Virus record (IMG/VR): IMGVR_UViG_3300013307_000020
Coordinates: 1-64,000 of that record
DNA from: a virus
Strand: one strand, 5' to 3'
DNA: 64,000 bases
Shown here: positions 1 to 64,000 of the stretch, in pieces
Position numbering within the stretch: position 1 is the stretch's first letter
How the letters are laid out: each line of letters begins with the position of its first letter
The notes under the pieces: model-generated
Seen by the model: the letters and a program-made list of their open reading frames with translations, nothing else
What the model was told of the DNA's origin: nothing
Databases searched by the model: none
Program-made: the position numbers and the translations under genes

Positions 1-77
1 AGAATGAGTGCGGTTTGTTTTCCCGTTTCGTCAGCGACGACGCGCCAATGCCACGGGCCGGGAATGTAGGCTTGCAT
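1..77 (-). CDS. Partial CDS at left edge, unknown protein
   Basis: An ATG at 77 opens a minus-strand frame that leaves the window after 25 codons. It begins MQAYIPGPWHWRVV. A strong ribosome-binding site (GAGGAGATC) lies about 7 bases upstream of the ATG, of the same type as those of many other genes here. The visible part is rich in Trp and Pro and shows no recognisable domain. Function is unknown. Confidence 0.6.
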   Translation of the reverse strand, partial: MQAYIPGPWHWRVVADETGKQTALI

Positions 78-176
78 ATTTGATCTCCTCTGAGTGAAGT
101 GTGATCAGAATGAAATGAGCTTGCCAAGCCCGAAAAAATTAGGCAGACATAGAGTCTCGCATTTGTTTTGAGCGAT

Positions 177-189
177 TGATCTCCTTTGA
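177..189 (-). promoter_or_regulatory. Orphan copy of the TCAAAGGAGATCA ribosome-binding element
   Basis: This is an exact copy of the 13-mer that precedes several genes in the window (also exact at 2518-2530, 3430-3442 and 63461-63473, with near copies elsewhere). Here no convincing reading frame follows it on the minus strand; only a seven-codon ATG frame starts about 18 bases later. It may mark a leader peptide or the remains of a lost gene. Confidence 0.4.
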
Positions 190-204
190 GCGAATGCGGG
201 ACAG

Positions 205-239
205 ACGGCGGCGTGGTCCCCTCAGGACACAGCCGCCGT
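205..239. other. Stem-loop after the VWA gene
   Basis: ACGGCGGC at 205-212 pairs with GCCGCCGT at 232-239, and an inner GTCC/GGAC can extend the stem. It lies just past the stop of the leftward VWA gene, so it may shape that transcript's 3' end. A run of T follows only on the plus strand, so it is not a standard terminator for the leftward genes. Confidence 0.4.
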
Positions 240-247
240 TTTGTTTT

Positions 248-1510
248 TCAGTCCTCGCACGGGATCGCTTCGCCCCACGGCACTTCATCGAACGGCCCCT
301 GACCTCGATCATAGACGAGCCACATGACCGGTTGTGCCGGTTCGCTGAGCTGGTCCCAATCGGCGGTCATGAGATCGGTGAAGTAGATCAGAGCGGCGAC
401 GTCCGGCTCGTTTCGCTCGAACCAATCGAACGCGGGCTTGAAGTATGTGCCGCCCCCGCCCTTTGCATCGAGCTTGATCGTCTCGCCAGCGGTGAACGTT
501 TCGACGTTGGTGACTCGCGTGTCGCAATAGACGACGGTGATCTTGTCGATCTTGCCGAGATCCATTGCGGCTTGCAGTTCGCCGCCGGCACGCGCCAAAG
601 CTTGCTGGCTGTAGATGCTGCCACTCGTATCGATCATAAAGCCGATGTGATTCACGCCGTCCGAAACGAGACGCGGCGCCGTGATCCCCACCGCCAACAT
701 TTTCTTGTTTGGGCGCGACCAGGTGTAATCGCGCGACATGCTCTGATCGATGAAGCGTTGCATGATATCGCGCCAATCAATTGTCGACTTGGCGAGATCG
801 TCGATCAGCGATTGCATGTGACCGGGCATCTTACCGGCTTGCTTTGCAGCGACGTTGACTGCCTGTCGAATGCGGGTCTCCCACTCCGCATCGATCTCGG
901 CAAGCTCGCCCGGCGACGTTTCCGGCGCAGCGTCTACAACAACGCCGGTATTCGTTTCGTCGCCGATGCGTTGCGCAGCCTTGACGATTTGATCAACGCG
1001 CTCATCGCCGCTGGCGCCCTGATCGCCGTCGCCGTCGTCAGATTCGTCATCATCATCGCCTTGATCGCCTTGCGACTGACCGCCGCCCTGCGGCTGCGGT
1101 TTCGCCTGTTGCTCGGCAATCAGTTTGTCGTAGATCGCTTCCGCGCCCATCTTGCCCCACTTCGTATCGAATAGATGCGGGTCAGGGAGCTTGAAGCCAG
1201 CGGCGCGAATATCGCGATTGATCGCGAAGTCGGCCGCTTGATTCCACACTTCGGGGTCGCGATTGCCGCGACGCGTCATGTGACGATACGCACAATGGGA
1301 AACTTCGTGCGCGATCACCGCTTCCGTTTCTGGCTCGGTCAGTTTGCTCAGAAACTTCGGCGAATAGATCAGCAGAAAGCCATCGGTCGCCATCGTCTTC
1401 ACGCGATCATCTTCGACGATTTGAAGATGAAGCGCCAACGTGCCCCAGAATGGCTGCGTCATGATCAAGCGAGTGCGCGCCTTGATCATGCGTGGATCGA
1501 CGCGCCTCAT
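248..1510 (-). CDS. VWA-domain metallopeptidase-like protein (DUF2201 type)
   Basis: A 420-residue protein. The N-terminal part carries a zinc-peptidase-like HEVSH motif at about residues 68-72. A low-complexity Gln/Gly/Asp-rich linker follows at about 140-165. The C-terminal half is a von Willebrand A domain with a MIDAS-type DTSGS at about 294-298 and a GGGGT loop at about 351-355. This architecture matches DUF2201 VWA-like proteins, which typically pair with MoxR ATPases. The ATG at 1510 overlaps the stop of the upstream MoxR gene as ATGA, which fixes the start over an in-frame codon ten residues earlier. Inference: the ATPase loads or remodels this metal-binding partner; the target in a phage is not known. 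Confidence 0.85.
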   Translation of the reverse strand: MRRVDPRMIKARTRLIMTQPFWGTLALHLQIVEDDRVKTMATDGFLLIYSPKFLSKLTEPETEAVIAHEVSHCAYRHMTRRGNRDPEVWNQAADFAINRDIRAAGFKLPDPHLFDTKWGKMGAEAIYDKLIAEQQAKPQPQGGGQSQGDQGDDDDESDDGDGDQGASGDERVDQIVKAAQRIGDETNTGVVVDAAPETSPGELAEIDAEWETRIRQAVNVAAKQAGKMPGHMQSLIDDLAKSTIDWRDIMQRFIDQSMSRDYTWSRPNKKMLAVGITAPRLVSDGVNHIGFMIDTSGSIYSQQALARAGGELQAAMDLGKIDKITVVYCDTRVTNVETFTAGETIKLDAKGGGGTYFKPAFDWFERNEPDVAALIYFTDLMTADWDQLSEPAQPVMWLVYDRGQGPFDEVPWGEAIPCED

Positions 1511-2511
1511 GACAGCACCCCTTGATTGTCGACGGCCCACGCGGTGAACACGCTCGTCTCTTTCAGCGTTGCATCGCGGGCAGTCGCATCTTTCATAAAC
1601 ACGATCTCGAATTCTTTCGGCAGCCGCTTTGCATACGTCATCGCGGCGGCGAATGAATCCTTCTTGACGCGACGGGCGAGTGCGGTCGCCACCGCGTACA
1701 TCACCGACGGCTCTTTATCGTCGGGGATTTTCGTGCCTCTCGGGTCTTTCAGGATCGACTCGATTGACGGCAATGACTTCCAGACGCGAACGAAGCCCTC
1801 CAGCTCGGCCGCGGCAGAGTCGCCAACGATGGATGACGCAATGTGCAAGCGAATGTCGTCGCTCGCCTGCATCGCCTTCGAGCATTGCTCCCACGAGCGC
1901 GGCGTTGGGAATGCGCCAGCGTCATCGGCTGGCATCTTGTGAAGCAACTCAGGGCGATACTTCACAAACGCGATGATGACCGGATCGACGCCCGTCACCT
2001 TCGCCCAGGCGCACCACGCATTCAGATCGGGCTCGATGGTGATATGAGCGAAGCGATTGCGCAACGCGGTCGGCATACGTTGACCGGCGGCGCGATCTTG
2101 CATCCGATTACCCGCTGCGACGGGGATCCACCCCTTCGGCAGCTTGTATTCGGCGAGTTGGCGTTCGAGAACGAGCCCGAAGCACGCGGCTTGCATCGCC
2201 TGAGTCGCGACGTTCAATTCATCGAGAAACAGAATGCCGAATTCGCCGTCTCGATCTTCACGTGGCAACTCATTCGGGCAAAGCCAGCGTGTCAGCCCCG
2301 TCTTTTCGTCGACGAAGGGGAGGCCGCGCATATCGACCGGGTCGCGAAGCGATGCGCGAAAGTCGATGACCTTGCGCTTGAGAAGTCGGCCGGTCTGATG
2401 GACGAGTTGAGACTTGCCGATGCCGGGGGCGCCCCAGATAAATGTGGGGATATCTGCTCCGACGTTGAATTGAAGAATCTTGGCGGCTGTGTCGATTGAA
2501 ATGGTCGCCAT
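1507..2511 (-). CDS. MoxR-family AAA+ ATPase
   Basis: A 334-residue AAA+ ATPase of the MoxR type. Walker A GAPGIGKS lies at about residues 27-34 and Walker B ILFLDELN at about 93-100, followed by the NRMQDRAAGQRMP stretch and an arginine-rich sensor region. The start at 2511 is set by the strong site AAAGGAGATCA just upstream; the longer frame to 2661 lacks such support. It is coupled by a four-base overlap to the VWA gene and follows a DUF3150-like gene. MoxR proteins act as chaperone-like ATPases with VWA partners, so the two probably form one machine. Confidence 0.9.
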   Translation of the reverse strand: MATISIDTAAKILQFNVGADIPTFIWGAPGIGKSQLVHQTGRLLKRKVIDFRASLRDPVDMRGLPFVDEKTGLTRWLCPNELPREDRDGEFGILFLDELNVATQAMQAACFGLVLERQLAEYKLPKGWIPVAAGNRMQDRAAGQRMPTALRNRFAHITIEPDLNAWCAWAKVTGVDPVIIAFVKYRPELLHKMPADDAGAFPTPRSWEQCSKAMQASDDIRLHIASSIVGDSAAAELEGFVRVWKSLPSIESILKDPRGTKIPDDKEPSVMYAVATALARRVKKDSFAAAMTYAKRLPKEFEIVFMKDATARDATLKETSVFTAWAVDNQGVLS

Positions 2512-2548
2512 TTGATTTGATCTCCTTTGAGTGTTTGAGCGGTTGAGA

Positions 2549-3427
2549 TTAAGCCATGTAGTCGGAAATTTCGTCGAGAATTTTCTCGGCGCTTTTGGCG
2601 ACGATCTCGCGCTGCGCTTCATCTTCGCGCAACGTGTCGGCATCATGAGCGCAAAGCTCATTCTTGATGCGACGCGTGATCTTCGTCAGCTTCGGATCGT
2701 CGGTGAGATTGAACGCGGGAAGAATGTTGGCGATCTCTCTCACGTTCTCCACGAGCGAATTGCGAAACGTCCCTTCGGCGTTCGCGTCGTCCGTGGCGGG
2801 TTTATATGCCCGAAGCTTTTCGAGCATCGTCACCAGTCGATCATGTGCCCGCTCGGCCGCATCGCGTAACGCGGCTTGCGTGGTCTCTTTCATGCGCCGT
2901 TCGAGATCGAGACGAATGTCTTCCGCGTGCTCGCTGCCAACGGCAATGCGGAAGTCATCCGTATCAGGGCATGGCGCGATGATCGATTCGAGCTTGAACA
3001 TGCCGCGCAATTCATTCTGCGCCGGGTAGTCGGCGGGATTGAAAAGCCCGTTCAGCGCCGCTTTCGCCTTGCGCACCGCGCTCGGATATTCGTCGATGAA
3101 CTTTCGCGACGCCGCTTCGAATGCGTCGCGGATCTCCCGCATGTCGTTCTGATAGTCGAGATAGAGCTTCGACGGCAGAAGACGCGCGCCTTGATCGTAC
3201 CAAGGCAGAGTCTTTTGATAGTGATAGTTCCGCGCGGTGGTGATCGCGCTGCCGACTTCCTTCATCGCGCCCTTTTCGAGCAAACGCTTCCAGTACCGGC
3301 CGGCGTCACTGTCGGCGCCATGTTCGCGATTCACTTCCTCGGTCACGCGTTTGTCGACGCGGCGTCCCTGCCACTGAGATATTTTGACCGATGCCAGGAC
3401 GGCTTTCTGTGCGAGAATGTTCGTCAC
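2549..3427 (-). CDS. DUF3150-like phage protein, partner of MoxR/VWA
   Basis: A 292-residue, mostly alpha-helical, charged protein with a GTG start at 3427 behind a clear AAAGGAGATCA site. The sequence is Lys/Arg/Glu-rich with predicted long helices in the second half. Its length and position directly upstream of a MoxR ATPase and a VWA protein fit the DUF3150 family, which accompanies these genes in other phages. The assignment rests on context and general character rather than a diagnostic motif. No catalytic motif was seen. Confidence 0.6.
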   Translation of the reverse strand: MTNILAQKAVLASVKISQWQGRRVDKRVTEEVNREHGADSDAGRYWKRLLEKGAMKEVGSAITTARNYHYQKTLPWYDQGARLLPSKLYLDYQNDMREIRDAFEAASRKFIDEYPSAVRKAKAALNGLFNPADYPAQNELRGMFKLESIIAPCPDTDDFRIAVGSEHAEDIRLDLERRMKETTQAALRDAAERAHDRLVTMLEKLRAYKPATDDANAEGTFRNSLVENVREIANILPAFNLTDDPKLTKITRRIKNELCAHDADTLREDEAQREIVAKSAEKILDEISDYMA

Positions 3428-3454
3428 GTTGATCTCCTTTGAAGTTGGCGACGC

Positions 3455-3664
3455 TCAGAAGCGAGCCGAGTCGTCATAAGTGTAAGCGTTGATGGGTTGA
3501 CGATCATCGCCTTCCGCAAAAATCACAACGTCACCGTCGGCGATCTCGGCGATGCATCGCTGATCGTAAAAGCGATGCACGAAGTCAGGGGGTCCGAAAA
3601 CGCGCGCCGCCGCTGAATAGCGAGCCGCGTCTGAAAATCGGACGAAGTGAAGCGCATTCTTCAT
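3455..3664 (-). CDS. Small unknown protein
   Basis: A 69-residue protein beginning MKNALHFVRFSDAARYS. The ATG at 3664 overlaps the stop of the upstream gene as ATGA, which is why this start is preferred to the longer frame. The C-terminal half is acidic (DGDVVIFAEGDD). It is the last gene of a three-gene coupled set. No domain was recognised. Confidence 0.65.
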   Translation of the reverse strand: MKNALHFVRFSDAARYSAAARVFGPPDFVHRFYDQRCIAEIADGDVVIFAEGDDRQPINAYTYDDSARF

Positions 3665-3909
3665 TTTGATTGCACCTTTGGGAAAGGAACGCCCGTCATC
3701 GTGCGAGCGTCGACGATGACATATTGCGAGTTGACGAAATGAACGCGTTGATGGCGCTCGCAAGCGATCTCTGCGTCGGCGAGAGTGTCAAAGCGAACTT
3801 GCATCTTCATATAGTCACAGTGACAGCCGTCGAAGTAGACCACGAAAAACGGCTTCGAGGCGTTCATCATGCGACGCCCCTCGGCGCGCGATCTCGATCC
3901 GTAGCTCAT
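3661..3909 (-). CDS. Small unknown protein
   Basis: An 82-residue protein, coupled at both ends by ATGA overlaps to its neighbours. A central VVYFDGCHCDYMKMQVRF stretch predicts beta strands with two closely spaced cysteines. The next part, with DTLADAEIACERHQ, looks like a short helix of the kind seen in small phage proteins that track row-like data (SPOR-like size), but no family is assigned. Confidence 0.65.
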   Translation of the reverse strand: MSYGSRSRAEGRRMMNASKPFFVVYFDGCHCDYMKMQVRFDTLADAEIACERHQRVHFVNSQYVIVDARTMTGVPFPKVQSK

Positions 3910-4187
3910 GCGCGTCTCCGACGACGCGGCGCTGGCGCATTCCTGTAGGCGTCGATCAGTTCGCGCGCCTCTTTCAATGTGGCGACGTCCATAATATCGG
4001 CGTCCTCGAACCCGACGGCGAAGCGCCCGGTGTAGATGCGAGTCGGACGGTCTTGTTCATAGGTGAAGATTTCGACGCCGCGATAGACGATACAATCGTA
4101 AGCACCCGGCCCTCTGCCGCCGTGATTGACGCTCATTGAGTCGGGAACCCAAACGCGATGTTCGTTCACGCGATGAATATGCACCAT
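3906..4187 (-). CDS. Small unknown protein
   Basis: A 93-residue protein with its ATG at 4187, preceded by AAAGGAGATCG. It is the first gene of the leftward set 4187-3455 and lies next to 0.7 kb of non-coding DNA that should carry its promoter. The C-terminus ends in a poly-Arg tail (APRRRRRA), which could bind nucleic acid. No domain was recognised. Confidence 0.7.
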   Translation of the reverse strand: MVHIHRVNEHRVWVPDSMSVNHGGRGPGAYDCIVYRGVEIFTYEQDRPTRIYTGRFAVGFEDADIMDVATLKEARELIDAYRNAPAPRRRRRA

Positions 4188-4904
4188 GATTCGATCTCCT
4201 TTGATGAAGTGTCATGTCATTGTGATCACTTCCCATCGGGGCGCAGATTTTTCGCCACGCCCCGAAAAACTGTGATCAGTTTGATCAGAGAGATATTCCA
4301 TTTTCACTTCGAGTTCCGTCGGTTCATACTTTGATTTGCGCAAGCGTTTCTTGCGGGCGACCCTATCACTTGTCGTCTTCAAATCGTTTCTGATTGTTCG
4401 GGTGTTCGCTTGGCGTGAAATTTGTTCGAGCGAGTCTACTGAATTTCACTGGCGTCAGCGCGAGTGTCGACAAAGCAACGTGCGCACCACCTAATCTCAG
4501 GAACTTCTTCACCGCACCCTTGAGCTTCGCGTCCTGCCGTTCATCGCTCGTGGGGGATTACTAAAGACGCCCTCTACTTGTTCCCTCTTGTGATCAAGAA
4601 AACTTTCCGGGTCAGAAGTGTCGCAAGATACCGTGCATAGTGTCGGCCTCTCTCGCGCGTCTCGGGCTTGTTTCGCTGTTCGGCATTTCGATCCCGATCC
4701 ATGTCGGGTGCCTGCGACTGAGTGCCACTCAGTTCATATATATAGAAGTGTGTTTGTTCTCTCTCTCTGAATTCATCGCTGATTCTATGGATCGGGCCAT
4801 GCGGGGCAAATGCTGCGGGAAAGCGTTGTGCGGTGCGTGTCGGTGTTGCGGATGGTTCGCAAGACCGTTTTTGCGGTACATGCCGCGCGAATTCGCGAAT
4901 CCGT
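4188..4904. promoter_or_regulatory. Long non-coding region with TGTGATCA motifs and a palindrome
   Basis: No convincing gene fills this stretch. It carries TGTGATCA at 4221-4228, 4271-4278 and 4589-4596, with another TGATCA at 4282-4287. The same octamer stands in the gap near the left edge at 100-107. A GGGGCG/CGCCCC inverted repeat lies near 4238-4265. AT-rich CATATATATAG at about 4735-4745 is a possible promoter element. It probably holds the promoter of the leftward genes starting at 4187. Confidence 0.5.
4717..4733. repeat. Perfect inverted repeat, operator-like
   Basis: ACTGAGTG and CACTCAGT flank a single C, giving a perfect 17-base dyad. An AT-rich TCATATATATAG run follows directly. 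The short spacer and the adjacent AT-rich DNA suit a protein-binding operator at a promoter better than a terminator, as no T run follows on either strand. Confidence 0.5.
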
Positions 4905-6005
4905 TCAGGCGATCAGCGTTCGCGCTTCATCGACGTTCGACGCGTCGCCAACATATTGAAAGACGGCATTTGGTCTGCCGCCGAAGCCGCCGACGCTGGA
5001 CGAGCTCCCGCGCGCCGGTGAAAAAGTGCCGGGTGCTTTCTGCAACGCCCACACTGGGCTCTTGTCGAATGCGCGAATGAGTGCGGGGTGTGCCGGATAT
5101 GTATGCAGACGGCGACCGATGGCGGCGTAGGCTGCGCCCAATCGATCAACGAGAGCGAACGCAAGACCCAAGCCCTGAAAATCTGGCAGCGTGACCAATC
5201 GAGAGACGCCGCTGATATCGCGAACGCGCGCGTGCGGACGATGAAGAATTCCCGCGAAGGCGGCGATACGATCACCGACGAAAAGCCCGAAGCAACGCGC
5301 GGCGGGATTCAGATCAGCCGTCAGATAGTGAAATGGAGCAAAGAGCCACCACGATGAATAAGTGACCCGAGCGATTGCGCAATCAATTGAGGGGCGTCGC
5401 TGATGCTCCCTCCAAGTGAACGACATATCGGCCGGTTGCAAAATCCAATCCGGCTGAAGCCAGTCGATCACGTCGTAATGACACGATGCCGCCACGAGTG
5501 TTTGATCATGACGGCGGACAAATTTTTGAACCGCGTGCGCGCCGATCTTCGCGACCTGACGATCCACGACCGACGTGAATTCATCAATCACGATCGGGCT
5601 CGGCGCTTCGAGAAGGCGCCGCGCCATGTCGACGCGAAACTTTTCCCCATTTGATAGGACGTCATATGGGCGCAGCCACGCCGGGATCGTGTTGAACCCG
5701 ACCGCCTGGCAGACTTCGGCGATCTCGGCAATCTTCAACGTCTTCGCGAAGTCATCGATGACGCTCGCATCGTCCCACGAGAAGCTCGCGGGCTTGCCGA
5801 ACTTCTCATGAAGAATGGTCGATTTGCCCGAGCCGGATGGGCCGACAATCAGACCGACATTCCATTTGCGATCTTCAATCGGCATCTCACCGGACCATTC
5901 GAGCTTTTGACGTTGCTGCGCGGGCACGTCGAACATCGATTCGATTTGCTGAGCACGCGCCGAGCGCGAGATCGGGGAGTCGATTACGATATTAACGGAC
6001 GACAC
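4905..6005 (-). CDS. ABC-type ATPase fused to a Mom-like GNAT domain (COG2401 type)
   Basis: A 366-residue fusion. Residues 45-190 form an ABC ATPase: Walker A GPSGSGKST at about 55-63, signature-like LSNGEKFR at about 117-124, Walker B SPIVIDEF at about 136-143 and a switch His in CHYD at about 175-178. Residues 205-325 resemble an acetyltransferase fold, with VSRLVTLPDFQGLGLA at about 267-282 in the acyl-CoA loop position. There are no membrane segments, so it is not a transporter. This matches COG2401. The GTG start at 6005 lies inside the end of the ParB-like gene, so the two are translationally linked. The GNAT part is like the Mu Mom/XF1762 group, which suggests a base-modification role; that is inference. 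Confidence 0.8.
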   Translation of the reverse strand: MSSVNIVIDSPISRSARAQQIESMFDVPAQQRQKLEWSGEMPIEDRKWNVGLIVGPSGSGKSTILHEKFGKPASFSWDDASVIDDFAKTLKIAEIAEVCQAVGFNTIPAWLRPYDVLSNGEKFRVDMARRLLEAPSPIVIDEFTSVVDRQVAKIGAHAVQKFVRRHDQTLVAASCHYDVIDWLQPDWILQPADMSFTWREHQRRPSIDCAIARVTYSSWWLFAPFHYLTADLNPAARCFGLFVGDRIAAFAGILHRPHARVRDISGVSRLVTLPDFQGLGLAFALVDRLGAAYAAIGRRLHTYPAHPALIRAFDKSPVWALQKAPGTFSPARGSSSSVGGFGGRPNAVFQYVGDASNVDEARTLIA

Positions 6006-6529
6006 GTTTCACCCTCTTTCTGCAAACGCTCGATGAGTTCGCCTTGATGTTGTTCATCACGACAGTCGACGATGACGCGATGAACCAGATCGGAGCTCAG
6101 TTGCGGTGCCGTTCGATCCGTCATCGAGCCAACGCCGAGCTTCGACAATTCTCGCGGCCTGAACGCGGTCAAGTCGGTGACGTTGCCGAGACTGGCAACG
6201 CGGGCGAGGGTCGCGCGCAAGACGGTTTGATTCCATCCCGCATCGAGCGCGATCCGATTGTCGGCAATCGCCCATGCTTCCCATTCTTCATCGCTGAGAT
6301 TAAGCGTGATCGTCGGCACCTTCGGGATCTTCAGTTGCGTCGCCGCGAGCCAACGGCCGTTGCCGGCGCCGATGACTTTGTTGGGTCTGATCGCGATGGG
6401 GTTATTGAAGCCGAAGCGTTCAATCAGTTTGCAAAGCGATTTGATTTGCTCGGGCGAATGCGTGCGCGCGTTGTTTGGATCCGGCGTGAGAGAATCCGTC
6501 GCCATCATGATGATCTTCAAATCGCTCAT
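5984..6529 (-). CDS. ParB-fold protein linked to the ABC-GNAT gene
   Basis: A 181-residue protein with an N-terminal ParB/Srx-type domain: DPNNARTHSPEQI at about 18-30 and GAGNGRW at about 54-60, in the place of the GERR motif of segregation ParBs. The ATG at 6529 is preferred because it overlaps the upstream stop as ATGA; a GTG at 6538 is the alternative. ParB domains of this short DNA-methylase-associated type often travel with DNA-modifying enzymes. The coupling to the ABC-GNAT gene suggests that the two act together. Confidence 0.8.
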   Translation of the reverse strand: MSDLKIIMMATDSLTPDPNNARTHSPEQIKSLCKLIERFGFNNPIAIRPNKVIGAGNGRWLAATQLKIPKVPTITLNLSDEEWEAWAIADNRIALDAGWNQTVLRATLARVASLGNVTDLTAFRPRELSKLGVGSMTDRTAPQLSSDLVHRVIVDCRDEQHQGELIERLQKEGETCRPLIS

Positions 6530-6801
6530 AATGAACACCTCGCGCTTACTTCGCCGCGGACTGTGATCACCCCTTCCGCGAGTCTTTTTTTAATCCATTC
6601 GCGCATCACGGTGGAGACGGCAAAATCGACAAACGTCGAGCCATCGAATGAAATCTCTATTTTCGGATGATAGGCGATTGGATCGCCCGCAATGGCATCG
6701 GCAAATTTGTTATCTCTGATCGCGCGATCATAGGCGGGCCAATCAAATTCGCCGCTCTCGCCCGATGCTTTCAGTTCGAGGATGGCCTCCGCGATGTTCA
6801 T
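6526..6801 (-). CDS. Small unknown protein
   Basis: A 91-residue protein starting MNIAEAILELKASGE. The ATG at 6801 overlaps the stop of the DnaJ gene as ATGA, so the longer frame to 6825 is not used. It has a helical N-terminus, a central strand-rich part (KIEISFDGSTFVDF) and a helical end. It is coupled downstream to the ParB-fold gene. No family was recognised. Confidence 0.65.
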   Translation of the reverse strand: MNIAEAILELKASGESGEFDWPAYDRAIRDNKFADAIAGDPIAYHPKIEISFDGSTFVDFAVSTVMREWIKKRLAEGVITVRGEVSARCSL

Positions 6802-7433
6802 GTCATCGTCGCCGTGCTGTTCCAAACTATGCCGTAGCTGCGCACTTGCTCAATGTCGAATGAGTGACCGGCGACGAGCTCGTCGGCACTGATAAGAATC
6901 TCCGCAAGCGCGCGCTGTGATTTCAGATGCTCGACCATGCCGACGCATCGGGCTCGAACCACGTCGCCAAGAAAGTTTTCGCCCTTATCTCGATGGAAAC
7001 GGCTCTCCATCTCGCGCATCGAGGCAAGCGCGATCTCTGCGCCCGCGATCTCCTTGCCGAGCGCGTCGCGCTTCTGGCGAATGTACGCGCGCAAATGCTC
7101 GATCATGTTTTGCGCCTGCGGGCGAGTGCCTTTGGAAAGCATTTTCACAAGAACGTTGTCGAGCGCCTCGACAATTTCCTTCACCATGATCTCGCGGCTC
7201 TTGTCCAACGTTTCGTCGACCTGGCCGGTCTCGTCGAAGATCGCCCTCTTCTTCGGGTCCATCAGGACGTCATGGGCGCGTTTCAGCGTTGCAAATGCCG
7301 TCGCGCTGCCGCCGGCGTCCGGGTGCGCCTTGCGCGACTTCGCGCGATAGGCAGAGCGAATGGCGGCGGGCGCTGCGTCGCGCTCGATCCCCAAGACCCC
7401 ATAAAGATCGTCCCTGCTCAGCGCGTCCACCAC
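6798..7433 (-). CDS. DnaJ-domain protein
   Basis: A 211-residue protein. The first 70 residues are a J domain with DLYGVLGI, helix II basic residues and the HPD motif at about 37-39, which stimulates the ATPase of DnaK. The rest is a helical, charged segment (about 75-190) with no zinc-finger or C-terminal DnaJ domain, so this is a type III J protein. Start is GTG at 7433 or the next GTG at 7430. It follows the replication genes in one coupled chain; recruitment of host DnaK to replication complexes is a reasonable inference. Confidence 0.85.
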   Translation of the reverse strand: MVDALSRDDLYGVLGIERDAAPAAIRSAYRAKSRKAHPDAGGSATAFATLKRAHDVLMDPKKRAIFDETGQVDETLDKSREIMVKEIVEALDNVLVKMLSKGTRPQAQNMIEHLRAYIRQKRDALGKEIAGAEIALASMREMESRFHRDKGENFLGDVVRARCVGMVEHLKSQRALAEILISADELVAGHSFDIEQVRSYGIVWNSTATMT

Positions 7434-7552
7434 GGCAATCCTCGATGCTTCAAAAAAATCGATGCTGGCGCCCTATATCCGCCCGCCCGCGCCAGTCGAT
7501 CAAGTGCCGCGCGCAGCCGAGCCAGCGAGTGAGAATCGGGCTGGGCGGTCAT
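7418..7552 (-). CDS. Small unknown protein overlapping the DnaJ start
   Basis: A 44-residue frame from an ATG at 7552 that overlaps the stop of the DUF1376 gene as ATGA and ends inside the start of the DnaJ gene. It is basic at its C-terminus and begins MTAQPDSHSLARLRAALDRL, predicting a helix. Its place in an unbroken chain of overlaps is the main support. Function is unknown. Confidence 0.5.
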   Translation of the reverse strand: MTAQPDSHSLARLRAALDRLARAGGYRAPASIFLKHRGLPWWTR

Positions 7553-8475
7553 TTTTGCGGCCTTAGCGGGACGATTTTCCCGCTCGGGAATCCAAACTCT
7601 GCGAGGATCGCCTTGTCCACGCAGCAATCGGGATCATCGGGCGCTGGCCCTTCGACCTTGGGCCAGAAGCCGCGCTCGCGAAACGCCTTCACCAAGGCGC
7701 GAAGCTGATCGTCGCGGCTCGAGACCGACGCAGGCGCGCCGTCGCCGTTGATCGTTTTCTTAACGCCCTCGCGCTTGAGACTTCGAGCGATGCCGACGAT
7801 GTAGCTGATGGTTGTTCGACCGCGAAGTTTGGCGATGCGAAACGCTTCGAGGATGGTCGCGACGTCCAGACCGTCGTCGAGCAATCGTCCGATCTCGCCG
7901 GGCCACAGCAGCCGCGTGGTGTCCTCGGTGAGACTTACGCCTAGGATTTCACACCCACGTTGAACGATAGGCCCGGGATCAATCCCGCTTCGAGGGCGCG
8001 CAGGGTTCAAGCTCTCTCTCTCCCTCTTTCCTTTGTCTACTGTAAACTGTGTCGAATTTTGCTGGTCGCTTTCGGCATTTTTCGGCAGCAAAACTTCAGC
8101 ATTTGCTCCGGGTGGATCGTGATTTTCCAAGGGCTTAGCTGCGCGCTTGCCGCCAGAAATTTTGCGCGTTTGGGAAATCAATTCTGCGCGCGAAAGTTCA
8201 CGATCCACGCGCTTGTGATGCCAGAAGCCGCCTTCGATGATGAAGAACGGTTCTAGGACTTTGCGCACATTCTTCCATTCGCGGGCAGTCTCACATTCGG
8301 ACAGCCGACGAAGGATTCGATCATCATCTGGGATCGGTGCGCGGGTACACCAGAGATGCTTGATCAACATCAAGTAGGCGCCATGCTGAAGCGCGCTCAG
8401 GTGCGACGTGTCGCGCTCATAGTCGTACCAATACATGGGCATCCAGACATTCTTTTTGCGCTTGAGATCAACCAC
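7549..8475 (-). CDS. DUF1376 (YdaU-like) replication-region protein
   Basis: A 308-residue protein. The N-terminal 90 residues fit DUF1376: WMPMYWYDYERDTSHLSALQ, then HGAYLMLIKHLWCT, and a strand-turn ending HHKRVDREL. A low-complexity linker and a helical C-terminal part follow. The GTG at 8475 sits 7 bases from GGGAG and overlaps the end of the helicase gene; a GTG at 8481 and an ATG at 8442 are alternatives. DUF1376 proteins usually lie beside phage helicase or primosome genes and probably help origin recognition or helicase loading. Confidence 0.75.
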   Translation of the reverse strand: MVDLKRKKNVWMPMYWYDYERDTSHLSALQHGAYLMLIKHLWCTRAPIPDDDRILRRLSECETAREWKNVRKVLEPFFIIEGGFWHHKRVDRELSRAELISQTRKISGGKRAAKPLENHDPPGANAEVLLPKNAESDQQNSTQFTVDKGKRERESLNPARPRSGIDPGPIVQRGCEILGVSLTEDTTRLLWPGEIGRLLDDGLDVATILEAFRIAKLRGRTTISYIVGIARSLKREGVKKTINGDGAPASVSSRDDQLRALVKAFRERGFWPKVEGPAPDDPDCCVDKAILAEFGFPSGKIVPLRPQK

Positions 8476-9952
8476 TTTCACGCTCCCAATTCGAAGTCGG
8501 GTTCCATAGCCCTGCAAGATCGCGCTGAGCCGCCTCGGTTGTCGCGTCGACTTCGGCGATCGCCTGTTCCGGGTCGAGGAAGCGCACGAGAGGCCCATCG
8601 AAACGGATCTTCGTCGTGCCGGTCGGCCCGCCGCGACGCTTCGCGCTGAACACTTCCGCCCAGCCCGCCGCGGCCTCGCATCGCGCGATCCATTTTGTGT
8701 GCGCCTCGCCGTTCGACGGATCAGGTTGCTCGCGCTCCAAGTAGTATTCCTCGCGATGCAGAAACCAAATGTGATCTGAGTTTTGTTCGATGGCGCTCGA
8801 TCCATAAATGTCGCTGATAACCGGGCGATGCGTCGCACGCTTCCAGAATTCGCGATTGAGATGCGCGATCAGCAGCACCGCGCAATTCAAATCCTTCGCC
8901 ATCGCTTTGAGATCACGCGTGATCTGTTTGAGTTGGGACTTCTCATCGTCGCGCGGCTTGGCCGCCTGGACGAATTGAAGATGATCGACGATGACAAGAT
9001 CGAGCTTGCCAGTCTTTCGTCTCGTCGCCTGCGAGCGCGCCCGAATTTGCGCGACAGTCAGATTGGGAGATGCGTCGAGACGATAGGGAAGCCCCACGAA
9101 GGCGCCGCGACTGAGCGCCACGCGTTCGAGCTCGTCATCGCTGATGCGACCCTCGATGATGCGGTTCGCCGGCACGCTGGCTTCCTGAGCCACATATCGC
9201 ATCGCGAATTCTTCGCTTGCCATTTCCTTCGAGAAGACCAGCGTTTGATATCCGCTGCGCGAAGCGTGAATTCCGAATTGAGCGCCGAGCCCAGACTTGC
9301 CTTGCGATGGCGCGGCCGCGAGCGTGGTGAGATCGCGAAAGAAAAGCCCGCCAAGAGCTTTGTCCACCGAAGGGAGCCCGGTGAGAATTCTGGCGCGATG
9401 CGGGTTAGTCTTCGCCTCTTCCGCCTGCGCGATGGCGCGATCGATCACGTCGATCAATTCCTCGGCACCGCGCCCTTGCTCGTTTGAATGAGCCGAGTCG
9501 AAAAGATTCTCGCTGGCGCGATCCGCGATCTCATCGACGGTGAGTTGATCCGGCGGCGTGTAGGAGTCGTTCACCAAGTCTTCGCCGATGCGAATGAGAC
9601 GGCGACGCTTCGCCAGATTGAGAATAATTTGCGCCAGCGATTTCACGTTCGGCATCGCGGGCGCGGCATGCGCCAAATTCGCGAAATAGCCGTACCCGCC
9701 GAGTTCGAGTAGGCCAGGATCGGCCTTCATCGCTGCGTGAAGCGTCAGAGGCGTCACGCGTTCTTCGCGCGCCAAATGCGCGCTCATGGTCGCGAAGATG
9801 CGTTGATGAACCGAGTCGAAGAAGTCGGTCGCGGAAAGCGATAGATCATCCGTCGCGCGAAAGAACGCCGTATTGTCCACAAGAATTGCGCCGAGGATCG
9901 CTTGCTCGACCTCGATGTCGTAGGGGACGTGGCGCAGAACTTCTTCGCTCAT
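8468..9952 (-). CDS. dnaB: Replicative DNA helicase, DnaB family
   Basis: A 494-residue hexameric helicase of the DnaB type. The N-terminal domain begins with the usual VPYDIEVEQAILGAIL. The RecA-like C-terminal domain has Walker A APSQGKSG at about 214-221, Walker B DLVIVDHLQ at about 318-326, and the RATHRPVISDIYGSSAIEQNSDHI stretch that matches the DnaB arginine-finger region. The ATG at 9952 overlaps the upstream stop as ATGA. No separate primase or DNA polymerase gene was recognised in this window, so replication probably uses host enzymes or genes outside it. Confidence 0.92.
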   Translation of the reverse strand: MSEEVLRHVPYDIEVEQAILGAILVDNTAFFRATDDLSLSATDFFDSVHQRIFATMSAHLAREERVTPLTLHAAMKADPGLLELGGYGYFANLAHAAPAMPNVKSLAQIILNLAKRRRLIRIGEDLVNDSYTPPDQLTVDEIADRASENLFDSAHSNEQGRGAEELIDVIDRAIAQAEEAKTNPHRARILTGLPSVDKALGGLFFRDLTTLAAAPSQGKSGLGAQFGIHASRSGYQTLVFSKEMASEEFAMRYVAQEASVPANRIIEGRISDDELERVALSRGAFVGLPYRLDASPNLTVAQIRARSQATRRKTGKLDLVIVDHLQFVQAAKPRDDEKSQLKQITRDLKAMAKDLNCAVLLIAHLNREFWKRATHRPVISDIYGSSAIEQNSDHIWFLHREEYYLEREQPDPSNGEAHTKWIARCEAAAGWAEVFSAKRRGGPTGTTKIRFDGPLVRFLDPEQAIAEVDATTEAAQRDLAGLWNPTSNWERESG

Positions 9953-10320
9953 CCGTCCACCGGCTTAATCGTCTCGAATGATTCCATGTCGCTCAGCATC
10001 GCGAGCGCATATTCCTTGAATTGCGGGACTATCCACTCAAGTCCGCTTTCAACTTTTTCCTTGTCGAAGTCGCAAAGATTGTAAAGGCAGCTGGTGAGCA
10101 TCGACGCCAGAATCATCGTCGTCATCTTCACCCTAGAAGATGCCGCCAACTCGGCGTTCTCCGCGCGCATGTGCCATTGCTCAAGCGGCGGCTGAAGTGC
10201 GATCACCAAATCGGTGTAAAACTTTTCTTCTTGCGACGCGTTCGGCTTGCGCTTTGCGTTGTAGCGTTGGCGCAGCATGTCCCCGGCATATTGAATTTGT
10301 TGCTCGGTGAATTTTGGCAT
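9949..10320 (-). CDS. Unknown protein next to the helicase
   Basis: A 123-residue helical protein starting MPKFTEQQIQYAGDMLRQRY. The ATG at 10320 overlaps the stop of the upstream gene as TAATG; the longer frame to 10455 is rejected for that reason. It is directly coupled to dnaB, so a role in helicase function is possible but nothing in the sequence proves it. Confidence 0.65.
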   Translation of the reverse strand: MPKFTEQQIQYAGDMLRQRYNAKRKPNASQEEKFYTDLVIALQPPLEQWHMRAENAELAASSRVKMTTMILASMLTSCLYNLCDFDKEKVESGLEWIVPQFKEYALAMLSDMESFETIKPVDG

Positions 10321-10580
10321 TACGAAATCCCCACCGCTCGCTCTATTGCCTGAGTCTTGATGCGACGCCAAACGCGAAGCTCCCGCCGCATGAGCGGCGC
10401 GGTCCAGCCGCGTCGATTGCCCTCGCGCGCGATTCTCGAATGAATGCGACGCCACCGGCGATCAGCGAGCGGCCAATGTTTCGTGCATAGAAATTCGACG
10501 AAGAATGCGCCGCGCGCCATCGTGCGGCGGCAGCCTGGCACGGCGCACGCAATTCGACCCTCTGGCGCTGAGATCGTCAT
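10320..10580 (-). CDS. Small basic zinc-finger-like protein
   Basis: An 86-residue protein, strongly basic. Residues 12-35 hold CAVPGC and, further on, FLCTKHW, giving a C-x4-C and C-x2-H arrangement that could bind one zinc ion. The rest is Arg-rich (RRWRRIHSRIAREGNRRGW), fitting nucleic-acid binding. The ATG at 10580 follows AGGGAA. It is separated by 66 bases from the methyltransferase gene. Confidence 0.6.
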   Translation of the reverse strand: MTISAPEGRIACAVPGCRRTMARGAFFVEFLCTKHWPLADRRWRRIHSRIAREGNRRGWTAPLMRRELRVWRRIKTQAIERAVGIS

Positions 10581-10646
10581 TCGTTCCCTGCAACGTCGGG
10601 GCCGAGCCAAGCCAAGGAACGGCCCCTTGACTCGGCCCGCGACGGG

Positions 10647-11309
10647 TTAAGCACCCACTCCGTCGAGATGGGCGAGTAAAGGCGTGGAGTGATTTGCTTC
10701 CTGTGTGAAGTCCCTATCGATGGAAATTTTTTGCTTGCCTCGCGGCGAATCAGGTTCGAATAAACCGATCTGATCGCCGAAGCTCACCCAACCCGGCCGC
10801 GCTGTGCGCGCGAAGATATCGGCGCGATAGGTGAGACGCGGGCAATAGCGGTCGATCATCGAATAAAATTCTTCCGGCTTCTGCGAATGATGCCGCGCGA
10901 CGCCCTTGAAGATCGAGGGGAACGGCTTGTGCTGCGGATTGCCGAGCGTGCCAATAAGAATTGGCTCATGCATCGTTCGAACGCGATAGCCCGTTCCCAT
11001 GTGCGCATTGTCCGCGCGCGTTCGCTTATGCCAGATGATCGCCGACTTGTAGACGAAGCCCCAATGCCGCATCGCGTCGTGCGCTTGCTCACGCATACAT
11101 TCGGTGGCCCACAGAAGAAGAAGACAATCGGGACCGGCGAGTTCGCCGATGCGGAAGTTTTTGATCTCGTTCAGTTGAAGCGTTTGATAGTGACGAAGCG
11201 CGCCCTTCTTCGTGCCCTTGCGGGACCAATTGTCGAACGCCCAGGGCGGATCCACCACGAGAAGATCGTGACGAAACATCGGGAGATCGCCGAATTGCCA
11301 CGTGCTCAT
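10647..11309 (-). CDS. MT-A70 family adenine methyltransferase
   Basis: A 220-residue methyltransferase. The catalytic DPPW motif is at about 20-23, and LLLLWATECMREQAHDAM and the GFVYKSAIIWHKR strands follow in the order typical of MT-A70 proteins of phages, which methylate N6 of adenine in DNA. A HHSQKPEEFY stretch near residue 140 is the usual target-loop region. The ATG overlaps the stop of the GcrA-like gene as ATGA. Its recognition site cannot be read from sequence. Confidence 0.9.
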   Translation of the reverse strand: MSTWQFGDLPMFRHDLLVVDPPWAFDNWSRKGTKKGALRHYQTLQLNEIKNFRIGELAGPDCLLLLWATECMREQAHDAMRHWGFVYKSAIIWHKRTRADNAHMGTGYRVRTMHEPILIGTLGNPQHKPFPSIFKGVARHHSQKPEEFYSMIDRYCPRLTYRADIFARTARPGWVSFGDQIGLFEPDSPRGKQKISIDRDFTQEANHSTPLLAHLDGVGA

Positions 11310-11548
11310 TTGGCGGCATCCGCTATGCGTTGCCGCGTTTCGATGCGTCGCTCATGAACATATTGAATCGAGCGCGCGCGGCTAATCCGTTCCAGACCGA
11401 GCCGCTCGGCTTTCCCGATCACCGCGTTGCGCGATGGCGCCGGCGGCGCGAATTCTTCGAGCGCCTCGCAAATACGCGACGCTGAGACCTTGCCCCACAT
11501 GAGCTTAAGAAAATCGACGCGTTCATCCGTCCAATAGTCACGCGGCAT
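11306..11548 (-). CDS. GcrA-family regulator
   Basis: An 80-residue protein starting MPRDYWTDERVDFLKLMW. The N-terminal helix-turn-helix matches GcrA, with WTDERV, SASRICEAL and the highly typical PSRNAVIGKAERLGL at about 37-51. Host GcrA is about 170 residues; this version keeps the DNA-binding part and a short basic tail. In alphaproteobacteria GcrA acts with sigma-70 at promoters carrying GANTC sites methylated by CcrM. Here it sits directly before an adenine methyltransferase. The ATG at 11548 lies just inside the end of the resolvase gene. Confidence 0.85.
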   Translation of the reverse strand: MPRDYWTDERVDFLKLMWGKVSASRICEALEEFAPPAPSRNAVIGKAERLGLERISRARSIQYVHERRIETRQRIADAAK

Positions 11549-12086
11549 CGCTGGCACTCCGAAAGAGCTCCGATGCCTGCATCGCGTGGAGCGGGTCTTT
11601 TCGCGCGCGAAAGTAGTCGAGAATGCCGAGCGCGTCGGCTTCATTGTCATCGACCGGCTTCCAGCCGCGCTTGCGGCATTCGTTCATCACCCGAAGCTTG
11701 ATCCATTTGCGGCGTTCGTTCTGGCCCTCAATGTCGATCGGGGCGCGCACAACGCCGACGAAATGCAATCGCCAGCTTTGCTGATAGGTTTCGACGCAAT
11801 CGATCCCGAGATCGTGCGCGATCATTTCCGTCACGTTGGCAAGCCCGAAAAGCTTGCGCTTCGCGATGATGCTGGTGTTATCGCCAAGAATGGGCGCCTC
11901 GAACACGATGTTCGTGAATTGGCGTTGCTGGCAAAATGAAACGAGCCAGCCGCGATAGGCGCAAAGGAATTCGCCGATGCGATCATCGGTTTTGGGGAGC
12001 GTGCGGGAGCCTGACGCTTCGACCTTCGTCAGACTCCCGGCCGCCCAACCCATGTGCGTCGCCAAATCGAGGGCGAGAATGCGCAT
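11538..12086 (-). CDS. RuvC-like Holliday-junction resolvase
   Basis: A 182-residue RNase H-fold nuclease. The acidic residues fit RuvC-type enzymes: LALDLATHMGWA with Asp 7, IVFEAP with Glu 63, and VDDNEADALGILDY with Asp 147 and Asp 151. It probably cuts branched DNA before packaging or during recombination. It is followed by the overlapping GcrA-like gene and preceded after six bases by a GapR-like gene. Confidence 0.85.
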   Translation of the reverse strand: MRILALDLATHMGWAAGSLTKVEASGSRTLPKTDDRIGEFLCAYRGWLVSFCQQRQFTNIVFEAPILGDNTSIIAKRKLFGLANVTEMIAHDLGIDCVETYQQSWRLHFVGVVRAPIDIEGQNERRKWIKLRVMNECRKRGWKPVDDNEADALGILDYFRARKDPLHAMQASELFRSASDAA

Positions 12087-12092
12087 GGAAGT

Positions 12093-12497
12093 TTAGTGAA
12101 GCGCCTGCTTGACGGCTTCGTCGGCCATCTTGCTTGCGCGTTCGCCCATCGGCGTTCCTTCAAACGCCTTTGCGAGCGCCGTCAGTGCATCGCGCTCGGA
12201 CGGTTCAAGCTTGTGCAGTTTCTTCGCGAGTTTGCGTTGATGACGTTCCTCTTGGTAGACGGTCTTGATGACCTTGACGGGAACGCCATAGTCGTTCGCT
12301 GCATCCTCGTAAATCTTCTTCATGTCGGTCGCGATGGTGCCCGCGTAGCTCTCGCCGGCGTCCGCCTTCGCGTGAAGATTTTTGAAAACGTCGGCCATGA
12401 GTTCGCGGTCGATGCGAGCTTCGCCTGTGATGATTTTCCCCCCGCGCGGCTTCTTCTCGCCGCCGACGGGCGTTTCGCTTTCGAGCGTCTTTGCCAA
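12093..12497 (-). CDS. Possible GapR-like (DUF2312) DNA-binding protein
   Basis: A 134-residue, highly charged helical protein. The middle part, TDMKKIYEDAANDYGVPVKV at about 58-77, resembles the DUF2312/GapR core in which helices around IKEVYAEAKGNGFD clamp AT-rich or overtwisted DNA. The N- and C-terminal extensions are longer than in GapR. The ATG follows CAGGAGATCAC. The likeness is remote and needs a profile search. Confidence 0.5.
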   Translation of the reverse strand: MAKTLESETPVGGEKKPRGGKIITGEARIDRELMADVFKNLHAKADAGESYAGTIATDMKKIYEDAANDYGVPVKVIKTVYQEERHQRKLAKKLHKLEPSERDALTALAKAFEGTPMGERASKMADEAVKQALH

Positions 12498-12536
12498 TGT
12501 GATCTCCTGAGTTGACTGATTCGCAACCCAAGAAGC

Positions 12537-12800
12537 TCACCCCGCTGCATCACCCATCGCAAGCGATTCGACGGCGGCTGGATGCGCCGCTCGCCATGCT
12601 TCGATTAAATCCTCAATGTCGACCGCTGGCGGCTCGCCAACCGATTCGGTCGTGAGCTTTCGAATTTTCACGAGTTCGACCGGATTGGGCCAAGCTTCGC
12701 CACTCTCGATGCGAGAGAGACGCGACGCGCTAAGACCGAGCTTTGCGGCCATCTGCGCCTGGGTCATGTCGTGATCGACGCGCCATGTTTTCAGCTTCAT
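12537..12800 (-). CDS. XRE-family helix-turn-helix repressor
   Basis: An 87-residue protein. Residues 1-40 are a Cro/CI-type helix-turn-helix (MTQAQMAAKLGLSASRLSRI). The rest is a short helical tail with no peptidase or oligomerisation domain. The gene is the first of the leftward block and diverges from the rightward operon at 12929. The large dyad at 12834-12869 lies in the gap, so this protein is the obvious candidate to bind it. Confidence 0.88.
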   Translation of the reverse strand: MKLKTWRVDHDMTQAQMAAKLGLSASRLSRIESGEAWPNPVELVKIRKLTTESVGEPPAVDIEDLIEAWRAAHPAAVESLAMGDAAG

Positions 12801-12833
12801 GATTCTCGTTATGGCCCGATTTGATGCCGATGC

Positions 12834-12869
12834 GCAAGATTTTTTGCAGAATTCGCAAAAATATCTTGC
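12834..12869. promoter_or_regulatory. Large dyad operator between divergent operons
   Basis: GCAAGATTTTTTGC at 12834-12847 pairs with GCAAAAATATCTTGC at 12855-12869, with one unpaired base and a 7-base centre that holds GAATTC. The arms are 14 bp. It lies 34 bases from the repressor ATG and 60 bases before the first rightward gene. Size, symmetry and place fit the operator of the XRE repressor. Confidence 0.7.
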
Positions 12870-12928
12870 CGCTGGGGGATTGCGCCTCGTAGGCTTCGCC
12901 GTCGACGATTCGCGTCGGGAGCGCCAGA

Positions 12929-13096
12929 GTGTCCCTTCCCCTACCGATGAGCCTGAATGCCGTCGCGCGGCGACTGGCGCGCTTCTACAGGCATCATCGC
13001 CTACTGTGCTGGTATGTGACCACGGCGATCGTCTTCTTCGCCGTGGGCGGATTTTTGGGCTTTGTCGTCAAGATCGGGAGCGAAGGCGGGCCGTGA
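12929..13096 (+). CDS. Small membrane protein, first rightward gene
   Basis: A 55-residue frame, GTG start at 12929 seven bases after GGGAG; an ATG at 12947 is an alternative. A basic N-terminus (ARRLARFYRHHR) is followed by one hydrophobic segment, about 25-47 (WYVTTAIVFFAVGGFLGFVV), so it should be an inner-membrane protein with the basic end inside. The TGA stop overlaps the GTG of the next gene. It is the first gene expressed rightward from the switch region. Function is unknown; a lysogeny, exclusion or host-takeover role is possible. Confidence 0.65.
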   Translation: MSLPLPMSLNAVARRLARFYRHHRLLCWYVTTAIVFFAVGGFLGFVVKIGSEGGP

Positions 13097-13320
13097 ACAA
13101 TTGCGAAAATTGTCGCCTCGCCGGGAGCGTTCAAGGCTGTCCCAATTTGCGGCGCTGCTGGCGGGTATCGGAGAAGTTGATCGTCGCCCGAGATTTTTCT
13201 TGCGCTTGGTTTCAACCATCAACGGCAAACCAAGAGATCGAGCATCGAGCGAAGACGTTCAAAAATCGAGAGAGAATGGTGGAACACATTTACACGGAGA
13301 GAGATTTTGCGACGACCTGA
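13093..13320 (+). CDS. Small Cys-rich protein
   Basis: A 75-residue protein. The GTG at 13093 overlaps the preceding stop as GTGA. The N-terminus has CENCRLAGSVQGCPNLRRCW, four cysteines suited to one zinc site, and a further Cys in DFSCAWFQP. The pattern is like that of the next gene, so the two may be diverged relatives. The rest is charged and helical. Confidence 0.6.
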   Translation: MNNCENCRLAGSVQGCPNLRRCWRVSEKLIVARDFSCAWFQPSTANQEIEHRAKTFKNRERMVEHIYTERDFATT

Positions 13321-13519
13321 TGACTGTTGCGGCAATTGCCTCTTTGGGAAGCTGATCGGCAACGATCTCAGCGTTCGCATGTGCAAGCTGAAGCCGCCGA
13401 AAGTGTTCGCGGTCCCCGCGCCGCCGCCGCGCATGATTGCCTTCGAGGGCGTGCGACCAAACATGCAGGCAATCGATTGGTGCGGCAAGCACGAGCGCAA
13501 AGAGGAGCTCACGTTTTGA
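13307..13519 (+). CDS. Small Cys-rich zinc-ribbon-like protein
   Basis: A 70-residue protein with a TTG start at 13307, 5-9 bases after GGAGAGAG. CCGNCLFGK, then VRMCKLKPPK and DWCGKHERK give the C-x2-C...C...C spacing of a small phage family that binds zinc (CxxC...C+xPP...WCGE type). It overlaps its neighbours at both ends. Function of the family is not known. Confidence 0.65.
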   Translation: MRRPDDCCGNCLFGKLIGNDLSVRMCKLKPPKVFAVPAPPPRMIAFEGVRPNMQAIDWCGKHERKEELTF

Positions 13520-14070
13520 GTGAGTTACTTGATCAACGGCTGCACAAGATCGCCGCGATGAGCGAAATCGAGCGATTTAATTTCAAAGTGCCCGCTGGCT
13601 TGTCCTTTCACGTTCAGGGTCAACTGCCGCAATCGGTTTGGTTCTCGCTAGAAACGAATACTAAAACGCCGCCGTCGTTCCTCTCTGAGCGAATTTGGCG
13701 CGCGTCAATACAGGAAGGGATATTGTGCGGCGGGCAATTGAATAACGATTATGAATTCATGCGCCCGGTCATCGTGGATTTTTTCACGCGACTTCATGAT
13801 CATGCGTTGGAACTGGATCGCGAGAAACAGAGAGAGGCCGAAGCGGCGGCGCATCGAGAGAAAGACGCGCGCAAAGCCACACATTCTGAAGGAGAGAGAC
13901 GAATGACGCGCAAGGCGATCAGTTATCGCGGCAATACGCGCGGCATCAATCACAAGCTCCACGCCAAAAGAGCGAAGGCTGAACGCATCGCGCGCGGGAT
14001 GACGCGGCGCGAACTTGATCGTGAGCGCGAAGCAAAACGTCAGGCGGCTTTGGCGAAGGCGCTCGGTTGA
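13516..14070 (+). CDS. Unknown protein with possible internal start
   Basis: A 184-residue protein. The TTG at 13516 overlaps the preceding stop and follows GAGGAG. Residues 1-110 are a mixed domain with no family match; about 95-125 is a charged helix (DREKQREAEAAAHREKDARK); the C-terminal 55 residues are very basic (MTRKAISYRGNTRGINHKLH). An ATG at 13903 for that basic part has its own AAGGAGAGAG site, so a second, shorter product is possible. Confidence 0.65.
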   Translation: MSELLDQRLHKIAAMSEIERFNFKVPAGLSFHVQGQLPQSVWFSLETNTKTPPSFLSERIWRASIQEGILCGGQLNNDYEFMRPVIVDFFTRLHDHALELDREKQREAEAAAHREKDARKATHSEGERRMTRKAISYRGNTRGINHKLHAKRAKAERIARGMTRRELDREREAKRQAALAKALG

Positions 14071-14073
14071 ACG

Positions 14074-14997
14074 ATGCCCGATCTCGCTCGCAAAACAATT
14101 AGCGCAACCGAAATGTCGGGGCTGTTTGGCATTTCGCCCTACGTGACGAAGTGGATGCTCTGGCAACGCTTCGCGAACGGGATGATGATCGAAAGCGCGG
14201 CCGATAATCGCATGTCATGGGGCTCCAAGCTCGAACCGCTTTTGATCGCGCAAGCGGCGCAAGACCTGAAGCTCGAAGTGAAGCCCAATCGCGACGCAAA
14301 CGGCTGGCAGGAATATGTGACGCGCAATCTTTTGGGATGCTCACGGGACGCGACGATCATCGCGCCCGATCTCGGGCCAGGTGCGCTCGAAACCAAATGC
14401 GTCTTCGACTATGCAACATGGATGCGGGAATGGGATGGCGGCAAGCGTCCGCCGCCGCATTATGAAATTCAGCTTCAAGTGCAAATGTACGTGGGCGATG
14501 GCGTCAACTCATTCGAATGGGGCACGCTCGCGGTCTTTGTTTGCGGCGACATGAAATACTTCAATCGTCATCCGATCCGGGATCTCTGGAAGGTGTTCGA
14601 GGAAGAAGCCGAGCATTTTTTCATGACGGTACGGGAGAAACTCGAACCGCCAGCATTCGGAAAAGAAGTCGAATGGCCGCTGCTTCGCTCGCTGTACCCG
14701 CCAACGCCCAAGCTGATTCTCGACTATCAGAATGAGCGCGACGCGTTCGAGCTGGCGGAAGACGCTCGCATGTTCAACTACTATGCGGAGCAGGAGAGCG
14801 GCAACGCCAAGGCAAAAGAGAAGGTCAAATATCGCTTGCTGGCGGCTATGAAGGGCGCAGAGGAATTGCTTCTACCGAATGGGATCATCGCGCGCCAACG
14901 CAAGCATGGCAGCGGCGTTCGCGTGACTGTGTACGTGCCGAGCGATCTTCCTGAAGGCGACATTTCATTTTTCGAAGATGCAGAGTTTGGATCATGA
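14074..14997 (+). CDS. YqaJ-like viral recombinase/exonuclease
   Basis: A 307-residue PD-(D/E)XK nuclease of the lambda-exonuclease/YqaJ group. Visible motif elements are WGSKLEPLL with Glu 54, GCSRDATIIAP with Asp 92, ALETKCVFDY with Glu 106 and Lys 108, and PPHYEIQLQVQMYV with the group's Gln pattern near 133-137. It would resect double-stranded ends to give single strands for the RecT protein encoded two genes downstream. Confidence 0.85.
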   Translation: MPDLARKTISATEMSGLFGISPYVTKWMLWQRFANGMMIESAADNRMSWGSKLEPLLIAQAAQDLKLEVKPNRDANGWQEYVTRNLLGCSRDATIIAPDLGPGALETKCVFDYATWMREWDGGKRPPPHYEIQLQVQMYVGDGVNSFEWGTLAVFVCGDMKYFNRHPIRDLWKVFEEEAEHFFMTVREKLEPPAFGKEVEWPLLRSLYPPTPKLILDYQNERDAFELAEDARMFNYYAEQESGNAKAKEKVKYRLLAAMKGAEELLLPNGIIARQRKHGSGVRVTVYVPSDLPEGDISFFEDAEFGS

Positions 14998-15299
14998 TCA
15001 ACAAGGTTTCTATTTCGGCGACGAAGACCGCCGAGCAAATCAGTGAGCGCATCCAGCGCGGCTGGATCGTGGATTGCATCGCAACGCGAAGCGACGGCTA
15101 TCTTTTCATGCTCTGTCGGCTCGGCCGGAGTCGAACGGCTGACAATTATGTGATTTTAGCGGGGTGCAGGCAGATGACGCTTAACCGATATCGCCGCCAC
15201 GCGAGAAGCTATGGCAACGCAGGAAAGAGTCGCGAGACAAATCACATTCTGGATTTGTTCGAGGACTACATCAAATTGAAATGGACGAGGGCAATATGA
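14994..15299 (+). CDS. Unknown protein between exonuclease and RecT
   Basis: A 101-residue protein coupled to the exonuclease gene by an ATGA overlap. The first half predicts a mixed alpha/beta fold (IQRGWIVDCIATRSDGYLFM), the second half is basic. It may be a partner of the recombination pair, but only the context says so. Confidence 0.65.
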   Translation: MINKVSISATKTAEQISERIQRGWIVDCIATRSDGYLFMLCRLGRSRTADNYVILAGCRQMTLNRYRRHARSYGNAGKSRETNHILDLFEDYIKLKWTRAI

Positions 15300-15523
15300 G
15301 TCATCGGTATTTTGCCAAAAAGCCGGACGAGAAGCGCGCCGAGGCAAAGGGCGACACTAAGATTTCGAAACGCGGATCTCCCAATCGTCGCATCATTTTT
15401 CAGAAGTCGAAAAACGGCTACGAGCGATCCTATCACGCGACGAAGGGCTGGCGCGGACAGCGTGAACCGGAAATCGGCGCGACGCCCGCCGGTGAACTTT
15501 ACGCCTCTTTCCTGCCGAGCTGA
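15296..15523 (+). CDS. Small basic unknown protein
   Basis: A 75-residue, strongly basic protein (MSHRYFAKKPDEKRAEAKGD at its start). The ATG at 15296 overlaps the preceding stop and follows GAGGG, so the ATG five codons earlier is not chosen. Composition suits nucleic-acid binding. It lies just before recT. Confidence 0.6.
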   Translation: MSHRYFAKKPDEKRAEAKGDTKISKRGSPNRRIIFQKSKNGYERSYHATKGWRGQREPEIGATPAGELYASFLPS

Positions 15524-15525
15524 TC

Positions 15526-16611
15526 ATGAGCAACGATCTTGTCGTCTTGGAAAATGAATTGCGCCCGCTGGTGCCGCAATTCGATGAGGCATTGTCTGGG
15601 CGAATGCCCGCCGCGCAATTGATCCGCACGATGATGGTGAGCGTGGAGCGCACGCCGAAGCTTCTGCTATGCACGCGGCAATCGCTTTTCAATTCGGCGA
15701 TGACGTTCGCGGTGCTGGCATTGCCGGTCGATGGCGCGACGGGGCAGGGGTACTTGCTTCCCTTCAAGGGGCGCGCGCAACCAGTCATCGGCTACAAAGG
15801 CATGAATACGCTCGGCTCGCGCGCGGGTCTCACCATCACCGGCGAAGTGGTTCGCGAAGGCGACGAATTCGACTATCTCCTCGGCACGAAGGCATTCGTT
15901 CATCACAAGCCAAAGCTCGGCAACAAGGGACGCATCATCGCCGCCTGGGCGACCGCCGAGGCGAACAATCGCCCGCCAATCATTTCCGTGATGGGGATCG
16001 ACGATCTCATGGCGGTGAAGGCCAAGGCGCCGGGGGCGAGCATGAGCGATAGTCCGTGGAACGATCCGCACATTGGATTGCCGGCGATGTTCGCGAAGAC
16101 AGCGAAGCGTCGGCTTGCCCGATCAACGCCGCTGCAATTGCAATCGCCCGAATTCATGATGGCGGCGGCTATGGACGAGGCATTTGAGGAGCGCGGTCAA
16201 CGCGCCTACATCACGCGAGATCATAAGGTGCAAATCGAAGCGCCGAGCGATGTGATCGATGGCGAGACCGAGACACCGAACGCGAGCGAGCTCGTCACGC
16301 CCAAAGAAAATCCCATTCTGACCGAGGCGCGGGAGAAGGCTTTCGATGGCGAGGCGGTGATCGCGCCATGGTTCGCCAAGCTCAACGCCGATGAGCGTCG
16401 CTTTCTGAAGTCGCATCTTCCCGAGCTTCGCAAGATCGCGGCCAACCCCGAAAAGTTTTTGCAGGACGAGGGGCGTGAAGCGGCCGATGGTGGTCGCGAC
16501 GTGCTCGATGCTTGGTGGAATCGATTGACGCCAGCGTGGCGCGAGAAGCTCGACAGCTATCGCACCAATATTCTTCTGCCAATCGTCGATGCACAAGGGA
16601 GCACAATATGA
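15526..16611 (+). CDS. recT: RecT-family single-strand annealing protein
   Basis: A 361-residue annealing protein. Residues about 40-230 fit RecT: CTRQSLFNSAMTFAVLALPV, QGYLLPFKG, VIGYKGMNTLGSRAG and MFAKTAKRRLAR. The C-terminal third is a less conserved acidic part. With the YqaJ-type nuclease it forms a Red-like recombination pair, which probably supports replication and genome exchange. Confidence 0.9.
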   Translation: MSNDLVVLENELRPLVPQFDEALSGRMPAAQLIRTMMVSVERTPKLLLCTRQSLFNSAMTFAVLALPVDGATGQGYLLPFKGRAQPVIGYKGMNTLGSRAGLTITGEVVREGDEFDYLLGTKAFVHHKPKLGNKGRIIAAWATAEANNRPPIISVMGIDDLMAVKAKAPGASMSDSPWNDPHIGLPAMFAKTAKRRLARSTPLQLQSPEFMMAAAMDEAFEERGQRAYITRDHKVQIEAPSDVIDGETETPNASELVTPKENPILTEAREKAFDGEAVIAPWFAKLNADERRFLKSHLPELRKIAANPEKFLQDEGREAADGGRDVLDAWWNRLTPAWREKLDSYRTNILLPIVDAQGSTI

Positions 16612-17195
16612 ATTTGCGTGAGAAGAAAAGAATGCGCCTCTTGATGGAGCGCGCGCGTGGCGGTGAGCGAAGGCTGGAAGCCGCCAGCCGATACAATGAG
16701 CGCATCATCGGCGAACTTGATGAAGAAAAAAAACAGCGTGCCGCTTTGGACGAAACTTGCGCTGGATACGAAAAACAAATCGCCGCGATGCGTCAGGAGA
16801 TCGTCGATCTTAATGCGATGCTGTCATTGAAGGAGGCCGACAAGGCGCATGATGACGCCGAGCGCGCCGATCTCGAAAAGGAACTGAAGCAGCGCGCGCT
16901 TGAGATCAATCGCCTCCAGAACGAGAAGACTGATCAGCGAAAGACGGTCGCGGAATTGAAAGCAATCATCGATCAGCAGGCGAGATCGCTATCCTATTAC
17001 CAAGGCTATGTCTTGCGCGCACTCGAAGATGATCGCGTTCGCGAAGTAGGCGCAACTGAACCGGCAAGCAATGTCACGCCGCAGCCCATGACGGTGAACA
17101 CGCGACGCGGCCCCGAGACGATGCCATTCGATCTGGGTGGCGGGCGCTTCAACTATGCAGGGCCGCACGATAGCAAGCCGTGGTTCGATCTCTGA
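16608..17195 (+). CDS. Coiled-coil protein
   Basis: A 195-residue protein. Residues 10-140 form an almost continuous heptad-rich coiled coil (for example KQIAAMRQEIVDLNAMLSLK). The C-terminal 55 residues are Pro/Gly-rich and may be disordered. The ATG at 16608 overlaps the recT stop. It could be a scaffold or structural partner of the recombination proteins; no family is assigned. Confidence 0.65.
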   Translation: MNLREKKRMRLLMERARGGERRLEAASRYNERIIGELDEEKKQRAALDETCAGYEKQIAAMRQEIVDLNAMLSLKEADKAHDDAERADLEKELKQRALEINRLQNEKTDQRKTVAELKAIIDQQARSLSYYQGYVLRALEDDRVREVGATEPASNVTPQPMTVNTRRGPETMPFDLGGGRFNYAGPHDSKPWFDL

Positions 17196-17284
17196 ATTCT
17201 CCCGGTCCCAAAATTGGGAGAGTCGTCATCGTGCCCGTTCGGACGTAAACAAAACGGCTTTTTATCATTCAAACGAGGGACAAC

Positions 17285-17482
17285 ATGGCAACGCAAACGA
17301 CACCGCCACAACGCGGCTACAGAATTCGGCTCACGATGTTCGTGCCGATCACCAAGGATCTTCTCACCACGAAGAAAGCGATTGAATTCGCCGAGCGGTT
17401 TTCCAAACTGCCCGCCGACGCGCCGGAAGGCACGATCATCGAACGCTTCGAGGCGAAGTCCGGTCAACAAAAGGAGTCCTGA
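17285..17482 (+). CDS. Small unknown protein
   Basis: A 65-residue protein starting MATQTTPPQRGYRIRLTMFV. A GAGGG site lies 6 bases upstream. A central segment (TTKKAIEFAERFSKLPADAP) predicts a helix. The 89-base gap before it carries only short inverted repeats such as CTCCC/GGGAG. Function is unknown. Confidence 0.6.
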   Translation: MATQTTPPQRGYRIRLTMFVPITKDLLTTKKAIEFAERFSKLPADAPEGTIIERFEAKSGQQKES

Positions 17483-17484
17483 TC

Positions 17485-17775
17485 TTGCCCTTGAAAGCAC
17501 CGACCGATCTCGGTCTGAAATATGAGAAGGCGCTTCACGGCGTCCAAACGGCGACCGCCTACGAGATGGGCGTTCGTCCGCAAATGGCAACCGATCTCTT
17601 GAAGCATCTTCGAACCGGGCTCGATGCCCGCGCGAGCGATCACTTTGGTCTTGCTCGATTGCTCATTCAGAAGGGCGTCATCACCGAAGCGGAATACGCC
17701 GAGGCGATGCGGCTTGAGATCAACAATGAGCTTGCGATGCGGGAGGAAGACTTCAAGCCGATGAAGTTTCGCTGA
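17485..17775 (+). CDS. Small unknown protein
   Basis: A 96-residue, helical protein. The TTG start at 17485 follows AAAGGAG by 7-8 bases; no ATG stands near. It has ARLLIQKGVITEAEYAEAMR at about 56-75, a motif-like helix-turn-helix that is common in phage proteins of unknown role. Two bases separate it from the previous stop. Confidence 0.6.
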   Translation: MPLKAPTDLGLKYEKALHGVQTATAYEMGVRPQMATDLLKHLRTGLDARASDHFGLARLLIQKGVITEAEYAEAMRLEINNELAMREEDFKPMKFR

Positions 17776-17816
17776 TCGAGGACGTGGTTGGCCGCACTAG
17801 AAACGGAAGGAGCGAG

Positions 17817-18062
17817 ATGATGATGAGGCAGCAGGAACGCGAATTTATTTTGGTTCAGATGCGGGGATTGCTAGAGAATCTTCCCTTTCATGCCGAAGCC
17901 GAAAGGCGGCGCTGCTATAGCGTGATCGAAACGCTTGTCGCGAACGCCCTTCGGTCGCATCCACAATTGCTAGAAGCCGCGAAGGCGGTGATCGACAATC
18001 CCCGCAGCGAGGCCGCATTGCAAAAACTCCGTGAGGCGCTGAAGACGGCGACAAATGATTAG
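17817..18062 (+). CDS. Small unknown helical protein
   Basis: An 81-residue protein. The first of three ATG codons at 17817 follows AAGGAG, so the GTG/ATG frame from 17784 is not used. It is alpha-helical throughout, with a Leu/Ala-rich C-terminal half. It overlaps the next gene by eight bases. Confidence 0.6.
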   Translation: MMMRQQEREFILVQMRGLLENLPFHAEAERRRCYSVIETLVANALRSHPQLLEAAKAVIDNPRSEAALQKLREALKTATND

Positions 18063-18240
18063 CATCGACGATCAAGTCAAGTGCGTGGAGCGCGAGATCA
18101 AAATGCGCCACTCGGTCTATGCCCGACGCGTTGCCGATAAGAAGATGACGCAAGCTCAGGCCGACCGCGAGATCGAGGCGATGGAAGCCGTTCTTGGCAC
18201 GCTGCGCGACGTGCAATCGAAATCGATGCTGGCGCTGTAA
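18055..18240 (+). CDS. Small unknown protein, YkgJ-size helical
   Basis: A 61-residue protein starting MISIDDQVKCVEREIKMRHS. It predicts two amphipathic helices, with KKMTQAQADREIEAMEAVL in the second. This two-helix form is frequent in small phage early proteins but no function is established. It overlaps the preceding gene. Confidence 0.6.
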   Translation: MISIDDQVKCVEREIKMRHSVYARRVADKKMTQAQADREIEAMEAVLGTLRDVQSKSMLAL

Positions 18241-18243
18241 GCG

Positions 18244-18543
18244 ATGACGATGGTCATCGAATTGGTTTCATCGTTCGTTTGGCATTCTCGCCCTGATTTC
18301 GACGAGGCGACAGTGACTCTCGTGCGCGTCGATGAAAATGATCGTCCTATCCCGAATGCCAAGCCGCGCGTGCTTTATATTCAACGTTCGCCCCGCGCCG
18401 AGGATCTCCAATATGCATGGCGCGCAGGCAAGCTGATTCGCGACGGCGTAATCACCGAGGAAAAAGCGTCGTTCTCCTACGGCGACTTTTTCGCTGATCC
18501 GCTTTGCGAACACATTTGGCGTGAACGCGACACAATGCGATGA
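18244..18543 (+). CDS. Unknown protein
   Basis: A 99-residue mixed alpha/beta protein starting MTMVIELVSSFVWHSRPDFD. An aromatic-rich C-terminal half (SYGDFFADPLCEHIWRERD) may form a binding surface. It lies in the middle of the rightward operon with only three bases before it. No domain was recognised. Confidence 0.6.
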   Translation: MTMVIELVSSFVWHSRPDFDEATVTLVRVDENDRPIPNAKPRVLYIQRSPRAEDLQYAWRAGKLIRDGVITEEKASFSYGDFFADPLCEHIWRERDTMR

Positions 18544-18550
18544 ATGACCG

Positions 18551-19105
18551 ATGGCCGAGAACGCGACGCGATGCAATGTGAGCGACGGCGATCTTTTCAT
18601 CGAGGCCGACCCGAACGAATTCGTCTACGTCGATGGGCCGAATTCGGGGCTGATCTCCGTCAGACCCGGCGAAGATTGGGTGCAAGGTCATGACACGCGC
18701 TGGGTTAGCGATGACTTTCTGCGACCGAGCGATCTGATTTTTCTCGCTGGCGTGCCCTATTACATTCTCGACGTGCCGACCGATACTCGCCTGAAGCTTT
18801 TCACGGTCTATATTGGCGCCGTGCAGCTTGAGAATTATCCCTATCGTCTCGGTCGCCGAAGATCAGCGGCCGCGCCATTGATCAACGCCGAGCGGGTCTT
18901 CGCCGCGCAAGCGTATAGACCGACTATCGCGGACGAGCAATTTCGGACGCTGGCGGATGAGATTTTCGCCGAGCGCGACGGCGTTGAAAAAGACCCATTG
19001 AGCGGCACTTTTGTCTTTCATGCCGAGCGTCACGATCTCGCGCCGTGCGGGCATCCGTGGGAAAGCGGTACGTGCCCGGGATGCGAGATAGAGATTCCCT
19101 TCTAG
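18551..19105 (+). CDS. Unknown protein with C-terminal zinc-binding-like motif
   Basis: A 184-residue, acidic, strand-rich protein. The C-terminal tail has CGHPWESGTCPGCEIEI at about 166-182, a CxH...CxxC set that could bind zinc. The rest (for example SDLIFLAGVPYYILDVP) gives no family. It is the last gene before the cold-shock gene, from which it is separated by about 100 bases. Confidence 0.6.
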   Translation: MAENATRCNVSDGDLFIEADPNEFVYVDGPNSGLISVRPGEDWVQGHDTRWVSDDFLRPSDLIFLAGVPYYILDVPTDTRLKLFTVYIGAVQLENYPYRLGRRRSAAAPLINAERVFAAQAYRPTIADEQFRTLADEIFAERDGVEKDPLSGTFVFHAERHDLAPCGHPWESGTCPGCEIEIPF

Positions 19106-19206
19106 GAATTGCCACTGATTCAGCGCCGGGGTATTGCTTGATTCGCCGTCAGGCGTAGAGCGCGGTCGCCTCGGCATAGATCGGCGCGCAAATTTTTGGG
19201 ATCGAC

Positions 19207-19428
19207 ATGAGTGAGCAAGGCACGAAACAACGGGTGGCAGGCAAGGTAAAGTTTTTCGACTCGAAGAAAGGCTTCGGCTTCATTCGCGTCGACGGCAGCG
19301 ACGAGGAATTGTTTTTTCACGTAAGCGATCTCGGTCAGCACAAGGAGATTGATGACGGCCAGGCGGTGACGTTCGAGCGCGGCACCGGCAAGAAAGGCCC
19401 GAAGGCGGCGAACGTTCGTCAGATCTGA
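19207..19428 (+). CDS. Cold-shock domain protein (CspA family)
   Basis: A 73-residue protein made of one cold-shock domain. RNP1 KGFGFI is at about 21-26 and RNP2 LFFHVS at about 35-40. It should bind single-stranded nucleic acid, and could act as an RNA chaperone or antiterminator. The 101-base leader before it suggests its own promoter or 5' regulation. It is closed by a strong terminator and is the last rightward gene. Confidence 0.92.
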   Translation: MSEQGTKQRVAGKVKFFDSKKGFGFIRVDGSDEELFFHVSDLGQHKEIDDGQAVTFERGTGKKGPKAANVRQI

Positions 19429-19447
19429 TCGCCAAGTTCTGAAAACA

Positions 19448-19478
19448 AAAAAGCCCCGGTTTTTAGCCGGGGCTTTTT
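19448..19478. terminator. Bidirectional rho-independent terminator
   Basis: AAAAAGCCCCGG at 19448-19459 pairs with CCGGGGCTTTTT at 19467-19478 around a 7-base loop. With T runs on both strands it should end the rightward operon after the cold-shock gene and the leftward late operon after 19539. Confidence 0.92.
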
Positions 19479-19538
19479 CGCGTGGGGATCATCCAATCAC
19501 CCCATCAGGGATCGCCAAGTGGCGCCAGATGGCGATCT

Positions 19539-19871
19539 TCAAAATAGAGGGAAGTTCAATCGCTGGAAGTTGGCCTTCCAGAGCTGATCGCGATGATGCT
19601 CCCGCAAGTTGGTCCCGAAACGATGACCCCACCAAGTGAGCGCCGCCGCATCGAATAGAAACCGCGACAACGGGAACTGCCATACGACATTGGATCGGAT
19701 CGAGAGATCGTGGACGCCGAGCCAGAAGGCGCAGATCGCCACGCCGTAGAGAATAGCCCGCGACGTGGAGCTCAGATGATCGAAGCGGAGCTGGGCGTTT
19801 GCGATCAGAATGAGCGAGAGCGCAAACAATACCACTCCGTCGAATTGCAGCATGAGCGTACTAATCGCCAT
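19539..19871 (-). CDS. Small membrane protein, end of late operon
   Basis: A 110-residue protein with at least two hydrophobic segments: about 10-26 (DGVVLFALSLILIANAQ) and 38-52 (AILYGVAICAFWLGV). GGAG stands 7 bases before the ATG, inside the end of the upstream gene. It is the last gene of the late operon, next to another membrane protein of the lysis region. A holin or related role is possible. Confidence 0.65.
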   Translation of the reverse strand: MAISTLMLQFDGVVLFALSLILIANAQLRFDHLSSTSRAILYGVAICAFWLGVHDLSIRSNVVWQFPLSRFLFDAAALTWWGHRFGTNLREHHRDQLWKANFQRLNFPLF

Positions 19872-20208
19872 CTTTATCTCCGGTGCCGTTTTTGAACCAC
19901 GGAAGAAAACGCAGAAAGCTCATGGGACGTTCCGCAAACTTCATGCCGAGATTCACGATCCCGGTGCAGACTTGCAATGCCAGAAGCCCGATCACGAAGC
20001 CGCCTGGGCCGTCCATTTGCGGATCCGCCGAAACGATTCGCGTCAAGGGGATCGTGAAATAGTACGAGCAAGCCATCGCACATGAGGCGACTCCAATTGC
20101 GATGCGCCAATCGAGCCTGCCATAGATCATTAAACGAATGACGGCACCGACGCCGGCACCCTCAAGACCAACGGCCTTCTCTGGCGAAATCACGTTATGA
20201 AATTCCAC
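19861..20208 (-). CDS. Putative holin-like membrane protein
   Basis: A 115-residue protein with two or three hydrophobic segments, about 20-55 and 70-90 (GGFVIGLLALQVCTGIVNLG). An early SPEKAVGLEGAGVGAVIRLM helix comes before them and the C-terminus is charged. Size and context, near endolysin and spanin-like genes, suit a phage holin, but several other membrane proteins lie here and any could be the holin. Confidence 0.55.
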   Translation of the reverse strand: MEFHNVISPEKAVGLEGAGVGAVIRLMIYGRLDWRIAIGVASCAMACSYYFTIPLTRIVSADPQMDGPGGFVIGLLALQVCTGIVNLGMKFAERPMSFLRFLPWFKNGTGDKDGD

Positions 20209-20241
20209 CGCGGCACCTTTCCAGTGATTTTTCTGTGATCG

Positions 20242-20589
20242 CTATTTTTTCTCGAAGCAACTGCGCACGAGAGGCTCCAGAATTTCGAGCCTGGCCGCCC
20301 GCAACTGATTGGCCGCAAGCACCAATTGTCCTTTCTCGAAAAGCGTCGGCGCGGCCGCGATCGCCGCCTTGGTGTCGGGGTAGACTTGCTCGCTGAGATC
20401 GATATCGGTCTTGCACTTCACCGGCACTTCGACGTTGACGGTCTTGATGACAATCTCGGGCTCGATGGCCTTGCGAACGGAACTGCATCCCGCCAGAAGA
20501 ATGATCAGTGTCGCGCCGAGCGCCAGAACCACGCAGGTGGCGACGATGGTGTTGACGATTTTGTCGGTACGCGTGTTGTGCATCGTCAT
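20242..20589 (-). CDS. Lipoprotein, probable outer-membrane spanin (Rz1-like)
   Basis: A 115-residue lipoprotein: hydrophobic N-terminus, lipobox LLAGC, with the lipidated Cys near residue 35. The mature part begins with a linker and VEVPVKCKTDIDLSEQVYP, then a helix rich in Leu/Ala with a final Cys. This is the layout of outer-membrane spanins. The ATG overlaps the preceding stop as ATGA. The inner-membrane partner may be the gene at 20867-21304. Confidence 0.6.
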   Translation of the reverse strand: MTMHNTRTDKIVNTIVATCVVLALGATLIILLAGCSSVRKAIEPEIVIKTVNVEVPVKCKTDIDLSEQVYPDTKAAIAAAPTLFEKGQLVLAANQLRAARLEILEPLVRSCFEKK

Positions 20590-20870
20590 TGAAGTTCGTT
20601 CCTTCTGCCGCTCATGTGTTCAACGATCCACGCCGAAACGCCTTCCTCGCTCGACTCGCGAATTGCGCCCCACGCCATCGTCACTTTCAAAATCTTGTCA
20701 TCCATCACAACTGCAAACGTCACGTCCGGCTTGCCGCTCGCACATGACGCGGCGAGTCTGCCCGACGGATCGAGAATGGTTGCCTCGCCGCGCTCGGCCG
20801 CTTTCAGATGTTTCGCGATCTGATCGGCCTGTTGTTTGAGAACCGCGGCGGGCGACTGACTCGTGGTCAC
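20586..20870 (-). CDS. Small unknown protein in lysis region
   Basis: A 94-residue soluble protein. The GTG at 20870 overlaps the upstream stop as GTGA. It has a helical N-terminus and a strand-rich part (PDVTFAVVMDDKILKVTMAW). It stands between two candidate spanin genes. No function is assigned. Confidence 0.6.
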   Translation of the reverse strand: MTTSQSPAAVLKQQADQIAKHLKAAERGEATILDPSGRLAASCASGKPDVTFAVVMDDKILKVTMAWGAIRESSEEGVSAWIVEHMSGRRNELQ

Positions 20871-21304
20871 TTGTAGGCGCCCGTCAAAAGATCATCCAGC
20901 GACTTGCAAGCGTCGCCGCCGCGCTTCGCGCTGAGCGTGCCGGCGGCTTGCTTGCGCAGCGCGTCGGCCAGCGGGCCAGCGACGGCGAGCGCGGCCGCGA
21001 GACGGGCTTCGGCTTCATCCTGGCGCTTGCGGGCGTCGGCGATCGAGCCGTTGGCCGTGTCGAGCCCCTTCTGAAGCGTGGCGACGTTGAGCTTCGCAAC
21101 GTCGAGACGATGAATGTATCCGGTATCGGGATTGTTGATGGAGTCGCTCAGCGTAGAGACCTGCTCCTTGAGGCCGCCGCCGATGATCGGCACACCGTGG
21201 ATCTCGATGGCTTCAAGACCGGCCCAGAGCCCGAGACCGACGGCCGCGGCACCGACGACGGGCAATGCCAGCTTTGAGGCGAGAAAGGCCGGAATGAACG
21301 CCAT
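20867..21304 (-). CDS. Probable inner-membrane spanin-like protein (Rz-like)
   Basis: A 145-residue protein with an N-terminal membrane segment (about 12-30, LALPVVGAAAVGLGLWAGL) and a long periplasmic coiled coil (about 70-125, TLQKGLDTANGSIADARKRQ). This is the usual form of Rz inner-membrane spanins. The ATG at 21304 touches the upstream stop (TGATG), so the start 29 codons earlier is rejected. Pairing with the lipoprotein at 20242-20589 is inference. Confidence 0.65.
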   Translation of the reverse strand: MAFIPAFLASKLALPVVGAAAVGLGLWAGLEAIEIHGVPIIGGGLKEQVSTLSDSINNPDTGYIHRLDVAKLNVATLQKGLDTANGSIADARKRQDEAEARLAAALAVAGPLADALRKQAAGTLSAKRGGDACKSLDDLLTGAYK

Positions 21305-21648
21305 CACTGATCTCCACTTTTGGCGGCGACGCGAAGATCGTGCCCGCCGCGAATCATCGTCCCAAATACTCCGCTGATCAGGACGCCGCACAAGGTCGCC
21401 ACCGTGTCCGCCAAATCCTTAACGCGGGCCACGATGGACGCCCCCCAGTCGAGCGCGCCCTTGGCCGCCGGAGGCCACAGGACGCCCACCAGCGCCACGA
21501 AAAGGAAGGCGACCAAGATGCCGACGAATGCGCCCAACGCCACCCGCTCGAAGCGTGTGCGCAGATCGTGGCTGCTTAGGATGTTATCGAGAAACGAGCC
21601 CACGCCACCGAGCGGCGATGGCGCCGCCGGGGCTCCCGAATCGCTCAT
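21304..21648 (-). CDS. Membrane protein, holin candidate
   Basis: A 114-residue protein with a Pro/Gly-rich N-terminus, one strong hydrophobic segment (about 38-60, ALGAFVGILVAFLFVALVGV) and a second weaker one near the C-terminus (LCGVLISGVFGTMI). The start at 21648 leaves a few bases to the upstream stop. It is a candidate holin, one of several in this cluster. Confidence 0.6.
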   Translation of the reverse strand: MSDSGAPAAPSPLGGVGSFLDNILSSHDLRTRFERVALGAFVGILVAFLFVALVGVLWPPAAKGALDWGASIVARVKDLADTVATLCGVLISGVFGTMIRGGHDLRVAAKSGDQ

Positions 21649-21655
21649 TGCCGGA

Positions 21656-21859
21656 TCAGAAGAAGTGAAGCATGAGACGCATGATCGCCGCGCCGGCGAT
21701 TGCCGCCCCGGCTTGCGCCCAGATCGGGTGCTTCTGCGCCCATGACGATTCCCCAACGAGCCAGGTGTGAAACTGAGCCTGCGCCGATGGTTCGGTTTTC
21801 ATGTAAAACGCTTTGAGATCGGCGAGTGCGCTTTCGGCGCGTTGCGTCAAATCGGTCAT
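21656..21859 (-). CDS. Small tail-anchored membrane protein
   Basis: A 67-residue protein. Residues 1-45 are helical and soluble; the last 20 (AQAGAAIAGAAIMRLMLHFF) form a membrane anchor. AAGGAA lies 8 bases before the ATG at 21859. It follows the endolysin gene and may be part of the lysis set. Confidence 0.6.
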   Translation of the reverse strand: MTDLTQRAESALADLKAFYMKTEPSAQAQFHTWLVGESSWAQKHPIWAQAGAAIAGAAIMRLMLHFF

Positions 21860-21875
21860 CCCAAAATTCCTTCTA

Positions 21876-22448
21876 TCAGTGACCATCCACGCTCCAGTGC
21901 GGCAGATCGCTCAGAAGCTTCAGACATCCGAAGGTCTTGCCTATGGCGACCAGATTGGGATCGAGCGCGTTCCCATCCCGCTTGAACACATACGCCTTGC
22001 CCTCGGCGTCGTTCATCGATTGCCCCTCGCGGATCAGAACGTGAAGATCCATTGCGAGCCGCTTCGTGTGATTGCTTTCGAGCGCGGCCGGGAAAACGAT
22101 GCCGTAGTCCGTGCGCATCTTTATCGCCGCGCTACGCGCCGCGCCGAGATCGCCGCCGCACGTCCAATCGATATCGACGCCCTTCATCGGCGGCACCTTG
22201 TCGGGCGAGATTTGCGTGAACGCTCCCGACACTTTGTCCCGATATCCCGCGATGGCGCAGCACCAGTGCATCAGATAGGCCCGTTGCAGCGGACGATAGG
22301 TTGCGGTGATCACATGCTCGATTTTCCCACCAGTCAGCGACGCGACGAAATTCTTAGCCGACGTTTTGAAGGGGTCGACGAGATCGTCGAGCGATTGACT
22401 GCCAGGAAAGCGGGGCGGCCAGACTGGGCCAGCGGGTTCGAGCATCAT
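21876..22448 (-). CDS. Endolysin, peptidase M15-like
   Basis: A 190-residue protein with features of M15 (VanY/L-Ala-D-Glu) zinc peptidases: NHTKRLAMDLHV, with His 127 and Asp 134 in the first zinc set, and DLPHWSVDGH with Asp 181 and His 184 at the end. It would cut peptide cross-links in the cell wall. GGGAG precedes the ATG. There is no signal peptide, so release needs a holin, and small membrane proteins follow directly downstream. Confidence 0.8.
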   Translation of the reverse strand: MMLEPAGPVWPPRFPGSQSLDDLVDPFKTSAKNFVASLTGGKIEHVITATYRPLQRAYLMHWCCAIAGYRDKVSGAFTQISPDKVPPMKGVDIDWTCGGDLGAARSAAIKMRTDYGIVFPAALESNHTKRLAMDLHVLIREGQSMNDAEGKAYVFKRDGNALDPNLVAIGKTFGCLKLLSDLPHWSVDGH

Positions 22449-22456
22449 GATTCTCC

Positions 22457-22954
22457 CTATGTTACGATTCTAACCCGTTCGACTGGTAGCAACGCCACCA
22501 TCAATCCCTCGCACGATTTTTCAAATAGAAGCTTGGCTTGCGTCGGGTGCTTATCAACGCGCGGACGCCCAGACCTACCCCACGCGCCGCCGCCACGCTC
22601 ACCAAGATTGCGCCAACCAGCCGCCGTCAGCGAAGTTCCAGGCTCCGATGCTAGAATATAGGTTCCGATTCTGTGGAAGCCGAGTGCAAATGCAGCTCGG
22701 GCACAAGCGCCATACAGGAACGAGCAAGCATCCTTGGTTCCATCGGTGCAGAGGCGCGTCACCTCCAGAGTCATGCCATCGTCCCGCATCCGAGCAACGG
22801 GCCTACCGACAATCGCCACGCCGACAATCTTCCCGTTGAGTACAGCGGCAAGGGAGAAGCGAGCGCCGACGACAGGCTTGTGATGGCGGTGGTGCTGCGC
22901 GACAAACGCATTCGCCTCCGACAACTCAATCCTGACGTGCTGCATCTTCGCCAC
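22457..22954 (-). CDS. XF1762-family GNAT-like protein, Mom-related
   Basis: A 165-residue protein. ARFSLAAVLNGKIVGVAIVG, then TLEVTRLCTDGTKDACSFLY and IGTYILASEPGTSLTAAGWR follow the XF1762 phage family, which shares the acyltransferase fold of Mu Mom. The GTG at 22954 follows GAGGAG by 5 bases; an ATG at 22945 is the alternative. It lies among tail and lysis genes, as such genes often do. If it is a Mom-type enzyme it would alter DNA bases; direct proof is lacking. Confidence 0.8.
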   Translation of the reverse strand: MAKMQHVRIELSEANAFVAQHHRHHKPVVGARFSLAAVLNGKIVGVAIVGRPVARMRDDGMTLEVTRLCTDGTKDACSFLYGACARAAFALGFHRIGTYILASEPGTSLTAAGWRNLGERGGGAWGRSGRPRVDKHPTQAKLLFEKSCEGLMVALLPVERVRIVT

Positions 22955-22964
22955 TTTGGCTCCT

Positions 22965-23162
22965 CTAAGTCGCTTTCTCAAACATCTTCGATAGGTCGGC
23001 AGCGGCGTCAGTGCGACCGGCTTGATAGGCAGCGTGGACGACCTTCATCATTTCACAGTTCTTTGTGGTGCATGGTGAGCGATCTGGGCTGCGGATCATT
23101 ATGCATCCGAGAGTCATCGCATCGCAGGATGCGTAGGCGGATTTGAGCAATTTTGCGTCCAC
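22965..23162 (-). CDS. Small Cys-containing unknown protein
   Basis: A 65-residue protein. The GTG at 23162 follows GAGGAGCCGGGA. It has four cysteines (ASCDAM, LGCIM, SPCTTKNCEMM) and a helical end (AGRTDAAADLSKMFEKAT). It ends just before the XF1762-type gene. The true frame is the end of a longer open frame that starts inside the gene at 23411 and is not used there. Confidence 0.5.
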   Translation of the reverse strand: MDAKLLKSAYASCDAMTLGCIMIRSPDRSPCTTKNCEMMKVVHAAYQAGRTDAAADLSKMFEKAT

Positions 23163-23173
23163 GTCCCGGCTCC

Positions 23174-23398
23174 TCAAAATTGCGTTACAGTTTCGCGTCC
23201 TTTTGCTGTGAGCCGCCACGTTCCCTGACAGTGACCGCGCATCACAAGCCCCTTGCGGCGAAGATGCACAGCCAGCGCCGCGCCAGCCGATGCATATTCT
23301 GACTTTCGTTCTGGGTACACCGTCCGACAAATTCCAATCGATGAGGCGTCCATCTGCACGCTGATGTATTTCAAGGCGGCAATCTCGGCAGGCGTCAC
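23174..23398 (-). CDS. Small winged-helix-like protein
   Basis: A 74-residue protein, GTG start at 23398 after GGGAG. It begins MTPAEIAALKYISVQMDAS and has ALAVHLRRKGLVMRGHCQGT, then WRLTAKGRE, which suits a short winged helix with a two-strand wing (MarR-like form). It lies between a structural gene and accessory genes at the end of the late operon. Confidence 0.55.
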   Translation of the reverse strand: MTPAEIAALKYISVQMDASSIGICRTVYPERKSEYASAGAALAVHLRRKGLVMRGHCQGTWRLTAKGRETVTQF

Positions 23399-23410
23399 GG
23401 ATTCGCTCCC

Positions 23411-23938
23411 TTATTGAACGTATGCGTCGCCATACACATAAATGTCCGCCGTTGCCGTCACGCCCTGCGGCGTGCTGAGCGAGAAGTAAAGCGGAGTCTG
23501 CGCCGCGAGAATCGTGCCGCTGGCGACCGCCAACGTCAACTCCACCGCGGTCAATGCATTCGTCAAACCGGAATAAACTTGTGTGTTCGCGACGATGGTC
23601 GTGCCGGTCTTGCCTGCGCCGGTGTAGAGACCGCCGACCGCCGTTCCCATCCCGTTGACCGAGGTATTGCAGACGACGATTCGCTTGACGCGCCACTTTG
23701 TGATCATCGCGGCGCTCATGATCTGATCGGCCGTCGTATTGAAGTTGGCGCCGAGCAAACGGAAAAGAAGATCCGTGGGGGGCGGCGATAGAACGATGCA
23801 GCCGGTCGCCTGCAACGCGGTCACGTCGGCCGGGATCGGGACGTTGCCGATGATGCCGTTCGCGTCGGATTGATATTGATTGCCGGTAGGGGCGGAGGTG
23901 TAGGTCGAAGATTTGATCGGCGCCAGCATGGCGGTCAT
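23411..23938 (-). CDS. Virion structural protein, unknown role
   Basis: A 175-residue Ser/Thr/Ala-rich, strand-rich protein. It begins MTAMLAPIKSSTYTSAPTGN and ends in a strand-rich TATADIYVYGDAYVQ. This composition and its place among tail genes fit a minor tail or decoration protein. No catalytic motif is seen. It is coupled by ATGA to the upstream gene. Confidence 0.6.
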   Translation of the reverse strand: MTAMLAPIKSSTYTSAPTGNQYQSDANGIIGNVPIPADVTALQATGCIVLSPPPTDLLFRLLGANFNTTADQIMSAAMITKWRVKRIVVCNTSVNGMGTAVGGLYTGAGKTGTTIVANTQVYSGLTNALTAVELTLAVASGTILAAQTPLYFSLSTPQGVTATADIYVYGDAYVQ

Positions 23939-24264
23939 GATGCAGTCCTTTCCAATTCCGGTTGTGGCGCGAGAACGAGAAATTCAATGTCAGGCGATCG
24001 CTCCATGCGATAGCCGATGGCGAAGGTGTTCAGAATCTTGCAATTCCTCTGACCATCGAAAATTTTGCGCGCATGAAAGATGGCGAGATGAACACACGGC
24101 TTGCTGGCACGAAGACGCGCGCCAAATTGTTCATAGCTCACGGTTTCGCCGCGCGCGCGATAGAGGATCTCGATGCATGAAACGACGCGCGGGCCGGGAT
24201 AAAAGTAAACGCCGTCGATCTCGATATGCGGCCGCCCTGCGTTGATGACGATTTTTTTCGCCAT
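23935..24264 (-). CDS. PhoB-type winged-helix protein
   Basis: A 109-residue protein. VSYEQFGARLRASKPCVHLA, then IFHARKIFDGQRNCKIL and NTFAIGYRME follow the C-terminal DNA-binding domain of OmpR/PhoB regulators (recognition helix, then the strand pair ending GYR). No receiver domain is present. The ATG at 24264 follows a GAG-rich site. A DNA-binding protein inside the tail module is unusual. Confidence 0.65.
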   Translation of the reverse strand: MAKKIVINAGRPHIEIDGVYFYPGPRVVSCIEILYRARGETVSYEQFGARLRASKPCVHLAIFHARKIFDGQRNCKILNTFAIGYRMERSPDIEFLVLAPQPELERTAS

Positions 24265-24274
24265 TTCTTTTTTC

Positions 24275-25114
24275 TCAGGTTTGCATCTGCCAGAAGAAGG
24301 GCGGCACGCCGGTCGGGACCGGCGTGGTTGTCGCGAGCCCGACGATGCGCCCGCCCGAGCGATAGATATCCCACGGTCTCGCCGCGCGTTGCGCGATCTC
24401 GAACGGACTGAGAACCGTTCCGTGATAGGCATTGAAGAAGTAGAAGGGCCAATCGCCGGAATTCGATCCGGTATCATCAAAACAGTTGACGTGAAGATTG
24501 AAGACGCCGGCGGAGGTCGTATTGGTGAACCATCCGGCTTCGAAGACGCCATTGATCCACGAAAACCAATTGTTTGCGCCGCCGGAATTTCCGGTGGTCG
24601 TGATGATGACGTGGGTGGGAATGTTTCTCGTCAGTGACCCTGCCGCTATGGGCTGGGAAAACGCGAACGAAGAAAACCACGTAATGAAATTCGGCTGCGT
24701 CAAATTCGAATTGACTTCAATGTCCCACCCGCCACCAGCTTCGCCGGCGTGAATGCCCGCGAGATCGATGCCGCGGTCGAACGTCACCACGCCGCTATTG
24801 TTGCCGGAGAAATAAAATTCGAGCGAACATGGCAACGTGAGATCACCCCAACGCGCATTGTTCCCGCTCGGCGGTGTTGGGAAGCGAAGCCCTCTCGACG
24901 AGCTGCCCGACGTGGCTCGGCCACCAGCTCGATCTTCGATGAGAGGCGGCGAGCCGCAAACAATCGCCTGTTGACCGCTGACGATATCGACCGCGTTAAG
25001 ACCATAGTGCGCCGCGACGCCGCCTGTGATCTTGCGCGCGATGGGGTGCGTGTAGTCCAGCCCAGCCTGAAAGCCCGGCTGCCGCGCAAAGTGATTGCGG
25101 ATCATTCCGCGCAT
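24275..25114 (-). CDS. LamG-like minor tail or fibre protein
   Basis: A 279-residue protein. After a short N-terminus (GLDYTHPIARKITGGV), residues 60-235 are strand-rich with concanavalin/LamG character. The end has SPFEIAQRAARPWDIY, the same motif as the LamG protein at 39305-40708 (SPRELIAWAQDPWGIF). Proteins of this kind are common phage surface proteins that bind host sugars. It is probably in the tail tip region. Confidence 0.7.
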   Translation of the reverse strand: MRGMIRNHFARQPGFQAGLDYTHPIARKITGGVAAHYGLNAVDIVSGQQAIVCGSPPLIEDRAGGRATSGSSSRGLRFPTPPSGNNARWGDLTLPCSLEFYFSGNNSGVVTFDRGIDLAGIHAGEAGGGWDIEVNSNLTQPNFITWFSSFAFSQPIAAGSLTRNIPTHVIITTTGNSGGANNWFSWINGVFEAGWFTNTTSAGVFNLHVNCFDDTGSNSGDWPFYFFNAYHGTVLSPFEIAQRAARPWDIYRSGGRIVGLATTTPVPTGVPPFFWQMQT

Positions 25115-25117
25115 TGA

Positions 25118-25636
25118 TCAGACAATCGAAAGATGCAGCGGACGATAGGCGATGATCGGAGACGCGCCGATTGCCGCCCCCGTGTAATTGATCAAGAACA
25201 ATGACCAGCCATCCGGCGAGATCGTAGCGATGGCGTCGGCCAGATTGAATTGGCCGGAGAGAGTCATGTTCTGCGTCACATAGTTCAATTGCAGAGCAAG
25301 ATGCGCGTTCAATCCGTTCGCGGATCGCGTCGCGGCGGCGTCGATGCCGGTGAATGCTGTGGTCGTGCCGAGATCCGCGCCAGGCACCCATGCAGAGCCG
25401 TTCCACATCCACGGGATCGCATAAAGATAAACCGCCTTGTCGTTCGCCGCGGCGGTATTCGCCATCGGCAATTTCACATTGATTTCATAATCGAGCGCGA
25501 CTTCGGTGCCGCCGCCCGGCCCGTTGTCGACAATCGCGGACTCCCATCCGGCCGTCTGGCTGCTCGCCATGTTTGAAAGCGCGGTGACGGCGAGCGTCGC
25601 GCGCGTTCCATATTTGGTGTTGATTGTCGAAGCCAT
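25118..25636 (-). CDS. Tail-region structural protein
   Basis: A 172-residue protein, Ala/Thr-rich and strand-rich, starting MASTINTKYGTRATLAVTAL. Aromatic residues around YLYAIPWMWNGSAWVPG suggest a surface loop. The start overlaps the tail-hub stop as TAATG. It probably belongs to the tail tip or fibres; no family is assigned. Confidence 0.6.
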   Translation of the reverse strand: MASTINTKYGTRATLAVTALSNMASSQTAGWESAIVDNGPGGGTEVALDYEINVKLPMANTAAANDKAVYLYAIPWMWNGSAWVPGADLGTTTAFTGIDAAATRSANGLNAHLALQLNYVTQNMTLSGQFNLADAIATISPDGWSLFLINYTGAAIGASPIIAYRPLHLSIV

Positions 25637-28302
25637 TAAACGGTCCTCGTGCCGAAGATTGCGTAACCGACGCCGCTGATCGTGGGATCAACGGTCGACG
25701 GGCATGTGCCGATGAAGAAGTCCGCATCGCTGAAAGCGAGGCTGCTGCCGGAGAAGCCGCTGAAGCTTCCGGTCGTGGCGGCCGCATTGATTGTCGCCGT
25801 TCCAACCGTCGTGCCGTTTTTCTTGAAGGTGATCGTCCAGTTATTCGTCGGCGCGACTTCGCATTGAATGAACGCCTTCGTCGGAGCGCCGCTGGTGATC
25901 GGGATGACGTCACCCGTCGCCATCGGCGGGTTGAACAATTCTTCGCTCGATGCGGGCGCGCGACCTGGCGTGCCGCCCGAAAGACGCAGCGAACCCGAAA
26001 CGGATCCGGCGGACGTGGTGCTGACTCCCGCGGTGGGGAAACTGAAGCCAACCAAATTCCCTGCCGCGATGAAATAGGTGTACGGCTGACCGGCCACGGC
26101 GGAACTGTCGATGTAGCTCGTCGCGCCAGCGCCAGCTTGTCCGATTTGCGTCGCGCTGCCGAATAATGCGCCGGTGCCGTTCGCGCGATAGATCAAATAG
26201 CCGAGCACATTGTCTGTTGACGGGTTTGGATTCCACGAGAGCGTGTTCGCGCCGGTGCCAGTCGAAACCGCGAGACCCGTGGGCGTGGTCGGGAACCCAC
26301 TCGGCGGCGTGCCGCCGCCTGTGCCGCCACCAAAGCCGTTGCCGGTGGTCGTGTAGGTGTAATCGGTGACTGTCGAAATGTCCTGATAGCCGAATCCGAA
26401 AATGTTGAAGCTGACGAATTTGATGTGAATCGTCGCCCCGACATATTGCGGCGGCAGCGGATAGCGCAGCATCGAGCCGTTGGCGCCGGTGAGATCGAGA
26501 AGCGTGAAGACCTGACCAGTCGCGTGACTTGCGGCCGCGGTGCCATAGAGCGCGCGACGAAGATAGGTGAGATTGTTCGAATATGTGCCGGTCGGCGTGA
26601 CCGTGCCATACGCGACGAGCTCGCCTGTCGCGGGGACGACGCCGGCGATCGGCGCGGCGGAGATATAGGAGAGCGTGCGAAACGCGTCCGCGTCCGCATG
26701 AGTGACCGGCGCGAGAATGCCCTGACTCGAAGTGAGATCGACCGAGAGCGTATTTGTGGTGTCTGGATCGGCATGACTCGCCAACGTTGCCGTCAGAAGA
26801 CCCTGCTTCGCGGCATTGTTGATCGTGCCGATTTTCGAGTAGGTCGTGCCATCGAGCGAAATGTAAACGTCCGCGCCACCCCAATTCGGGCCGCCCGAAA
26901 CCGAAGTCCAGATTTGCGCCGGCGACGCGAGATTGGAATTCGGTTCGAAGATGCATGGCGGGTTCACGTCGCCCGGATCCACGAGCATGTCGATTGGCAC
27001 GTTGCTTGGCGCCTGCTGCGTGGATGAACGGAAGATGCCGATGGTGCCGGGATATTCCTCGGCGATAACGGCGAGATTGCCCTGATCGTCTTCCTCAATC
27101 GTCTTCACGCGCACGGGCAATTTATTGAGCACCGAAATGAACGGATGCGTCAACGTGACGAGATCGCCCGGCTCTAGCCGAACGAAGCGATTGATCAGCG
27201 TGAAGTCGTATTCATTGCGCAGATAGGCCGCACGCTTGCCGATGAGCGTTGCCGCGATCAGTCCGATGCCAGCATCGGTGATTTCGCTGGCCTGAATGGT
27301 GCCATTATCGCGTCGACCATAGCGGTCAACCAGCGTCTGATCCTTATATTCGATGGGGTTCGAATTGTACTGAAGCGTGGCATCGTTGATCGTGACGATG
27401 GTTCGATTGTAGGCATCTGCGGGATCGATGCGCTGAATTCTGATCGGCACGCCGTCGCCGCTATCGACAAAATCATCGACCGTCAAATCGTATTGGATCG
27501 TGGTGACTGGCGTGTATGTGGCGCTGTTTGCCGCCAGCGGTTCGTCGCCGAGGGGGACAAACTTGATGACGTTGCCGCTCCAGAAAATCCACGAATTCGA
27601 AAGCTGCGCCCAGCGATCAATCGTCTCGCTCGCGATCTCCTGATTGTTCAAGATCGGGGAGAAGAAAAGCCCTTGCGCCTGCGTGTAGCTCTTGAAAAAG
27701 GTGTTCGACGTGGCGTCGATGTTGGTCATCGATAGCCCGCAGCCATAGCGCGAGTTCGTGAGAAAATCTGGAATGATATCGGCCATATTGGCGCTCGGCG
27801 TGCCGGGCATCGAGCCCGACAAATTCATTACCGCCTCGAAGCCCATCGAGGGAATCGTCGCCGATGAACCGAGATCCAGCTTTGGCGAGAAAAGATAAGC
27901 CGTGTTCGCATAGCTCAACGCCTGCGCCGGATATTTTGTCGTGATGAAGGACTCCGGCGTCTGAAGCGCCGTGCCTGTCACCAACGAAAGATTGAGCTTC
28001 GCTAGTGTCGTGACGGTGTTTTGATTGATGTAGACATTCGGGATCGACGAGATGATGCCTTCGCCAAGCCCCAGGATCACCGCCGCCGTGTACGTGTAGC
28101 CGCCGGAGCCTTTGCCGCCGCCCTTGCCGCCCGACTGCTTGTGCTTTTGAAAGTCATTATACCAAAGAGCGTTGAACGAGATGCGATTCTTCCCCCAACC
28201 GAACGGGATCGGGAGATTGTAGGCGCTCGTTTGGATTTGAATGCCGGTGTAGATCGGCGTCTTCGTCTTCGAGCCGCCGCCACCGAACAAGAGTGTGGTC
28301 AT
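25636..28302 (-). CDS. Tail hub / host-specificity protein, GTA gp15-like
   Basis: An 888-residue protein at the place of the large tail-tip protein of gene transfer agents. The N-terminal part has Gly-rich loops (GGKGGGKGSGGYTYTAAV), and about 300-430 holds domains of the phage tail hub kind (FTLINRFVRLEPGDLVTLTH). A fibronectin type III-like domain stands at about 670-765 (PTGLAVSTGTGANTLSWNP). The C-terminal part is strand-rich and probably reaches the host surface. Confidence 0.8.
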   Translation of the reverse strand: MTTLLFGGGGSKTKTPIYTGIQIQTSAYNLPIPFGWGKNRISFNALWYNDFQKHKQSGGKGGGKGSGGYTYTAAVILGLGEGIISSIPNVYINQNTVTTLAKLNLSLVTGTALQTPESFITTKYPAQALSYANTAYLFSPKLDLGSSATIPSMGFEAVMNLSGSMPGTPSANMADIIPDFLTNSRYGCGLSMTNIDATSNTFFKSYTQAQGLFFSPILNNQEIASETIDRWAQLSNSWIFWSGNVIKFVPLGDEPLAANSATYTPVTTIQYDLTVDDFVDSGDGVPIRIQRIDPADAYNRTIVTINDATLQYNSNPIEYKDQTLVDRYGRRDNGTIQASEITDAGIGLIAATLIGKRAAYLRNEYDFTLINRFVRLEPGDLVTLTHPFISVLNKLPVRVKTIEEDDQGNLAVIAEEYPGTIGIFRSSTQQAPSNVPIDMLVDPGDVNPPCIFEPNSNLASPAQIWTSVSGGPNWGGADVYISLDGTTYSKIGTINNAAKQGLLTATLASHADPDTTNTLSVDLTSSQGILAPVTHADADAFRTLSYISAAPIAGVVPATGELVAYGTVTPTGTYSNNLTYLRRALYGTAAASHATGQVFTLLDLTGANGSMLRYPLPPQYVGATIHIKFVSFNIFGFGYQDISTVTDYTYTTTGNGFGGGTGGGTPPSGFPTTPTGLAVSTGTGANTLSWNPNPSTDNVLGYLIYRANGTGALFGSATQIGQAGAGATSYIDSSAVAGQPYTYFIAAGNLVGFSFPTAGVSTTSAGSVSGSLRLSGGTPGRAPASSEELFNPPMATGDVIPITSGAPTKAFIQCEVAPTNNWTITFKKNGTTVGTATINAAATTGSFSGFSGSSLAFSDADFFIGTCPSTVDPTISGVGYAIFGTRTV

Positions 28303-28847
28303 CGACCAACCTCGAAGAAAAGAAGCGGACGCGGCGTGCGCCCATCATTCAGAAAAGCAAGACGCGAATCCGTCATGCGCGTCAGATGGCAAAGCTGCGA
28401 CTCGTAATAGGAATGAACGATCTCGCCGTTGCCGATGTAAATCGCGCCATGACTGAAACAGCGCCCGAATTGATAAACGAGACAATCGCCGATGCGCGGC
28501 TTTTCAACGCGAACGCCGGCGAGCTTCACTTCGATCCATTCGAGAAAGCGTTGCTCGGAATGATGCATGTGCCATTGCGGCGGATAGGGGCGCGGATCGA
28601 ATGGTTGCAGCTTGCCGGAATCGACATAGCTTCGGACGAGAAGCATTGCGCAATCGACGCCGCCATTCGGCCCTTTGATATCCGTGCAATCGCGAAACGG
28701 GGTGCCAATCCAGGACATGGCCTCATTGACGATGCGCACGCGCTCCCACGCCTCGCGCTCGCTGGCGAAGATTTCAATATCTTCGACGCCTGCCGGTGTC
28801 TTCGCGATGATCGCGTTTTTATGAGCCTGAATGTCGCGTTGATTCAT
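28299..28847 (-). CDS. NlpC/P60-family tail peptidase, GTA gp14-like
   Basis: A 182-residue protein. The NlpC/P60 fold shows in SWIGTPFRDC, GGVDCAMLLVRS with the catalytic Cys, and FSHGAIYIGNGEIVH with the His. Phage versions at the tail tip cut the cell wall during DNA entry. The ATG at 28847 overlaps the upstream stop as ATGA, which removes the long N-terminal extension of the open frame. Order with its neighbours is the same as in gene transfer agents. Confidence 0.87.
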   Translation of the reverse strand: MNQRDIQAHKNAIIAKTPAGVEDIEIFASEREAWERVRIVNEAMSWIGTPFRDCTDIKGPNGGVDCAMLLVRSYVDSGKLQPFDPRPYPPQWHMHHSEQRFLEWIEVKLAGVRVEKPRIGDCLVYQFGRCFSHGAIYIGNGEIVHSYYESQLCHLTRMTDSRLAFLNDGRTPRPLLFFEVGR

Positions 28848-29707
28848 ATCGCGGTCGTCGCCGGTGGAATGAACGGGAAGCCGCGCCAGTTTTGAATGTT
28901 GCCGCGCGCGGTGCAGATCGTCTGCGTCTTGTCGCAACCCTGAAATGCGTCGAACGTGTCGCCGGGCGATGGCGCTTGTGCGAGCGGGTAGACCAGCGAC
29001 ACGCCTGTCGCGTCCGCGAACATGATCGTTCGCTCCTCGCCGGCGGAAGGTCCGCTCGTCATCGTCAACGTGCCGAGTTGAAAGAGCGCGGGCGTGCCTG
29101 GCGCCGACGTCCAAGGAACAAAGCTGCGCGTCGGCGATGCGCCGACCGTGAAGGAGCTCGTGAAGCTCGCGCGAAGAAGCGTGCAGCCGCTATCGCAAAA
29201 CGCGTGAATGCACCCGACTTGCCACACATTGCGCGGCGCATATTGACCGAGCTTGTTGTTGGCGCCCCTGACCGTGAATGTGATCTTCGATCCCTCGAGA
29301 TCCACGGTGGACACTTCGCCCCCGAAAATCAGGATCGAACCAAGGCTCGTGTCAGTTGGCGTCGCCGAAGGCATATAGAGGCGATTCATCGTGATCGTCG
29401 CGCCATCGAACATGCCGTTATGAACGAGCGACATGAGATCGATCGAGCCGTTGAAGGCCGATGCGCCCGCGCGAAGAATGATCTCCAGCTCAGGGATCTC
29501 CATCGTGTTCTTCACGCTCCATTTCGAGCGCGACATGAATGGCGATTGCGAAACGTAGGTGTTCCCGTTCCACGTCAGATCGCGATCATAGGTCGTCCAG
29601 AAGAATGTCGTGGAGTCGACCAGCACAACATCATAAACGTCGGCCGACTGAAGCCGGACGCTGCCATCGGCGAGAATTGCGGCGAGCATCGGATCGCAGG
29701 CGCGCAT
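28844..29707 (-). CDS. DUF2163/BR0599-type tail protein, GTA gp13-like
   Basis: A 287-residue tail protein. The N-terminal two thirds (LQSADVYDVVLVDSTTFFWT, NGNTYVSQSPF) match DUF2163, and the C-terminal part with four or more cysteines (GCIHAFCDSGC, GCDKTQTICTARGNIQNWRG) matches the BR0599 domain, known to bind metal in tail tips. The ATG at 29707 overlaps the upstream stop as TAATG. Confidence 0.85.
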   Translation of the reverse strand: MRACDPMLAAILADGSVRLQSADVYDVVLVDSTTFFWTTYDRDLTWNGNTYVSQSPFMSRSKWSVKNTMEIPELEIILRAGASAFNGSIDLMSLVHNGMFDGATITMNRLYMPSATPTDTSLGSILIFGGEVSTVDLEGSKITFTVRGANNKLGQYAPRNVWQVGCIHAFCDSGCTLLRASFTSSFTVGASPTRSFVPWTSAPGTPALFQLGTLTMTSGPSAGEERTIMFADATGVSLVYPLAQAPSPGDTFDAFQGCDKTQTICTARGNIQNWRGFPFIPPATTAI

Positions 29708-30612
29708 TACGTCCCCGCTCGGCAGGAGCGCAATGTCACCTTTTGAAGCTCGAACAAATTGCTCATGAATTCCGAGAAGTCGATGGTCGGATCGGCAAAC
29801 TTGCAATAATAGAAAAAGCTGAAGTCCATCGTGATCGCCTTGCCCGCCGCCGGCGCCGTCGCGAACTTCAATTTTTGATTGACCGGATTGGTGTTGATGA
29901 TGGTGAAGCTATCGTGATCCTGGAGCACGCCATCGAGATAAACTTCGACCGGCTGCGTCATGTCCACATAACCGACCGCCTCGATGCCGACATTCGGGCC
30001 GACGCCGAACGTGCGCACGATCGGGGAATAGAATGTGGACGTTCCGTCGGTCGTTCCCATCGCCTGACCAGTCACGGCGTTGTCGTGCGGATTTTTGTAG
30101 AGGAATCGACCGGCTGAGCCGTTGAGCGCCAAATAGAAACCGAAAAGCGTTTTGAATTCGATGGAGCCGACGCCGTACTGATTGCGCAAGACCGAATAGG
30201 TGAGATCGAATTCGTGAATGGGCGCGGTCGCGAGAGCCAAATCGATCTCGGCGCCGCCGCTCGCCTTCTCGCTTTGCGCGAAGGTGTTCAAGCGCCAAAC
30301 AACCGGATAAGTGAGCCCCGGCAAGTCCGGGTAAACGGGCGGCATCGTCACGATGAAGCTCCTGATCAAAACCTGAATGGTGAAATTCGACACGCGCATG
30401 TTGGGCGTGCCAAGAGCGGCGACTTCGCCAACAAACTGCGTTGCGCGGCCACTCGGTGATCCGAGCGCCGCGACTTCCGCGACCAGCTGCGTCGCGCGTG
30501 TGCCAGCCGAACCAGACGCCAGAACTTCTCCGACGATCTGGGTCGCGCGTCCGCTCGGTGCGCCAAGAGCGGCGACCTCGGCTATGATTTGCGAAGCGCG
30601 CCCAGCGGTCAT
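29707..30612 (-). CDS. DUF2460 tail protein with N-terminal 17-residue repeats, GTA gp12-like
   Basis: A 301-residue protein. Residues 95-300 fit DUF2460 (the distal tail protein of gene transfer agents): FDLTYSVLRNQYG, FKTLFGFYLALNG and FLYKNPHDN. The first 80 residues are unusual: a unit led by G-R-A-T-Q starts at residues 4, 21, 38, 55 and 72, an exact 17-residue period, with core EVAALGxPSGRATQ. The repeats look like an added fibre-like segment. Confidence 0.82.
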   Translation of the reverse strand: MTAGRASQIIAEVAALGAPSGRATQIVGEVLASGSAGTRATQLVAEVAALGSPSGRATQFVGEVAALGTPNMRVSNFTIQVLIRSFIVTMPPVYPDLPGLTYPVVWRLNTFAQSEKASGGAEIDLALATAPIHEFDLTYSVLRNQYGVGSIEFKTLFGFYLALNGSAGRFLYKNPHDNAVTGQAMGTTDGTSTFYSPIVRTFGVGPNVGIEAVGYVDMTQPVEVYLDGVLQDHDSFTIINTNPVNQKLKFATAPAAGKAITMDFSFFYYCKFADPTIDFSEFMSNLFELQKVTLRSCRAGT

Positions 30613-30627
30613 TGTTTCAACTCGGCC

Positions 30628-31749
30628 CTATGCGGCGAGCCGGTAGCCGCCTTGCAGCGTGTTCACCGCGGCGTCGCCCCAACTTCGGCCGGTTTGTGGG
30701 TTCACCAAAAACAAATCGACGAAATAACTGTAATAGGTATCGCTCAGCGTTTGCTCGACGCCGTAGTATTCCGTCCCGTTCAAAATCAAAAGCTGCTTGA
30801 CGGTTCGATATCCCGCATCATCTTTTCGATATGCGCCGACCAACTGAACGCCGAAGATCAGATTGATCGTCATTTGCGGGATGCTGCCGAACCAGAAGTG
30901 ATCCTCCTGCCCCGGCGTCGATGAAAAATTGTAGGTCGCATCCGAATCCATGTTCGCCTCGCCCACGTTCACTCGGCTTTGACCGAGATCGGGCTGGCGC
31001 GCGAACTGCGTCGGGCCATCGAAAAGCGGGAAGAACGTGAGAACCGTCACCTCGCCCAAGAACGTATCGCATGGCATGTCGAGATCGGGGCCAGGCACGT
31101 CGTCGCAATAATAAAAATCGCTGACACGCCGGGCATCGAAGACATTGAAACCCTCGAGCACGATGGCGGCGCCGGAGAACGTGTTGAAGCTCGAATTCTG
31201 AATGTTCACGCCTTCGAGATGCACCACTTCCTTGTTATTGATGCGAATGATCAACCACCCGTCGACGCTATCGATTTTGAAACCGACCTCCAGATATAGC
31301 TGCGTGTCGAATTCAAAATCGATGGGCGCGGAAGTGAAGATCAGCGTGCCGACAGTCGGCGTGTTCAGAAGACCGAGACCGCCGCGATAGACGCTAATCG
31401 TCTTGTCGAAATTGAAAGCAAAGGTGAACTGCCCCGCTGGCTGGATCTGATCGAAGAAGGCCCACACGCTGCGAATATAGCCGCCTGGCGTGTCGCCGGG
31501 GATTTCGGTTCGCCAACCCATGAACGCGGTCTGATTGATATCCGCGAAGCTTGCCGCCCAACCGCTGTCGACGAATCCCGCCGCGACGAAGCAGCCGCCA
31601 TTGTTGTTGAAGCCGGGATATTCGACGAAGTTTTCGCCCTCTTCGGTGATCTGGTACTGGATGAATGTGCGCGATCTCGCATTGATGCTGGCATAGGGCG
31701 TGGCGATCGAAGTCGCATAGTTTCCGTACCCGTCGAATCCTTTCAGCAT
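30628..31749 (-). CDS. Tail-tip structural protein, tandem paralogue B
   Basis: A 373-residue, strand-rich protein starting MLKGFDGYGNYATSIATPYA. Its end (LVGAYRKDDAGYRTVKQ, SDTYYSYFVDLFLVNPQTG, GGYRLAA) aligns with that of the next upstream gene. The middle has LamG-like strands. It is one of two paralogues placed between the tape measure and DUF2460 genes. Probably part of the tail tip or a side fibre. Confidence 0.72.
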   Translation of the reverse strand: MLKGFDGYGNYATSIATPYASINARSRTFIQYQITEEGENFVEYPGFNNNGGCFVAAGFVDSGWAASFADINQTAFMGWRTEIPGDTPGGYIRSVWAFFDQIQPAGQFTFAFNFDKTISVYRGGLGLLNTPTVGTLIFTSAPIDFEFDTQLYLEVGFKIDSVDGWLIIRINNKEVVHLEGVNIQNSSFNTFSGAAIVLEGFNVFDARRVSDFYYCDDVPGPDLDMPCDTFLGEVTVLTFFPLFDGPTQFARQPDLGQSRVNVGEANMDSDATYNFSSTPGQEDHFWFGSIPQMTINLIFGVQLVGAYRKDDAGYRTVKQLLILNGTEYYGVEQTLSDTYYSYFVDLFLVNPQTGRSWGDAAVNTLQGGYRLAA

Positions 31750-32763
31750 TCAAGCCGCCAAATTGTAGCCAGCCGTGATGGCGTTGAGCGACGTCCGCGT
31801 CCACGCAATCGAGCCGTTGGGGTCCAGAATCCATTGATCGGTGAAGTAGGCGTAAGACGTATCAGGCAGCGCGTATGTCGTGCCATAGACTTTTGTTCCG
31901 CTCGACTTGAGCGCGTTTTTCATGCTGCGTCCGCCCGCATCGTCCTTGCGATAAGCGCCGGTGAGCTGAAGCCCCACGATGCCGCTGAGCGTCGCCGGCA
32001 ACTGACCCATCGTGAATAAGTCTTCGTGCCCGACGGTGCTATCGAAGTTGTAGGTCACGTCGCCATCGAAGGCGACCTCCGAAACTTCCTGCCAATTGGC
32101 ATTGGCGAGCGGCGTGAATTGAACTGCGGAATTTGCGGTGGGCCAAAGCGTATAGCTTCGAAGATCGCCGAGAAAGCTATTGTTCACGCCGGTCGTGGTG
32201 TCGGCCCAGTAGAAATCGTCCCACAGCGTCGCGCCGCTCATGGTGGCAACGTCCCACCACGCATTTGCGGATTGCTGCGTGTTCTGTCCGGTAATATTGA
32301 CGACCTGCTCGCCGTCAATTTTGATTTTGACGAAGCCGCTCAGCGCATCGATCTTCGGTTCGATCTCGATGAAGTGCGCCGAGTTGGCCGAAAAGACATT
32401 GTTCGCCGAGGCATAGAGCAACGTGAAAAGGCCGAACGGATTGCCGCGATAGATTTGGATCGAGTAGTTGCGCGCGAAAAAGATGACCGCGACTTGAACC
32501 GTGTTTGTCACCGAGTCGAAGAAGAAGAAGAAGATATCGCTCAGACCGACGAGCGTGGAAATTCCGATGAACTGATCGGCCACGCGATTCGGGAGCACCG
32601 CGCCGAGATTGCCAGCCCATGCCTTGCCATTGCCGTTTCGTCCGCCGCCTTGCGTCGTCGGCCCGCCAGAAACGCCCGTCCACTGGATGGCATTGTTCAT
32701 GCGCATCACGAGATCGGTCGAGCTCCCGTAATGATCAAATCCGTCCCAAGCGCCAGCGGCCAT
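31750..32763 (-). CDS. Tail-tip structural protein, tandem paralogue A
   Basis: A 337-residue protein starting MAAGAWDGFDHYGSSTDLVM. LTGAYRKDDAGGRSMKN, LPDTSYAYFTDQWILDPNG and AGYNLAA at the end match its neighbour at 30628-31749, and the ends of both abut their flanking genes with no gap. The pair arose by duplication. A phenylalanine-rich run (IFFFFFDS) stands near residue 80. Confidence 0.72.
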   Translation of the reverse strand: MAAGAWDGFDHYGSSTDLVMRMNNAIQWTGVSGGPTTQGGGRNGNGKAWAGNLGAVLPNRVADQFIGISTLVGLSDIFFFFFDSVTNTVQVAVIFFARNYSIQIYRGNPFGLFTLLYASANNVFSANSAHFIEIEPKIDALSGFVKIKIDGEQVVNITGQNTQQSANAWWDVATMSGATLWDDFYWADTTTGVNNSFLGDLRSYTLWPTANSAVQFTPLANANWQEVSEVAFDGDVTYNFDSTVGHEDLFTMGQLPATLSGIVGLQLTGAYRKDDAGGRSMKNALKSSGTKVYGTTYALPDTSYAYFTDQWILDPNGSIAWTRTSLNAITAGYNLAA

Positions 32764-35355
32764 CTACGCCATCGCTTTCTTCATTGATCCGTCGCGCCAT
32801 CTCGCGGCGACCCATGTGAGCATCGTTCGCCCCTCTCGTGCGAGAAGATGATCCAGCGTAACCGGCGCGTTGTGAGTGATGTTGGGCGAATAGTGCCAAT
32901 GAAGTTCATGCCCCGGCTGACCGGCATCTCGATTGAAAATTTGCCCCTTGAAAAAGTCGCGCATCGGGTTCGCGACCGACGCGGGCATGACCGCTTCCTG
33001 TTTGTGAAGCTGATAGAAGCCGCCCGGCGTATTGTAGTCGCCGCCCTCGGCCGACGTGAGCGTGTCGAACGCAGCCACCGCGCCGAAGGCGACGCCGGCG
33101 GCGATTGGCGCCAGAATCGGGCCGACGATGGGAATCCCGACGACCGCGTTATATGCGCCAGCCGCCGCCTTATAGGCATCGTTCATGATCTGCGCGGATC
33201 CGGTCGCGGCATCCGCCGCCATGCCTTCCGCCGACGCCGCTTGCTGTACCGCAACGCGCTCAGTCGCGCCTGCGGCTGTCGCGGCGGTCTTCTGATCTTC
33301 GAAAAGAAGGTGATAGAGCAAGCCCATTTGTCCGAGAGATTTGTCGGCATTCAATTCGGCTTGCGAATAGAAAAGATGCGCGAGCCAGCCCTTGATATCG
33401 GTCTCGATTTCCTTTTGCAGAAAATCTCCGAGCGCGGTTTCGGCCGCGCGCAACACCGTCATGTTGCCGGATGCGACGTTGTTGAAAAAGCTGTCGGCGA
33501 CGCTCGTCATCTGCGAATAGGCGGAGCGCGTCGCCTGAATTTGCTGGCGCAGTTCGGCCTGATAGTTGGCTTCATACTTTCGATCATTCGCTTCCTTCGC
33601 GGCGTCATATTGCGCATCGAGAACGCGAAGATCATTCAGATACTTTCGATATTCCGCGGAGAGAACGCCGAATTTCTTTTGCGCGTCCTCAATGGCTTTT
33701 CTGTTTTGCAAGAATTCCTCATCGAGAAGCTCCTGCTCGATGCGCCGATATTCCTCGGCCGAGATTTCGTGATTCTGGAATTCGGCCGCGAGTTCGTCGC
33801 GCTTGGCCTGGAGCTTGAGTTGTGAAATGCGCAATGTGGTTTCGACTTCGTTTTTCGCGATTGCGTCGTCCTCTTTGACGCGAGCCTGTTCCAGTTCGCG
33901 CGTCGCGCGATTGTATTCTTCTTGTACTTGAAGCTTCTGCGCCATGTTGAGCTTGGCATTGTTGAGAATGGCCGCCCACGCCTGCTGATCCTTTTGCAGC
34001 CGCGCGACATTGCCTTGATCCTCGATGGCGTTGATCTCGGTGACTTGCTCGCGCGTTTCGGCGATCAGTTTTTCGCCCGCATTCGCGAAGCCGCCGCCAA
34101 TGCCCTTGATCCCGGCTTGCTCTTTTCTCAATCGCTCAAGTTCGCGCGTGGCCTGACCGATGCCTTGCTCGAATTGATGCATCTGATTGATATCTTCGGC
34201 GCTCGGCGTTTTTTCCGCTTTGATCGCGGCGAGACCGGCCTTCATCTTGTCAAGGCGCGTGTTTACGAGATCGATCTGCCCCGCATATTTGTCCTCGTCC
34301 TGTGCGGCCACGAGCGCATCGTCGATCAGATGCTTGTGCGCATCGGCCGCGGCCGTCGCAGCGCGCGTCGCATCGTTCAAATGACCTGTGGTCGCCGCCC
34401 ACTTTGCATCGGGGTCAACCTCGCCGAGCTCCTCCCACTTCAGCTTCACCAGGCCGAAACTCGCGGCGATTTTCAGAAGCGTACGATCCAGCCCCAGCAT
34501 CGCTGGCTGAACCAGAACGTCGATGGTGTCGCCCGCTTTCTTCAGAGCGAGTTCGGTGCGCTCGGCTTCTTCCGTTGCCTTGGGCGAATAGAGGACGCCG
34601 AGATCGTTGAGTTCCTTGTTCAAGTCGGCGGTGCCGCGTCCCCATTGCGTCAGCACGGGATTCAATTCTTCGCCGGATCGACTGAAGATGAGAACTTCAT
34701 CCTTCGCCGCGCGCGAATCGTTGCCGAGCGCCAAGAGCGCGCGCGAAACGGCGGGAAGATCCTTGGCGCCAACAGTATTCGCGTCGATGCCGAGATCGCG
34801 AAACGCTTTGCGAATTACCTCGTTGCCCTGCTGCGCAGCACCGGCGTTCGCCATGAACCGCTTCAACGCGGTATCGACCAACTCAACGTCGACGCCGGCG
34901 AGACGTGCGGATTCGCGAAACACCTGATAGTCGGTCGAACTGAGTTGAAGAACTTTCGACTCGTGCTCGATCTGCGCCGCGCTTTCCTCGGCAGCTTGAC
35001 CGAGATGGAGCAACTCGGTTGCGGCGAGCGTGATGCCGACCGTGCCGAGAATGGTCTTCAGCCCGCCAAAGGCGCTTTGAAGTCCGCCAATCGAGAAAAC
35101 CGAATTGTTCCCCGCCTCGGTGACGCGTCTGATTTCCGCATTCATCGCCGCGAGATTGGCCTTGGCGACGACCGCCTTCTCGGCGAGCGCGAGCAATTGC
35201 GGGTTTGCCGATGCCGACAGGCCGATATCGCGACCAGCCTGCGCCGTCTGACGCATCTCGGATGCGATGCCAGCCAACTCCTGGCGCGCGATCGCCGCCT
35301 TCGCCTGAAGCTCAACAACGTCGACGGTGATTTTTGCGGCAATGGTATCTGCCAC
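32764..35355 (-). CDS. Tail tape measure protein
   Basis: An 863-residue protein, the second-longest in the window. It begins with a helix-rich part, has a hydrophobic segment near 95-125 (GGLKTILGTVGITLAATELL), a long charged coiled coil (about 330-630) and a Gly/Ala-rich hydrophobic part near 745-785 (VVGIPIVGPILAPIAAGVAF). These mark phage tape measure proteins, which set tail length and enter the host envelope. The GTG at 35355 follows AGGAG by six bases; a TTG two codons earlier has no spacing to that site. Confidence 0.9.
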   Translation of the reverse strand: MADTIAAKITVDVVELQAKAAIARQELAGIASEMRQTAQAGRDIGLSASANPQLLALAEKAVVAKANLAAMNAEIRRVTEAGNNSVFSIGGLQSAFGGLKTILGTVGITLAATELLHLGQAAEESAAQIEHESKVLQLSSTDYQVFRESARLAGVDVELVDTALKRFMANAGAAQQGNEVIRKAFRDLGIDANTVGAKDLPAVSRALLALGNDSRAAKDEVLIFSRSGEELNPVLTQWGRGTADLNKELNDLGVLYSPKATEEAERTELALKKAGDTIDVLVQPAMLGLDRTLLKIAASFGLVKLKWEELGEVDPDAKWAATTGHLNDATRAATAAADAHKHLIDDALVAAQDEDKYAGQIDLVNTRLDKMKAGLAAIKAEKTPSAEDINQMHQFEQGIGQATRELERLRKEQAGIKGIGGGFANAGEKLIAETREQVTEINAIEDQGNVARLQKDQQAWAAILNNAKLNMAQKLQVQEEYNRATRELEQARVKEDDAIAKNEVETTLRISQLKLQAKRDELAAEFQNHEISAEEYRRIEQELLDEEFLQNRKAIEDAQKKFGVLSAEYRKYLNDLRVLDAQYDAAKEANDRKYEANYQAELRQQIQATRSAYSQMTSVADSFFNNVASGNMTVLRAAETALGDFLQKEIETDIKGWLAHLFYSQAELNADKSLGQMGLLYHLLFEDQKTAATAAGATERVAVQQAASAEGMAADAATGSAQIMNDAYKAAAGAYNAVVGIPIVGPILAPIAAGVAFGAVAAFDTLTSAEGGDYNTPGGFYQLHKQEAVMPASVANPMRDFFKGQIFNRDAGQPGHELHWHYSPNITHNAPVTLDHLLAREGRTMLTWVAARWRDGSMKKAMA

Positions 35356-35364
35356 TCGCAACTC

Positions 35365-35739
35365 CTATCGATTGCCGGGGAACGGCCCTATTCCACCCAT
35401 GTCATCGAGATCGGGGGCTTCGAGCTCGGCGCCATTGTTCATCGCTTTGAGAATTTCGGCCGGGCTCATATACGCACCCGAGGCCCATTTCGCTTCCTGT
35501 TGCTTGCGCAGTTCATCGAGCGTCATCGGCTTTGCATCGTAACCAAAATAGGATCGTGCCAGACTCGCCAGCATTTCATTGACCGGCGGCGTTTCCTTCC
35601 AGTCTTCAAGAATGTCTTCGACTTGCGGAAGCGTCATCTTGCGAACTTCGAGAGGCGATATCTGCAAGCCTCGTGCAATTCGCGAGATCAATCTGTTCCA
35701 GTAATTTATGCCTGGCTCGACGGTTCCGCCTGAGCTTCC
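35365..35739 (-). CDS. Tail assembly chaperone extension (GT part), made by -1 frameshift
   Basis: This frame has no good start of its own but is open from 35814 and lies one base back from the preceding gene. It encodes EPGINYWNRLISRIARGL, then PLEVRKMTLPQVEDILEDW and a helical end of the type found in the T part of tail chaperones. A slip on GGGGGAA at 35736-35742 would add 124 residues to 116 of the upstream gene, giving a 240-residue fusion just before the tape measure gene. Confidence 0.7.
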   Translation of the reverse strand, partial: GSSGGTVEPGINYWNRLISRIARGLQISPLEVRKMTLPQVEDILEDWKETPPVNEMLASLARSYFGYDAKPMTLDELRKQQEAKWASGAYMSPAEILKAMNNGAELEAPDLDDMGGIGPFPGNR

Positions 35740-36086
35740 CCCGACGGCGGGTCTCCCTTCTTCTCGGCCAATTGCCGTGCGCGACGGCCCGACATGACGC
35801 CAGCGAGCGCGCAAATTTCATCGAAGGCGAATTCCGCTTCGGGAATCGTCGCGCGCATCGTAAAGATTTTTTCGGGGGTCATGTCGGGATAGTCCGAAAT
35901 CAACCCGGCCGAGATCACTTCGTAAGGATGACGCGCCACTCGTTTAGCAGCGATCTTGGGATCTTCGTCGGGGTTCGGAACGTCCATGATCGCCACTCGC
36001 AAATCGGCCAGATCGCCGAGCGTTAGAGGCGTCGTGATGTAATACTCTTTTTCTTCAAGCGTGATCGTCGTCTTCGTGATCGGCAT
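35706..36086 (-). CDS. Tail assembly chaperone (G part)
   Basis: A 126-residue protein starting MPITKTTITLEEKEYYITTP. It has the alpha/beta form of chaperones encoded between the tail tube and tape measure genes (GTA gp10.1-like). The start at 36086 is chosen because the frame to 36140 would place its first codons inside a strong hairpin. Its last ten codons overlap the extended frame, so two products in a set ratio are expected. Confidence 0.72.
   Translation of the reverse strand: MPITKTTITLEEKEYYITTPLTLGDLADLRVAIMDVPNPDEDPKIAAKRVARHPYEVISAGLISDYPDMTPEKIFTMRATIPEAEFAFDEICALAGVMSGRRARQLAEKKGDPPSGEAQAEPSSQA
35736..35742 (-). promoter_or_regulatory. Likely -1 ribosomal slip site
   Basis: On the minus strand the zero frame reads TCG GGG GAA. 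The tRNA on GGG can re-pair perfectly with GGG after a one-base backward slip, and the -1 frame is then open to 35365. The zero-frame stop follows ten codons later. It is not the classic GGGAAAG, so the exact site within the overlap is inferred. Confidence 0.55.
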
Positions 36087-36108
36087 GTTGCTCGCACTCG
36101 CGTTTGAT

Positions 36109-36135
36109 TCGGGCGGCAGTATCACCGCCGCCCGA
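36109..36135. other. Hairpin after the major tail protein gene
   Basis: TCGGGCGGC pairs with GCCGCCCGA around a 9-base loop. It lies between the tail tube stop and the chaperone start on the leftward transcript. No T run follows, so it may protect the 3' side of an abundant message or pause polymerase rather than end transcription. Confidence 0.6.
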
Positions 36136-36150
36136 TTCATCGTCCAGTCA

Positions 36151-36951
36151 CTAAGCGACCGTCGCGACGCTCATCTTGCCGATTTGCTGCGCGGCGTTTG
36201 CGAAGAATTCGAAATCGTATTCCGGCATCGCGAAATCGGTGATCTTGTGGTTCATCGACCACTTGCTCGCGATGGCCTGATAAAGGCGCAGATAGTAAGT
36301 CGCGCCGTAAAGCGTGGTCTTGTAGTCGATCTGGAACGTCGGTGTGGTGCCGATCGGCTGATTGGTGATCGTCTGATTTTGGCCGGTCGCGCCGGTGGAG
36401 AAGGTATAGGCGAAGCTGATGGCGACTTGGACACTCGACACGTTGTCGGCCGAAGCGAAGGTGTAGACGCCGGCCGAGACGGAATATTGACCAGCCGTTG
36501 GCGCCGAGGCGACCTTGGTAAAGACCTGACCAACTTGATAGGTGGAACTGCCGACGGCTGCGACGGTGACGCCGAGATCGGCGTCCCACGTGCCGGAGCT
36601 CGGGACGGTTGGCGTGATCTGGAACGGCGTTGTCGGAATCGCCGTCGCCGCGGTGGTGCTCGCGTCATACTGCGTGCCAGACGTCCAGGTGCCGCCGAGC
36701 AAAAGATTGTTGAGCGCGATGCCCGAGAGCGCCGCGGCCTTGATCTTGCCAGTTGACTTGGCCGTGCCGCGCGCCGCGAGCAAGGCATATTGATTCTGGC
36801 CGAAAAGCTGCTTCGTCTCGAAGGTGAAATCGGTCGAGAATTCATTCACGAACCCGACGTTCACCGGCGATGCGTTGGTGACGTCCGTGCGCGTGATCCA
36901 CAAGATGCCGGGGCCAAAAAGACCCTGCGGAACGACGTTCGTGTTCGCCAT
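36151..36951 (-). CDS. Major tail tube protein
   Basis: A 266-residue strand-rich protein starting MANTNVVPQGLFGPGILWIT. It has a conserved-looking ILWITRTD start and an inserted Ig-like stretch (about 95-180, PTTPFQITPTVPSSGTWDAD). Place before the chaperone and tape measure genes and after the tail completion gene fits the major tail protein of siphoviruses. The ATG follows a GAAGGA site. Confidence 0.8.
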   Translation of the reverse strand: MANTNVVPQGLFGPGILWITRTDVTNASPVNVGFVNEFSTDFTFETKQLFGQNQYALLAARGTAKSTGKIKAAALSGIALNNLLLGGTWTSGTQYDASTTAATAIPTTPFQITPTVPSSGTWDADLGVTVAAVGSSTYQVGQVFTKVASAPTAGQYSVSAGVYTFASADNVSSVQVAISFAYTFSTGATGQNQTITNQPIGTTPTFQIDYKTTLYGATYYLRLYQAIASKWSMNHKITDFAMPEYDFEFFANAAQQIGKMSVATVA

Positions 36952-36978
36952 GACAAATGATCCTTCTGTTGTTTGAAG

Positions 36979-37413
36979 TTACGGCAGGGTGATTTTGACG
37001 GGGATGACCGCCTTGCATTGATTGTCGTTGTCGCCGGCGTCGGTCTCGCTCTTGCCGTCGATGCGGCACCAACTCACCGTGCCGCCGAGCGTGTTCTGTC
37101 CGGTCGGGGAATCCGGCGCGGTCAAAACGTTTCGCACCGCTTTCACCAGATTGTTGAATGACGTGTCGGGCGCGGCCGCGGGCGGCTGATCCGCCTTCGC
37201 GTAAATCCACACCTCGACTTCAATCGTCGTGATTGCGAATTGACTTCCGCTCGAAAGATCGTCCTCGATGCTGCCCAGGCGGATGAAAATCGCCGGTTGC
37301 AACAAATCTTCCGTCGTCCAGATTACGAGGCGTCGCGAATAGGTCTGAAAACCGGGAACGGTTTGCAGCTTCGTCATGAGCGCATTCAGCACGGGCTCGA
37401 AATCGTTGTTCAT
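36979..37413 (-). CDS. Tail completion / terminator protein
   Basis: A 144-residue protein. Its form (DFEPVLNALMTKLQTVPGFQ at the start, QPAIFIRLGS, then TTIEVEVWIYAKAD) is that of gpU-like proteins that end tail-tube growth. It lies just before the tail tube gene and overlaps the upstream HK97 gp10-like gene by four bases. Confidence 0.7.
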   Translation of the reverse strand: MNNDFEPVLNALMTKLQTVPGFQTYSRRLVIWTTEDLLQPAIFIRLGSIEDDLSSGSQFAITTIEVEVWIYAKADQPPAAAPDTSFNNLVKAVRNVLTAPDSPTGQNTLGGTVSWCRIDGKSETDAGDNDNQCKAVIPVKITLP

Positions 37414-37889
37414 GATTGACCAGCCTCGATCACCGCTTGCGTCAGAACCTGCTTCGCCTCGCCGGACGTTTCGGACGTGCCTTCGCGAATGAAGCGTTTG
37501 GCGATGATGTGCGCATGGCGGCTATACTTTTGAACAAACACATCCTCTGCGCCGATGGCGCGCGCGAAGACATGGGTCAATCGCTGATTGTGCGCCTCGA
37601 CGGAAACGGTTTTGTCGACGCCGTATTCAAGCGAAGCCGCCTTGATGAATTGCGCGGAGACATTGACGCGCCCAACAATCTTGTCCCGATCGTTGAACAC
37701 TTCCTCGCGAAGTGTGCCGCGCAATCTGCCTGTCTTCGATGGCGCCAGGCGATAGATGCGCGCAAACAGCGTGGCGGTAAGTTCGCCGACTCGCTCAAGA
37801 AGAATTTGGCGAAGCTTCGTCGGAAATTCTGCAAATTTCAGACTGAGCTTTGTTTCGCCTTCGATGAACAGTCCCATGTCATCGGGCAA
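37410..37889 (-). CDS. HK97 gp10-like neck/tail protein
   Basis: A 159-residue protein. ELTATLFARIYRLAPSKTGRL followed by GRVNVSAQFIKAASLEYG is characteristic of the HK97 gp10 family (neck or tail component). The TTG start at 37889 follows GAGG; the first ATG at 37877 has no such site. It sits in the usual connector order. Confidence 0.75.
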   Translation of the reverse strand: MPDDMGLFIEGETKLSLKFAEFPTKLRQILLERVGELTATLFARIYRLAPSKTGRLRGTLREEVFNDRDKIVGRVNVSAQFIKAASLEYGVDKTVSVEAHNQRLTHVFARAIGAEDVFVQKYSRHAHIIAKRFIREGTSETSGEAKQVLTQAVIEAGQS

Positions 37890-37891
37890 GA

Positions 37892-38275
37892 TCAGCCTCG
37901 TGCCGTGATTTCGATTCTCACAAGATCGCCATTCACCAAGATAGGCGTCACAAGTTGGATCGATCGATCCGTGGTTTCGATGGTGACGAGATCGTTCCGC
38001 TTTGGCAGCGGAAGGCCGTCAAGCGACGGCCACCCCGCCGCATCGAGCTCGTTGCCGGTGATCACGATCAGCCAGTCATTCTGTGCGACCGGCGTGTGAA
38101 GCTGCGCTGGCTGCAATCCAATCGACGCTTCCTGCGCATTGTTTCGGCGAACGAAGGCGCGGCACGTCACGCTCAAACGCGAGCCATCGGCGTTGACGCG
38201 CGTGATCACAATGTCCTGTCCGACTTTGAGCAATCTCGCCGCAAGCGCAGAGCGCCATTCTTGCGCGCCGAGCAT
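37892..38275 (-). CDS. Head-tail joining protein (stopper-like)
   Basis: A 127-residue, strand-rich protein. VGQDIVITRVNADGSRLSVT and DLVTIETTDRSIQLVTPIL suit the small beta-barrel of phage stopper proteins. The ATG at 38275 shares its first base with the stop of the preceding connector gene. Position between connector and gp10-like gene supports this. Confidence 0.65.
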   Translation of the reverse strand: MLGAQEWRSALAARLLKVGQDIVITRVNADGSRLSVTCRAFVRRNNAQEASIGLQPAQLHTPVAQNDWLIVITGNELDAAGWPSLDGLPLPKRNDLVTIETTDRSIQLVTPILVNGDLVRIEITARG

Positions 38276-38955
38276 CAAGCGACCGTCGGCGGGCGATAAT
38301 TGTCGAGAATGTCGGTCACGTCGGGCGTCATATTGCCTTCGTCTGGATTTTGACTGATCCAGTATTCTTCCTTGCCGACGCCGGCGATCTCCTGCGACTT
38401 CAGCCGCATGTCGCGATTGCGATCAAACCATTTGCCTTTGATCATTCGGATCACGGCGTCCTCGAGATCCGCGGGCAGCGTCGGCGATGTTGCGGGCGCC
38501 AAGGTGAACCCAGCGACATAAACGATGATCAGCGGGTAGGTGTCCCATTGACGCGGGTTGCCGTTCGAGTCCAGCCGATAGATGGACGACGATTGCAAAT
38601 TGACTTCATAATCGACGTTCGCGGTCAGAAGCACGCCGTTCTCCGTGACGCTCGTCACCGAGACCAACGGCAAATTTTTCACCATGTAGCTCGACGTTTT
38701 CGCTGGCAGAAACCACGGGCGGGCGTCGCGCTGCGGGCGAACCAAATCCTGATATGTCTGCTGTGCGAATTCGCGATTGCAATAGTTCCGCACGCTCTGG
38801 CTCGCCTGGGCGATCTGTCGCGTGAGATAAATATCATCAACCGGCTTCCAGCCATCGAGCGAGAGATCGGCCTTCACGTTCAGAAGACAGGTCAAATCGT
38901 TCGAGCCGGTGAAGGGCGTGACGACGCTGGTGATGGTGTACGTTGGAACGGTCAT
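38275..38955 (-). CDS. Head-tail connector protein, gp6-like
   Basis: A 226-residue protein. YLTRQIAQASQSVRNYCNRE and the later YPLIIVYVAGFTLAP plus LPADLEDAVIRMIKGKWFDR are typical of gp6-like adaptor proteins that join portal and tail. The ATG at 38955 overlaps the previous stop; a GTG one codon earlier is also possible. Confidence 0.78.
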   Translation of the reverse strand: MTVPTYTITSVVTPFTGSNDLTCLLNVKADLSLDGWKPVDDIYLTRQIAQASQSVRNYCNREFAQQTYQDLVRPQRDARPWFLPAKTSSYMVKNLPLVSVTSVTENGVLLTANVDYEVNLQSSSIYRLDSNGNPRQWDTYPLIIVYVAGFTLAPATSPTLPADLEDAVIRMIKGKWFDRNRDMRLKSQEIAGVGKEEYWISQNPDEGNMTPDVTDILDNYRPPTVA

Positions 38956-39308
38956 CACGCTGGTCCATGTTGAAGAACCGCCAAGCGACCGACTTCGAAG
39001 GTGGTCTTGTTTCCGTTGGCGTCAGTGACAATCGCCGAATGAAAGTACCAGCCATCGAGCGGCGCGGAGTCCACGTTCGAAATGTTCACGTAAATCTTGC
39101 CGTCGATTCCGGTGGTGACAAACGTCACACCGCCGGTCGATTTGAATTTTTTCAACGCTGCGGCGAGCGATTTGTCCTTGTAGCAGAACCATTCGATCTC
39201 GCTTGCGGTCGAGAGATTGATGGCATTGCCGCTTCCGTCCGTGACGGTGAAGATCGGCGCTTCGTCATCGCCCGCGTAGAGATCGAAATCCTGATTGAAC
39301 GCCGTCAT
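38955..39308 (-). CDS. Small virion protein, Ig-like
   Basis: A 117-residue strand-rich protein starting MTAFNQDFDLYAGDDEAPIF. The sequence VTDGSGNAINLSTASEIEWF resembles Ig-like modules of baseplate or fibre proteins that begin with an unusual-value/DxG loop. The ATG overlaps the upstream stop as ATGA. It probably decorates the virion. Confidence 0.6.
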   Translation of the reverse strand: MTAFNQDFDLYAGDDEAPIFTVTDGSGNAINLSTASEIEWFCYKDKSLAAALKKFKSTGGVTFVTTGIDGKIYVNISNVDSAPLDGWYFHSAIVTDANGNKTTFEVGRLAVLQHGPA

Positions 39309-40708
39309 TGATCAATCTCTCCATCGAGATCGCTATCGGTCTTCGTGCCGGAAAGCGACGGCGTTGACTTCGTACCCAAAAGCTTCGCGACGATTTGCGT
39401 GCCGACCATGCGCGGCTTTTGAATGATCGAAAAACCCCCGCTGATGTGCATGACCGCGCGGCCGACAACTCGAATGAACGATGTTGCCGCGAGTGCAATG
39501 GTGCCGCCTGGCGACGCGGTGCCGGTGGCTCGAATGCTCGATAGCCCGGAGAGCGCGACGCCAAACAATGGCAATGCCTTCGCGGTGACCCGAAGGCTCG
39601 CTTTTGCCGCGAGCGCGATGGATCCAACGAGCGCGGCGCTGCCATGAACGGCGATGCTCGACGCGCCTTTGAGTGCAACTGTCAGGGAAGGCGCGGCCCT
39701 GCCACTCGATTTGATCGACGCCGTGGCTTTGAGCGGGGTCGCAAGAGAGGGCGATGCCTTCGCGCTCGATTTGATTGATGCGGTCGCCTTGATTGCGGTC
39801 GTCGGCGAAGCGGTCGATGCGCCAGCGACTTTGATCGCCGATTTCGCGGAGATCGCGGTCGCTGCCGAAGACCGCGCCTTTCCCAAAGATTTGATCGACG
39901 CCGATGCCACGATTGCGGCGCTGGCGGAAGCGGCGGCTCTACCCGCCGATTTGATGCTCGATGTCGAACTCAACGCGACGGTTGAGGAAGATGCGGCCAG
40001 CGATGTGAAAATCGCCGATTGTCTTGCGCTGGCAAAAATGCCCCACGGATCTTGCGCCCACGCGATCAGTTCACGAGGCGAGACGTATCCGAAACTGATG
40101 AGACCGAAAGTAACCTCGCCATTGAAAATGCGGGTCGCCTTCGAAATTTCCCACGTTGCGGTGCCCGCGGACGCCGTTTGATTGCCGACGCCAATGACGA
40201 TGTTGAAAGCGCCGCTGCCATCCAGTCTGCGAGTGACAATCGCGCTCGTCGAGCTCGCGCCGATCTGAGCATGCGACGCGCCGATGAAATACATTCCGGC
40301 GGCGACAACCGCCAGCGTTCCGGTGGTGACCGTACCGTTACCGGCTCGCATGAGCGGGAAGTTGGTGGCGCTTGTTCCAAGCTCGATGCCCGCGCCCGTC
40401 GCCGTGTTTGTCGAGAGAATGCCCTGCGCCGATCCGACAGCGTTGACTTTGACCAACGCCGCCATCGTGTAGTTCGTCGGCAGGGCAGTCGATCGGTTCG
40501 TGAACGAAGAACCGGAACTAATATAGTTGGCGGAGTGCCCCAAATATCCCGGGCTCGTCGCGCCAGGCGCGCTTGCGATCTCCCTGCGGAGAAGATCGAT
40601 CATGCGAGGCGCGCCGTTGTTGACCGCGAGAAGTTGGAGTCCGCGCGTTGCCGGATGCTGCCAATTGATCGCGCTCGGCGCTGCGTTTGGGCCGCGAATA
40701 AGGGGCAT
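39305..40708 (-). CDS. LamG-domain virion protein with nine 20-residue repeats
   Basis: A 467-residue protein. Residues 20-235 are a LamG/concanavalin-like module ending SPRELIAWAQDPWGIFA, a motif shared with the protein at 24275-25114. From about 241 to 420 there are nine repeats of exactly 20 residues; the S-I-K-S start of the unit stands at 251, 271, 291, 311, 331, 351, 371, 391 and 411. The unit is Ala/Ser-rich (SIKSSGRAAPSLTVALKGAS). The repeats probably form a rigid fibre or spring, and the LamG part may bind sugar. It lies between capsid and connector genes, so head fibre is one option. Confidence 0.78.
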   Translation of the reverse strand: MPLIRGPNAAPSAINWQHPATRGLQLLAVNNGAPRMIDLLRREIASAPGATSPGYLGHSANYISSGSSFTNRSTALPTNYTMAALVKVNAVGSAQGILSTNTATGAGIELGTSATNFPLMRAGNGTVTTGTLAVVAAGMYFIGASHAQIGASSTSAIVTRRLDGSGAFNIVIGVGNQTASAGTATWEISKATRIFNGEVTFGLISFGYVSPRELIAWAQDPWGIFASARQSAIFTSLAASSSTVALSSTSSIKSAGRAAASASAAIVASASIKSLGKARSSAATAISAKSAIKVAGASTASPTTAIKATASIKSSAKASPSLATPLKATASIKSSGRAAPSLTVALKGASSIAVHGSAALVGSIALAAKASLRVTAKALPLFGVALSGLSSIRATGTASPGGTIALAATSFIRVVGRAVMHISGGFSIIQKPRMVGTQIVAKLLGTKSTPSLSGTKTDSDLDGEIDQ

Positions 40709-40717
40709 TCGCTGCCC

Positions 40718-41209
40718 TCACACGTTCGAGAATTGAATGCCGGAATATTCTGCGGAGAACGATGTGAACGCCGCACCGCTCTGATTTTCGACGATAAGCC
40801 CCCATTTTTTCGGAAGCACGAGCCCGCCAAAAAAAGCGATGAGCGATGGGATGACAATTTTCGCTGTGACAGTCGATTGAACCGTCGCCTGCGTGAAAGG
40901 CCCGATGAATGTCGGCGGGGCGCCGAGCGTGATCGCTGCATCCGAACCGGCATAAGCGTCGGTGGTCGCCGAGTTGCCGGTGTAGTTCGTCCCGTCTTCG
41001 GAGCTGGAGAGCCAAATGTTCACATACTTTGGGTTCGCCACCGTGCCGATGCCAATGGCGATGTACACCATCGCGTCGATATAGAGATTCGTTTGATTGT
41101 CGACGGCCGCGCAGCCGGCGGCGGATGCGTTCGCGAGAGTGCCCGCGCTCGTCCATGTGAGCGCCGTGCCAGCGCCGGTCGCCGAATAAAGTGCTTTGAC
41201 CGTCGTCAT
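40718..41209 (-). CDS. Virion structural protein
   Basis: A 163-residue strand-rich, Ala/Thr/Ser-rich protein starting MTTVKALYSATGAGTALTWT. AKIVIPSLIAFFGGLVLPKK near the end predicts a jelly-roll-like strand pair. Part of the block of surface-type proteins between capsid and connector genes. No family is assigned. Confidence 0.6.
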   Translation of the reverse strand: MTTVKALYSATGAGTALTWTSAGTLANASAAGCAAVDNQTNLYIDAMVYIAIGIGTVANPKYVNIWLSSSEDGTNYTGNSATTDAYAGSDAAITLGAPPTFIGPFTQATVQSTVTAKIVIPSLIAFFGGLVLPKKWGLIVENQSGAAFTSFSAEYSGIQFSNV

Positions 41210-41565
41210 GCAACACCGCCAGCGGTCCAGCCATTAGTCGTGTCCATGAAGCTGCCGTATCGCACCCACGGATTCGCCGCGTTGATCTGAGCCTGAAAGG
41301 CCGTCCACGCGGTTTGCAACAAAGCCTCGACTGTGGCGAGCGTGTCGCCCTGATTGACGATGATGTGCCCGTCCTGCTCGACGACAGAACCGTTTTGGAT
41401 TGCCGTGATATCGGCGGCGGCGGCATTCTTCCAAAGCGACGTGGCGGCCGCGTTCGCATAGAACGGCTGGCGCGCAAGAGGCACATCCGCCCACATGATG
41501 TAATGAAACTTCAGCGGCGCCGAGGCTTCCTGCTCCAGAATGATGACGCGCTTTGTGATCGCCAT
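41206..41565 (-). CDS. Virion-associated protein, unknown
   Basis: A 119-residue protein coupled to its downstream neighbour by ATGA. The middle (DGHIIVNQGDTLATVEALLQ) is strand-helix. It has no signal or membrane segment. Its place in the decoration block is the only clue to function. Confidence 0.6.
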   Translation of the reverse strand: MAITKRVIILEQEASAPLKFHYIMWADVPLARQPFYANAAATSLWKNAAAADITAIQNGSVVEQDGHIIVNQGDTLATVEALLQTAWTAFQAQINAANPWVRYGSFMDTTNGWTAGGVA

Positions 41566-41566
41566 T

Positions 41567-42454
41567 TTACGCCGCCTGGAGAGTCAGTTGGCTCGCCGCG
41601 AAGCTCGCGACAACGTTGGTCGCGATATTCTGAACAGTGATCTTGCGCACCATGCCGGAGCCAGTCGACGAAGTGTTGACCGCCGTTCCCGCATTCGTGA
41701 GCGAGAAGGAATCGGTCGCCGGCGACGTGACCAAGAGCGTTCCGACTGTGTTCGTGAAGTTCGATTGCGAGAAGCTCGGCGCCGTGCCCCCAAATTCGGT
41801 CGAGAAGACGATCGGATCGCTTGCGCTGTAGCCGTGCGCCTTGACGGTGAGAATGCCGGGCGACGCGCTCGAAACAGTCGCAGGAAGCCAGCCGAAATTG
41901 CCGAGCCAATCGTAAGCGAGAAGATTGCCAACCGTCGCGGCGTCATAGAGACCCCAAGCGAGCGCGTTGCCCCACCCAGCCGTCGGCGTGACGAAGGTGA
42001 CGATGCCGTTGTTCGTGATCGATGACGGCGTTGATCCTGTCGCGGCGCTGAACGCGCTGAACGCGATGTTGTCGCCGTTGCCGACGCCCGCGCCGGCCGC
42101 GTTCGCGGACATGACGACGGTGGTGCCGGTCGTGCTGAGAACGGTCGTGCCGCCAGGAATGACGCTGCCGCTGGTCAGATCGTAGACCGACATTCCTGCG
42201 ACGATCCATGAAGGCGTCGACGCGAAATGCAGCGTGGCGTTTCCAGCCGCGGTCGTGCCGTTTGTCGTCGCCTGACCGGCGACTTGCTGGCGCGCATAGC
42301 TGCCGCCACTGACTTCGGTGCCGCCGGTGCCCGCATCCGATGTGGGGATCGCGGTGAACAACGCCATCCACACGGACGGCAACGCGGGCTCGGACACTTG
42401 CCCGGTGAGATAGTTCAGCAAATTTTTCGACGTGTAGTCGGACAAGCCGGACAT
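41567..42454 (-). CDS. Phage tail-fibre-like structural protein
   Basis: A 295-residue protein. The N-terminus SDYTSKNLLNYLTGQVSEPA, then VWMALFTAIPT and GGTEVSGGSYARQQVAG form a motif set found in many phage structural proteins of the fibre or decoration type. About 60-125 and 195-285 are Ig-like or strand-rich modules. It may be a head or tail fibre. Confidence 0.7.
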   Translation of the reverse strand: MSGLSDYTSKNLLNYLTGQVSEPALPSVWMALFTAIPTSDAGTGGTEVSGGSYARQQVAGQATTNGTTAAGNATLHFASTPSWIVAGMSVYDLTSGSVIPGGTTVLSTTGTTVVMSANAAGAGVGNGDNIAFSAFSAATGSTPSSITNNGIVTFVTPTAGWGNALAWGLYDAATVGNLLAYDWLGNFGWLPATVSSASPGILTVKAHGYSASDPIVFSTEFGGTAPSFSQSNFTNTVGTLLVTSPATDSFSLTNAGTAVNTSSTGSGMVRKITVQNIATNVVASFAASQLTLQAA

Positions 42455-42483
42455 GAATCAACCTTTCCGAAAAGCGCGCGGGA

Positions 42484-42840
42484 TCAAAAGAAGGGACGCG
42501 TGACGAGATTGATCGTGCGGTCGGCTGTCTGATTGACGGCCGCGCCCGACGTGCCGGAGCGAACTTTCAGCGTGGTGACGCCACGCCAAACCGAAGGGTC
42601 GAAAGAGATGAATTGATTTGCCGCGACCGTGTAGCTGATCACGGCGCTGGTGCTTTGCATTTCCTGAAACGTGGTGCCGCCATCATATGAGACCTGAAAG
42701 GTCATGGCGGCGGCGTCCCACCCGGCCGACATTGCGATGCCGCAAAGAACGTTCGGCCCGATTGCGACGGCAGGCGATAGAGACGTGCCATTCGCAATCG
42801 TGACCGGAACGATAACCGGCATTGCCGTGATGACGCTCAT
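42484..42840 (-). CDS. Small virion structural protein
   Basis: A 118-residue strand-rich protein. AGGAGTCGATCC stands before the ATG at 42840, so the frame from 42864 is not used. The sequence MTFQVSYDGGTTFQEMQSTS suits a beta-sandwich decoration protein. It has no cysteine-rich or catalytic motif. Confidence 0.62.
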   Translation of the reverse strand: MSVITAMPVIVPVTIANGTSLSPAVAIGPNVLCGIAMSAGWDAAAMTFQVSYDGGTTFQEMQSTSAVISYTVAANQFISFDPSVWRGVTTLKVRSGTSGAAVNQTADRTINLVTRPFF

Positions 42841-42865
42841 GGATCGACTCCTTGCGCGCCACAAA

Positions 42866-42882
42866 GACGATTTTTAATCGTC
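42866..42882. other. Short hairpin at a gene end
   Basis: GACGATT and AATCGTC flank TTT. The structure covers the stop codon of the gene at 42874-43203. It is one of several hairpins between late genes; no long T run follows. Confidence 0.4.
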
Positions 42883-43203
42883 CGAAGGCGCTGGTTCCAT
42901 TTCGTCGACGGGGTGGAATTCGAAGCCGTCGAATGATGCTTCGCTGCGCCCACCATCGCCATGATGATGCCGCGTCGCCTTCACCGTCTTGACGTGCCCG
43001 TTGTGCAAAACGCGCTCGTGGACGTGCGGGCCGACATAACCATCGGTGCCTGCGGGCGCTGGCGGCGGCGGATCGCTCGGCGGAGGGGCTTGTTCCCCAT
43101 CGACGGGCGGCGCTGGGTCCGCCAGCGGCTCAACTTGCGTTTCCGCGACGGGCTGATTTTGATTGTCGTCCGCCTGCGCGGCGGGCCGGCCTTGCTCTGA
43201 CAT
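42874..43203 (-). CDS. Pro-rich acidic protein, possible disordered linker
   Basis: A 109-residue protein. Residues 20-60 are Pro/Ala/Asp-rich (PPPSDPPPPAP) and likely disordered. The rest holds many His residues (PHVHERVLHNGHVKTV, TRHHHGDGG) that could bind metal. GGAG stands nine bases before the ATG. It is probably a virion-linked or assembly protein. Confidence 0.6.
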   Translation of the reverse strand: MSEQGRPAAQADDNQNQPVAETQVEPLADPAPPVDGEQAPPPSDPPPPAPAGTDGYVGPHVHERVLHNGHVKTVKATRHHHGDGGRSEASFDGFEFHPVDEMEPAPSDD

Positions 43204-43220
43204 GCTGCTGATCTCCGTTT

Positions 43221-43259
43221 GAGAGTTTGATCGCCGCACGATGCGACGATCAAACTCTC
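43221..43259. other. Strong hairpin between late genes
   Basis: GAGAGTTTGATCG at 43221-43233 pairs perfectly with CGATCAAACTCTC at 43247-43259 around a 13-base loop. It stands just after the stop of the gene at 43285-44025. It could limit 3' decay or weaken transcription downstream. No T run follows on the minus strand. Confidence 0.65.
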
Positions 43260-43284
43260 TCTTACGAGAAAATCAGCGATTCGA

Positions 43285-44025
43285 CTACGTGCGATTGCAG
43301 CGCGCGGCGATGAAATCGACCGTCAGAGTGCCGACGCCGGTGCCGCTGGCTTTGTAGGCCGACACGTAGGGCTGCATGATCGCGTTTGCGCCCGTCGCAG
43401 CGAAGGTGATCGGGCTGGTCGTCGCCAGATTCTGACCATCGACATAGAAGATCACATTCGTCGGATCGCTCATGTCAACTTGATAGTTGTGCCACTCGGT
43501 GTTGAGCACCGTCACGGAACTGGCGATCGCGTTGGTCGTCACGCCGTCCTTCGTGCGGATGATGACGTTGCCGTTGCCGAGGAAGCCGAAGCCGCAATAG
43601 AACGACGCGTTGTCGGGGCCGTCGATCCACGCCGATTGGAGGCCCAAGACCATTTGCACCTGGGCGGCGCTCGGCAGCACCGAAAGCTTGGCGCGACATT
43701 CGAAGAGGGCGCCTGCCGATCCATCGAAGGCGAGACTGTCACCCTGATAGAGCGCGGCATCCTGTTTTTCGGACGTCGCCGTGAGCGCGGCCGCGAACTG
43801 ACCGTCGGCGGCATTCGCGACCGAGGCGACCGTTGGCGGCGCTACGCCCACGATCTTCTTGATCCAAGCGGACCCGACAGTTGCCGTTGTCGGGAACGCG
43901 GCGCTCGAGCCCGCGCCCAGAAAATCATCTTCGAAGTTGACGGGGTGCGCGTCCAGCGTGGTTTCGCCGGTCACGTTGTCGAACCAGGTGGCGACGCCAC
44001 CGCGATATCTGCCTTTCGTGCTCAT
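43285..44025 (-). CDS. LamG-like virion protein
   Basis: A 246-residue protein starting MSTKGRYRGGVATWFDNVTG. The body is strand-rich, with MVLGLQSAWIDGPDNASFYC and TEWHNYQVDMSDPTNVIFYV like LamG-type or phage decoration folds. It lies two genes from the major capsid gene, so a capsid surface place is likely. Confidence 0.65.
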   Translation of the reverse strand: MSTKGRYRGGVATWFDNVTGETTLDAHPVNFEDDFLGAGSSAAFPTTATVGSAWIKKIVGVAPPTVASVANAADGQFAAALTATSEKQDAALYQGDSLAFDGSAGALFECRAKLSVLPSAAQVQMVLGLQSAWIDGPDNASFYCGFGFLGNGNVIIRTKDGVTTNAIASSVTVLNTEWHNYQVDMSDPTNVIFYVDGQNLATTSPITFAATGANAIMQPYVSAYKASGTGVGTLTVDFIAARCNRT

Positions 44026-44086
44026 TGAATTCTCCTAACCGACGATCATTTCGAGATCGCCGCCAGTTGGCGATTAAGAGGGGAAG

Positions 44087-44108
44087 AAGGGCGGCGCGAG
44101 CCGCCCTT
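44087..44108. other. Hairpin between late genes
   Basis: AAGGGCGGC and GCCGCCCTT flank a GCGA tetraloop. It lies between the genes at 44119-44610 and 43285-44025. The form is that of an intrinsic terminator stem without the T tract on the late strand, so readthrough is expected. Confidence 0.6.
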
Positions 44109-44118
44109 CCTATTCGGA

Positions 44119-44610
44119 CTACGAGAACAGCGACGGAGGCGATGCGCCGGCGTAAGCGGTGCCGACGTAGACGCGCGCGCTGGTGATGTTTGCCGCGTTG
44201 GACGCGCCCGTTTGCGCGCCGACGTAGCAGAAGCCATTCACGATATCGAGAATGGTTTCGGGGAGCAGCTCGAACACCACGAGCTTATCCTTCGTGGTGG
44301 CATCGGTCGTGAAGCTCGCCGCGGCCGTCTGTGACACAAACGCGTCGGACGTGGACGTGTCGTTGCACAGCCAGATCGGGCAAGCCGCAATCGCTTTCGA
44401 CGACGTACCCGCCGTGTCCTTGGCTTGCAAGGGCGTGAGCGCGACGGTTGCCGCGTTGCCTTGATTCACCTCGAAGACGAGCCACGCCTTGATCGCGTTG
44501 CGCAGCGAAGCATATTTTGAGCCAGTGCGACCCGCCGCATCCGCCGCATTCGCGAGGAGCGTGGTGAACGGCAACGACGCCACCATCTGGCTTTGACGTG
44601 AAACGAGCAT
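44119..44610 (-). CDS. Probable capsid-decoration protein
   Basis: A 163-residue protein starting MLVSRQSQMVASLPFTTLLA. It has strand-rich parts (DKLVVFELLPETILDIVNGF) and lies directly after the major capsid gene, where decoration or cement proteins are usual. Two hairpins flank it, which suggests a separately regulated, abundant product. Confidence 0.62.
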   Translation of the reverse strand: MLVSRQSQMVASLPFTTLLANAADAAGRTGSKYASLRNAIKAWLVFEVNQGNAATVALTPLQAKDTAGTSSKAIAACPIWLCNDTSTSDAFVSQTAAASFTTDATTKDKLVVFELLPETILDIVNGFCYVGAQTGASNAANITSARVYVGTAYAGASPPSLFS

Positions 44611-44625
44611 TGAGACCTCCGTTGT

Positions 44626-44647
44626 GGGTGAGACCTTCGTCTCACCC
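44626..44647. other. Hairpin after the major capsid gene
   Basis: GGGTGAGAC and GTCTCACCC flank a four-base loop. It follows the capsid gene stop at 44675 on the leftward transcript. A 9-bp perfect stem at this place suits mRNA protection or partial termination. Confidence 0.65.
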
Positions 44648-44674
44648 GATTACGATGATGGACCTCCCGTCGAA

Positions 44675-46075
44675 CTAGCGCGCAGCCAGCGTGACGAATG
44701 GCGTCTTGGTGAGCGTACCCTTGAACGGCGTGAGCGCCTTGTTCCAGATCGGGCGACCGTCCACACGATAGGTAATGCGGAAAGTCATCTGATCGGTGAG
44801 GAACGCGACGTGCATGGAAGTCGCCGCCTGCACGCCACCCTTGTCAGCCAAGAGATACTGGCTGAGATCGACGAGCGAGATATCGCCGACGCTGCCAAGC
44901 GCCGATGAATATTCGGTCGCGATCACCGGGCGGCCGAGCAGCGTTGCATTTGGCGCGTTCTGATATCCGCCTGGCGGCAGATAGACGGGCATGCCGCCGA
45001 CACCGACGGTCTGACCGAGCGCGTTCAACTGCGGCTCGATATCCTGATTGATCAGCCACACGGCATTGCGACGTGAGCGCGACCACATGCGGGAATACAT
45101 CTTGTTGATGTTCTCCAGCACGACGGTTGCCGCCGCCTGTCCCACTTCCTTCGGCACCGAGACCGTTGCCGGGGCATTGAGAATGCCGAGCGGTTGACCG
45201 GCGCCGCTGCCTTCGAAAACAGCGTCCTCGGTCATGAACGTGATTTCCTCGGCGAACGCCTGCGATGCGATGGCGGTGAGCGCCGTCTGATCGGCAAGCA
45301 ACTCGTCCGTGGTGTACATCGTCGACATGAGCTTTTTGAGGCTCAGTTCGATGACGCGGAATTTGGGCTTCGTCGCGGTGACGCCCGTTCCTTCATCCAC
45401 CCAGTAGGATTGCACGCCGCCCCAACGAGACCCGGTTGCACGACTCGTTTCGTCTACGGCCGGGATCTTGATGCCGCTGGAGTTGGCGCTGATCGGCAGG
45501 CGCGTCACGCGCGAAAGAATTTCGCCCATGTCATGTGCGAGCGAGAAGACCGCTTGCGCGATATCCGTTTGCACAAGGAAGCCGCCCGACGTGGGATCGA
45601 CTTCGCCGGCGCCGAGCGGCGCGCGCACGAGGCGGGCGTCGGGTTGGCGGCTGCGATCAGGATTGGATGCCGCCGCGATGGCCTGCAATTGTTCGCCAAA
45701 GCTGCGGAAATGCGCTTGCGCGTCGAAGGTGATCCCGAGCTCGCTGCGTGCGGCGCGAACGAGAGAGTCAAAATCGTTGCGCGGAACGACGCCACCCGGC
45801 GACATGCGCGTGAAGATAGGCGCATATTCGCGAATGACTTCGACCGAACGGGCTGGGACAAGTGCGGGATCATGTCCGTTGCCAGGATTCGCGGGGTCGA
45901 CCGGCGTCGCGCTGGCGCGCCCGATTTTTTCCGCTTCCACGAGGCGCGCGATCTTCGCATCGAGCTCCTCGATCTCGCGCTTTTTCGCATCGTAAGCTTC
46001 GCCGCCTTCTGCCGCGAGCTTCGTCAGTTCGTCAGCCGCCTTGCCACGCGCGAGGCGGAGTTGGGCCAAGTTCAT
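44675..46075 (-). CDS. Major capsid protein, HK97 fold, with delta domain
   Basis: A 466-residue protein. Residues 1-55 are a coiled coil (KREIEELDAKIARLVEAEK) of the scaffold-like delta domain that the protease removes. The rest follows HK97-fold capsids: SGGFLVQTDIAQAVF, SRWGGVQSYWVDEGTGVTAT, AEEITFMTEDAVFEGSGAGQ and LLGRPVIATEYSSALG. It builds the head shell and is preceded by portal and protease genes in standard order. Confidence 0.93.
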   Translation of the reverse strand: MNLAQLRLARGKAADELTKLAAEGGEAYDAKKREIEELDAKIARLVEAEKIGRASATPVDPANPGNGHDPALVPARSVEVIREYAPIFTRMSPGGVVPRNDFDSLVRAARSELGITFDAQAHFRSFGEQLQAIAAASNPDRSRQPDARLVRAPLGAGEVDPTSGGFLVQTDIAQAVFSLAHDMGEILSRVTRLPISANSSGIKIPAVDETSRATGSRWGGVQSYWVDEGTGVTATKPKFRVIELSLKKLMSTMYTTDELLADQTALTAIASQAFAEEITFMTEDAVFEGSGAGQPLGILNAPATVSVPKEVGQAAATVVLENINKMYSRMWSRSRRNAVWLINQDIEPQLNALGQTVGVGGMPVYLPPGGYQNAPNATLLGRPVIATEYSSALGSVGDISLVDLSQYLLADKGGVQAATSMHVAFLTDQMTFRITYRVDGRPIWNKALTPFKGTLTKTPFVTLAAR

Positions 46076-46147
46076 AGACTTTCTCCTGTGGTTGAAACTG
46101 GCGCCTCGCGGAGCCTGATACCCTCGAATTCAATCGAGCGGTTCGTG

Positions 46148-47626
46148 TTAGGCGGCGTGATCGATATGCGGTTCGCTGCCCTTGATGCTGATAGCTTCGG
46201 CTTCGCGCAAACGTGCCGCGCGCGTCGCTTCATCCGTCTCGACGACGGGCTCGACCGGATCCTGCGCGTCGACTTGCGAAAGCACGCTGCCGATGAGATC
46301 GAACGCCTGACGAAGCGATGCCTCGTTGGCGGACGAGAGAACGCGACCGCTGCGCAACAGCCGCATCGCGATCCAGTTTTTGAAGCTCTCCGCTTCCGCC
46401 GAAAGCATCGAGGTCAGATCACGGGATGCGGGCTCGGGACTATTCAATTCGCGGAGCGTGACGCCCTTCTCCAGAACAATTGCGCTTTCGCCACTATCCA
46501 GGAAATTCTTGAATGTGCTGCAAATGCGCTGGCTCTGTTCCTGTGTCAAATGACGATCAACGCTCAAAACGAACTTGCGTGACTTATGCGCCTTCGCGGC
46601 TCTGATCATCGGCACAAGTTGCAAGATCGCGCGGATGCGCGGCGATTCAAATGCCGCTTCGACAACCGCCACATCGTAGGACGTCGCGTCTTCCTCGCCC
46701 TCTTCGGCGAGAAGCTCGTTCACTTCCTCGACGGTCATGTCGACAAGAATGACGCCAAGCTGATTGAGCACGTCCTTCAAGCGCGCCGGAATTTCGCTGC
46801 CGTCGCCTTCGATCTCGGCTTCGTACTCGGTCCATTGCTGGATCCAATCGAGATCGAGAACCGTGCAGGCGAGATTCGCGACTTCGTACAGACCCCGCGC
46901 ATATTTGCGCTTTGTCTTTTCGCCTGCTGGCGGCGTGACGATGCTGATCCGCTCTTTCACGCCAGCGGCTTTGCGCAGCGATTCCAGTTCGGCGCGCGGG
47001 ATGACGATGGTCGTCCCGCCATCCAACACCTTTTCCGCCCATGCGCGCATCGGCGAAGTCTCGATGCCCGCCGCGCGCGCCTTTGCAAGCGCGGTCGCCA
47101 GCGCCGGCACCGGCACCTGGCTCACTTCGAGAAGCTCCTGACGGAGAAAATCGATGCCGCCGATGCGATCCTTGCCTTGCGCGAATTTCCATTCGAGCGG
47201 CTTCCACGAGATTGAGACGGCGTTGAGGAAGCGCGATTTCACCATGCGGAAAATCATGTCCGCAAATTCCGAAAGATCGCGCTCCATGTATTCGACGACG
47301 CCGACGAGCTGGGCGTTCTGAACATTCACGCTTTGCAGACGGCCAATCGGCGGCTCGGACGAGTCGTGAGCCCACAGAAAGACCGGGTTCGAACGAAACG
47401 GCTCAAGCTCGAAGCCGCCAGTCGCGACCGTGTGATTGTCGCGCGCGACGCTCGAATCGGAAAGCACATAAGGGATCGTGCGACCGTCCGCGTTGGCGAG
47501 ATCGGCCGTCGCGGCGGAATCGCGCGCCACGATCAATTCGAATTCGCCATCGATGACAGGTGCGCCACCGCTCAATTTGCGTGCGGCCTCGAGCCACTCA
47601 GCAATCGGGACAAGCTTGCGCTTCAT
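46148..47626 (-). CDS. Prohead protease with long C-terminal part
   Basis: A 492-residue protein. The N-terminal 190 residues fit HK97 prohead protease: PVFLWAHDSSEPPIGRL with a catalytic His and FLNAVSISWKPLEW with the Ser. A further 300 residues form a mostly helical part (for example VEEVNELLAEEGEEDATSYD), longer than usual and perhaps a scaffold fused to the protease. GGAG lies five bases before the second ATG at 47626; the first, at 47629, is closer. Confidence 0.85.
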   Translation of the reverse strand: MKRKLVPIAEWLEAARKLSGGAPVIDGEFELIVARDSAATADLANADGRTIPYVLSDSSVARDNHTVATGGFELEPFRSNPVFLWAHDSSEPPIGRLQSVNVQNAQLVGVVEYMERDLSEFADMIFRMVKSRFLNAVSISWKPLEWKFAQGKDRIGGIDFLRQELLEVSQVPVPALATALAKARAAGIETSPMRAWAEKVLDGGTTIVIPRAELESLRKAAGVKERISIVTPPAGEKTKRKYARGLYEVANLACTVLDLDWIQQWTEYEAEIEGDGSEIPARLKDVLNQLGVILVDMTVEEVNELLAEEGEEDATSYDVAVVEAAFESPRIRAILQLVPMIRAAKAHKSRKFVLSVDRHLTQEQSQRICSTFKNFLDSGESAIVLEKGVTLRELNSPEPASRDLTSMLSAEAESFKNWIAMRLLRSGRVLSSANEASLRQAFDLIGSVLSQVDAQDPVEPVVETDEATRAARLREAEAISIKGSEPHIDHAA

Positions 47627-47635
47627 CATCGCTCC

Positions 47636-49006
47636 TTACGCGTTGCCGCTTTCGGGGTTTTCCTGATTGTCGATGCCGACCTTGCCCTTGCCGGGCGCGT
47701 TGCCATCGTCCGGCTTGCCGGTCTGATCGCTGCCCGGCTTGCCGCCAGCAGCGTTCGGGTCGTTTGGATCGACCCCGACCATATCGGCATCCATCATGTT
47801 CGTTGGCGTCAGAAGCTCCTCGGCCTCTTCGAGAACTTCCTGACCTTCCTTGATGCGCACTTCGTTTCGCTTCTCCCATCCGGTGAGGATCGAGATGCGA
47901 TGCGCGTTGTAGCGTGCGGTGAGATCGGCCTTCAGCAAGGCGGTTTCATCGAAGTCGACAAACAAGTCATCGCCATCGAGATCGAATGTGAAGTCCAGAC
48001 GCTTCTCCCACATTTCCGAATACGTGGTGAGCGTGTTGTTGCGATAGTCCTGCGCCTGTTGAACGATGTTCGAGAAGGTGCCGCGCGTGAGATCGCCGAC
48101 CATGTGCGGCGGCACGCGAAACATGCGACAGATTTCCTGCAACTGAAATTGGCGAAGCTGTAGGAATTGCATGTCGACCGCTGAAAGAGTCAGCGGCTCC
48201 CATTTCAATCCGGCTTCGAGAATCGCGGTCTTGCCAGCGTTGACCAGTCCGGCGTTGATCGTGTTCCAGTCATTGCGAATGCGCGCCGCCATATCCGGCG
48301 TCAACTTTTGCTGCGTGGTCAGCACGCCCGATGGACGCGCGCCATTTCCCATCAGCTTCGCGTACTGCTGCTCCTGAGCCAGAGCGACGGCGACGGCTTC
48401 GCGATTCATCGCGATGCGCGAGAGACCGAGCAATCCGTTTTGCGACAGTCCCTTGAGATGCAAAACATTCTCGTAAGGGATGAGCCACGGCTGATCTTTC
48501 AGAACCGCGATCTCGTGCAAGCCTGCGCGCGTCACTTGCCAGAACAACATGCCGTTCGGCGATTGCCAGAGTGCGACGCGATCCGGGTTGATCGGCACGA
48601 GCATCGTCGGCTGCCCGCGATTGTCGCGCAGAATGACGGCATACCCGTTGCCGCGCAGCACGAAGCCCAAGACCATCATTTGACAGAATTCGGGCCATGT
48701 CATCCACGGGTTCGGCTGGCGCAGAAGCGCCGCGATCGGGTGTTCCTTCGGCGTGAGTCTGACGCGTGATCCGTTCGCATAGCCGAGCTTCGGCACGCGA
48801 CGATAAAGCCCCGGCGTCATCTTCGACGTGTCTTCGCAAAGAATCGACGCGCACGCCATGACGGTCGTGCATTGAAGCGCCGATGCCTGATTGATCGTGA
48901 TGCCGGTCGCCGATGGCGATGACCAAAAGCCGCCGCCGAGGAACACACTGTCCCCGTTATCGTCGAAGGCGTCGCGCGCGAGAGCTCCGAAAAATCCGCG
49001 CTTCAT
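47636..49006 (-). CDS. Portal protein, HK97 family
   Basis: A 456-residue portal. Motifs include QASALQCTTVMACASILCED, GNGYAVILRDNRGQPTMLVP, FRVPPHMVGDLTRGTFSNI and QAQDYRNNTLTTYSEMWEKR. The C-terminal 50 residues are Gly/Asp/Pro-rich and likely disordered. The protein forms the dodecameric ring through which DNA passes. The ATG overlaps the stop of a small membrane gene. Confidence 0.93.
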   Translation of the reverse strand: MKRGFFGALARDAFDDNGDSVFLGGGFWSSPSATGITINQASALQCTTVMACASILCEDTSKMTPGLYRRVPKLGYANGSRVRLTPKEHPIAALLRQPNPWMTWPEFCQMMVLGFVLRGNGYAVILRDNRGQPTMLVPINPDRVALWQSPNGMLFWQVTRAGLHEIAVLKDQPWLIPYENVLHLKGLSQNGLLGLSRIAMNREAVAVALAQEQQYAKLMGNGARPSGVLTTQQKLTPDMAARIRNDWNTINAGLVNAGKTAILEAGLKWEPLTLSAVDMQFLQLRQFQLQEICRMFRVPPHMVGDLTRGTFSNIVQQAQDYRNNTLTTYSEMWEKRLDFTFDLDGDDLFVDFDETALLKADLTARYNAHRISILTGWEKRNEVRIKEGQEVLEEAEELLTPTNMMDADMVGVDPNDPNAAGGKPGSDQTGKPDDGNAPGKGKVGIDNQENPESGNA

Positions 49007-49176
49007 TTAGAGACCCTTGCGTGCCAGAAGACCGCGCCGGTCGCGATGACGCCGCCGACGATGAAGCCAGCAGGGTGATAGATCAGCCAGGCGCCGTAAG
49101 CGGTCGATGCCAGTCCGGCGAAGCCGAATGCATCGCGCACGAGCGATGGCGCGGACTCTCGCAACCACTTTCCCAT
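49003..49176 (-). CDS. Small membrane protein before the portal gene
   Basis: A 57-residue frame (ATG at 49176, GAGG seven bases upstream) whose TGA overlaps the portal ATG as ATGA. Two hydrophobic stretches (DAFGFAGLASTAYGAWLIY and FIVGGVIATGAVFW) predict a hairpin of two membrane segments. The frame reported in other tracks at this place is out of phase. A membrane protein in the packaging module could be a superinfection or entry factor. Confidence 0.68.
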   Translation of the reverse strand: MGKWLRESAPSLVRDAFGFAGLASTAYGAWLIYHPAGFIVGGVIATGAVFWHARVSK

Positions 49177-49188
49177 CGGTCGCCTCGA

Positions 49189-49497
49189 TCAAAGATTGTC
49201 ATGTGCGTCGGGCAGATCGACCATCGTCGCCGTGATGCCCGCCATCGAATGCGTGCAATCGGGCAGAAACATGATCTCGCCGGCCGTCACGAAATAGTGG
49301 CAACGGCGATCCTTGCCCCATGTGTGATTGAAGCTCGGCGTGAACGTCGGCGTCTCGACGTTGCCGTCGAACTGCCAGCCGTCGAAGGGGAGACGATGAA
49401 GCCGGTTGCAGGCCGCGCAAAAGTGCCAATGGCCCGCCCGGTTTTTTCCCAGCTTCGAACTGAGACGTTCGATCTCATATTCCGCAAGCGATGACAT
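49189..49497 (-). CDS. DUF6527-like small protein
   Basis: A 102-residue protein. It has HWHFCAACNRLHRLPF, then TPTFTPSFNHTW and CHYFVTAGEIMFLPDCTHSM, the pattern of DUF6527 phage proteins with Cys and His that probably bind zinc. Such genes lie near packaging genes in many phages. The ATG at 49497 is the first good start after the terminase stop. Confidence 0.72.
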   Translation of the reverse strand: MSSLAEYEIERLSSKLGKNRAGHWHFCAACNRLHRLPFDGWQFDGNVETPTFTPSFNHTWGKDRRCHYFVTAGEIMFLPDCTHSMAGITATMVDLPDAHDNL

Positions 49498-49507
49498 GGG
49501 TGACCCG

Positions 49508-51220
49508 TCAGATGATGATGAGACCGCGTTCGTTGTAGGGACCGGATTCATCCGGTACGAGCGCAGCGCCGTAAGCCATGATCGCCGCGGTGAGGCCGTC
49601 GATGCGGCCATTCGATTTCTTCTTCGTCGGCATCAGATTCTTGTTGCGGTCTTCCTCGAAACGAATGTTCGAGGCCATCCACGCCAGAACCGGATTGCCG
49701 CCATGTTCGAGCTTGCGCGCCTGAACGAGATTCAAAAATTCCTTCGTCGGGTGCGAGTAGGACTTCATGCCCTGAATGAACTCTCGCACCGGCACGCCCT
49801 TGTCCTGCAATTCGAGTGCAAGCTTGGTCGCGTCCCACGTATCGTAAGGGCACGCCAGAATGTTGAACTTCTTCTGCCAGTCGAGGATCTCGCGCTTCAC
49901 TTCGTCCTGATCGACCACATCGCCGGCGGTCACGTCGATCCAGTGTTCGTCGATCCAGCGTTGATAGTGGATGCGATCTCGATCCTCGCGCTCCTCGACA
50001 TTCTCGGCCGGGCACCAAAAGCGCACCCAGAGCTTCCATCGTTCGCCGTCCTCGATGGGCGGGAACAGAAGCGCCGCGGCCGTCAGGTCGATCTTCGATG
50101 AAATGTCGAACGCCGCATAAGCGTCGCGCCCATGCATCTTGTCGGGATCAAACGATTCAATCGAATTCTCGCGCCAGCGATCCGCATCGATCCCGCCGAT
50201 GGTCGTCGACGTGCGCAGATTGCAGCGAAGCCGTTTGAAGTTCGCTTGCGCGGCCGGATTGCCTTTCGCCTTGGCGCACTTCTCCTTCAGATCATCGAGC
50301 TTGACCGAGACCCCGAGATTTGGATTCGCTTTGATCCAAGTCTCGGGGTCATCCCAACGATCACCGTCATCAAGCGTCGCGATATATACGAAATAGGAAT
50401 CGTTCTCCAGAACGCGCGTCACGATCTTCTCGGCGTAGGCGCGCTCGTCGGCGTACACCGTGCCGATGCGATCATCCCCCGCCGTGGTGATGATCCACAA
50501 AAGCGGCTGGCGCCGCGAACCCGTCGCCGTGTCGAGCACATCCAGAAGATCGCGCGAGGCGTGCTTGTGGAGCTCGTCCACGACAACCATGTGCGGATTC
50601 AAACCGTCGAGCGTATTGGCGTCCGATGACAGAGGCTCGAACTTCGAGCTTGTCGTTTCGACGCTGATCGCGTTCTTGCGCAGAAGCGCCCGCTTGCGCA
50701 GCGCCGGCGAGGAGCGAACCATGCGGCGCGATTCATCGAAGACGATGCGCGCCTGATCTTTCTTCGTCGCGGCCGAGTAGACTTCGGCGCCCGCCTCGTG
50801 ATCCGCGATCAAACCGTCCAGCGCGATCGCCGAGGCTTCGGTCGATTTGCCGTTCTTGCGGGCCACTTCGTTGTAAGCGATGCGAAAGCGGCGCGTGCCG
50901 TCGCTGCGCATCCAGCCATACACAGATCCGATGCGGAACTGTTGCCACAGCGTAGGCTCGAAACGCGTACCGGCGAATTCGCCCTTCGAGTGGCGCGTCA
51001 GCCCCATGAAATCGAGATGATACGCCGCGAGATCGGGACGAAAGATCAGTCCGCGCTCGTGACCGTGATCGAGATCATCCAGGTGTCGCGCACATGCCGC
51101 CTTGACGAGCTTGCCGGCGATGATCTCGCCCGAAACAACCGCCAGCGCATAGCGCGAAACCGGATCAGTTCGGTCGTAAGTCGGCGGGGTAAGAGGCAAG
51201 GACGGCATCGAGATTTTCAT
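49508..51220 (-). CDS. terL: Terminase large subunit
   Basis: A 570-residue packaging motor of the HK97/P27 group (YmfN type). Walker A-like VARKNGKST is at about 119-127 and Walker B MVVVDELH at about 211-218; the C-terminal nuclease half has YAAFDISSKIDLTAAALLF and ILACPYDTWDATKLALEL. The start is uncertain: an ATG at 51220 overlaps the small subunit, with another ATG four codons on. With the portal it drives DNA into the head. Confidence 0.93.
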   Translation of the reverse strand: MKISMPSLPLTPPTYDRTDPVSRYALAVVSGEIIAGKLVKAACARHLDDLDHGHERGLIFRPDLAAYHLDFMGLTRHSKGEFAGTRFEPTLWQQFRIGSVYGWMRSDGTRRFRIAYNEVARKNGKSTEASAIALDGLIADHEAGAEVYSAATKKDQARIVFDESRRMVRSSPALRKRALLRKNAISVETTSSKFEPLSSDANTLDGLNPHMVVVDELHKHASRDLLDVLDTATGSRRQPLLWIITTAGDDRIGTVYADERAYAEKIVTRVLENDSYFVYIATLDDGDRWDDPETWIKANPNLGVSVKLDDLKEKCAKAKGNPAAQANFKRLRCNLRTSTTIGGIDADRWRENSIESFDPDKMHGRDAYAAFDISSKIDLTAAALLFPPIEDGERWKLWVRFWCPAENVEEREDRDRIHYQRWIDEHWIDVTAGDVVDQDEVKREILDWQKKFNILACPYDTWDATKLALELQDKGVPVREFIQGMKSYSHPTKEFLNLVQARKLEHGGNPVLAWMASNIRFEEDRNKNLMPTKKKSNGRIDGLTAAIMAYGAALVPDESGPYNERGLIII

Positions 51221-51758
51221 CCTCGTCGACCCGATTATGCGCGGGCTTCGGAGCAGGCAGGAACACATCGCCGCCCATTCCGGCGCTCAGACGCGGACGG
51301 CTGGCGGGCGTGAAGCCCAACTCCGCCGCGCATTTCGCGAGACGCAAGGTCGCCTTGTTGATGATCGACACATAGGGCGATTGAACGATGTTGCCGCCAT
51401 ACTCCAGCACAGATCCATCGCGCTTCGTCTCGCGCTTCTGACCCGTGACCGTGAGAAGCGGCAGGGAGTTTTCGGCATCGGCCTTCGCCTGGGCGATGGT
51501 CGCGGTGCGCATGTGATCGAACGCGATGACATAACCGGCGAGAATGCCGAGATCGATCGAACCGAGCACGCCGACCGGCGCGTTCTCAATCGCATAGCGC
51601 CAGTGATCCTTTTGCGCCGCCGTCAGCCATTCGGGCGGCGCGTCAAGTTCGCCAGTCACCACCGGCTCATTCTCGCGCGTCTTCAAGCGCGTCGAATTCC
51701 CCGTGCCATGAAGCTCGTGCAACGCTGTGGGCTTCGGCTTTCGACCCCTTTGTGCCAA
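51165..51758 (-). CDS. terS: Terminase small subunit, P27 family
   Basis: A 197-residue protein starting with a TTG at 51758, eight bases after AGGG. It has MAQRGRKPKPTALHELHGTG and PEWLTAAQKDHWRYAIENAP, typical of P27-like small terminase proteins that recognise the packaging site. It is the first gene of the late operon and overlaps terL by 56 bases. Confidence 0.88.
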   Translation of the reverse strand: MAQRGRKPKPTALHELHGTGNSTRLKTRENEPVVTGELDAPPEWLTAAQKDHWRYAIENAPVGVLGSIDLGILAGYVIAFDHMRTATIAQAKADAENSLPLLTVTGQKRETKRDGSVLEYGGNIVQSPYVSIINKATLRLAKCAAELGFTPASRPRLSAGMGGDVFLPAPKPAHNRVDEDENLDAVLASYPADLRPN

Positions 51759-52041
51759 GGCGTAATCCCTTTGGTGGCGCTACTGGGAAGCTCGCTGGCG
51801 CGCGTGTTTCCCAAGCGTGTTTCTGTACGTCGCGACGCTCAAGATGCTGGCAGCGCGCGGGATAATCGACTTTTGACCCCCCTGAACGTCAAAACGTAAT
51901 CGCGAATCTCAAGGCCCCACCCGCTTGCGGGGGGAGTGTCAATTCCTTTGACACCCCTACGCGGGGGTTCTGTAAAAGAATGTGACACTTCTCGCATGTC
52001 AGCCGCTTTGACAGTGTGATGATCGAACGTGTCAACGGCGG
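51759..52041. promoter_or_regulatory. Late-region leader with GTGTCAA dyad
   Basis: No firmly supported gene was found in these 283 bases. GTGTCAA and TTGACAC, parted by TTCCT, form a perfect dyad at about 51937-51955; related TGTCA or TGACA units recur to 52035. GC-rich hairpins lie at about 51919-51934 and 51955-51970. It probably holds the late promoter or the packaging site. A 52-codon minus frame (51839-51997, ATG start) is open but has a weak start site and was not accepted. Confidence 0.5.
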
Positions 52042-52326
52042 TTACGTCCGATCACCCTTCTCGGGATGAAGCGCGTTGTGACACCGAGCACAGATATCCA
52101 GCAATCTCGCAATCGGAACGAGTGTGCCTGACTCCGCGTGCGCGAGATGATGCGCGTAGCGGGCCTGTGCGTTGTGACACCGCTCGCAAATGCCCTTTGA
52201 TCTTTTTCTCAATTGGCTTCGAAGCGCGCGCCACTCGGAAGATTGGTAGAAGCGATCATACGATTGCGAAGTCCGTAGTGCGGGTTTCCACCCGGCGTTG
52301 CGCATGATCGGCGGCCGCGTTGGCAC
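52042..52326 (-). CDS. HNH endonuclease
   Basis: A 94-residue nuclease. GICERCHNAQARYAHHLAH with CxxC, then LLDICARCHNALHPEK give the HNH fold with its metal-binding His. Such small nucleases often work with terminase in cutting phage DNA for packaging. GTG at 52326 is used; an ATG at 52305 is an alternative. It stands one base from the preceding stop. Confidence 0.85.
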   Translation of the reverse strand: MPTRPPIMRNAGWKPALRTSQSYDRFYQSSEWRALRSQLRKRSKGICERCHNAQARYAHHLAHAESGTLVPIARLLDICARCHNALHPEKGDRT

Positions 52327-52524
52327 CTAGCGGCGACGGACGTGTTGCGATTGACGATTCGTGTTCAGTTGCCGTGTGATGCGCTGATCTTGCTTCGCAT
52401 CGAGCAGGCGCTTGGCTTCATCACCGCCGAGCTCGGCACTGGTGATGATGCATGGCTGATCAGTGAAGGGGTGTCTGCACTCACGCGTGAATGGTGCAGA
52501 AGTTTTTGCGCGCATGATTTTCAC
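52327..52524 (-). CDS. Small unknown protein
   Basis: A 65-residue basic protein, GTG at 52524 or ATG three codons later. It has two cysteines near the N-terminus (RECRHPFTDQPCIITS). There is no strong ribosome-binding site. It lies directly before the HNH gene, which is its main support. Confidence 0.4.
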   Translation of the reverse strand: MKIMRAKTSAPFTRECRHPFTDQPCIITSAELGGDEAKRLLDAKQDQRITRQLNTNRQSQHVRRR

Positions 52525-52842
52525 GGTGTTGGGGGTGCGCGCGAATTGCGCGACGATTCTTGGAACGTGTCAAGCGGGTACTTAATCGGCTGAGATTGTT
52601 GCCGAAAGAAACCACGGCGAATTCGGTGGGGATTCGAATGGCGGAAAACGTGACGAAATCGCCCGAGCAAAACGGAAGCAATTGCTTCTCGTTTGCTACC
52701 CCATTTGCTCACATTTTGCTGGCGAACAAATCAGGAATGCGCCGCCACTTTGCAGAGCGGGGGGAGCCTTGGGGCGACGACGCATTTCGAGATCGCTAGT
52801 CAACGCCGCCGCACGACAGGGTGAAAACTCCACCACCGTCGA
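52525..52842. other. Gap with no accepted gene
   Basis: These 318 bases between the NusG-like gene and the small gene at 52327 hold only weak frames. A TTGACA near 52564-52571 on the minus strand could be a promoter element for the HNH/terminase genes. A 29-codon frame on the minus strand has two cysteines, but no start site supports it. Confidence 0.35.
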
Positions 52843-53400
52843 TCAAACTTCGGCGCACAATGATTCGCGCGGCACGGAGATTGATCGGCCACCGAATCGC
52901 CTGTCAAGTTGGATGAGAGTTCGTCCGCGATCATCGTGCAAAACGAAGCCCGAAAAGTTCTCCAAAACGCCAGCCCAAATTCGAATGCGCGCGCCGGGCG
53001 AAAGCTTTTCCAGAACAGGGACTTGATTGGAATTTTCGATTGGTCTGGTTTGGCTGATTGCGATCAGGTGTTCGATCTCGCCTTGGCGGATCGGCGTCGG
53101 CATCGGGTTGAGCCCGGTTCTCGATCCCAAAATGGCGGTCACGGCATCGAGCTCGATGATTCGCTGCCATCGGCCATCATCGATCACGATGGAAAAGCGC
53201 GTGAAGATGTAGCCGGTGATCAATGGCGCGATGATCGTCTCCACCCGCCGCGCGTGCCGTCTGGTGCGGGCCTCTTTGGGAAGAAATACTTCGAAGCCGG
53301 AATCGGCGATCGCCTGGGCGGCGTTGGCTTCAACGTTGCGCTTCGTCTTGACGACATACCAGCGCGGGCTTTCGGCGGCGGTGGCGACGGCGGTCTGCAT
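52843..53400 (-). CDS. NusG/RfaH-like antitermination protein
   Basis: A 185-residue protein. The N-terminal NGN domain begins RWYVVKTKRNVEANAAQAI, then FEVFLPKEA and IIAPLITGYIFTRFS; the C-terminal KOW part has GARIRIWAGVLENFSGFVL at about 133-151. This is a specialised NusG paralogue. Placed just upstream of the late operon, it could bind polymerase and carry it through the late hairpins. A RfaH-like fold switch cannot be judged from sequence. Confidence 0.85.
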   Translation of the reverse strand: MQTAVATAAESPRWYVVKTKRNVEANAAQAIADSGFEVFLPKEARTRRHARRVETIIAPLITGYIFTRFSIVIDDGRWQRIIELDAVTAILGSRTGLNPMPTPIRQGEIEHLIAISQTRPIENSNQVPVLEKLSPGARIRIWAGVLENFSGFVLHDDRGRTLIQLDRRFGGRSISVPRESLCAEV

Positions 53401-53464
53401 GTAGGTTGGGAACCCCCCTCAAAATCGCGATGGTTGGATGCCTGATCTATTGGCGGCGGTCAAA

Positions 53465-53480
53465 TGTTTCCCGTGAAACA
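53465..53480. promoter_or_regulatory. parS-like 16-mer
   Basis: TGTTTCCCGTGAAACA differs from the bacterial parS consensus TGTTTCACGTGAAACA by one base at position 7. It lies in the 155-base gap before the NusG-like gene. This phage encodes three ParB-fold proteins, and the host should have its own ParB as well. No second copy was seen in the window. Confidence 0.6.
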
Positions 53481-53555
53481 ATTCCAAAAAGAGGAACGAA
53501 ATCCATTGCTTGAGCGGCGCGTAACTTTTTGCCATCCCGTTTGAGGCGGGAACTT

Positions 53556-54014
53556 TCAAACCAACAAGCTCTCCCATACCTGGCGCGGCGAGGCATGCAG
53601 CGATGCGCGACGCGAATTCTCGGCCGGCACGTTGGCCTTCCGGCAAAGCAGGCGCTTGGACGCTTTCATCATCACGGGGCCGAATGCCCTGAGATCGTGG
53701 GTGCCGTTCGCGACGCCGCGCTGATGCGCGATCTCGAAGACGTCATCGGACGTGAATAGGCGCTGACGCGCGGCAACTTCCCTGACGATCTCGAACATGA
53801 TCTCGCGCCAGCCCTCGGCGGCGTTTCGATCCACACGCGCCACGCCATCGCGCTTCGCCTCTCTCGCCTTCGCGGCGTCGAAAAGATCGGTCTTGTTTCG
53901 GCTCGTGTCGCGCCAGAATTCGGGGCAATGAAAATCCGCCTTTGTCGTCCGGCGCTTAACGCGGCAATGCTGAGTGTGGGGATTCCATGCGAAGCAGAAT
54001 TGACAGCTATCCAC
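53556..54014 (-). CDS. Phage protein with zinc finger and C-terminal helix-turn-helix-like domain
   Basis: A 152-residue protein, GTG at 54014. The N-terminus has CQFCFAWNPHTQHCRV and HCPEFW, apt for zinc. Residues 80-150 follow a domain seen in many phage replication or nuclease proteins: FTSDDVFEIAHQRGVANGTH, then DLRAFGPVMMKASKRLL and PRQVWESL. It may contact DNA. The start has a weak ribosome site. Confidence 0.62.
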   Translation of the reverse strand: MDSCQFCFAWNPHTQHCRVKRRTTKADFHCPEFWRDTSRNKTDLFDAAKAREAKRDGVARVDRNAAEGWREIMFEIVREVAARQRLFTSDDVFEIAHQRGVANGTHDLRAFGPVMMKASKRLLCRKANVPAENSRRASLHASPRQVWESLLV

Positions 54015-54118
54015 GCGCGCGCATCGCCGAATCAGTCACGCGTGGGAATATAGGCCGCGCACGATCCTGTGGACAGACGACAGAACTGCGCAGAAACACG
54101 CTTGACTTCGCTCGTGGC

Positions 54119-54439
54119 TCAGCCGTCGCGATTTTCGAGAATGAAGTCGGCCGCGTTGGTGCGCAGGCACGGCCGATAATGAATCGGCGCCGGCTTCTCC
54201 AGGCGCGCGACGCGCAGCCGATATTTGCGGATCTTCGTCGACGCAAGCTTGGCCTTGGTCTGCCAAGCGGCGAGCTGGGCGCGCGCTTTGATCAGGCGCT
54301 TCTCGCGAAGTTCGGCGCGCGTCGGCGGTGGCTTCTTCGGCCGGGGCAACTTCGGCGGCTTCGGCGTCACGATCTTCGCCGGGCGCGATTTGCGATAGCC
54401 TTTGCGTAAGTGGGGCGGGATATAGAACACCTTGGACAT
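54119..54439 (-). CDS. Basic Pro/Lys/Arg-rich protein
   Basis: A 106-residue protein with a very basic, Pro-rich middle (KPPKLPRPKKPPPTRAELRE) and a helical Lys/Arg part. It begins MSKVFYIPPHLRKGYRKSR. GGAGATC stands about ten bases before the ATG. A good -10 element lies just upstream, so it can be expressed alone. It may bind nucleic acid. Confidence 0.65.
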   Translation of the reverse strand: MSKVFYIPPHLRKGYRKSRPAKIVTPKPPKLPRPKKPPPTRAELREKRLIKARAQLAAWQTKAKLASTKIRKYRLRVARLEKPAPIHYRPCLRTNAADFILENRDG

Positions 54440-54466
54440 GGCAATCGATCTCCTTCGATTGCGATC

Positions 54467-54472
54467 ATTCTA
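54467..54472 (-). promoter_or_regulatory. Probable -10 promoter element
   Basis: On the minus strand TGCTAGAAT gives an extended -10 (TG, one base, TAGAAT), followed by a short leader with GGAG before the ATG at 54439. The -35 part is weak, as is usual for extended -10 promoters. The rest of the gap to 54647 carries TTGACGCG units near 54576 and 54597 and an inverted copy near 54538. Confidence 0.45.
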
Positions 54473-54647
54473 GCAGATCGACTTTTCGGAAATCGCTCGA
54501 CACGCGCGTCGCGACGATTTGAAGGCCGCGGCTACTGCGTCAAATGATTTTTCGAGCGCGGAAAGAAAACGCTTGACGCGATGAACGCTGATCGAGATTG
54601 ACGCGACTTCGTTGAATTTGTTTTTTCAATGCAGCAGCGCCAAGGCC

Positions 54648-54682
54648 AAAAAAAAGCGCCCCGCGATATTTTGCGGAGCGCC
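54648..54682 (-). terminator. Rho-independent terminator for the small-gene cluster
   Basis: On the minus strand GGCGCTCCGC pairs with GCGGGGCGC (one mismatch) around an AT-rich loop, then a run of eight T follows. It ends the leftward transcript of the small genes 55638-54797. Confidence 0.8.
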
Positions 54683-54770
54683 TTGCGTGCCTACTCTCAG
54701 AAACGTAAGCGTTGATCGTTTCCGTTTTGGAGGATCGTTCACATGGCGGCCTCTATCAGTTGAATCGGGT

Positions 54771-54790
54771 TATTTGCTGCACAGCAAATA
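54771..54790. repeat. Perfect inverted repeat near end of the small-gene cluster
   Basis: TATTTGCTG and CAGCAAATA flank CA. The 9-bp arms and 2-base centre suit a dimeric repressor site. It lies just beyond the last small gene and before the terminator. Confidence 0.5.
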
Positions 54791-54796
54791 TGAACG

Positions 54797-54967
54797 CTAT
54801 GTGTTGGTTGGAACTGGCTCGAACTTTTCCGTCAACGTTTCAGTTGAATAGTCCTCCACCGCACCCTTTTTAGGCCCCGTGAGATAAGTCACACGCCATT
54901 GTCCCGGTATGCCGCTCGGGTGCTGGTGCGCCTCGACTATAGGACTGCGCTCACGATATTTGGTCAT
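54797..54967 (-). CDS. Small unknown protein
   Basis: A 56-residue protein starting MTKYRERSPIVEAHQHPSGI. The ATG overlaps the upstream stop as ATGA. It has PGQWRVTYLTGPKKGAVEDY, a strand-loop-strand. It is the last gene of the minus-strand small-gene cluster and stops before the dyad and terminator. Confidence 0.6.
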   Translation of the reverse strand: MTKYRERSPIVEAHQHPSGIPGQWRVTYLTGPKKGAVEDYSTETLTEKFEPVPTNT

Positions 54968-55107
54968 TCCGCGCTCACAACCATCATGTCTATTGCCAGA
55001 CTAACGGCGTTAGCCCTCACATATAGGCCCTCGGCATCGAGCTTTCGCCAGAGAACCTCGAGCCGCTCGAGGATTTCAGCGGGGCGCAATGCCCTTCTCG
55101 ATCTCAT
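54964..55107 (-). CDS. Small unknown helical protein
   Basis: A 47-residue protein from an ATG at 55107 inside the previous gene's end. ILERLEVLWRKLDAEGLYVR forms an amphipathic helix. It is coupled downstream by ATGA. The start site is weak; the helical character and coupling are the support. Confidence 0.5.
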   Translation of the reverse strand: MRSRRALRPAEILERLEVLWRKLDAEGLYVRANAVSLAIDMMVVSAE

Positions 55108-55222
55108 GACGAAGCTGCGCCTTCTGCTGTTCCAGCGTGAGATGTGCGGGCCACTTGCGCGCCCCCATCTGCTCGATCTCGCGATCCGTAAAAAACCAGC
55201 TCTTTGTCTTTTGTTCCATCAT
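55076..55222 (-). CDS. Small unknown protein
   Basis: A 48-residue protein, ATG at 55222 six bases after AAGGGAG. It begins MMEQKTKSWFFTDREIEQMG and has a charged helical end. A longer frame in another phase at this place (55104-55412) has no such site and is not used. Confidence 0.6.
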   Translation of the reverse strand: MMEQKTKSWFFTDREIEQMGARKWPAHLTLEQQKAQLRHEIEKGIAPR

Positions 55223-55278
55223 GTCCATCTCCCTTCGCCTGCGCTGCCATTTCCGGCCTCAATCGTTCGTTTCGGGCA

Positions 55279-55461
55279 TCAGCGCCCTTTGGGTTGAACT
55301 CTGCTCTCAAGCCATTCCACACGCCGAAGCATTTCATCGTATCCGTAATCGCGCAGGAAAGACTGAAGTGCGGACCATGTTCTCCTAATCTCATTTCCTT
55401 CCGGTTCACCAAGAGTGACCGATCCTATTGCATCGAAAACATAATCCCGCTCGGCGCGCAC
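55279..55461 (-). CDS. Small unknown protein
   Basis: A 60-residue protein, GTG at 55461 six bases after the very strong site AGGAGG. It is acidic and helical (SALQSFLRDYGYDEMLRRVE). It is the second gene of the small-gene cluster. Confidence 0.65.
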   Translation of the reverse strand: MRAERDYVFDAIGSVTLGEPEGNEIRRTWSALQSFLRDYGYDEMLRRVEWLESRVQPKGR

Positions 55462-55482
55462 TTCCGGCCTCCTGCGCTCGAA

Positions 55483-55638
55483 TCACCAGATCAGATGCGC
55501 AGCGTAGATGATGCAGGCGCCAAAGAAAAAGCTCAGCGAAATGCCGAGCACGTTCGCCCTGTCCATGTTCATGTTGAGCGCGAGGCAAACGGCAAATGCA
55601 AATGCAAGGCATAGAAGAATGAAGGCGACAATCGTCAT
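55483..55638 (-). CDS. Small two-span membrane protein
   Basis: A 51-residue protein. GGGAGGGAC precedes GTG/ATG at 55641/55638. Two hydrophobic segments, IVAFILLCLAFAFAVCLAL and LGISLSFFFGACIIYAAHLI, are joined by a short NMNMDRAN loop. It opens the leftward small-gene cluster, across an 80-base divergent promoter region from the plus-strand gene at 55726. Confidence 0.68.
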   Translation of the reverse strand: MTIVAFILLCLAFAFAVCLALNMNMDRANVLGISLSFFFGACIIYAAHLIW

Positions 55639-55725
55639 CACGTCCCTCCCTCTTGGATCAACAAAACGCGCGACGACCGCGAAAGTTCACTTGCAAAATT
55701 AAATCATTCGGATCACACGTTGCCT

Positions 55726-56067
55726 ATGCAGATCCGAATCGACGTTCATCATTACGTCCACGCAGACGGCAATGCCGAGGTCGTCGGATTGCTCCACCAG
55801 GTGTTGCAAAAACTCGGAGTTCTCAAGATGACCGTTCAAGACGATTTTGCCGCCCTACAGGCGAAGGTTGCCAACGAAACGACCGTCGAGGCATCGGCGA
55901 TCACATTGCTTCAAGGCTTGAAGTCTCAACTCGATGCGCTCGCGGCCGCTGGGACGCCGGTCACGTCGGATCAGATCAACGCCCTATCGCAACAGATCGA
56001 CACGAATAGCAGCACGCTTGCTGCGGCCGTGACGGCGAATACTCCGGCGGCACAGCCGACCGCGTAG
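55726..56067 (+). CDS. Small coiled-coil protein
   Basis: A 113-residue protein. It has a strand-rich N-terminus (QIRIDVHHYVHADGNAEVVG) and two helices (AALQAKVANETTVEASAITL and SQLDALAAAGTP) of a type common in phage structural or accessory proteins. The ATG at 55726 is used; a TTG two codons before is possible. A strong terminator follows. Confidence 0.65.
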   Translation: MQIRIDVHHYVHADGNAEVVGLLHQVLQKLGVLKMTVQDDFAALQAKVANETTVEASAITLLQGLKSQLDALAAAGTPVTSDQINALSQQIDTNSSTLAAAVTANTPAAQPTA

Positions 56068-56089
56068 TCGTTCGATCATATAGCCCAAA

Positions 56090-56117
56090 AAAAGGCCACC
56101 CGCGAGGGTGGCCTTTT
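56090..56117. terminator. Bidirectional rho-independent terminator
   Basis: AAAAGGCCACCC at 56090-56101 and GGGTGGCCTTTT at 56106-56117 form a perfect 12-bp stem with a GCGA loop. It ends the plus-strand gene at 55726-56067 and the leftward genes at 56580-56123. Confidence 0.92.
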
Positions 56118-56122
56118 GCGTC

Positions 56123-56263
56123 TCAGCGTCGCCGCCAATGATAGTGCGATTGAAGATGATTGAGCGCGATACAGAGCCCGAGCCCAATGAGAAAACAAAT
56201 TCCCAACGCCTGAATGGGATAGGCGCTGAGCGCGACTTGCAAAAAGTTGATCACGTCGATCAT
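56123..56263 (-). CDS. Tiny membrane protein
   Basis: A 46-residue protein, ATG at 56263 overlapping the upstream stop and preceded by GGGGATC. It has one hydrophobic segment (IQALGICFLIGLGLCIALN) and a basic tail (HYHWRRR). Possible holin-like or envelope protein; it lies away from the lysis cluster. Confidence 0.6.
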   Translation of the reverse strand: MIDVINFLQVALSAYPIQALGICFLIGLGLCIALNHLQSHYHWRRR

Positions 56264-56580
56264 GTCTGATCCCCTTTGATTGGAGCAGCCGACCCCGGCT
56301 CGTCGGGCGCGCGCTTGCTCATTTGCCAACTATCTTCGAGCCATTGTGCCATCACTTCGATCGCCAGCGCGGCGCTGGTCAAAGTCGTGCCATCGTTGCG
56401 AAGCATGTTCGCGAGATCGCCTTTCGCCAATTGATGAAGCGCGTTTGGATCCGCGAACAATTCGCTCAGTTGATGACCGAGATTTTTCATGCTGGCGGCA
56501 AAGCTCAGCATCATGTCGATTTTCTTTTGACGCGTTTGCTCAGCCGCCAATTCGAGCGCCTGCAAAAGCTTGTCGGGCAT
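56260..56580 (-). CDS. Small helical protein
   Basis: A 106-residue helical protein, starting MPDKLLQALELAAEQTRQKK behind a strong AAAGGAGATCG site, which rules out the longer frame to 56823. It diverges from the plus-strand gene at 56723, and the 142-base gap between them should hold both promoters. No domain is recognised. Confidence 0.65.
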   Translation of the reverse strand: MPDKLLQALELAAEQTRQKKIDMMLSFAASMKNLGHQLSELFADPNALHQLAKGDLANMLRNDGTTLTSAALAIEVMAQWLEDSWQMSKRAPDEPGSAAPIKGDQT

Positions 56581-56722
56581 GGATCGATCTCCTTTGAGGT
56601 GGTGATTGAACGCGATTGAAGTCGAGCTATCAACGAATTTTTCATCTGGCTGCGTACCGAACCCTCCTTCGACGGCGTATTCTGCCCGCGCGAAATGATT
56701 CGCACGCAAAGGAGATAACGCA

Positions 56723-58549
56723 ATGACGACAACGGCATCACCGCGAATTTCGAATGAGACGCTATGGCCCGCACCGGCGCCGGCGACGCCGGTTCCGTCC
56801 ACAGGAATGCGTCTCTCGCTCAAGTTTCAGGGAAGCGGGCGAGAATATATTTTCGACGAAAAGGATGGCGTCGATCAGGGCAAGTTCATTGGCGAGTTGG
56901 GCTTCGATCAGACATGCACGCTGACCACGCTCCCCGGCGTTCCGTTCCGCGTCTATTTCCGGCACAACGTCGCGCCGCGGCCGAGCAATCTACCGCCGGG
57001 CGCCAGCCCGCCGTCTCTCGATCCCGGCGACGTGCGCGATCAGGTGATCGCCGAGACCGGCAAGATCAGAGACAAGAGCGTCCCAGCGGGACCGATTTAT
57101 GATCCCTACACAATCACGATCTGGAAAAACGGGCAGCAAGTTCATCAAGTCTCGCGCTCGAAGTTTTGGTGGTTCTCGCGATATCCGTGGTTCAGTTCGC
57201 TGCCGCGCATTCTTCGCGACCCCGCGGCTGAGATCAAAGCCAATCGCTTCCCGCCAATCAGCAAGAACACCTGGGTCAAGACTGTCACGGACTCAACCGC
57301 CGCAAATCGCGTGCCGTTCACCGGCCCGATGGATCTCTGTGGCGAAATGTTCGACGGCTCGACCGGAGGCAGGCGCGAGATTTACGATATCACCGAGCAA
57401 CAGGCCGATTACATTCTCAATCGAACGGCGATGGCGCTGTCGCAAGTGTTCGATGACGGGTTCGCCAACTCAAGCTCGCCGCTTCATTATCGCGACGAGA
57501 CGACCGGCGCACCGTGGAATGTGCAAGCCAATCCCTATTGGTCGACCGATCTTGCAAGTGTGAAGCCGGATCATCTGATCGACAAAGGCCCGCACCCGAC
57601 ATTGCTCGACGGATCGAACGACAACACCTATCACGTCCCCGAAACCGCGCACACGCCGGACAATTTGTGGGTGCTCTGGCGTCTGACAGGCGATCCCTAC
57701 TATCTCGAGGAATTGCAGTTCACGTCGCTTCTCGGTCAGACATTTTCTGCCTACTACAATCATCAATGGCAGAAGCCGGGCGCGTGCGGCTATGAACAGG
57801 ATCGCGCGCTGGCATGGTCGCTGCGCTTTCAGGTGCGATGCGCGCACGCATCACCAGTCAGCCCGCCGAAATGGTTGTTGCCAAAATCGGTGTTCGAACA
57901 AAATCTCGAAGACAACTTCCAGATTCTCTCGAACTATCTCACGTCGCCGGCGAGGCTTCACACGGTTTTCAATTCCATGTGCCGTGCTGGCGGCTATGCA
58001 GTTTGGCAAGTCAGCTTCGAAAGCCGCATGTTCGCCCACATCGTCAATCTCGGATATTCGAAATGGAAAACAATCCATGATTGGAATCTGAAATCGCTCG
58101 TGGCGATCATGGATGGCAAGAGCGGTTGGAATCCGCAATGCCCCGGCCAATATCATTGGGAGCAAGTGTCTGACGGTTCGCGTTACAGCTATGTCGGACC
58201 TTCGTCGACGGCCATGGGAAAGACGCCTGCGCAGATCGCGGCGATCGATGCGGTCACGCTCAGCGGCTACGGCGAGGCATGGGCGAAATACAAAACCGAC
58301 ATGGGCTTCACCGATGCGGGATGGTTGCCTGGCCGCATCTATGATCACGAGCAAGGTCCGGACTACCCGCTGAATTTGCGCGCAGCTTACGTGATGGCAA
58401 TTCGGCTCGGTCACACCGAAGTTCAGCCGCTTCTCGATGCGCTGGATTCCGGCATGAAGAAGGGCGTGCTCAACTTCGATGGCACGTTCAACTACGATCC
58501 GACGAAGACCGGAATGAACTGCAAGCTTGCGTTTGATGTAGCGGCTTGA
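56723..58549 (+). CDS. Large spike- or hydrolase-like protein on the plus strand
   Basis: A 608-residue protein with AAAGGAGATAAC before its ATG. The N-terminus (SISNETLWPAPAP-like, residues 8-24) is Pro-rich; about 60-130 is strand-rich. From about 210 on, many aromatic and acidic pairs (PDNLWVLWRLTGDPYYLEEL, CGYEQDRALAWSLRFQVRC) recall alpha/alpha-toroid lyases or glycoside hydrolases. It lies outside the late operon with its own promoter. It may be a capsule-acting enzyme or a receptor-binding spike; the family is not certain. Confidence 0.7.
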   Translation: MTTTASPRISNETLWPAPAPATPVPSTGMRLSLKFQGSGREYIFDEKDGVDQGKFIGELGFDQTCTLTTLPGVPFRVYFRHNVAPRPSNLPPGASPPSLDPGDVRDQVIAETGKIRDKSVPAGPIYDPYTITIWKNGQQVHQVSRSKFWWFSRYPWFSSLPRILRDPAAEIKANRFPPISKNTWVKTVTDSTAANRVPFTGPMDLCGEMFDGSTGGRREIYDITEQQADYILNRTAMALSQVFDDGFANSSSPLHYRDETTGAPWNVQANPYWSTDLASVKPDHLIDKGPHPTLLDGSNDNTYHVPETAHTPDNLWVLWRLTGDPYYLEELQFTSLLGQTFSAYYNHQWQKPGACGYEQDRALAWSLRFQVRCAHASPVSPPKWLLPKSVFEQNLEDNFQILSNYLTSPARLHTVFNSMCRAGGYAVWQVSFESRMFAHIVNLGYSKWKTIHDWNLKSLVAIMDGKSGWNPQCPGQYHWEQVSDGSRYSYVGPSSTAMGKTPAQIAAIDAVTLSGYGEAWAKYKTDMGFTDAGWLPGRIYDHEQGPDYPLNLRAAYVMAIRLGHTEVQPLLDALDSGMKKGVLNFDGTFNYDPTKTGMNCKLAFDVAA

Positions 58550-58557
58550 ATTTGCGC

Positions 58558-58631
58558 TGGCTCACCCTCATGGATTCGAACCATGATTGCCAGCTTCAAA
58601 GGCTGGAGTCCTGCCGTTAGACGAAGGGTGA
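58558..58631 (-). tRNA. tRNA-Gln (anticodon TTG)
   Basis: Read on the minus strand, the 7-bp acceptor stem TCACCCT/AGGGTGA, a short D arm (GTC/GAC), the anticodon stem CCAGC/GCTGG with loop CTTTGAA, the T stem CATGG/CCATG with loop TTCGAAT, the discriminator G and an encoded CCA are all present. The anticodon TTG reads CAA and CAG as Gln. It stands at the end of the leftward ParB gene set. Confidence 0.93.
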
Positions 58632-58635
58632 TCGT

Positions 58636-58872
58636 CTAACGTTGCTGCGTCTCAAGCTCCGGATCGCGACCGAGCACCGCGTGAACAAGATCGCTGCCAT
58701 AGATCATGATCAGACGGCGGCGACTCATGCCGCGCGAACGATGCAATCGGATCGCCTCGGCATCGCGCGTGCGGCGAACACAGGAAATCGAAATTTCCCG
58801 ATTCTCCTCTCGCAATCGTTCCTCGCGGGTGAATGGCTTAGGCTTTTTCAGTTCAAGCGCGCTCGTCGGCAT
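58636..58872 (-). CDS. Small basic unknown protein
   Basis: A 78-residue protein. The ATG at 58872 follows GGGG by six bases and is preferred to a TTG at 58887. The middle is Arg/Glu-rich and helical (REERLREENREISISCVRRT), and MSRRRLIMIYGSDLVHAVLG follows. It is the last protein gene before the tRNA. Confidence 0.6.
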   Translation of the reverse strand: MPTSALELKKPKPFTREERLREENREISISCVRRTRDAEAIRLHRSRGMSRRRLIMIYGSDLVHAVLGRDPELETQQR

Positions 58873-58902
58873 GGCGATCCCCGTCAAACGAATCGGGATA
58901 TA

Positions 58903-59208
58903 TCACACCGGCTCCCGTTCGTTGAGCACCACGTCGACGAGCTCCTCGGCAAGAGGCGCGATCCAGCCTATGCCGCTGCGATAGACGCCCGGCTTCAACC
59001 ATTGATGTTTGATGATGCAATAATCTCCCGGCTGCGTTTTGTGATTGTGAATAAGAATCTCGTCCATCGCGGCGATGATTGCCCCGGAGAACGGCAGCAT
59101 GGAGGGACGAACGTGTTCCAGCTTCGTCGGCTTGTCGGCGAGATCGGCGATTTGCAATGTGAGACAGAGAGCCACGTTCCAACCCTTTCCAGAGATATTG
59201 AGCTTCAC
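58903..59208 (-). CDS. Unknown protein
   Basis: A 101-residue protein. The GTG at 59208 overlaps the upstream stop as GTGA. It begins MKLNISGKGWNVALCLTLQI and is mostly strands, with a central SGAIIAAMDEILIHNHKTQP. No family recognised. Confidence 0.6.
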   Translation of the reverse strand: MKLNISGKGWNVALCLTLQIADLADKPTKLEHVRPSMLPFSGAIIAAMDEILIHNHKTQPGDYCIIKHQWLKPGVYRSGIGWIAPLAEELVDVVLNEREPV

Positions 59209-59603
59209 TTGTTGCCCGCCTTGATGCCTCTCACGATCCAATCGAGACCAATCTGCGCTGGGTCGATCTCCCATTCGGCGACGTAGCCCTTGCTGATTGA
59301 GCCATCGCTTTGCGGAATGCCAATAACGTCATCCTCGGCCGCGCCATCCGTGTCATAGTCGATCACGATCACATCCGCGAACGCCACGCGCGCGCCTTCA
59401 TCATTCGTCACGATGGCCGAGATCATCCCGCCTTCGACGATGATTGCCAGTACCGAATTTGATTCTGTCGGCTCGACTTGCGGCTGATATTCGCGCTCAA
59501 AGCGAGTGACCGCGCTTTGCAGAATGTCGAAATATTTCTTGCCGTTGTCGTCTTTGCTGGCAACTTCCAGCGCCTTGCGCGCCGCATCGTACAGATAACG
59601 CAT
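59205..59603 (-). CDS. Unknown protein
   Basis: A 132-residue acidic protein. GCAAAGGAGATCAG before the ATG at 59603 decides the start. It has MRYLYDAARKALEVASKDDN at the N-terminus and SVLAIIVEGGMISAIVTNDE with strands in the middle. The gap before it resembles the gap before the large ParB gene. Confidence 0.65.
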   Translation of the reverse strand: MRYLYDAARKALEVASKDDNGKKYFDILQSAVTRFEREYQPQVEPTESNSVLAIIVEGGMISAIVTNDEGARVAFADVIVIDYDTDGAAEDDVIGIPQSDGSISKGYVAEWEIDPAQIGLDWIVRGIKAGNK

Positions 59604-59680
59604 TGTCTGATCTCCTTTGCTTATGATGCTTGATCGCATCCCCCCGCGCACCGCCAACGGCGATGCGCAGAAGGTCACGG

Positions 59681-61318
59681 TCACTTTTTGCGCGGGCCAT
59701 CATAGTGTGGCGCACGCAATTCCTTCGGCAACCATTTCGTCTTGAGAACATTCGCAATCGCGAACTTCGCGATCTCGACGCCCTTCTTTCCTGTCAGCTT
59801 CTTCGCTTCGGCGGGACTAACCGCTTCGGCGATCGCCGCAATGGCGAACGTCTTAGGGCAGGACTCGAAGTAATCCTTTCCGTCGAACGCTCGACGCTGA
59901 TGCTCATTCATCACCGCTGGCGTGATCGCTTCGCGGATCTTGTCCAGTGATGATCGAACGCTTTCAGGCATGACGTAGTTTTTCGGGCTGATCTGACTCG
60001 CGATGATCTCGGCGAGGAGATTTGCGAGCTTGCCCGATTTCTTTTCAGCCTTGAGCGCGGCCTTAGTGCCTTCAAGTCGCTGCTCCGAAAGCCGAGCTTC
60101 CAACGCTTGCGATAGATGCGCTGGTTGCTTTTTCTTCGGCGCAGACCCCGCGGCCGGTGCGATTGCCTTCGCCTTCTCAGGTGGGACGAGACCGAAAGCG
60201 ATACTGACTTCGCCATCGTGCGGGTCCAACGTGATGAAGACGCCGGACTTCGCTTTCAGTTGCGGCGTGAAGCCGCGCATTCTGACTGTCTCGTTCAATT
60301 GTTCGAGCTCGGCCTGCGTCGTCTCGTAGGTATCTCGCTCGTCATCCTCGAGATCGATGCGCCCGTCTTTCTTTTCGAGCTTCTCGATTGTGGCCCGCAG
60401 TTGCTTGGATTTTGCCGCCTCTTCCTTCGTCGGCGTGACTTTCGGATCGAGCGTCTTATAGAGATAATAATCGCTCGGCTTTGTGGTGCTCACGAATTTC
60501 CACCCGTCCTCCGAATACTGCTTGACGAGCGCCGCCAGCTTTTCGTCGCGAAGCTGCGTCAGCAAGGCGGGGTTGCTCAGAATCACATCGTCGCCGAAAA
60601 GATTCTCGGTGACTTTGCCGCCCCGCTTTTCGTATTCCTCGCGACCGACGAAGGCGAGAATTCGGCCCGATGAACGATCTTCGACTTTGAGATCGCGCCG
60701 AATTTCCCACTCTCGCGGCCAGTGACCACGGGACTGTTTGCTGTCCTTCGTGTAGCCTTCCCACATTTGATGCTGATGCTTTTTGCTGGCGCACAGCGTG
60801 AAGGCCATCGCCGCCTTCTCGTCGATGTTCCCATCGCGCCATGCGTCGAGGATCGCATCATCGAGATTGCCGAGCGCCAAACGTTGGCGAACGCCTTTCT
60901 CGCTGATGCCGAAGCGAGCGCCAATCGCTGCAACGTCGAGTGGGTTTTCCTTGCTGGTGAAAAGCAAGTTGAATGCCCGATATTCGTCGACCGGATGCAT
61001 CGCCTGACGATTGATGTTCGCCGTCAGCGACGTTTCGCGCGCTTCGGCGTCATCGTATTTGCGCACGATGACCGGCACCGAGACTTCGCCGGCGTTGCCG
61101 TTCGCCAACTTTTTCAGCGCATCGAGACGACGCCCACCTTCAACCACGGCATATTTGTCGCCCGACTGTCGAACGATCAACGGCTGAATGACGCCGTGTG
61201 CCCTGATCGAGGCGACGAGTCGTTCATCCGCGTCGCGCTCTATGCTCCGCACGTTGAGCTTGTCGACGAACAAACTCGCCAGCGGAACGCGCCGGACTTC
61301 TGTTGTTGCACCTGACAT
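59681..61318 (-). CDS. ParB-family protein, large
   Basis: A 545-residue protein. Residues 5-120 are a ParB N-terminal domain: VVEGGRRLDALKKL at about 58-71 and TANINRQAMHPVDEYRAFNL at about 99-118. A helix-turn-helix part follows (IGARFGISEKGVRQRLALG). The C-terminal 300 residues, with charged helices, are longer than in chromosomal ParB and are like the large plasmid and phage ParB/RepB type. AAGGGAGATCA decides the start. A palindrome cluster lies just upstream. There is no ParA in the window. Confidence 0.82.
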   Translation of the reverse strand: MSGATTEVRRVPLASLFVDKLNVRSIERDADERLVASIRAHGVIQPLIVRQSGDKYAVVEGGRRLDALKKLANGNAGEVSVPVIVRKYDDAEARETSLTANINRQAMHPVDEYRAFNLLFTSKENPLDVAAIGARFGISEKGVRQRLALGNLDDAILDAWRDGNIDEKAAMAFTLCASKKHQHQMWEGYTKDSKQSRGHWPREWEIRRDLKVEDRSSGRILAFVGREEYEKRGGKVTENLFGDDVILSNPALLTQLRDEKLAALVKQYSEDGWKFVSTTKPSDYYLYKTLDPKVTPTKEEAAKSKQLRATIEKLEKKDGRIDLEDDERDTYETTQAELEQLNETVRMRGFTPQLKAKSGVFITLDPHDGEVSIAFGLVPPEKAKAIAPAAGSAPKKKQPAHLSQALEARLSEQRLEGTKAALKAEKKSGKLANLLAEIIASQISPKNYVMPESVRSSLDKIREAITPAVMNEHQRRAFDGKDYFESCPKTFAIAAIAEAVSPAEAKKLTGKKGVEIAKFAIANVLKTKWLPKELRAPHYDGPRKK

Positions 61319-61357
61319 GATTTGATCTCCCTTGTAGTGACGCATGATCGCGTCCCG

Positions 61358-61412
61358 CTGCGCAGTCCTGCGAGGTATATATACCGAGCAGGATGATATC
61401 TTCTGCGCAGAA
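61358..61412. promoter_or_regulatory. Palindrome cluster upstream of the large parB-like gene
   Basis: A 28-base dyad at 61366-61393 has TCCTGC, two bases, the self-complementary GGTATATATACC, two bases, then GCAGGA. It is flanked by CTGCGCAG at 61358-61365 and TTCTGCGCAGAA at 61401-61412, both palindromes. It lies 40-90 bases before the ParB ATG. A ParB-binding centromere-like site or an autoregulatory operator is likely. Confidence 0.65.
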
Positions 61413-61420
61413 GGCCAAGG

Positions 61421-61765
61421 TCATGCTCCGCTCGCTTTCGCGAGTTCATTGAACGCATTCTTGACAAGATCGACCGCGTGGGCGTGCATCCGAAGCGCCT
61501 CTTCCCAGGTGCAGGATCGCCGTTGCCATTGATCCATGCCATCGCCGCCGCCGAAGATCATCGTTTCAAAAACAACCGGCGGGCCATCGCCAAAAAAGTT
61601 ATGATCGACCCCAAGGAATACGGTCGAAACCATGATCTCGCCAATGCCCTCGTGACCGAAAAAGTTGCGCGCGACCGTGCGATCATTTCGTTCAAACCAT
61701 TCTCCCCACTCGCGAGCGCCAACCCTTCTCACTGAATGATCGGCATTCAGAATGTAAAAAGGCAT
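61421..61765 (-). CDS. Conserved phage protein of unknown function
   Basis: A 114-residue protein. MVSTVFLGVDHNFFGDGPPV, then FETMIFGG and SCTWEEALRMHAHAV form a conserved pattern found in many phage and plasmid proteins of no known role. AAAGGAGATCAC precedes the ATG. It lies directly upstream of the palindrome cluster. Confidence 0.7.
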   Translation of the reverse strand: MPFYILNADHSVRRVGAREWGEWFERNDRTVARNFFGHEGIGEIMVSTVFLGVDHNFFGDGPPVVFETMIFGGGDGMDQWQRRSCTWEEALRMHAHAVDLVKNAFNELAKASGA

Positions 61766-61776
61766 GTGATCTCCTT

Positions 61777-62265
61777 TCAGTCCCGCAATTCATAAATGTG
61801 CTCAGCCAATGAAATGCGCCGCCGAAAAAATGGCTCGCCGGGCACGGTGACGCGATCAGAGCTATTGAGGCGACGGATTCTTTTTTCTCGTGCTTCGCTC
61901 GCCGTGCCGGTCGTCTCAAGATCGGTCCAGCGGACCCAACGCTGCAATTGATCCTGCGTCGTTTCGGGGTCGCCATTTTCACCCAGAACGATTCCAGCAC
62001 CCATGAGCGGATGCTTGTCGTACATGACAAGATGCCAGAGTGGCAGACCGGCGATGATACCGCATGTCCATTTCGACATGACAAAAACAAAGTCGCCGGT
62101 CGGCAGGCGGCTGGATTGGCAGGGAGTCATCGAGATACAATTGTTTTCGAGCTCGATGATTTCGTTTACGTTTGGCCCCGGCACGCTCCAATGCGGCAAG
62201 CGAATGGGGCTGATCGCGCGATCTTCCGGCGTGATCAGAAAACCCGACACTCGATCCGTCTTCAT
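61777..62265 (-). CDS. Unknown protein
   Basis: A 162-residue protein coupled to the upstream ParB gene by ATGA. It has a mixed fold with SGFLITPEDRAISPIRLPHW near the start and a charged C-terminal half. No family is recognised. Confidence 0.6.
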   Translation of the reverse strand: MKTDRVSGFLITPEDRAISPIRLPHWSVPGPNVNEIIELENNCISMTPCQSSRLPTGDFVFVMSKWTCGIIAGLPLWHLVMYDKHPLMGAGIVLGENGDPETTQDQLQRWVRWTDLETTGTASEAREKRIRRLNSSDRVTVPGEPFFRRRISLAEHIYELRD

Positions 62266-63128
62266 CGTTTCCCCGCGCTCAGAATGAATTCACGTTGCGA
62301 CGCCACCACGCGCAATTCATTCTCCATTTGCAAAAGATGTTTTCTGATCAGGAGCAATTTGTCGGCCATTGTCGCGACGCGACCTGGTGCGACGCGCTGA
62401 GCGGCGACGCACTCGCCGTCCTTGAACCCGGCGACCGCGAGTTGCTTCACGGCTTCGATCTTCGATTCGAGCGCCGTCAGCTTCATCAAGTCCCGTTTTG
62501 ACGGTCGAGGCATTGCGTCGAATGCCTCAAGCTGCGCATGTGCAGACTTCATGGCGATGCCGATGTGGCGGGCTTGCTCGGTCGTCTTGATCTTGCCCGA
62601 CAGAATATCGTTCATGAGTTTGCGCTGATGCTCGCGCGGCGCCTGCGCAACCGCCCAAGCCTTGCTCACTTCGAGCTGGCCGGTCTCAACCAGCCCCGCG
62701 ATCTCCGGTCGAAGCTCCAGAAGATCGAGACGCGATTTCACTTTGTTCACAGATTTCAGACCGAGATCGTTGATGACTCGTTCCACGGTGAATCCTCCAT
62801 CGATGAGAGATTGAAAGGCCCGCGCTTCCTCCATCGGGTTCATGTCGCGACGTTGCAGATTTTCGACGATGCTCCGAAGTCTCATTTCGAGATCGGTCAT
62901 CGTCTGCACGTCGCATCGCACTTTTCGATTGAGAAGCTTGCACGCCCGCCAGCGACACTCGCCGGCGACGATTTGAAATCGCCGCCCCTTTTGTCGAACG
63001 ACGATGGCTTGAATTTGCCCGCGCTCGCGAATTGAGTCCGCAAGGGCGTCAATGTGGCCCTGCGGGAATCGCTTGCGCGGTTGATCGGGGTTTGGCTCGA
63101 TGAGTTTGTGATCGATCTCTCTGATCAT
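62262..63128 (-). CDS. ParB/Spo0J-type protein
   Basis: A 288-residue protein close in length to chromosomal ParB. GECRWRA at about 56-62 replaces the usual GERRWRA of the CTP-binding site, and ENLQRRDMNPMEEA at about 89-102 matches the second CTPase motif. A helix-turn-helix (FTVERVINDLGLKSVNKVKS) follows at about 113-132. It is the best candidate in this phage to bind parS-like DNA. Confidence 0.88.
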   Translation of the reverse strand: MIREIDHKLIEPNPDQPRKRFPQGHIDALADSIRERGQIQAIVVRQKGRRFQIVAGECRWRACKLLNRKVRCDVQTMTDLEMRLRSIVENLQRRDMNPMEEARAFQSLIDGGFTVERVINDLGLKSVNKVKSRLDLLELRPEIAGLVETGQLEVSKAWAVAQAPREHQRKLMNDILSGKIKTTEQARHIGIAMKSAHAQLEAFDAMPRPSKRDLMKLTALESKIEAVKQLAVAGFKDGECVAAQRVAPGRVATMADKLLLIRKHLLQMENELRVVASQREFILSAGKR

Positions 63129-63460
63129 GCGACCCCCTCGCGATGTCGCATGATGAATTCAATCATCGGCTCGCTTCGCTTAAAACAGGGGATGATCGGG
63201 GTAGGCAGTTGCCATTGATGATCGGTCTCGCCGTTCGCGCCCGGATCAAGATGACGACCCAAGACTATGCATTTGGCCGGGTGATCATCGAGACGAATGA
63301 AAAGCGCGGGGCTAATCTCGTTGAGATTATTCGTCTCGACGATGCCGGTGGTGCCCGCCAAAATCGTCGTGCGACCTACGCGCGCCCAATCGCGAACGAA
63401 GACGATGCACGCCCCATCATTCAGTTTCGAACACTCGAAATAACTGAGCCCATTCATAGT
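63125..63460 (-). CDS. Unknown protein
   Basis: A 111-residue protein. The exact 13-base site TCAAAGGAGATCA stands before the ATG at 63460, so the frame to 63868 is not used. It starts MNGLSYFECSKLNDGACIVF and is strand-rich. It overlaps the ParB gene by four bases (ATGA). Confidence 0.65.
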   Translation of the reverse strand, partial: TMNGLSYFECSKLNDGACIVFVRDWARVGRTTILAGTTGIVETNNLNEISPALFIRLDDHPAKCIVLGRHLDPGANGETDHQWQLPTPIIPCFKRSEPMIEFIMRHREGVA

Positions 63461-63483
63461 TGATCTCCTTTGAAAAAAACGTT

Positions 63484-63591
63484 TCACATTTGCGGCGGGT
63501 ATGGCAGGCGAATGTAGCAGTAGAGCCAGACCCAATAGACGATGATCGCGTCGGTCAGCAGCCCCCAATAGAGAAGCTTGAGCGACTTCAT
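63484..63591 (-). CDS. Tiny membrane protein
   Basis: A 35-residue protein whose ATG at 63591 overlaps the upstream stop. It is almost wholly hydrophobic and aromatic (GLLTDAIIVYWVWLYCYI) with a Pro-rich end. The much longer frame to 63717 is a shadow. One membrane span is expected. Confidence 0.55.
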   Translation of the reverse strand: MKSLKLLYWGLLTDAIIVYWVWLYCYIRLPYPPQM

Positions 63592-64000
63592 TGATCGCCG
63601 GATCGACGCGCGCGCCAATCTGCCTCCGCTTCTTCGTAGCTGTCGTCGGCGTTCCAATAAGCGAAATCGAGAATGTCGCCGCCCTCGCACGTCTCGCCTG
63701 GATAATGCTTGCGCCATTCGTCGAGATCAAAACGCACAATGTCATTGTACGCGGCCGGATCGCTTTCGTCGCCGTCCTGCTGATCGTAATGCATGACGAA
63801 GCCGGTGCGCGCATCGACCGACAACGTGCCACAGCTGCCGAAGATTTGGATCGTCGGCGGCGCTGCATCGCTGATCAGAAATGGCCCATCAAGCGTGACG
63901 GCATCGTGATCTGGCGGGCCAGCGCGAAGATCCTCCGTCGCGTCGACGATTGCGCCGCGCAGAAAGTTCACGTTCTCTGGGTCGGGATGATTTTCGAGCG
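63588..64000 (-). CDS. Partial CDS at right edge, unknown acidic protein
   Basis: The frame is open from its stop at 63588 to the right edge; a GTG at 63971 is possible but the coding character goes on past it (HPDPENVNFLRGAIVDATED), so the true start is probably outside. The visible part is acidic, with GPFLISDAAPPTIQIFGSCG and a C-terminal DFAYWNADDSYEEAEADW. No family recognised. Confidence 0.6.
   Translation of the reverse strand, partial: LENHPDPENVNFLRGAIVDATEDLRAGPPDHDAVTLDGPFLISDAAPPTIQIFGSCGTLSVDARTGFVMHYDQQDGDESDPAAYNDIVRFDLDEWRKHYPGETCEGGDILDFAYWNADDSYEEAEADWRARRSGDQ

Follow-up and report, generated by a model that had tools for sequence, protein, structure and literature searches.

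What might a virus achieve with a ParB-like gene that runs into a second gene in which an ABC ATPase is fused to a GNAT acyltransferase domain? The two genes lie in a 64,000-nucleotide stretch of viral DNA, here termed the window (positions 1 to 64,000 of IMG/VR record IMGVR_UViG_3300013307_000020). The whole viral contig has a length of 65.4 kb and carries its terminase, portal and capsid genes at 44.7-51.3 kb. The ParB/Srx-fold gene occupies 5984..6529 on the minus strand and specifies 181 amino acids between an ATG at 6529 and a stop at 5984. An upstream GTG at 6538 provides an alternative minus strand frame of 5984-6538, but the ATG, which is preceded by a GAGG box, is the likelier start. 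The ABC ATPase-GNAT fusion gene extends over 4905..6005 on the same strand (366 amino acids; GTG start at 6005 and stop at 4905). The 22-base overlap between the genes that had been noted in the initial annotation was confirmed at 5984..6005 (minus strand), and a ribosome-binding-like sequence, AGAGGG, can be read within the ParB gene at 6012..6017 (minus strand) ahead of the GTG codon. The overlap suggests that translation of the two genes may be coupled.

The fusion protein commences with a strand-helix segment and a compact ABC ATPase domain (5418..6005, minus strand) which possesses a Walker A motif (G55-T63; 5817-5843), an ABC signature (L117-E121; 5643-5657), Walker B and catalytic residues (D141-E142; 5580-5585) and a switch histidine (H176; 5478-5480), all encoded on the minus strand. 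The GNAT domain (5031..5393, minus strand) includes R269 and H306-P307 in addition to the H226-Y227 pair (5325-5330, minus strand) and the acyl-CoA loop LPDFQGLG (L273 to 280; 5166-5189, minus strand). Pfam profiles for ABC_tran (E 3e-6) and Acetyltransf_1 (PF00583, GNAT; E 7e-6) each matched the protein above cut-off, and residues 5-357 produced a full-length match with the unannotated phage family phrog_11143 (E 1.6e-97). The AlphaFold2 model of the fusion had a mean pLDDT of 90, and its structural neighbors were ABC ATPase domains, RimI-type GNATs and the ATPase-GNAT tRNA acetyltransferase 2zpa. A membrane segment was neither modeled nor matched in the fusion, and there was no permease match among the proteins scanned around the gene. 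The protein therefore has the nucleotide-binding motifs of ABC transporters, but is without a permease domain or an adjoining permease match, in agreement with its original description. Among the PADLOC defense models, only partial matches to ATPase motifs were evident with no full-length match.

The ParB-fold protein matched PF02195 (ParB_N; E 5e-7, above the Pfam cut-off) across 6257-6508 (minus strand), and has the sequence GNGR where partition ParBs have a GERR-type motif. Its ParB domain also matched the ParB part of the phage DNA methyltransferase family phrog_498 (E 2e-31) and of the PADLOC model MTase_II (E 1e-19). A Pfam scan did not detect HTH_ParB (PF17762) in the protein which consequently shares the ParB_N domain with the partition proteins ParB and Noc, but not their DNA-binding domain. 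As that helix-turn-helix region is what gives partition ParBs their DNA site, the original proposal that the ParB fold finds DNA is weakened. Two further ParB_N proteins are encoded by the window phage at 59681-61345 (554 amino acids) and 62262-63128, the latter of which carries the helix-turn-helix domain (PF17762) like a true partition ParB.

Homologs of the ABC-GNAT protein were present in 79 phage records in INPHARED, and additional relatives were taken from viral contigs and bacterial genomes. Upstream partners within 1.5 kb were counted for 173 independent ABC-GNAT clusters (80% identity) for which the available sequence reached 300 bases or more upstream, and the same partner was found in 155 of them. 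This recurrence, together with the homologs in 79 phage records, establishes that the two-gene arrangement is more than chance. The commonest overlaps among the partnered clusters were 22 bases (44 clusters) and 4 bases (28 clusters). Little or no variation was seen across 61 non-redundant relatives at the residues of the Walker A, signature, Walker B and switch histidine motifs, or at W219, F222, H226, Y227, R269 and the LPDxQGxG loop in the GNAT domain; the H226-Y227 pair was invariant in 136 GNAT sequences. Values of dN/dS between close relatives were mostly 0.03-0.3. The window locus is intact and typical of this family. In-frame inserts of 118-145 residues that are rich in S/T/G/D/N occur in the GNAT domains of three relatives (L070, L079, and L080) after the position of window residue 245.

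The module occurs in phages of Firmicutes, Actinobacteria, Proteobacteria, Bacteroidetes and Spirochaetes, and probably also in those of Planctomycetes. Genes for ABC-GNAT proteins with ParB are found in many Planctomycetota, Nonomuraea and Endozoicomonas genomes (L248-L327, genome contigs). Tagged neighbors, mostly phage structural or packaging genes, accompany 41 of 80 relatives from bacterial genomes; a host-chromosomal system is disfavored on this basis, and a prophage origin appears likelier, at least for part of these relatives. The recurrent neighbors of ABC-GNAT genes are ParB, terminase and acyl-chemistry genes. ASCH-like genes downstream of ABC-GNAT were not confirmed by Pfam.

What stays constant in the upstream partner is the last ~33 residues of the ParB gene product rather than the ParB fold. 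These residues form a mini-domain with the consensus YxVhVxCxxExxQxxhhxxLxxxGhxCrxhxS (5987..6088 in the window, minus strand). In 131 clusters the mini-domain forms the end of a ParB and in 20 it is a free open reading frame of about 41-60 codons, and free-standing versions of 41-60 amino acids were found in Mu-like phages. At one locus (L267), ParB, tail, ABC and GNAT are joined in a single polypeptide whose predicted fold is of low confidence (pLDDT 68, pTM 0.43) and from which no interface is claimed. Because the element conserved alongside ABC-GNAT is this C-terminal mini-domain, which also occurs apart from ParB, the ParB that bears it fits better as an adaptor or NTP-dependent regulator which would dock via this tail.

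The C-terminal half of the fusion had also been likened to the Mom-type acyltransferase fold. Mom of phage Mu (PF25680; structure 8bv8) is similarly a phage DNA modifier of the GNAT superfamily with an invariant His-Tyr pair at the matching place, and modifies the N6 position of adenine. By Pfam, the window fusion is an ordinary GNAT protein with no match to PF25680. Mom sequences gave no significant match to the GNAT HMM, and single-sequence and global profile comparisons of GNAT with Mom yielded nothing. Local hhalign comparison of profiles built from 136 GNAT and 49 Mom sequences produced an E value of 0.003 with an HH probability of only 10%. The score of 25.8 nevertheless exceeded the maximum of 21.8 in 200 column-shuffled controls, and the alignment superposed H226-Y227 with H58-Y59 of Mom. 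The Mom C-terminal motif GxxYxAxN is absent from the GNAT alignment which has the QGxG acyl-CoA loop instead; Mom, in turn, lacks both this loop and an ABC part. Membership of the Mom family is rejected on the basis of the missing PF25680 match and the low HH probability, and the resemblance proposed initially is retained only as a likely distant relationship within the first half of the GNAT domain. The ABC-GNAT protein is predicted to work like Mom without belonging to its family.

Gene order also connects the two enzymes, which replace one another in related phages and may be encoded in the same operon. Mom-family genes near ParBs were located by searching with Mu Mom, itself a match to PF25680 at 2e-75; in Microbacterium and Arthrobacter phages, they immediately follow ParB genes. 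The Arthrobacter phages Sicarius2 and EastWest both derive from A. globiformis B-2979 and have the same gene order. The gene after ParB specifies Mom in Sicarius2 and ABC-GNAT in EastWest, whereas the preceding gene (67% identity), ParB (58%), a helix-turn-helix protein (71%) and a sliding clamp (53%) are shared. In Porphyromonas phage 015a, two tail genes are followed by Mom at the right end of the genome; in phage 006a, the same tail genes (75-95% identical) are followed by a free mini-domain, ABC-GNAT and a formyltransferase. The Mom gene of Enterococcus phage Ef5.2 is located after the DNA polymerase gene, and the ABC and GNAT genes of Enterococcus phage 9184 are inside the end of the DNA polymerase gene, so that these sites are near, but not identical. 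In phage 9184 (L129, 1962-5478), the C-terminal end of the GNAT open reading frame, which is annotated as DNA polymerase, encodes the last ~80 residues of the polymerase. Thus, in three phage groups the module is at or beside the Mom position of relatives, with orthologous flanks on both sides in one group. Moreover, a Mom-family gene and ABC-GNAT are in one operon with a 4-base overlap at L352 (2474-4272), and are close together at L354 (1094-4077).

A ParB gene was directly upstream of Mom at 11 of 114 Mom loci, many of which are near-identical Mu prophages. The mini-domain is missing from all 11 of these ParBs, six of which end in a CPxC tail instead, whereas a CxxC sequence near the end was absent from all 56 ABC-GNAT-linked ParBs. 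The tails therefore appear to be enzyme-specific, and ParB seems to be a common building block with exchangeable ends. The Mom gene of phage Mu is preceded by an overlapping zinc-ribbon gene, com. The CPxC tails of Mom-linked ParBs resemble Com by eye only and had no Pfam match to Zn_ribbon_Com.

Genes associated with acyl chemistry lie directly downstream of ABC-GNAT in a number of relatives. A Formyl_trans_N gene was present in this position in 21 independent clusters. Formyltransferase matches were detected in only 59 of 50,697 INPHARED records overall, but in 18 of the 79 ABC-GNAT records, at or just after ABC-GNAT; these 18, from Gordonia, Pseudomonas, Porphyromonas and fecal phages, include related records that are not independent. 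The linked formyltransferases (e.g., L228, 6259-6918) retain the active-site His and Asp. Known formyltransferases have Asn two residues before this His, whereas Gly, Ile or Val occupies the position in all linked proteins in which the motif was found. PanD with a Gly-Ser processing site is encoded downstream in seven clusters. A shortened CoA-transferase of family III follows in 13, and six clusters have both genes. Gordonia phage Jace, which also has PanD, was the only phage record with a CoA-transferase match; the other PanD matches among phage records were mostly on short, unannotated or host-like contigs. One locus (L071, 4429-8249) has the order ParB, ABC-GNAT, PanD, family-III CoA-transferase and a second ABC-GNAT, and the same run of genes occurs in L072-L076 and L132-L136. 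These formyltransferase, PanD and CoA-transferase neighbors suggest that the acyl groups may be varied, with beta-alanyl-CoA as a hypothetical donor in the lineages that have PanD and CoA-transferase.

Taken together, the pair is probably a single module that acylates bases of phage DNA in an ATP-gated manner. Base acylation is favored because Mom, a known modifier of DNA bases, replaces ABC-GNAT in related phages, overlaps it at L352 and is close to it at L354, and because ParB pairs with Mom and matches the ParB part of DNA methyltransferase families. The acyl-chemistry genes, the intact acyl-CoA loop and the invariant His-Tyr pair also speak for it. DpdB/DpdA provides a precedent for a ParB-like protein that serves a DNA base exchanger, and 2zpa one for an ATPase-assisted GNAT that acts on a base. 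The initial proposal that the ABC-coupled GNAT domain alters bases hence stands as the best reading with DNA as the predicted target. Nuclease protection would be the benefit to the phage, and the evasion of host restriction that was proposed initially is plausible. In the proposed mechanism, the GNAT domain would take an acyl group from acyl-CoA, presumably that of the host in the window phage, and pass it to the exocyclic amine of a base. Mom acts in this way at N6 of adenine, and TmcA at N4 of cytosine in tRNA. The ABC ATPase, probably as a dimer, would close on ATP and DNA so that ATP gates or powers the access of the duplex or a flipped base to the acyltransferase pocket. ParB, made by coupled translation, would dock through the C-terminal mini-domain and add an NTP-dependent step of targeting or regulation. 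Against base acylation are the position of the GNAT domain outside the Mom family by HMM and the lack of a formyltransferase or PanD match in the window phage record, and the sequence is compatible with RNA or protein targets.

A more extensive interpretation is possible, but doubtful. The ABC-GNATs may constitute a general ATP-gated platform that loads different acyl groups on DNA bases and is addressed by the mini-domain, either ParB-borne or as a free microprotein. Some lineages would make their own donor, with PanD converting aspartate to beta-alanine and the truncated family-III CoA-transferase forming the CoA ester, or would cap the product with the unusual formyltransferase. Undescribed bases such as beta-alanyl- or formylated aminoacyl-adenine or -cytosine might result.

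Within base acylation, the purpose may differ: acylation of DNA at a few sites might serve as a mark for packaging or self-recognition rather than as genome-wide protection. The terminase gene is directly downstream of the module in 54 independent clusters, as in Streptococcus, Lactococcus, Pasteurella and Leptospira phages, and a packaging role would fit this frequent position as well. However, the window module is in an early or replication block far from the terminase gene (49508-51268), and elsewhere the module is at genome ends or beside the polymerase, which leaves a positional mark as a rather unlikely purpose. Somewhat less probable still is a TmcA-like action on phage or host tRNA or mRNA that favors phage translation or dodges tRNA-cutting defenses. 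The retrieval of TmcA (2zpa), an ATPase and GNAT protein that acetylates tRNA cytidine, in the fold search is consistent with an RNA target, as are the tRNA genes located near the module in phages of Streptococcus, Pasteurella and Microbacterium. However, the only tRNA found in the window is >50 kb from the module, and the interchange and operon sharing with Mom, as well as the pairing of ParB with Mom and its methyltransferase-linked relatives, point to DNA. Acetylation of a protein, whether host RNA polymerase, a nucleoid component or a defense protein, with the clamp and sensor supplied by ABC and ParB and DNA as no more than a platform, is improbable: GNATs usually acetylate proteins or small molecules, RimI is among the nearest solved folds, and the modification of host RNA polymerase by phage GNATs has precedents (PMC7824862), but the swap with Mom and the PanD, CoA-transferase and formyltransferase neighbors would be left unexplained. 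That ABC and ParB form a structural or partition device with GNAT as a passenger is highly improbable, as the GNAT residues are as invariant as those of the ATPase and GNAT stays beside ABC even where the gene is split, as in Lactococcus P335, although Rhizobium phages have ABC without a detected GNAT beside ParBs.

Base acylation by ABC-GNAT proteins is an already published prediction that reportedly stems from the 2013 work of Iyer et al. TmcA, the tRNA(Met) cytidine acetyltransferase, likewise couples an ATPase module with GNAT and acylates the amine of a base, but its ATPase is helicase-type and its substrate is tRNA, whereas the ATPase of the window fusion is of the ABC type. The ParB-like ATPase DpdB works with the DNA base exchanger DpdA in deazaguanine insertion (PMC12839542); this system exchanges bases by transglycosylation without a GNAT or ABC ATPase, in contrast with the window module. 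An uncharacterized acyl modification of a DNA base was predicted for GNATs coupled with ABC ATPases in an earlier account that names phage pT24 (PMC7824862). The gene of this Tenacibaculum phage is a homolog of the window fusion (34% identity over 85% of the length), and the pT24 and phrog_11143 systems have the same domain pair with full-length homology. The passages on ABC-GNAT in PMC7824862 name no ParB tail domain, Mom replacement or acyl-supply genes, and these three observations may, at least in part, be new. No experimental report on DNA modification by ABC-GNAT and no report of a modified nucleoside in any carrier was found in the literature, nor were modification data found in that on LE3/LE4 or in that on MetaGPA. 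If the interpretation is correct, an ATP-driven acyltransferase would generate an unseen class of DNA bases by a chemistry without a characterized DNA counterpart, and many phage genes that are annotated as iron-siderophore or oligopeptide transporters would be explained. Sicarius2 and EastWest, with the same host strain, orthologous flanks and ParB, and Mom in one versus ABC-GNAT in the other, make the question directly testable.

The window phage also encodes an MT-A70 type adenine methyltransferase (10647-11309), so that methyladenine alone in its DNA would be uninformative on the acylation module. A DnaJ-domain protein is specified just upstream of the module at 6798-7433. A MoxR-kind AAA ATPase (phrog_1297) is encoded at 1507-2661 and is followed by a larger frame at 248-1540 which may be a candidate VWA-type partner of this ATPase.
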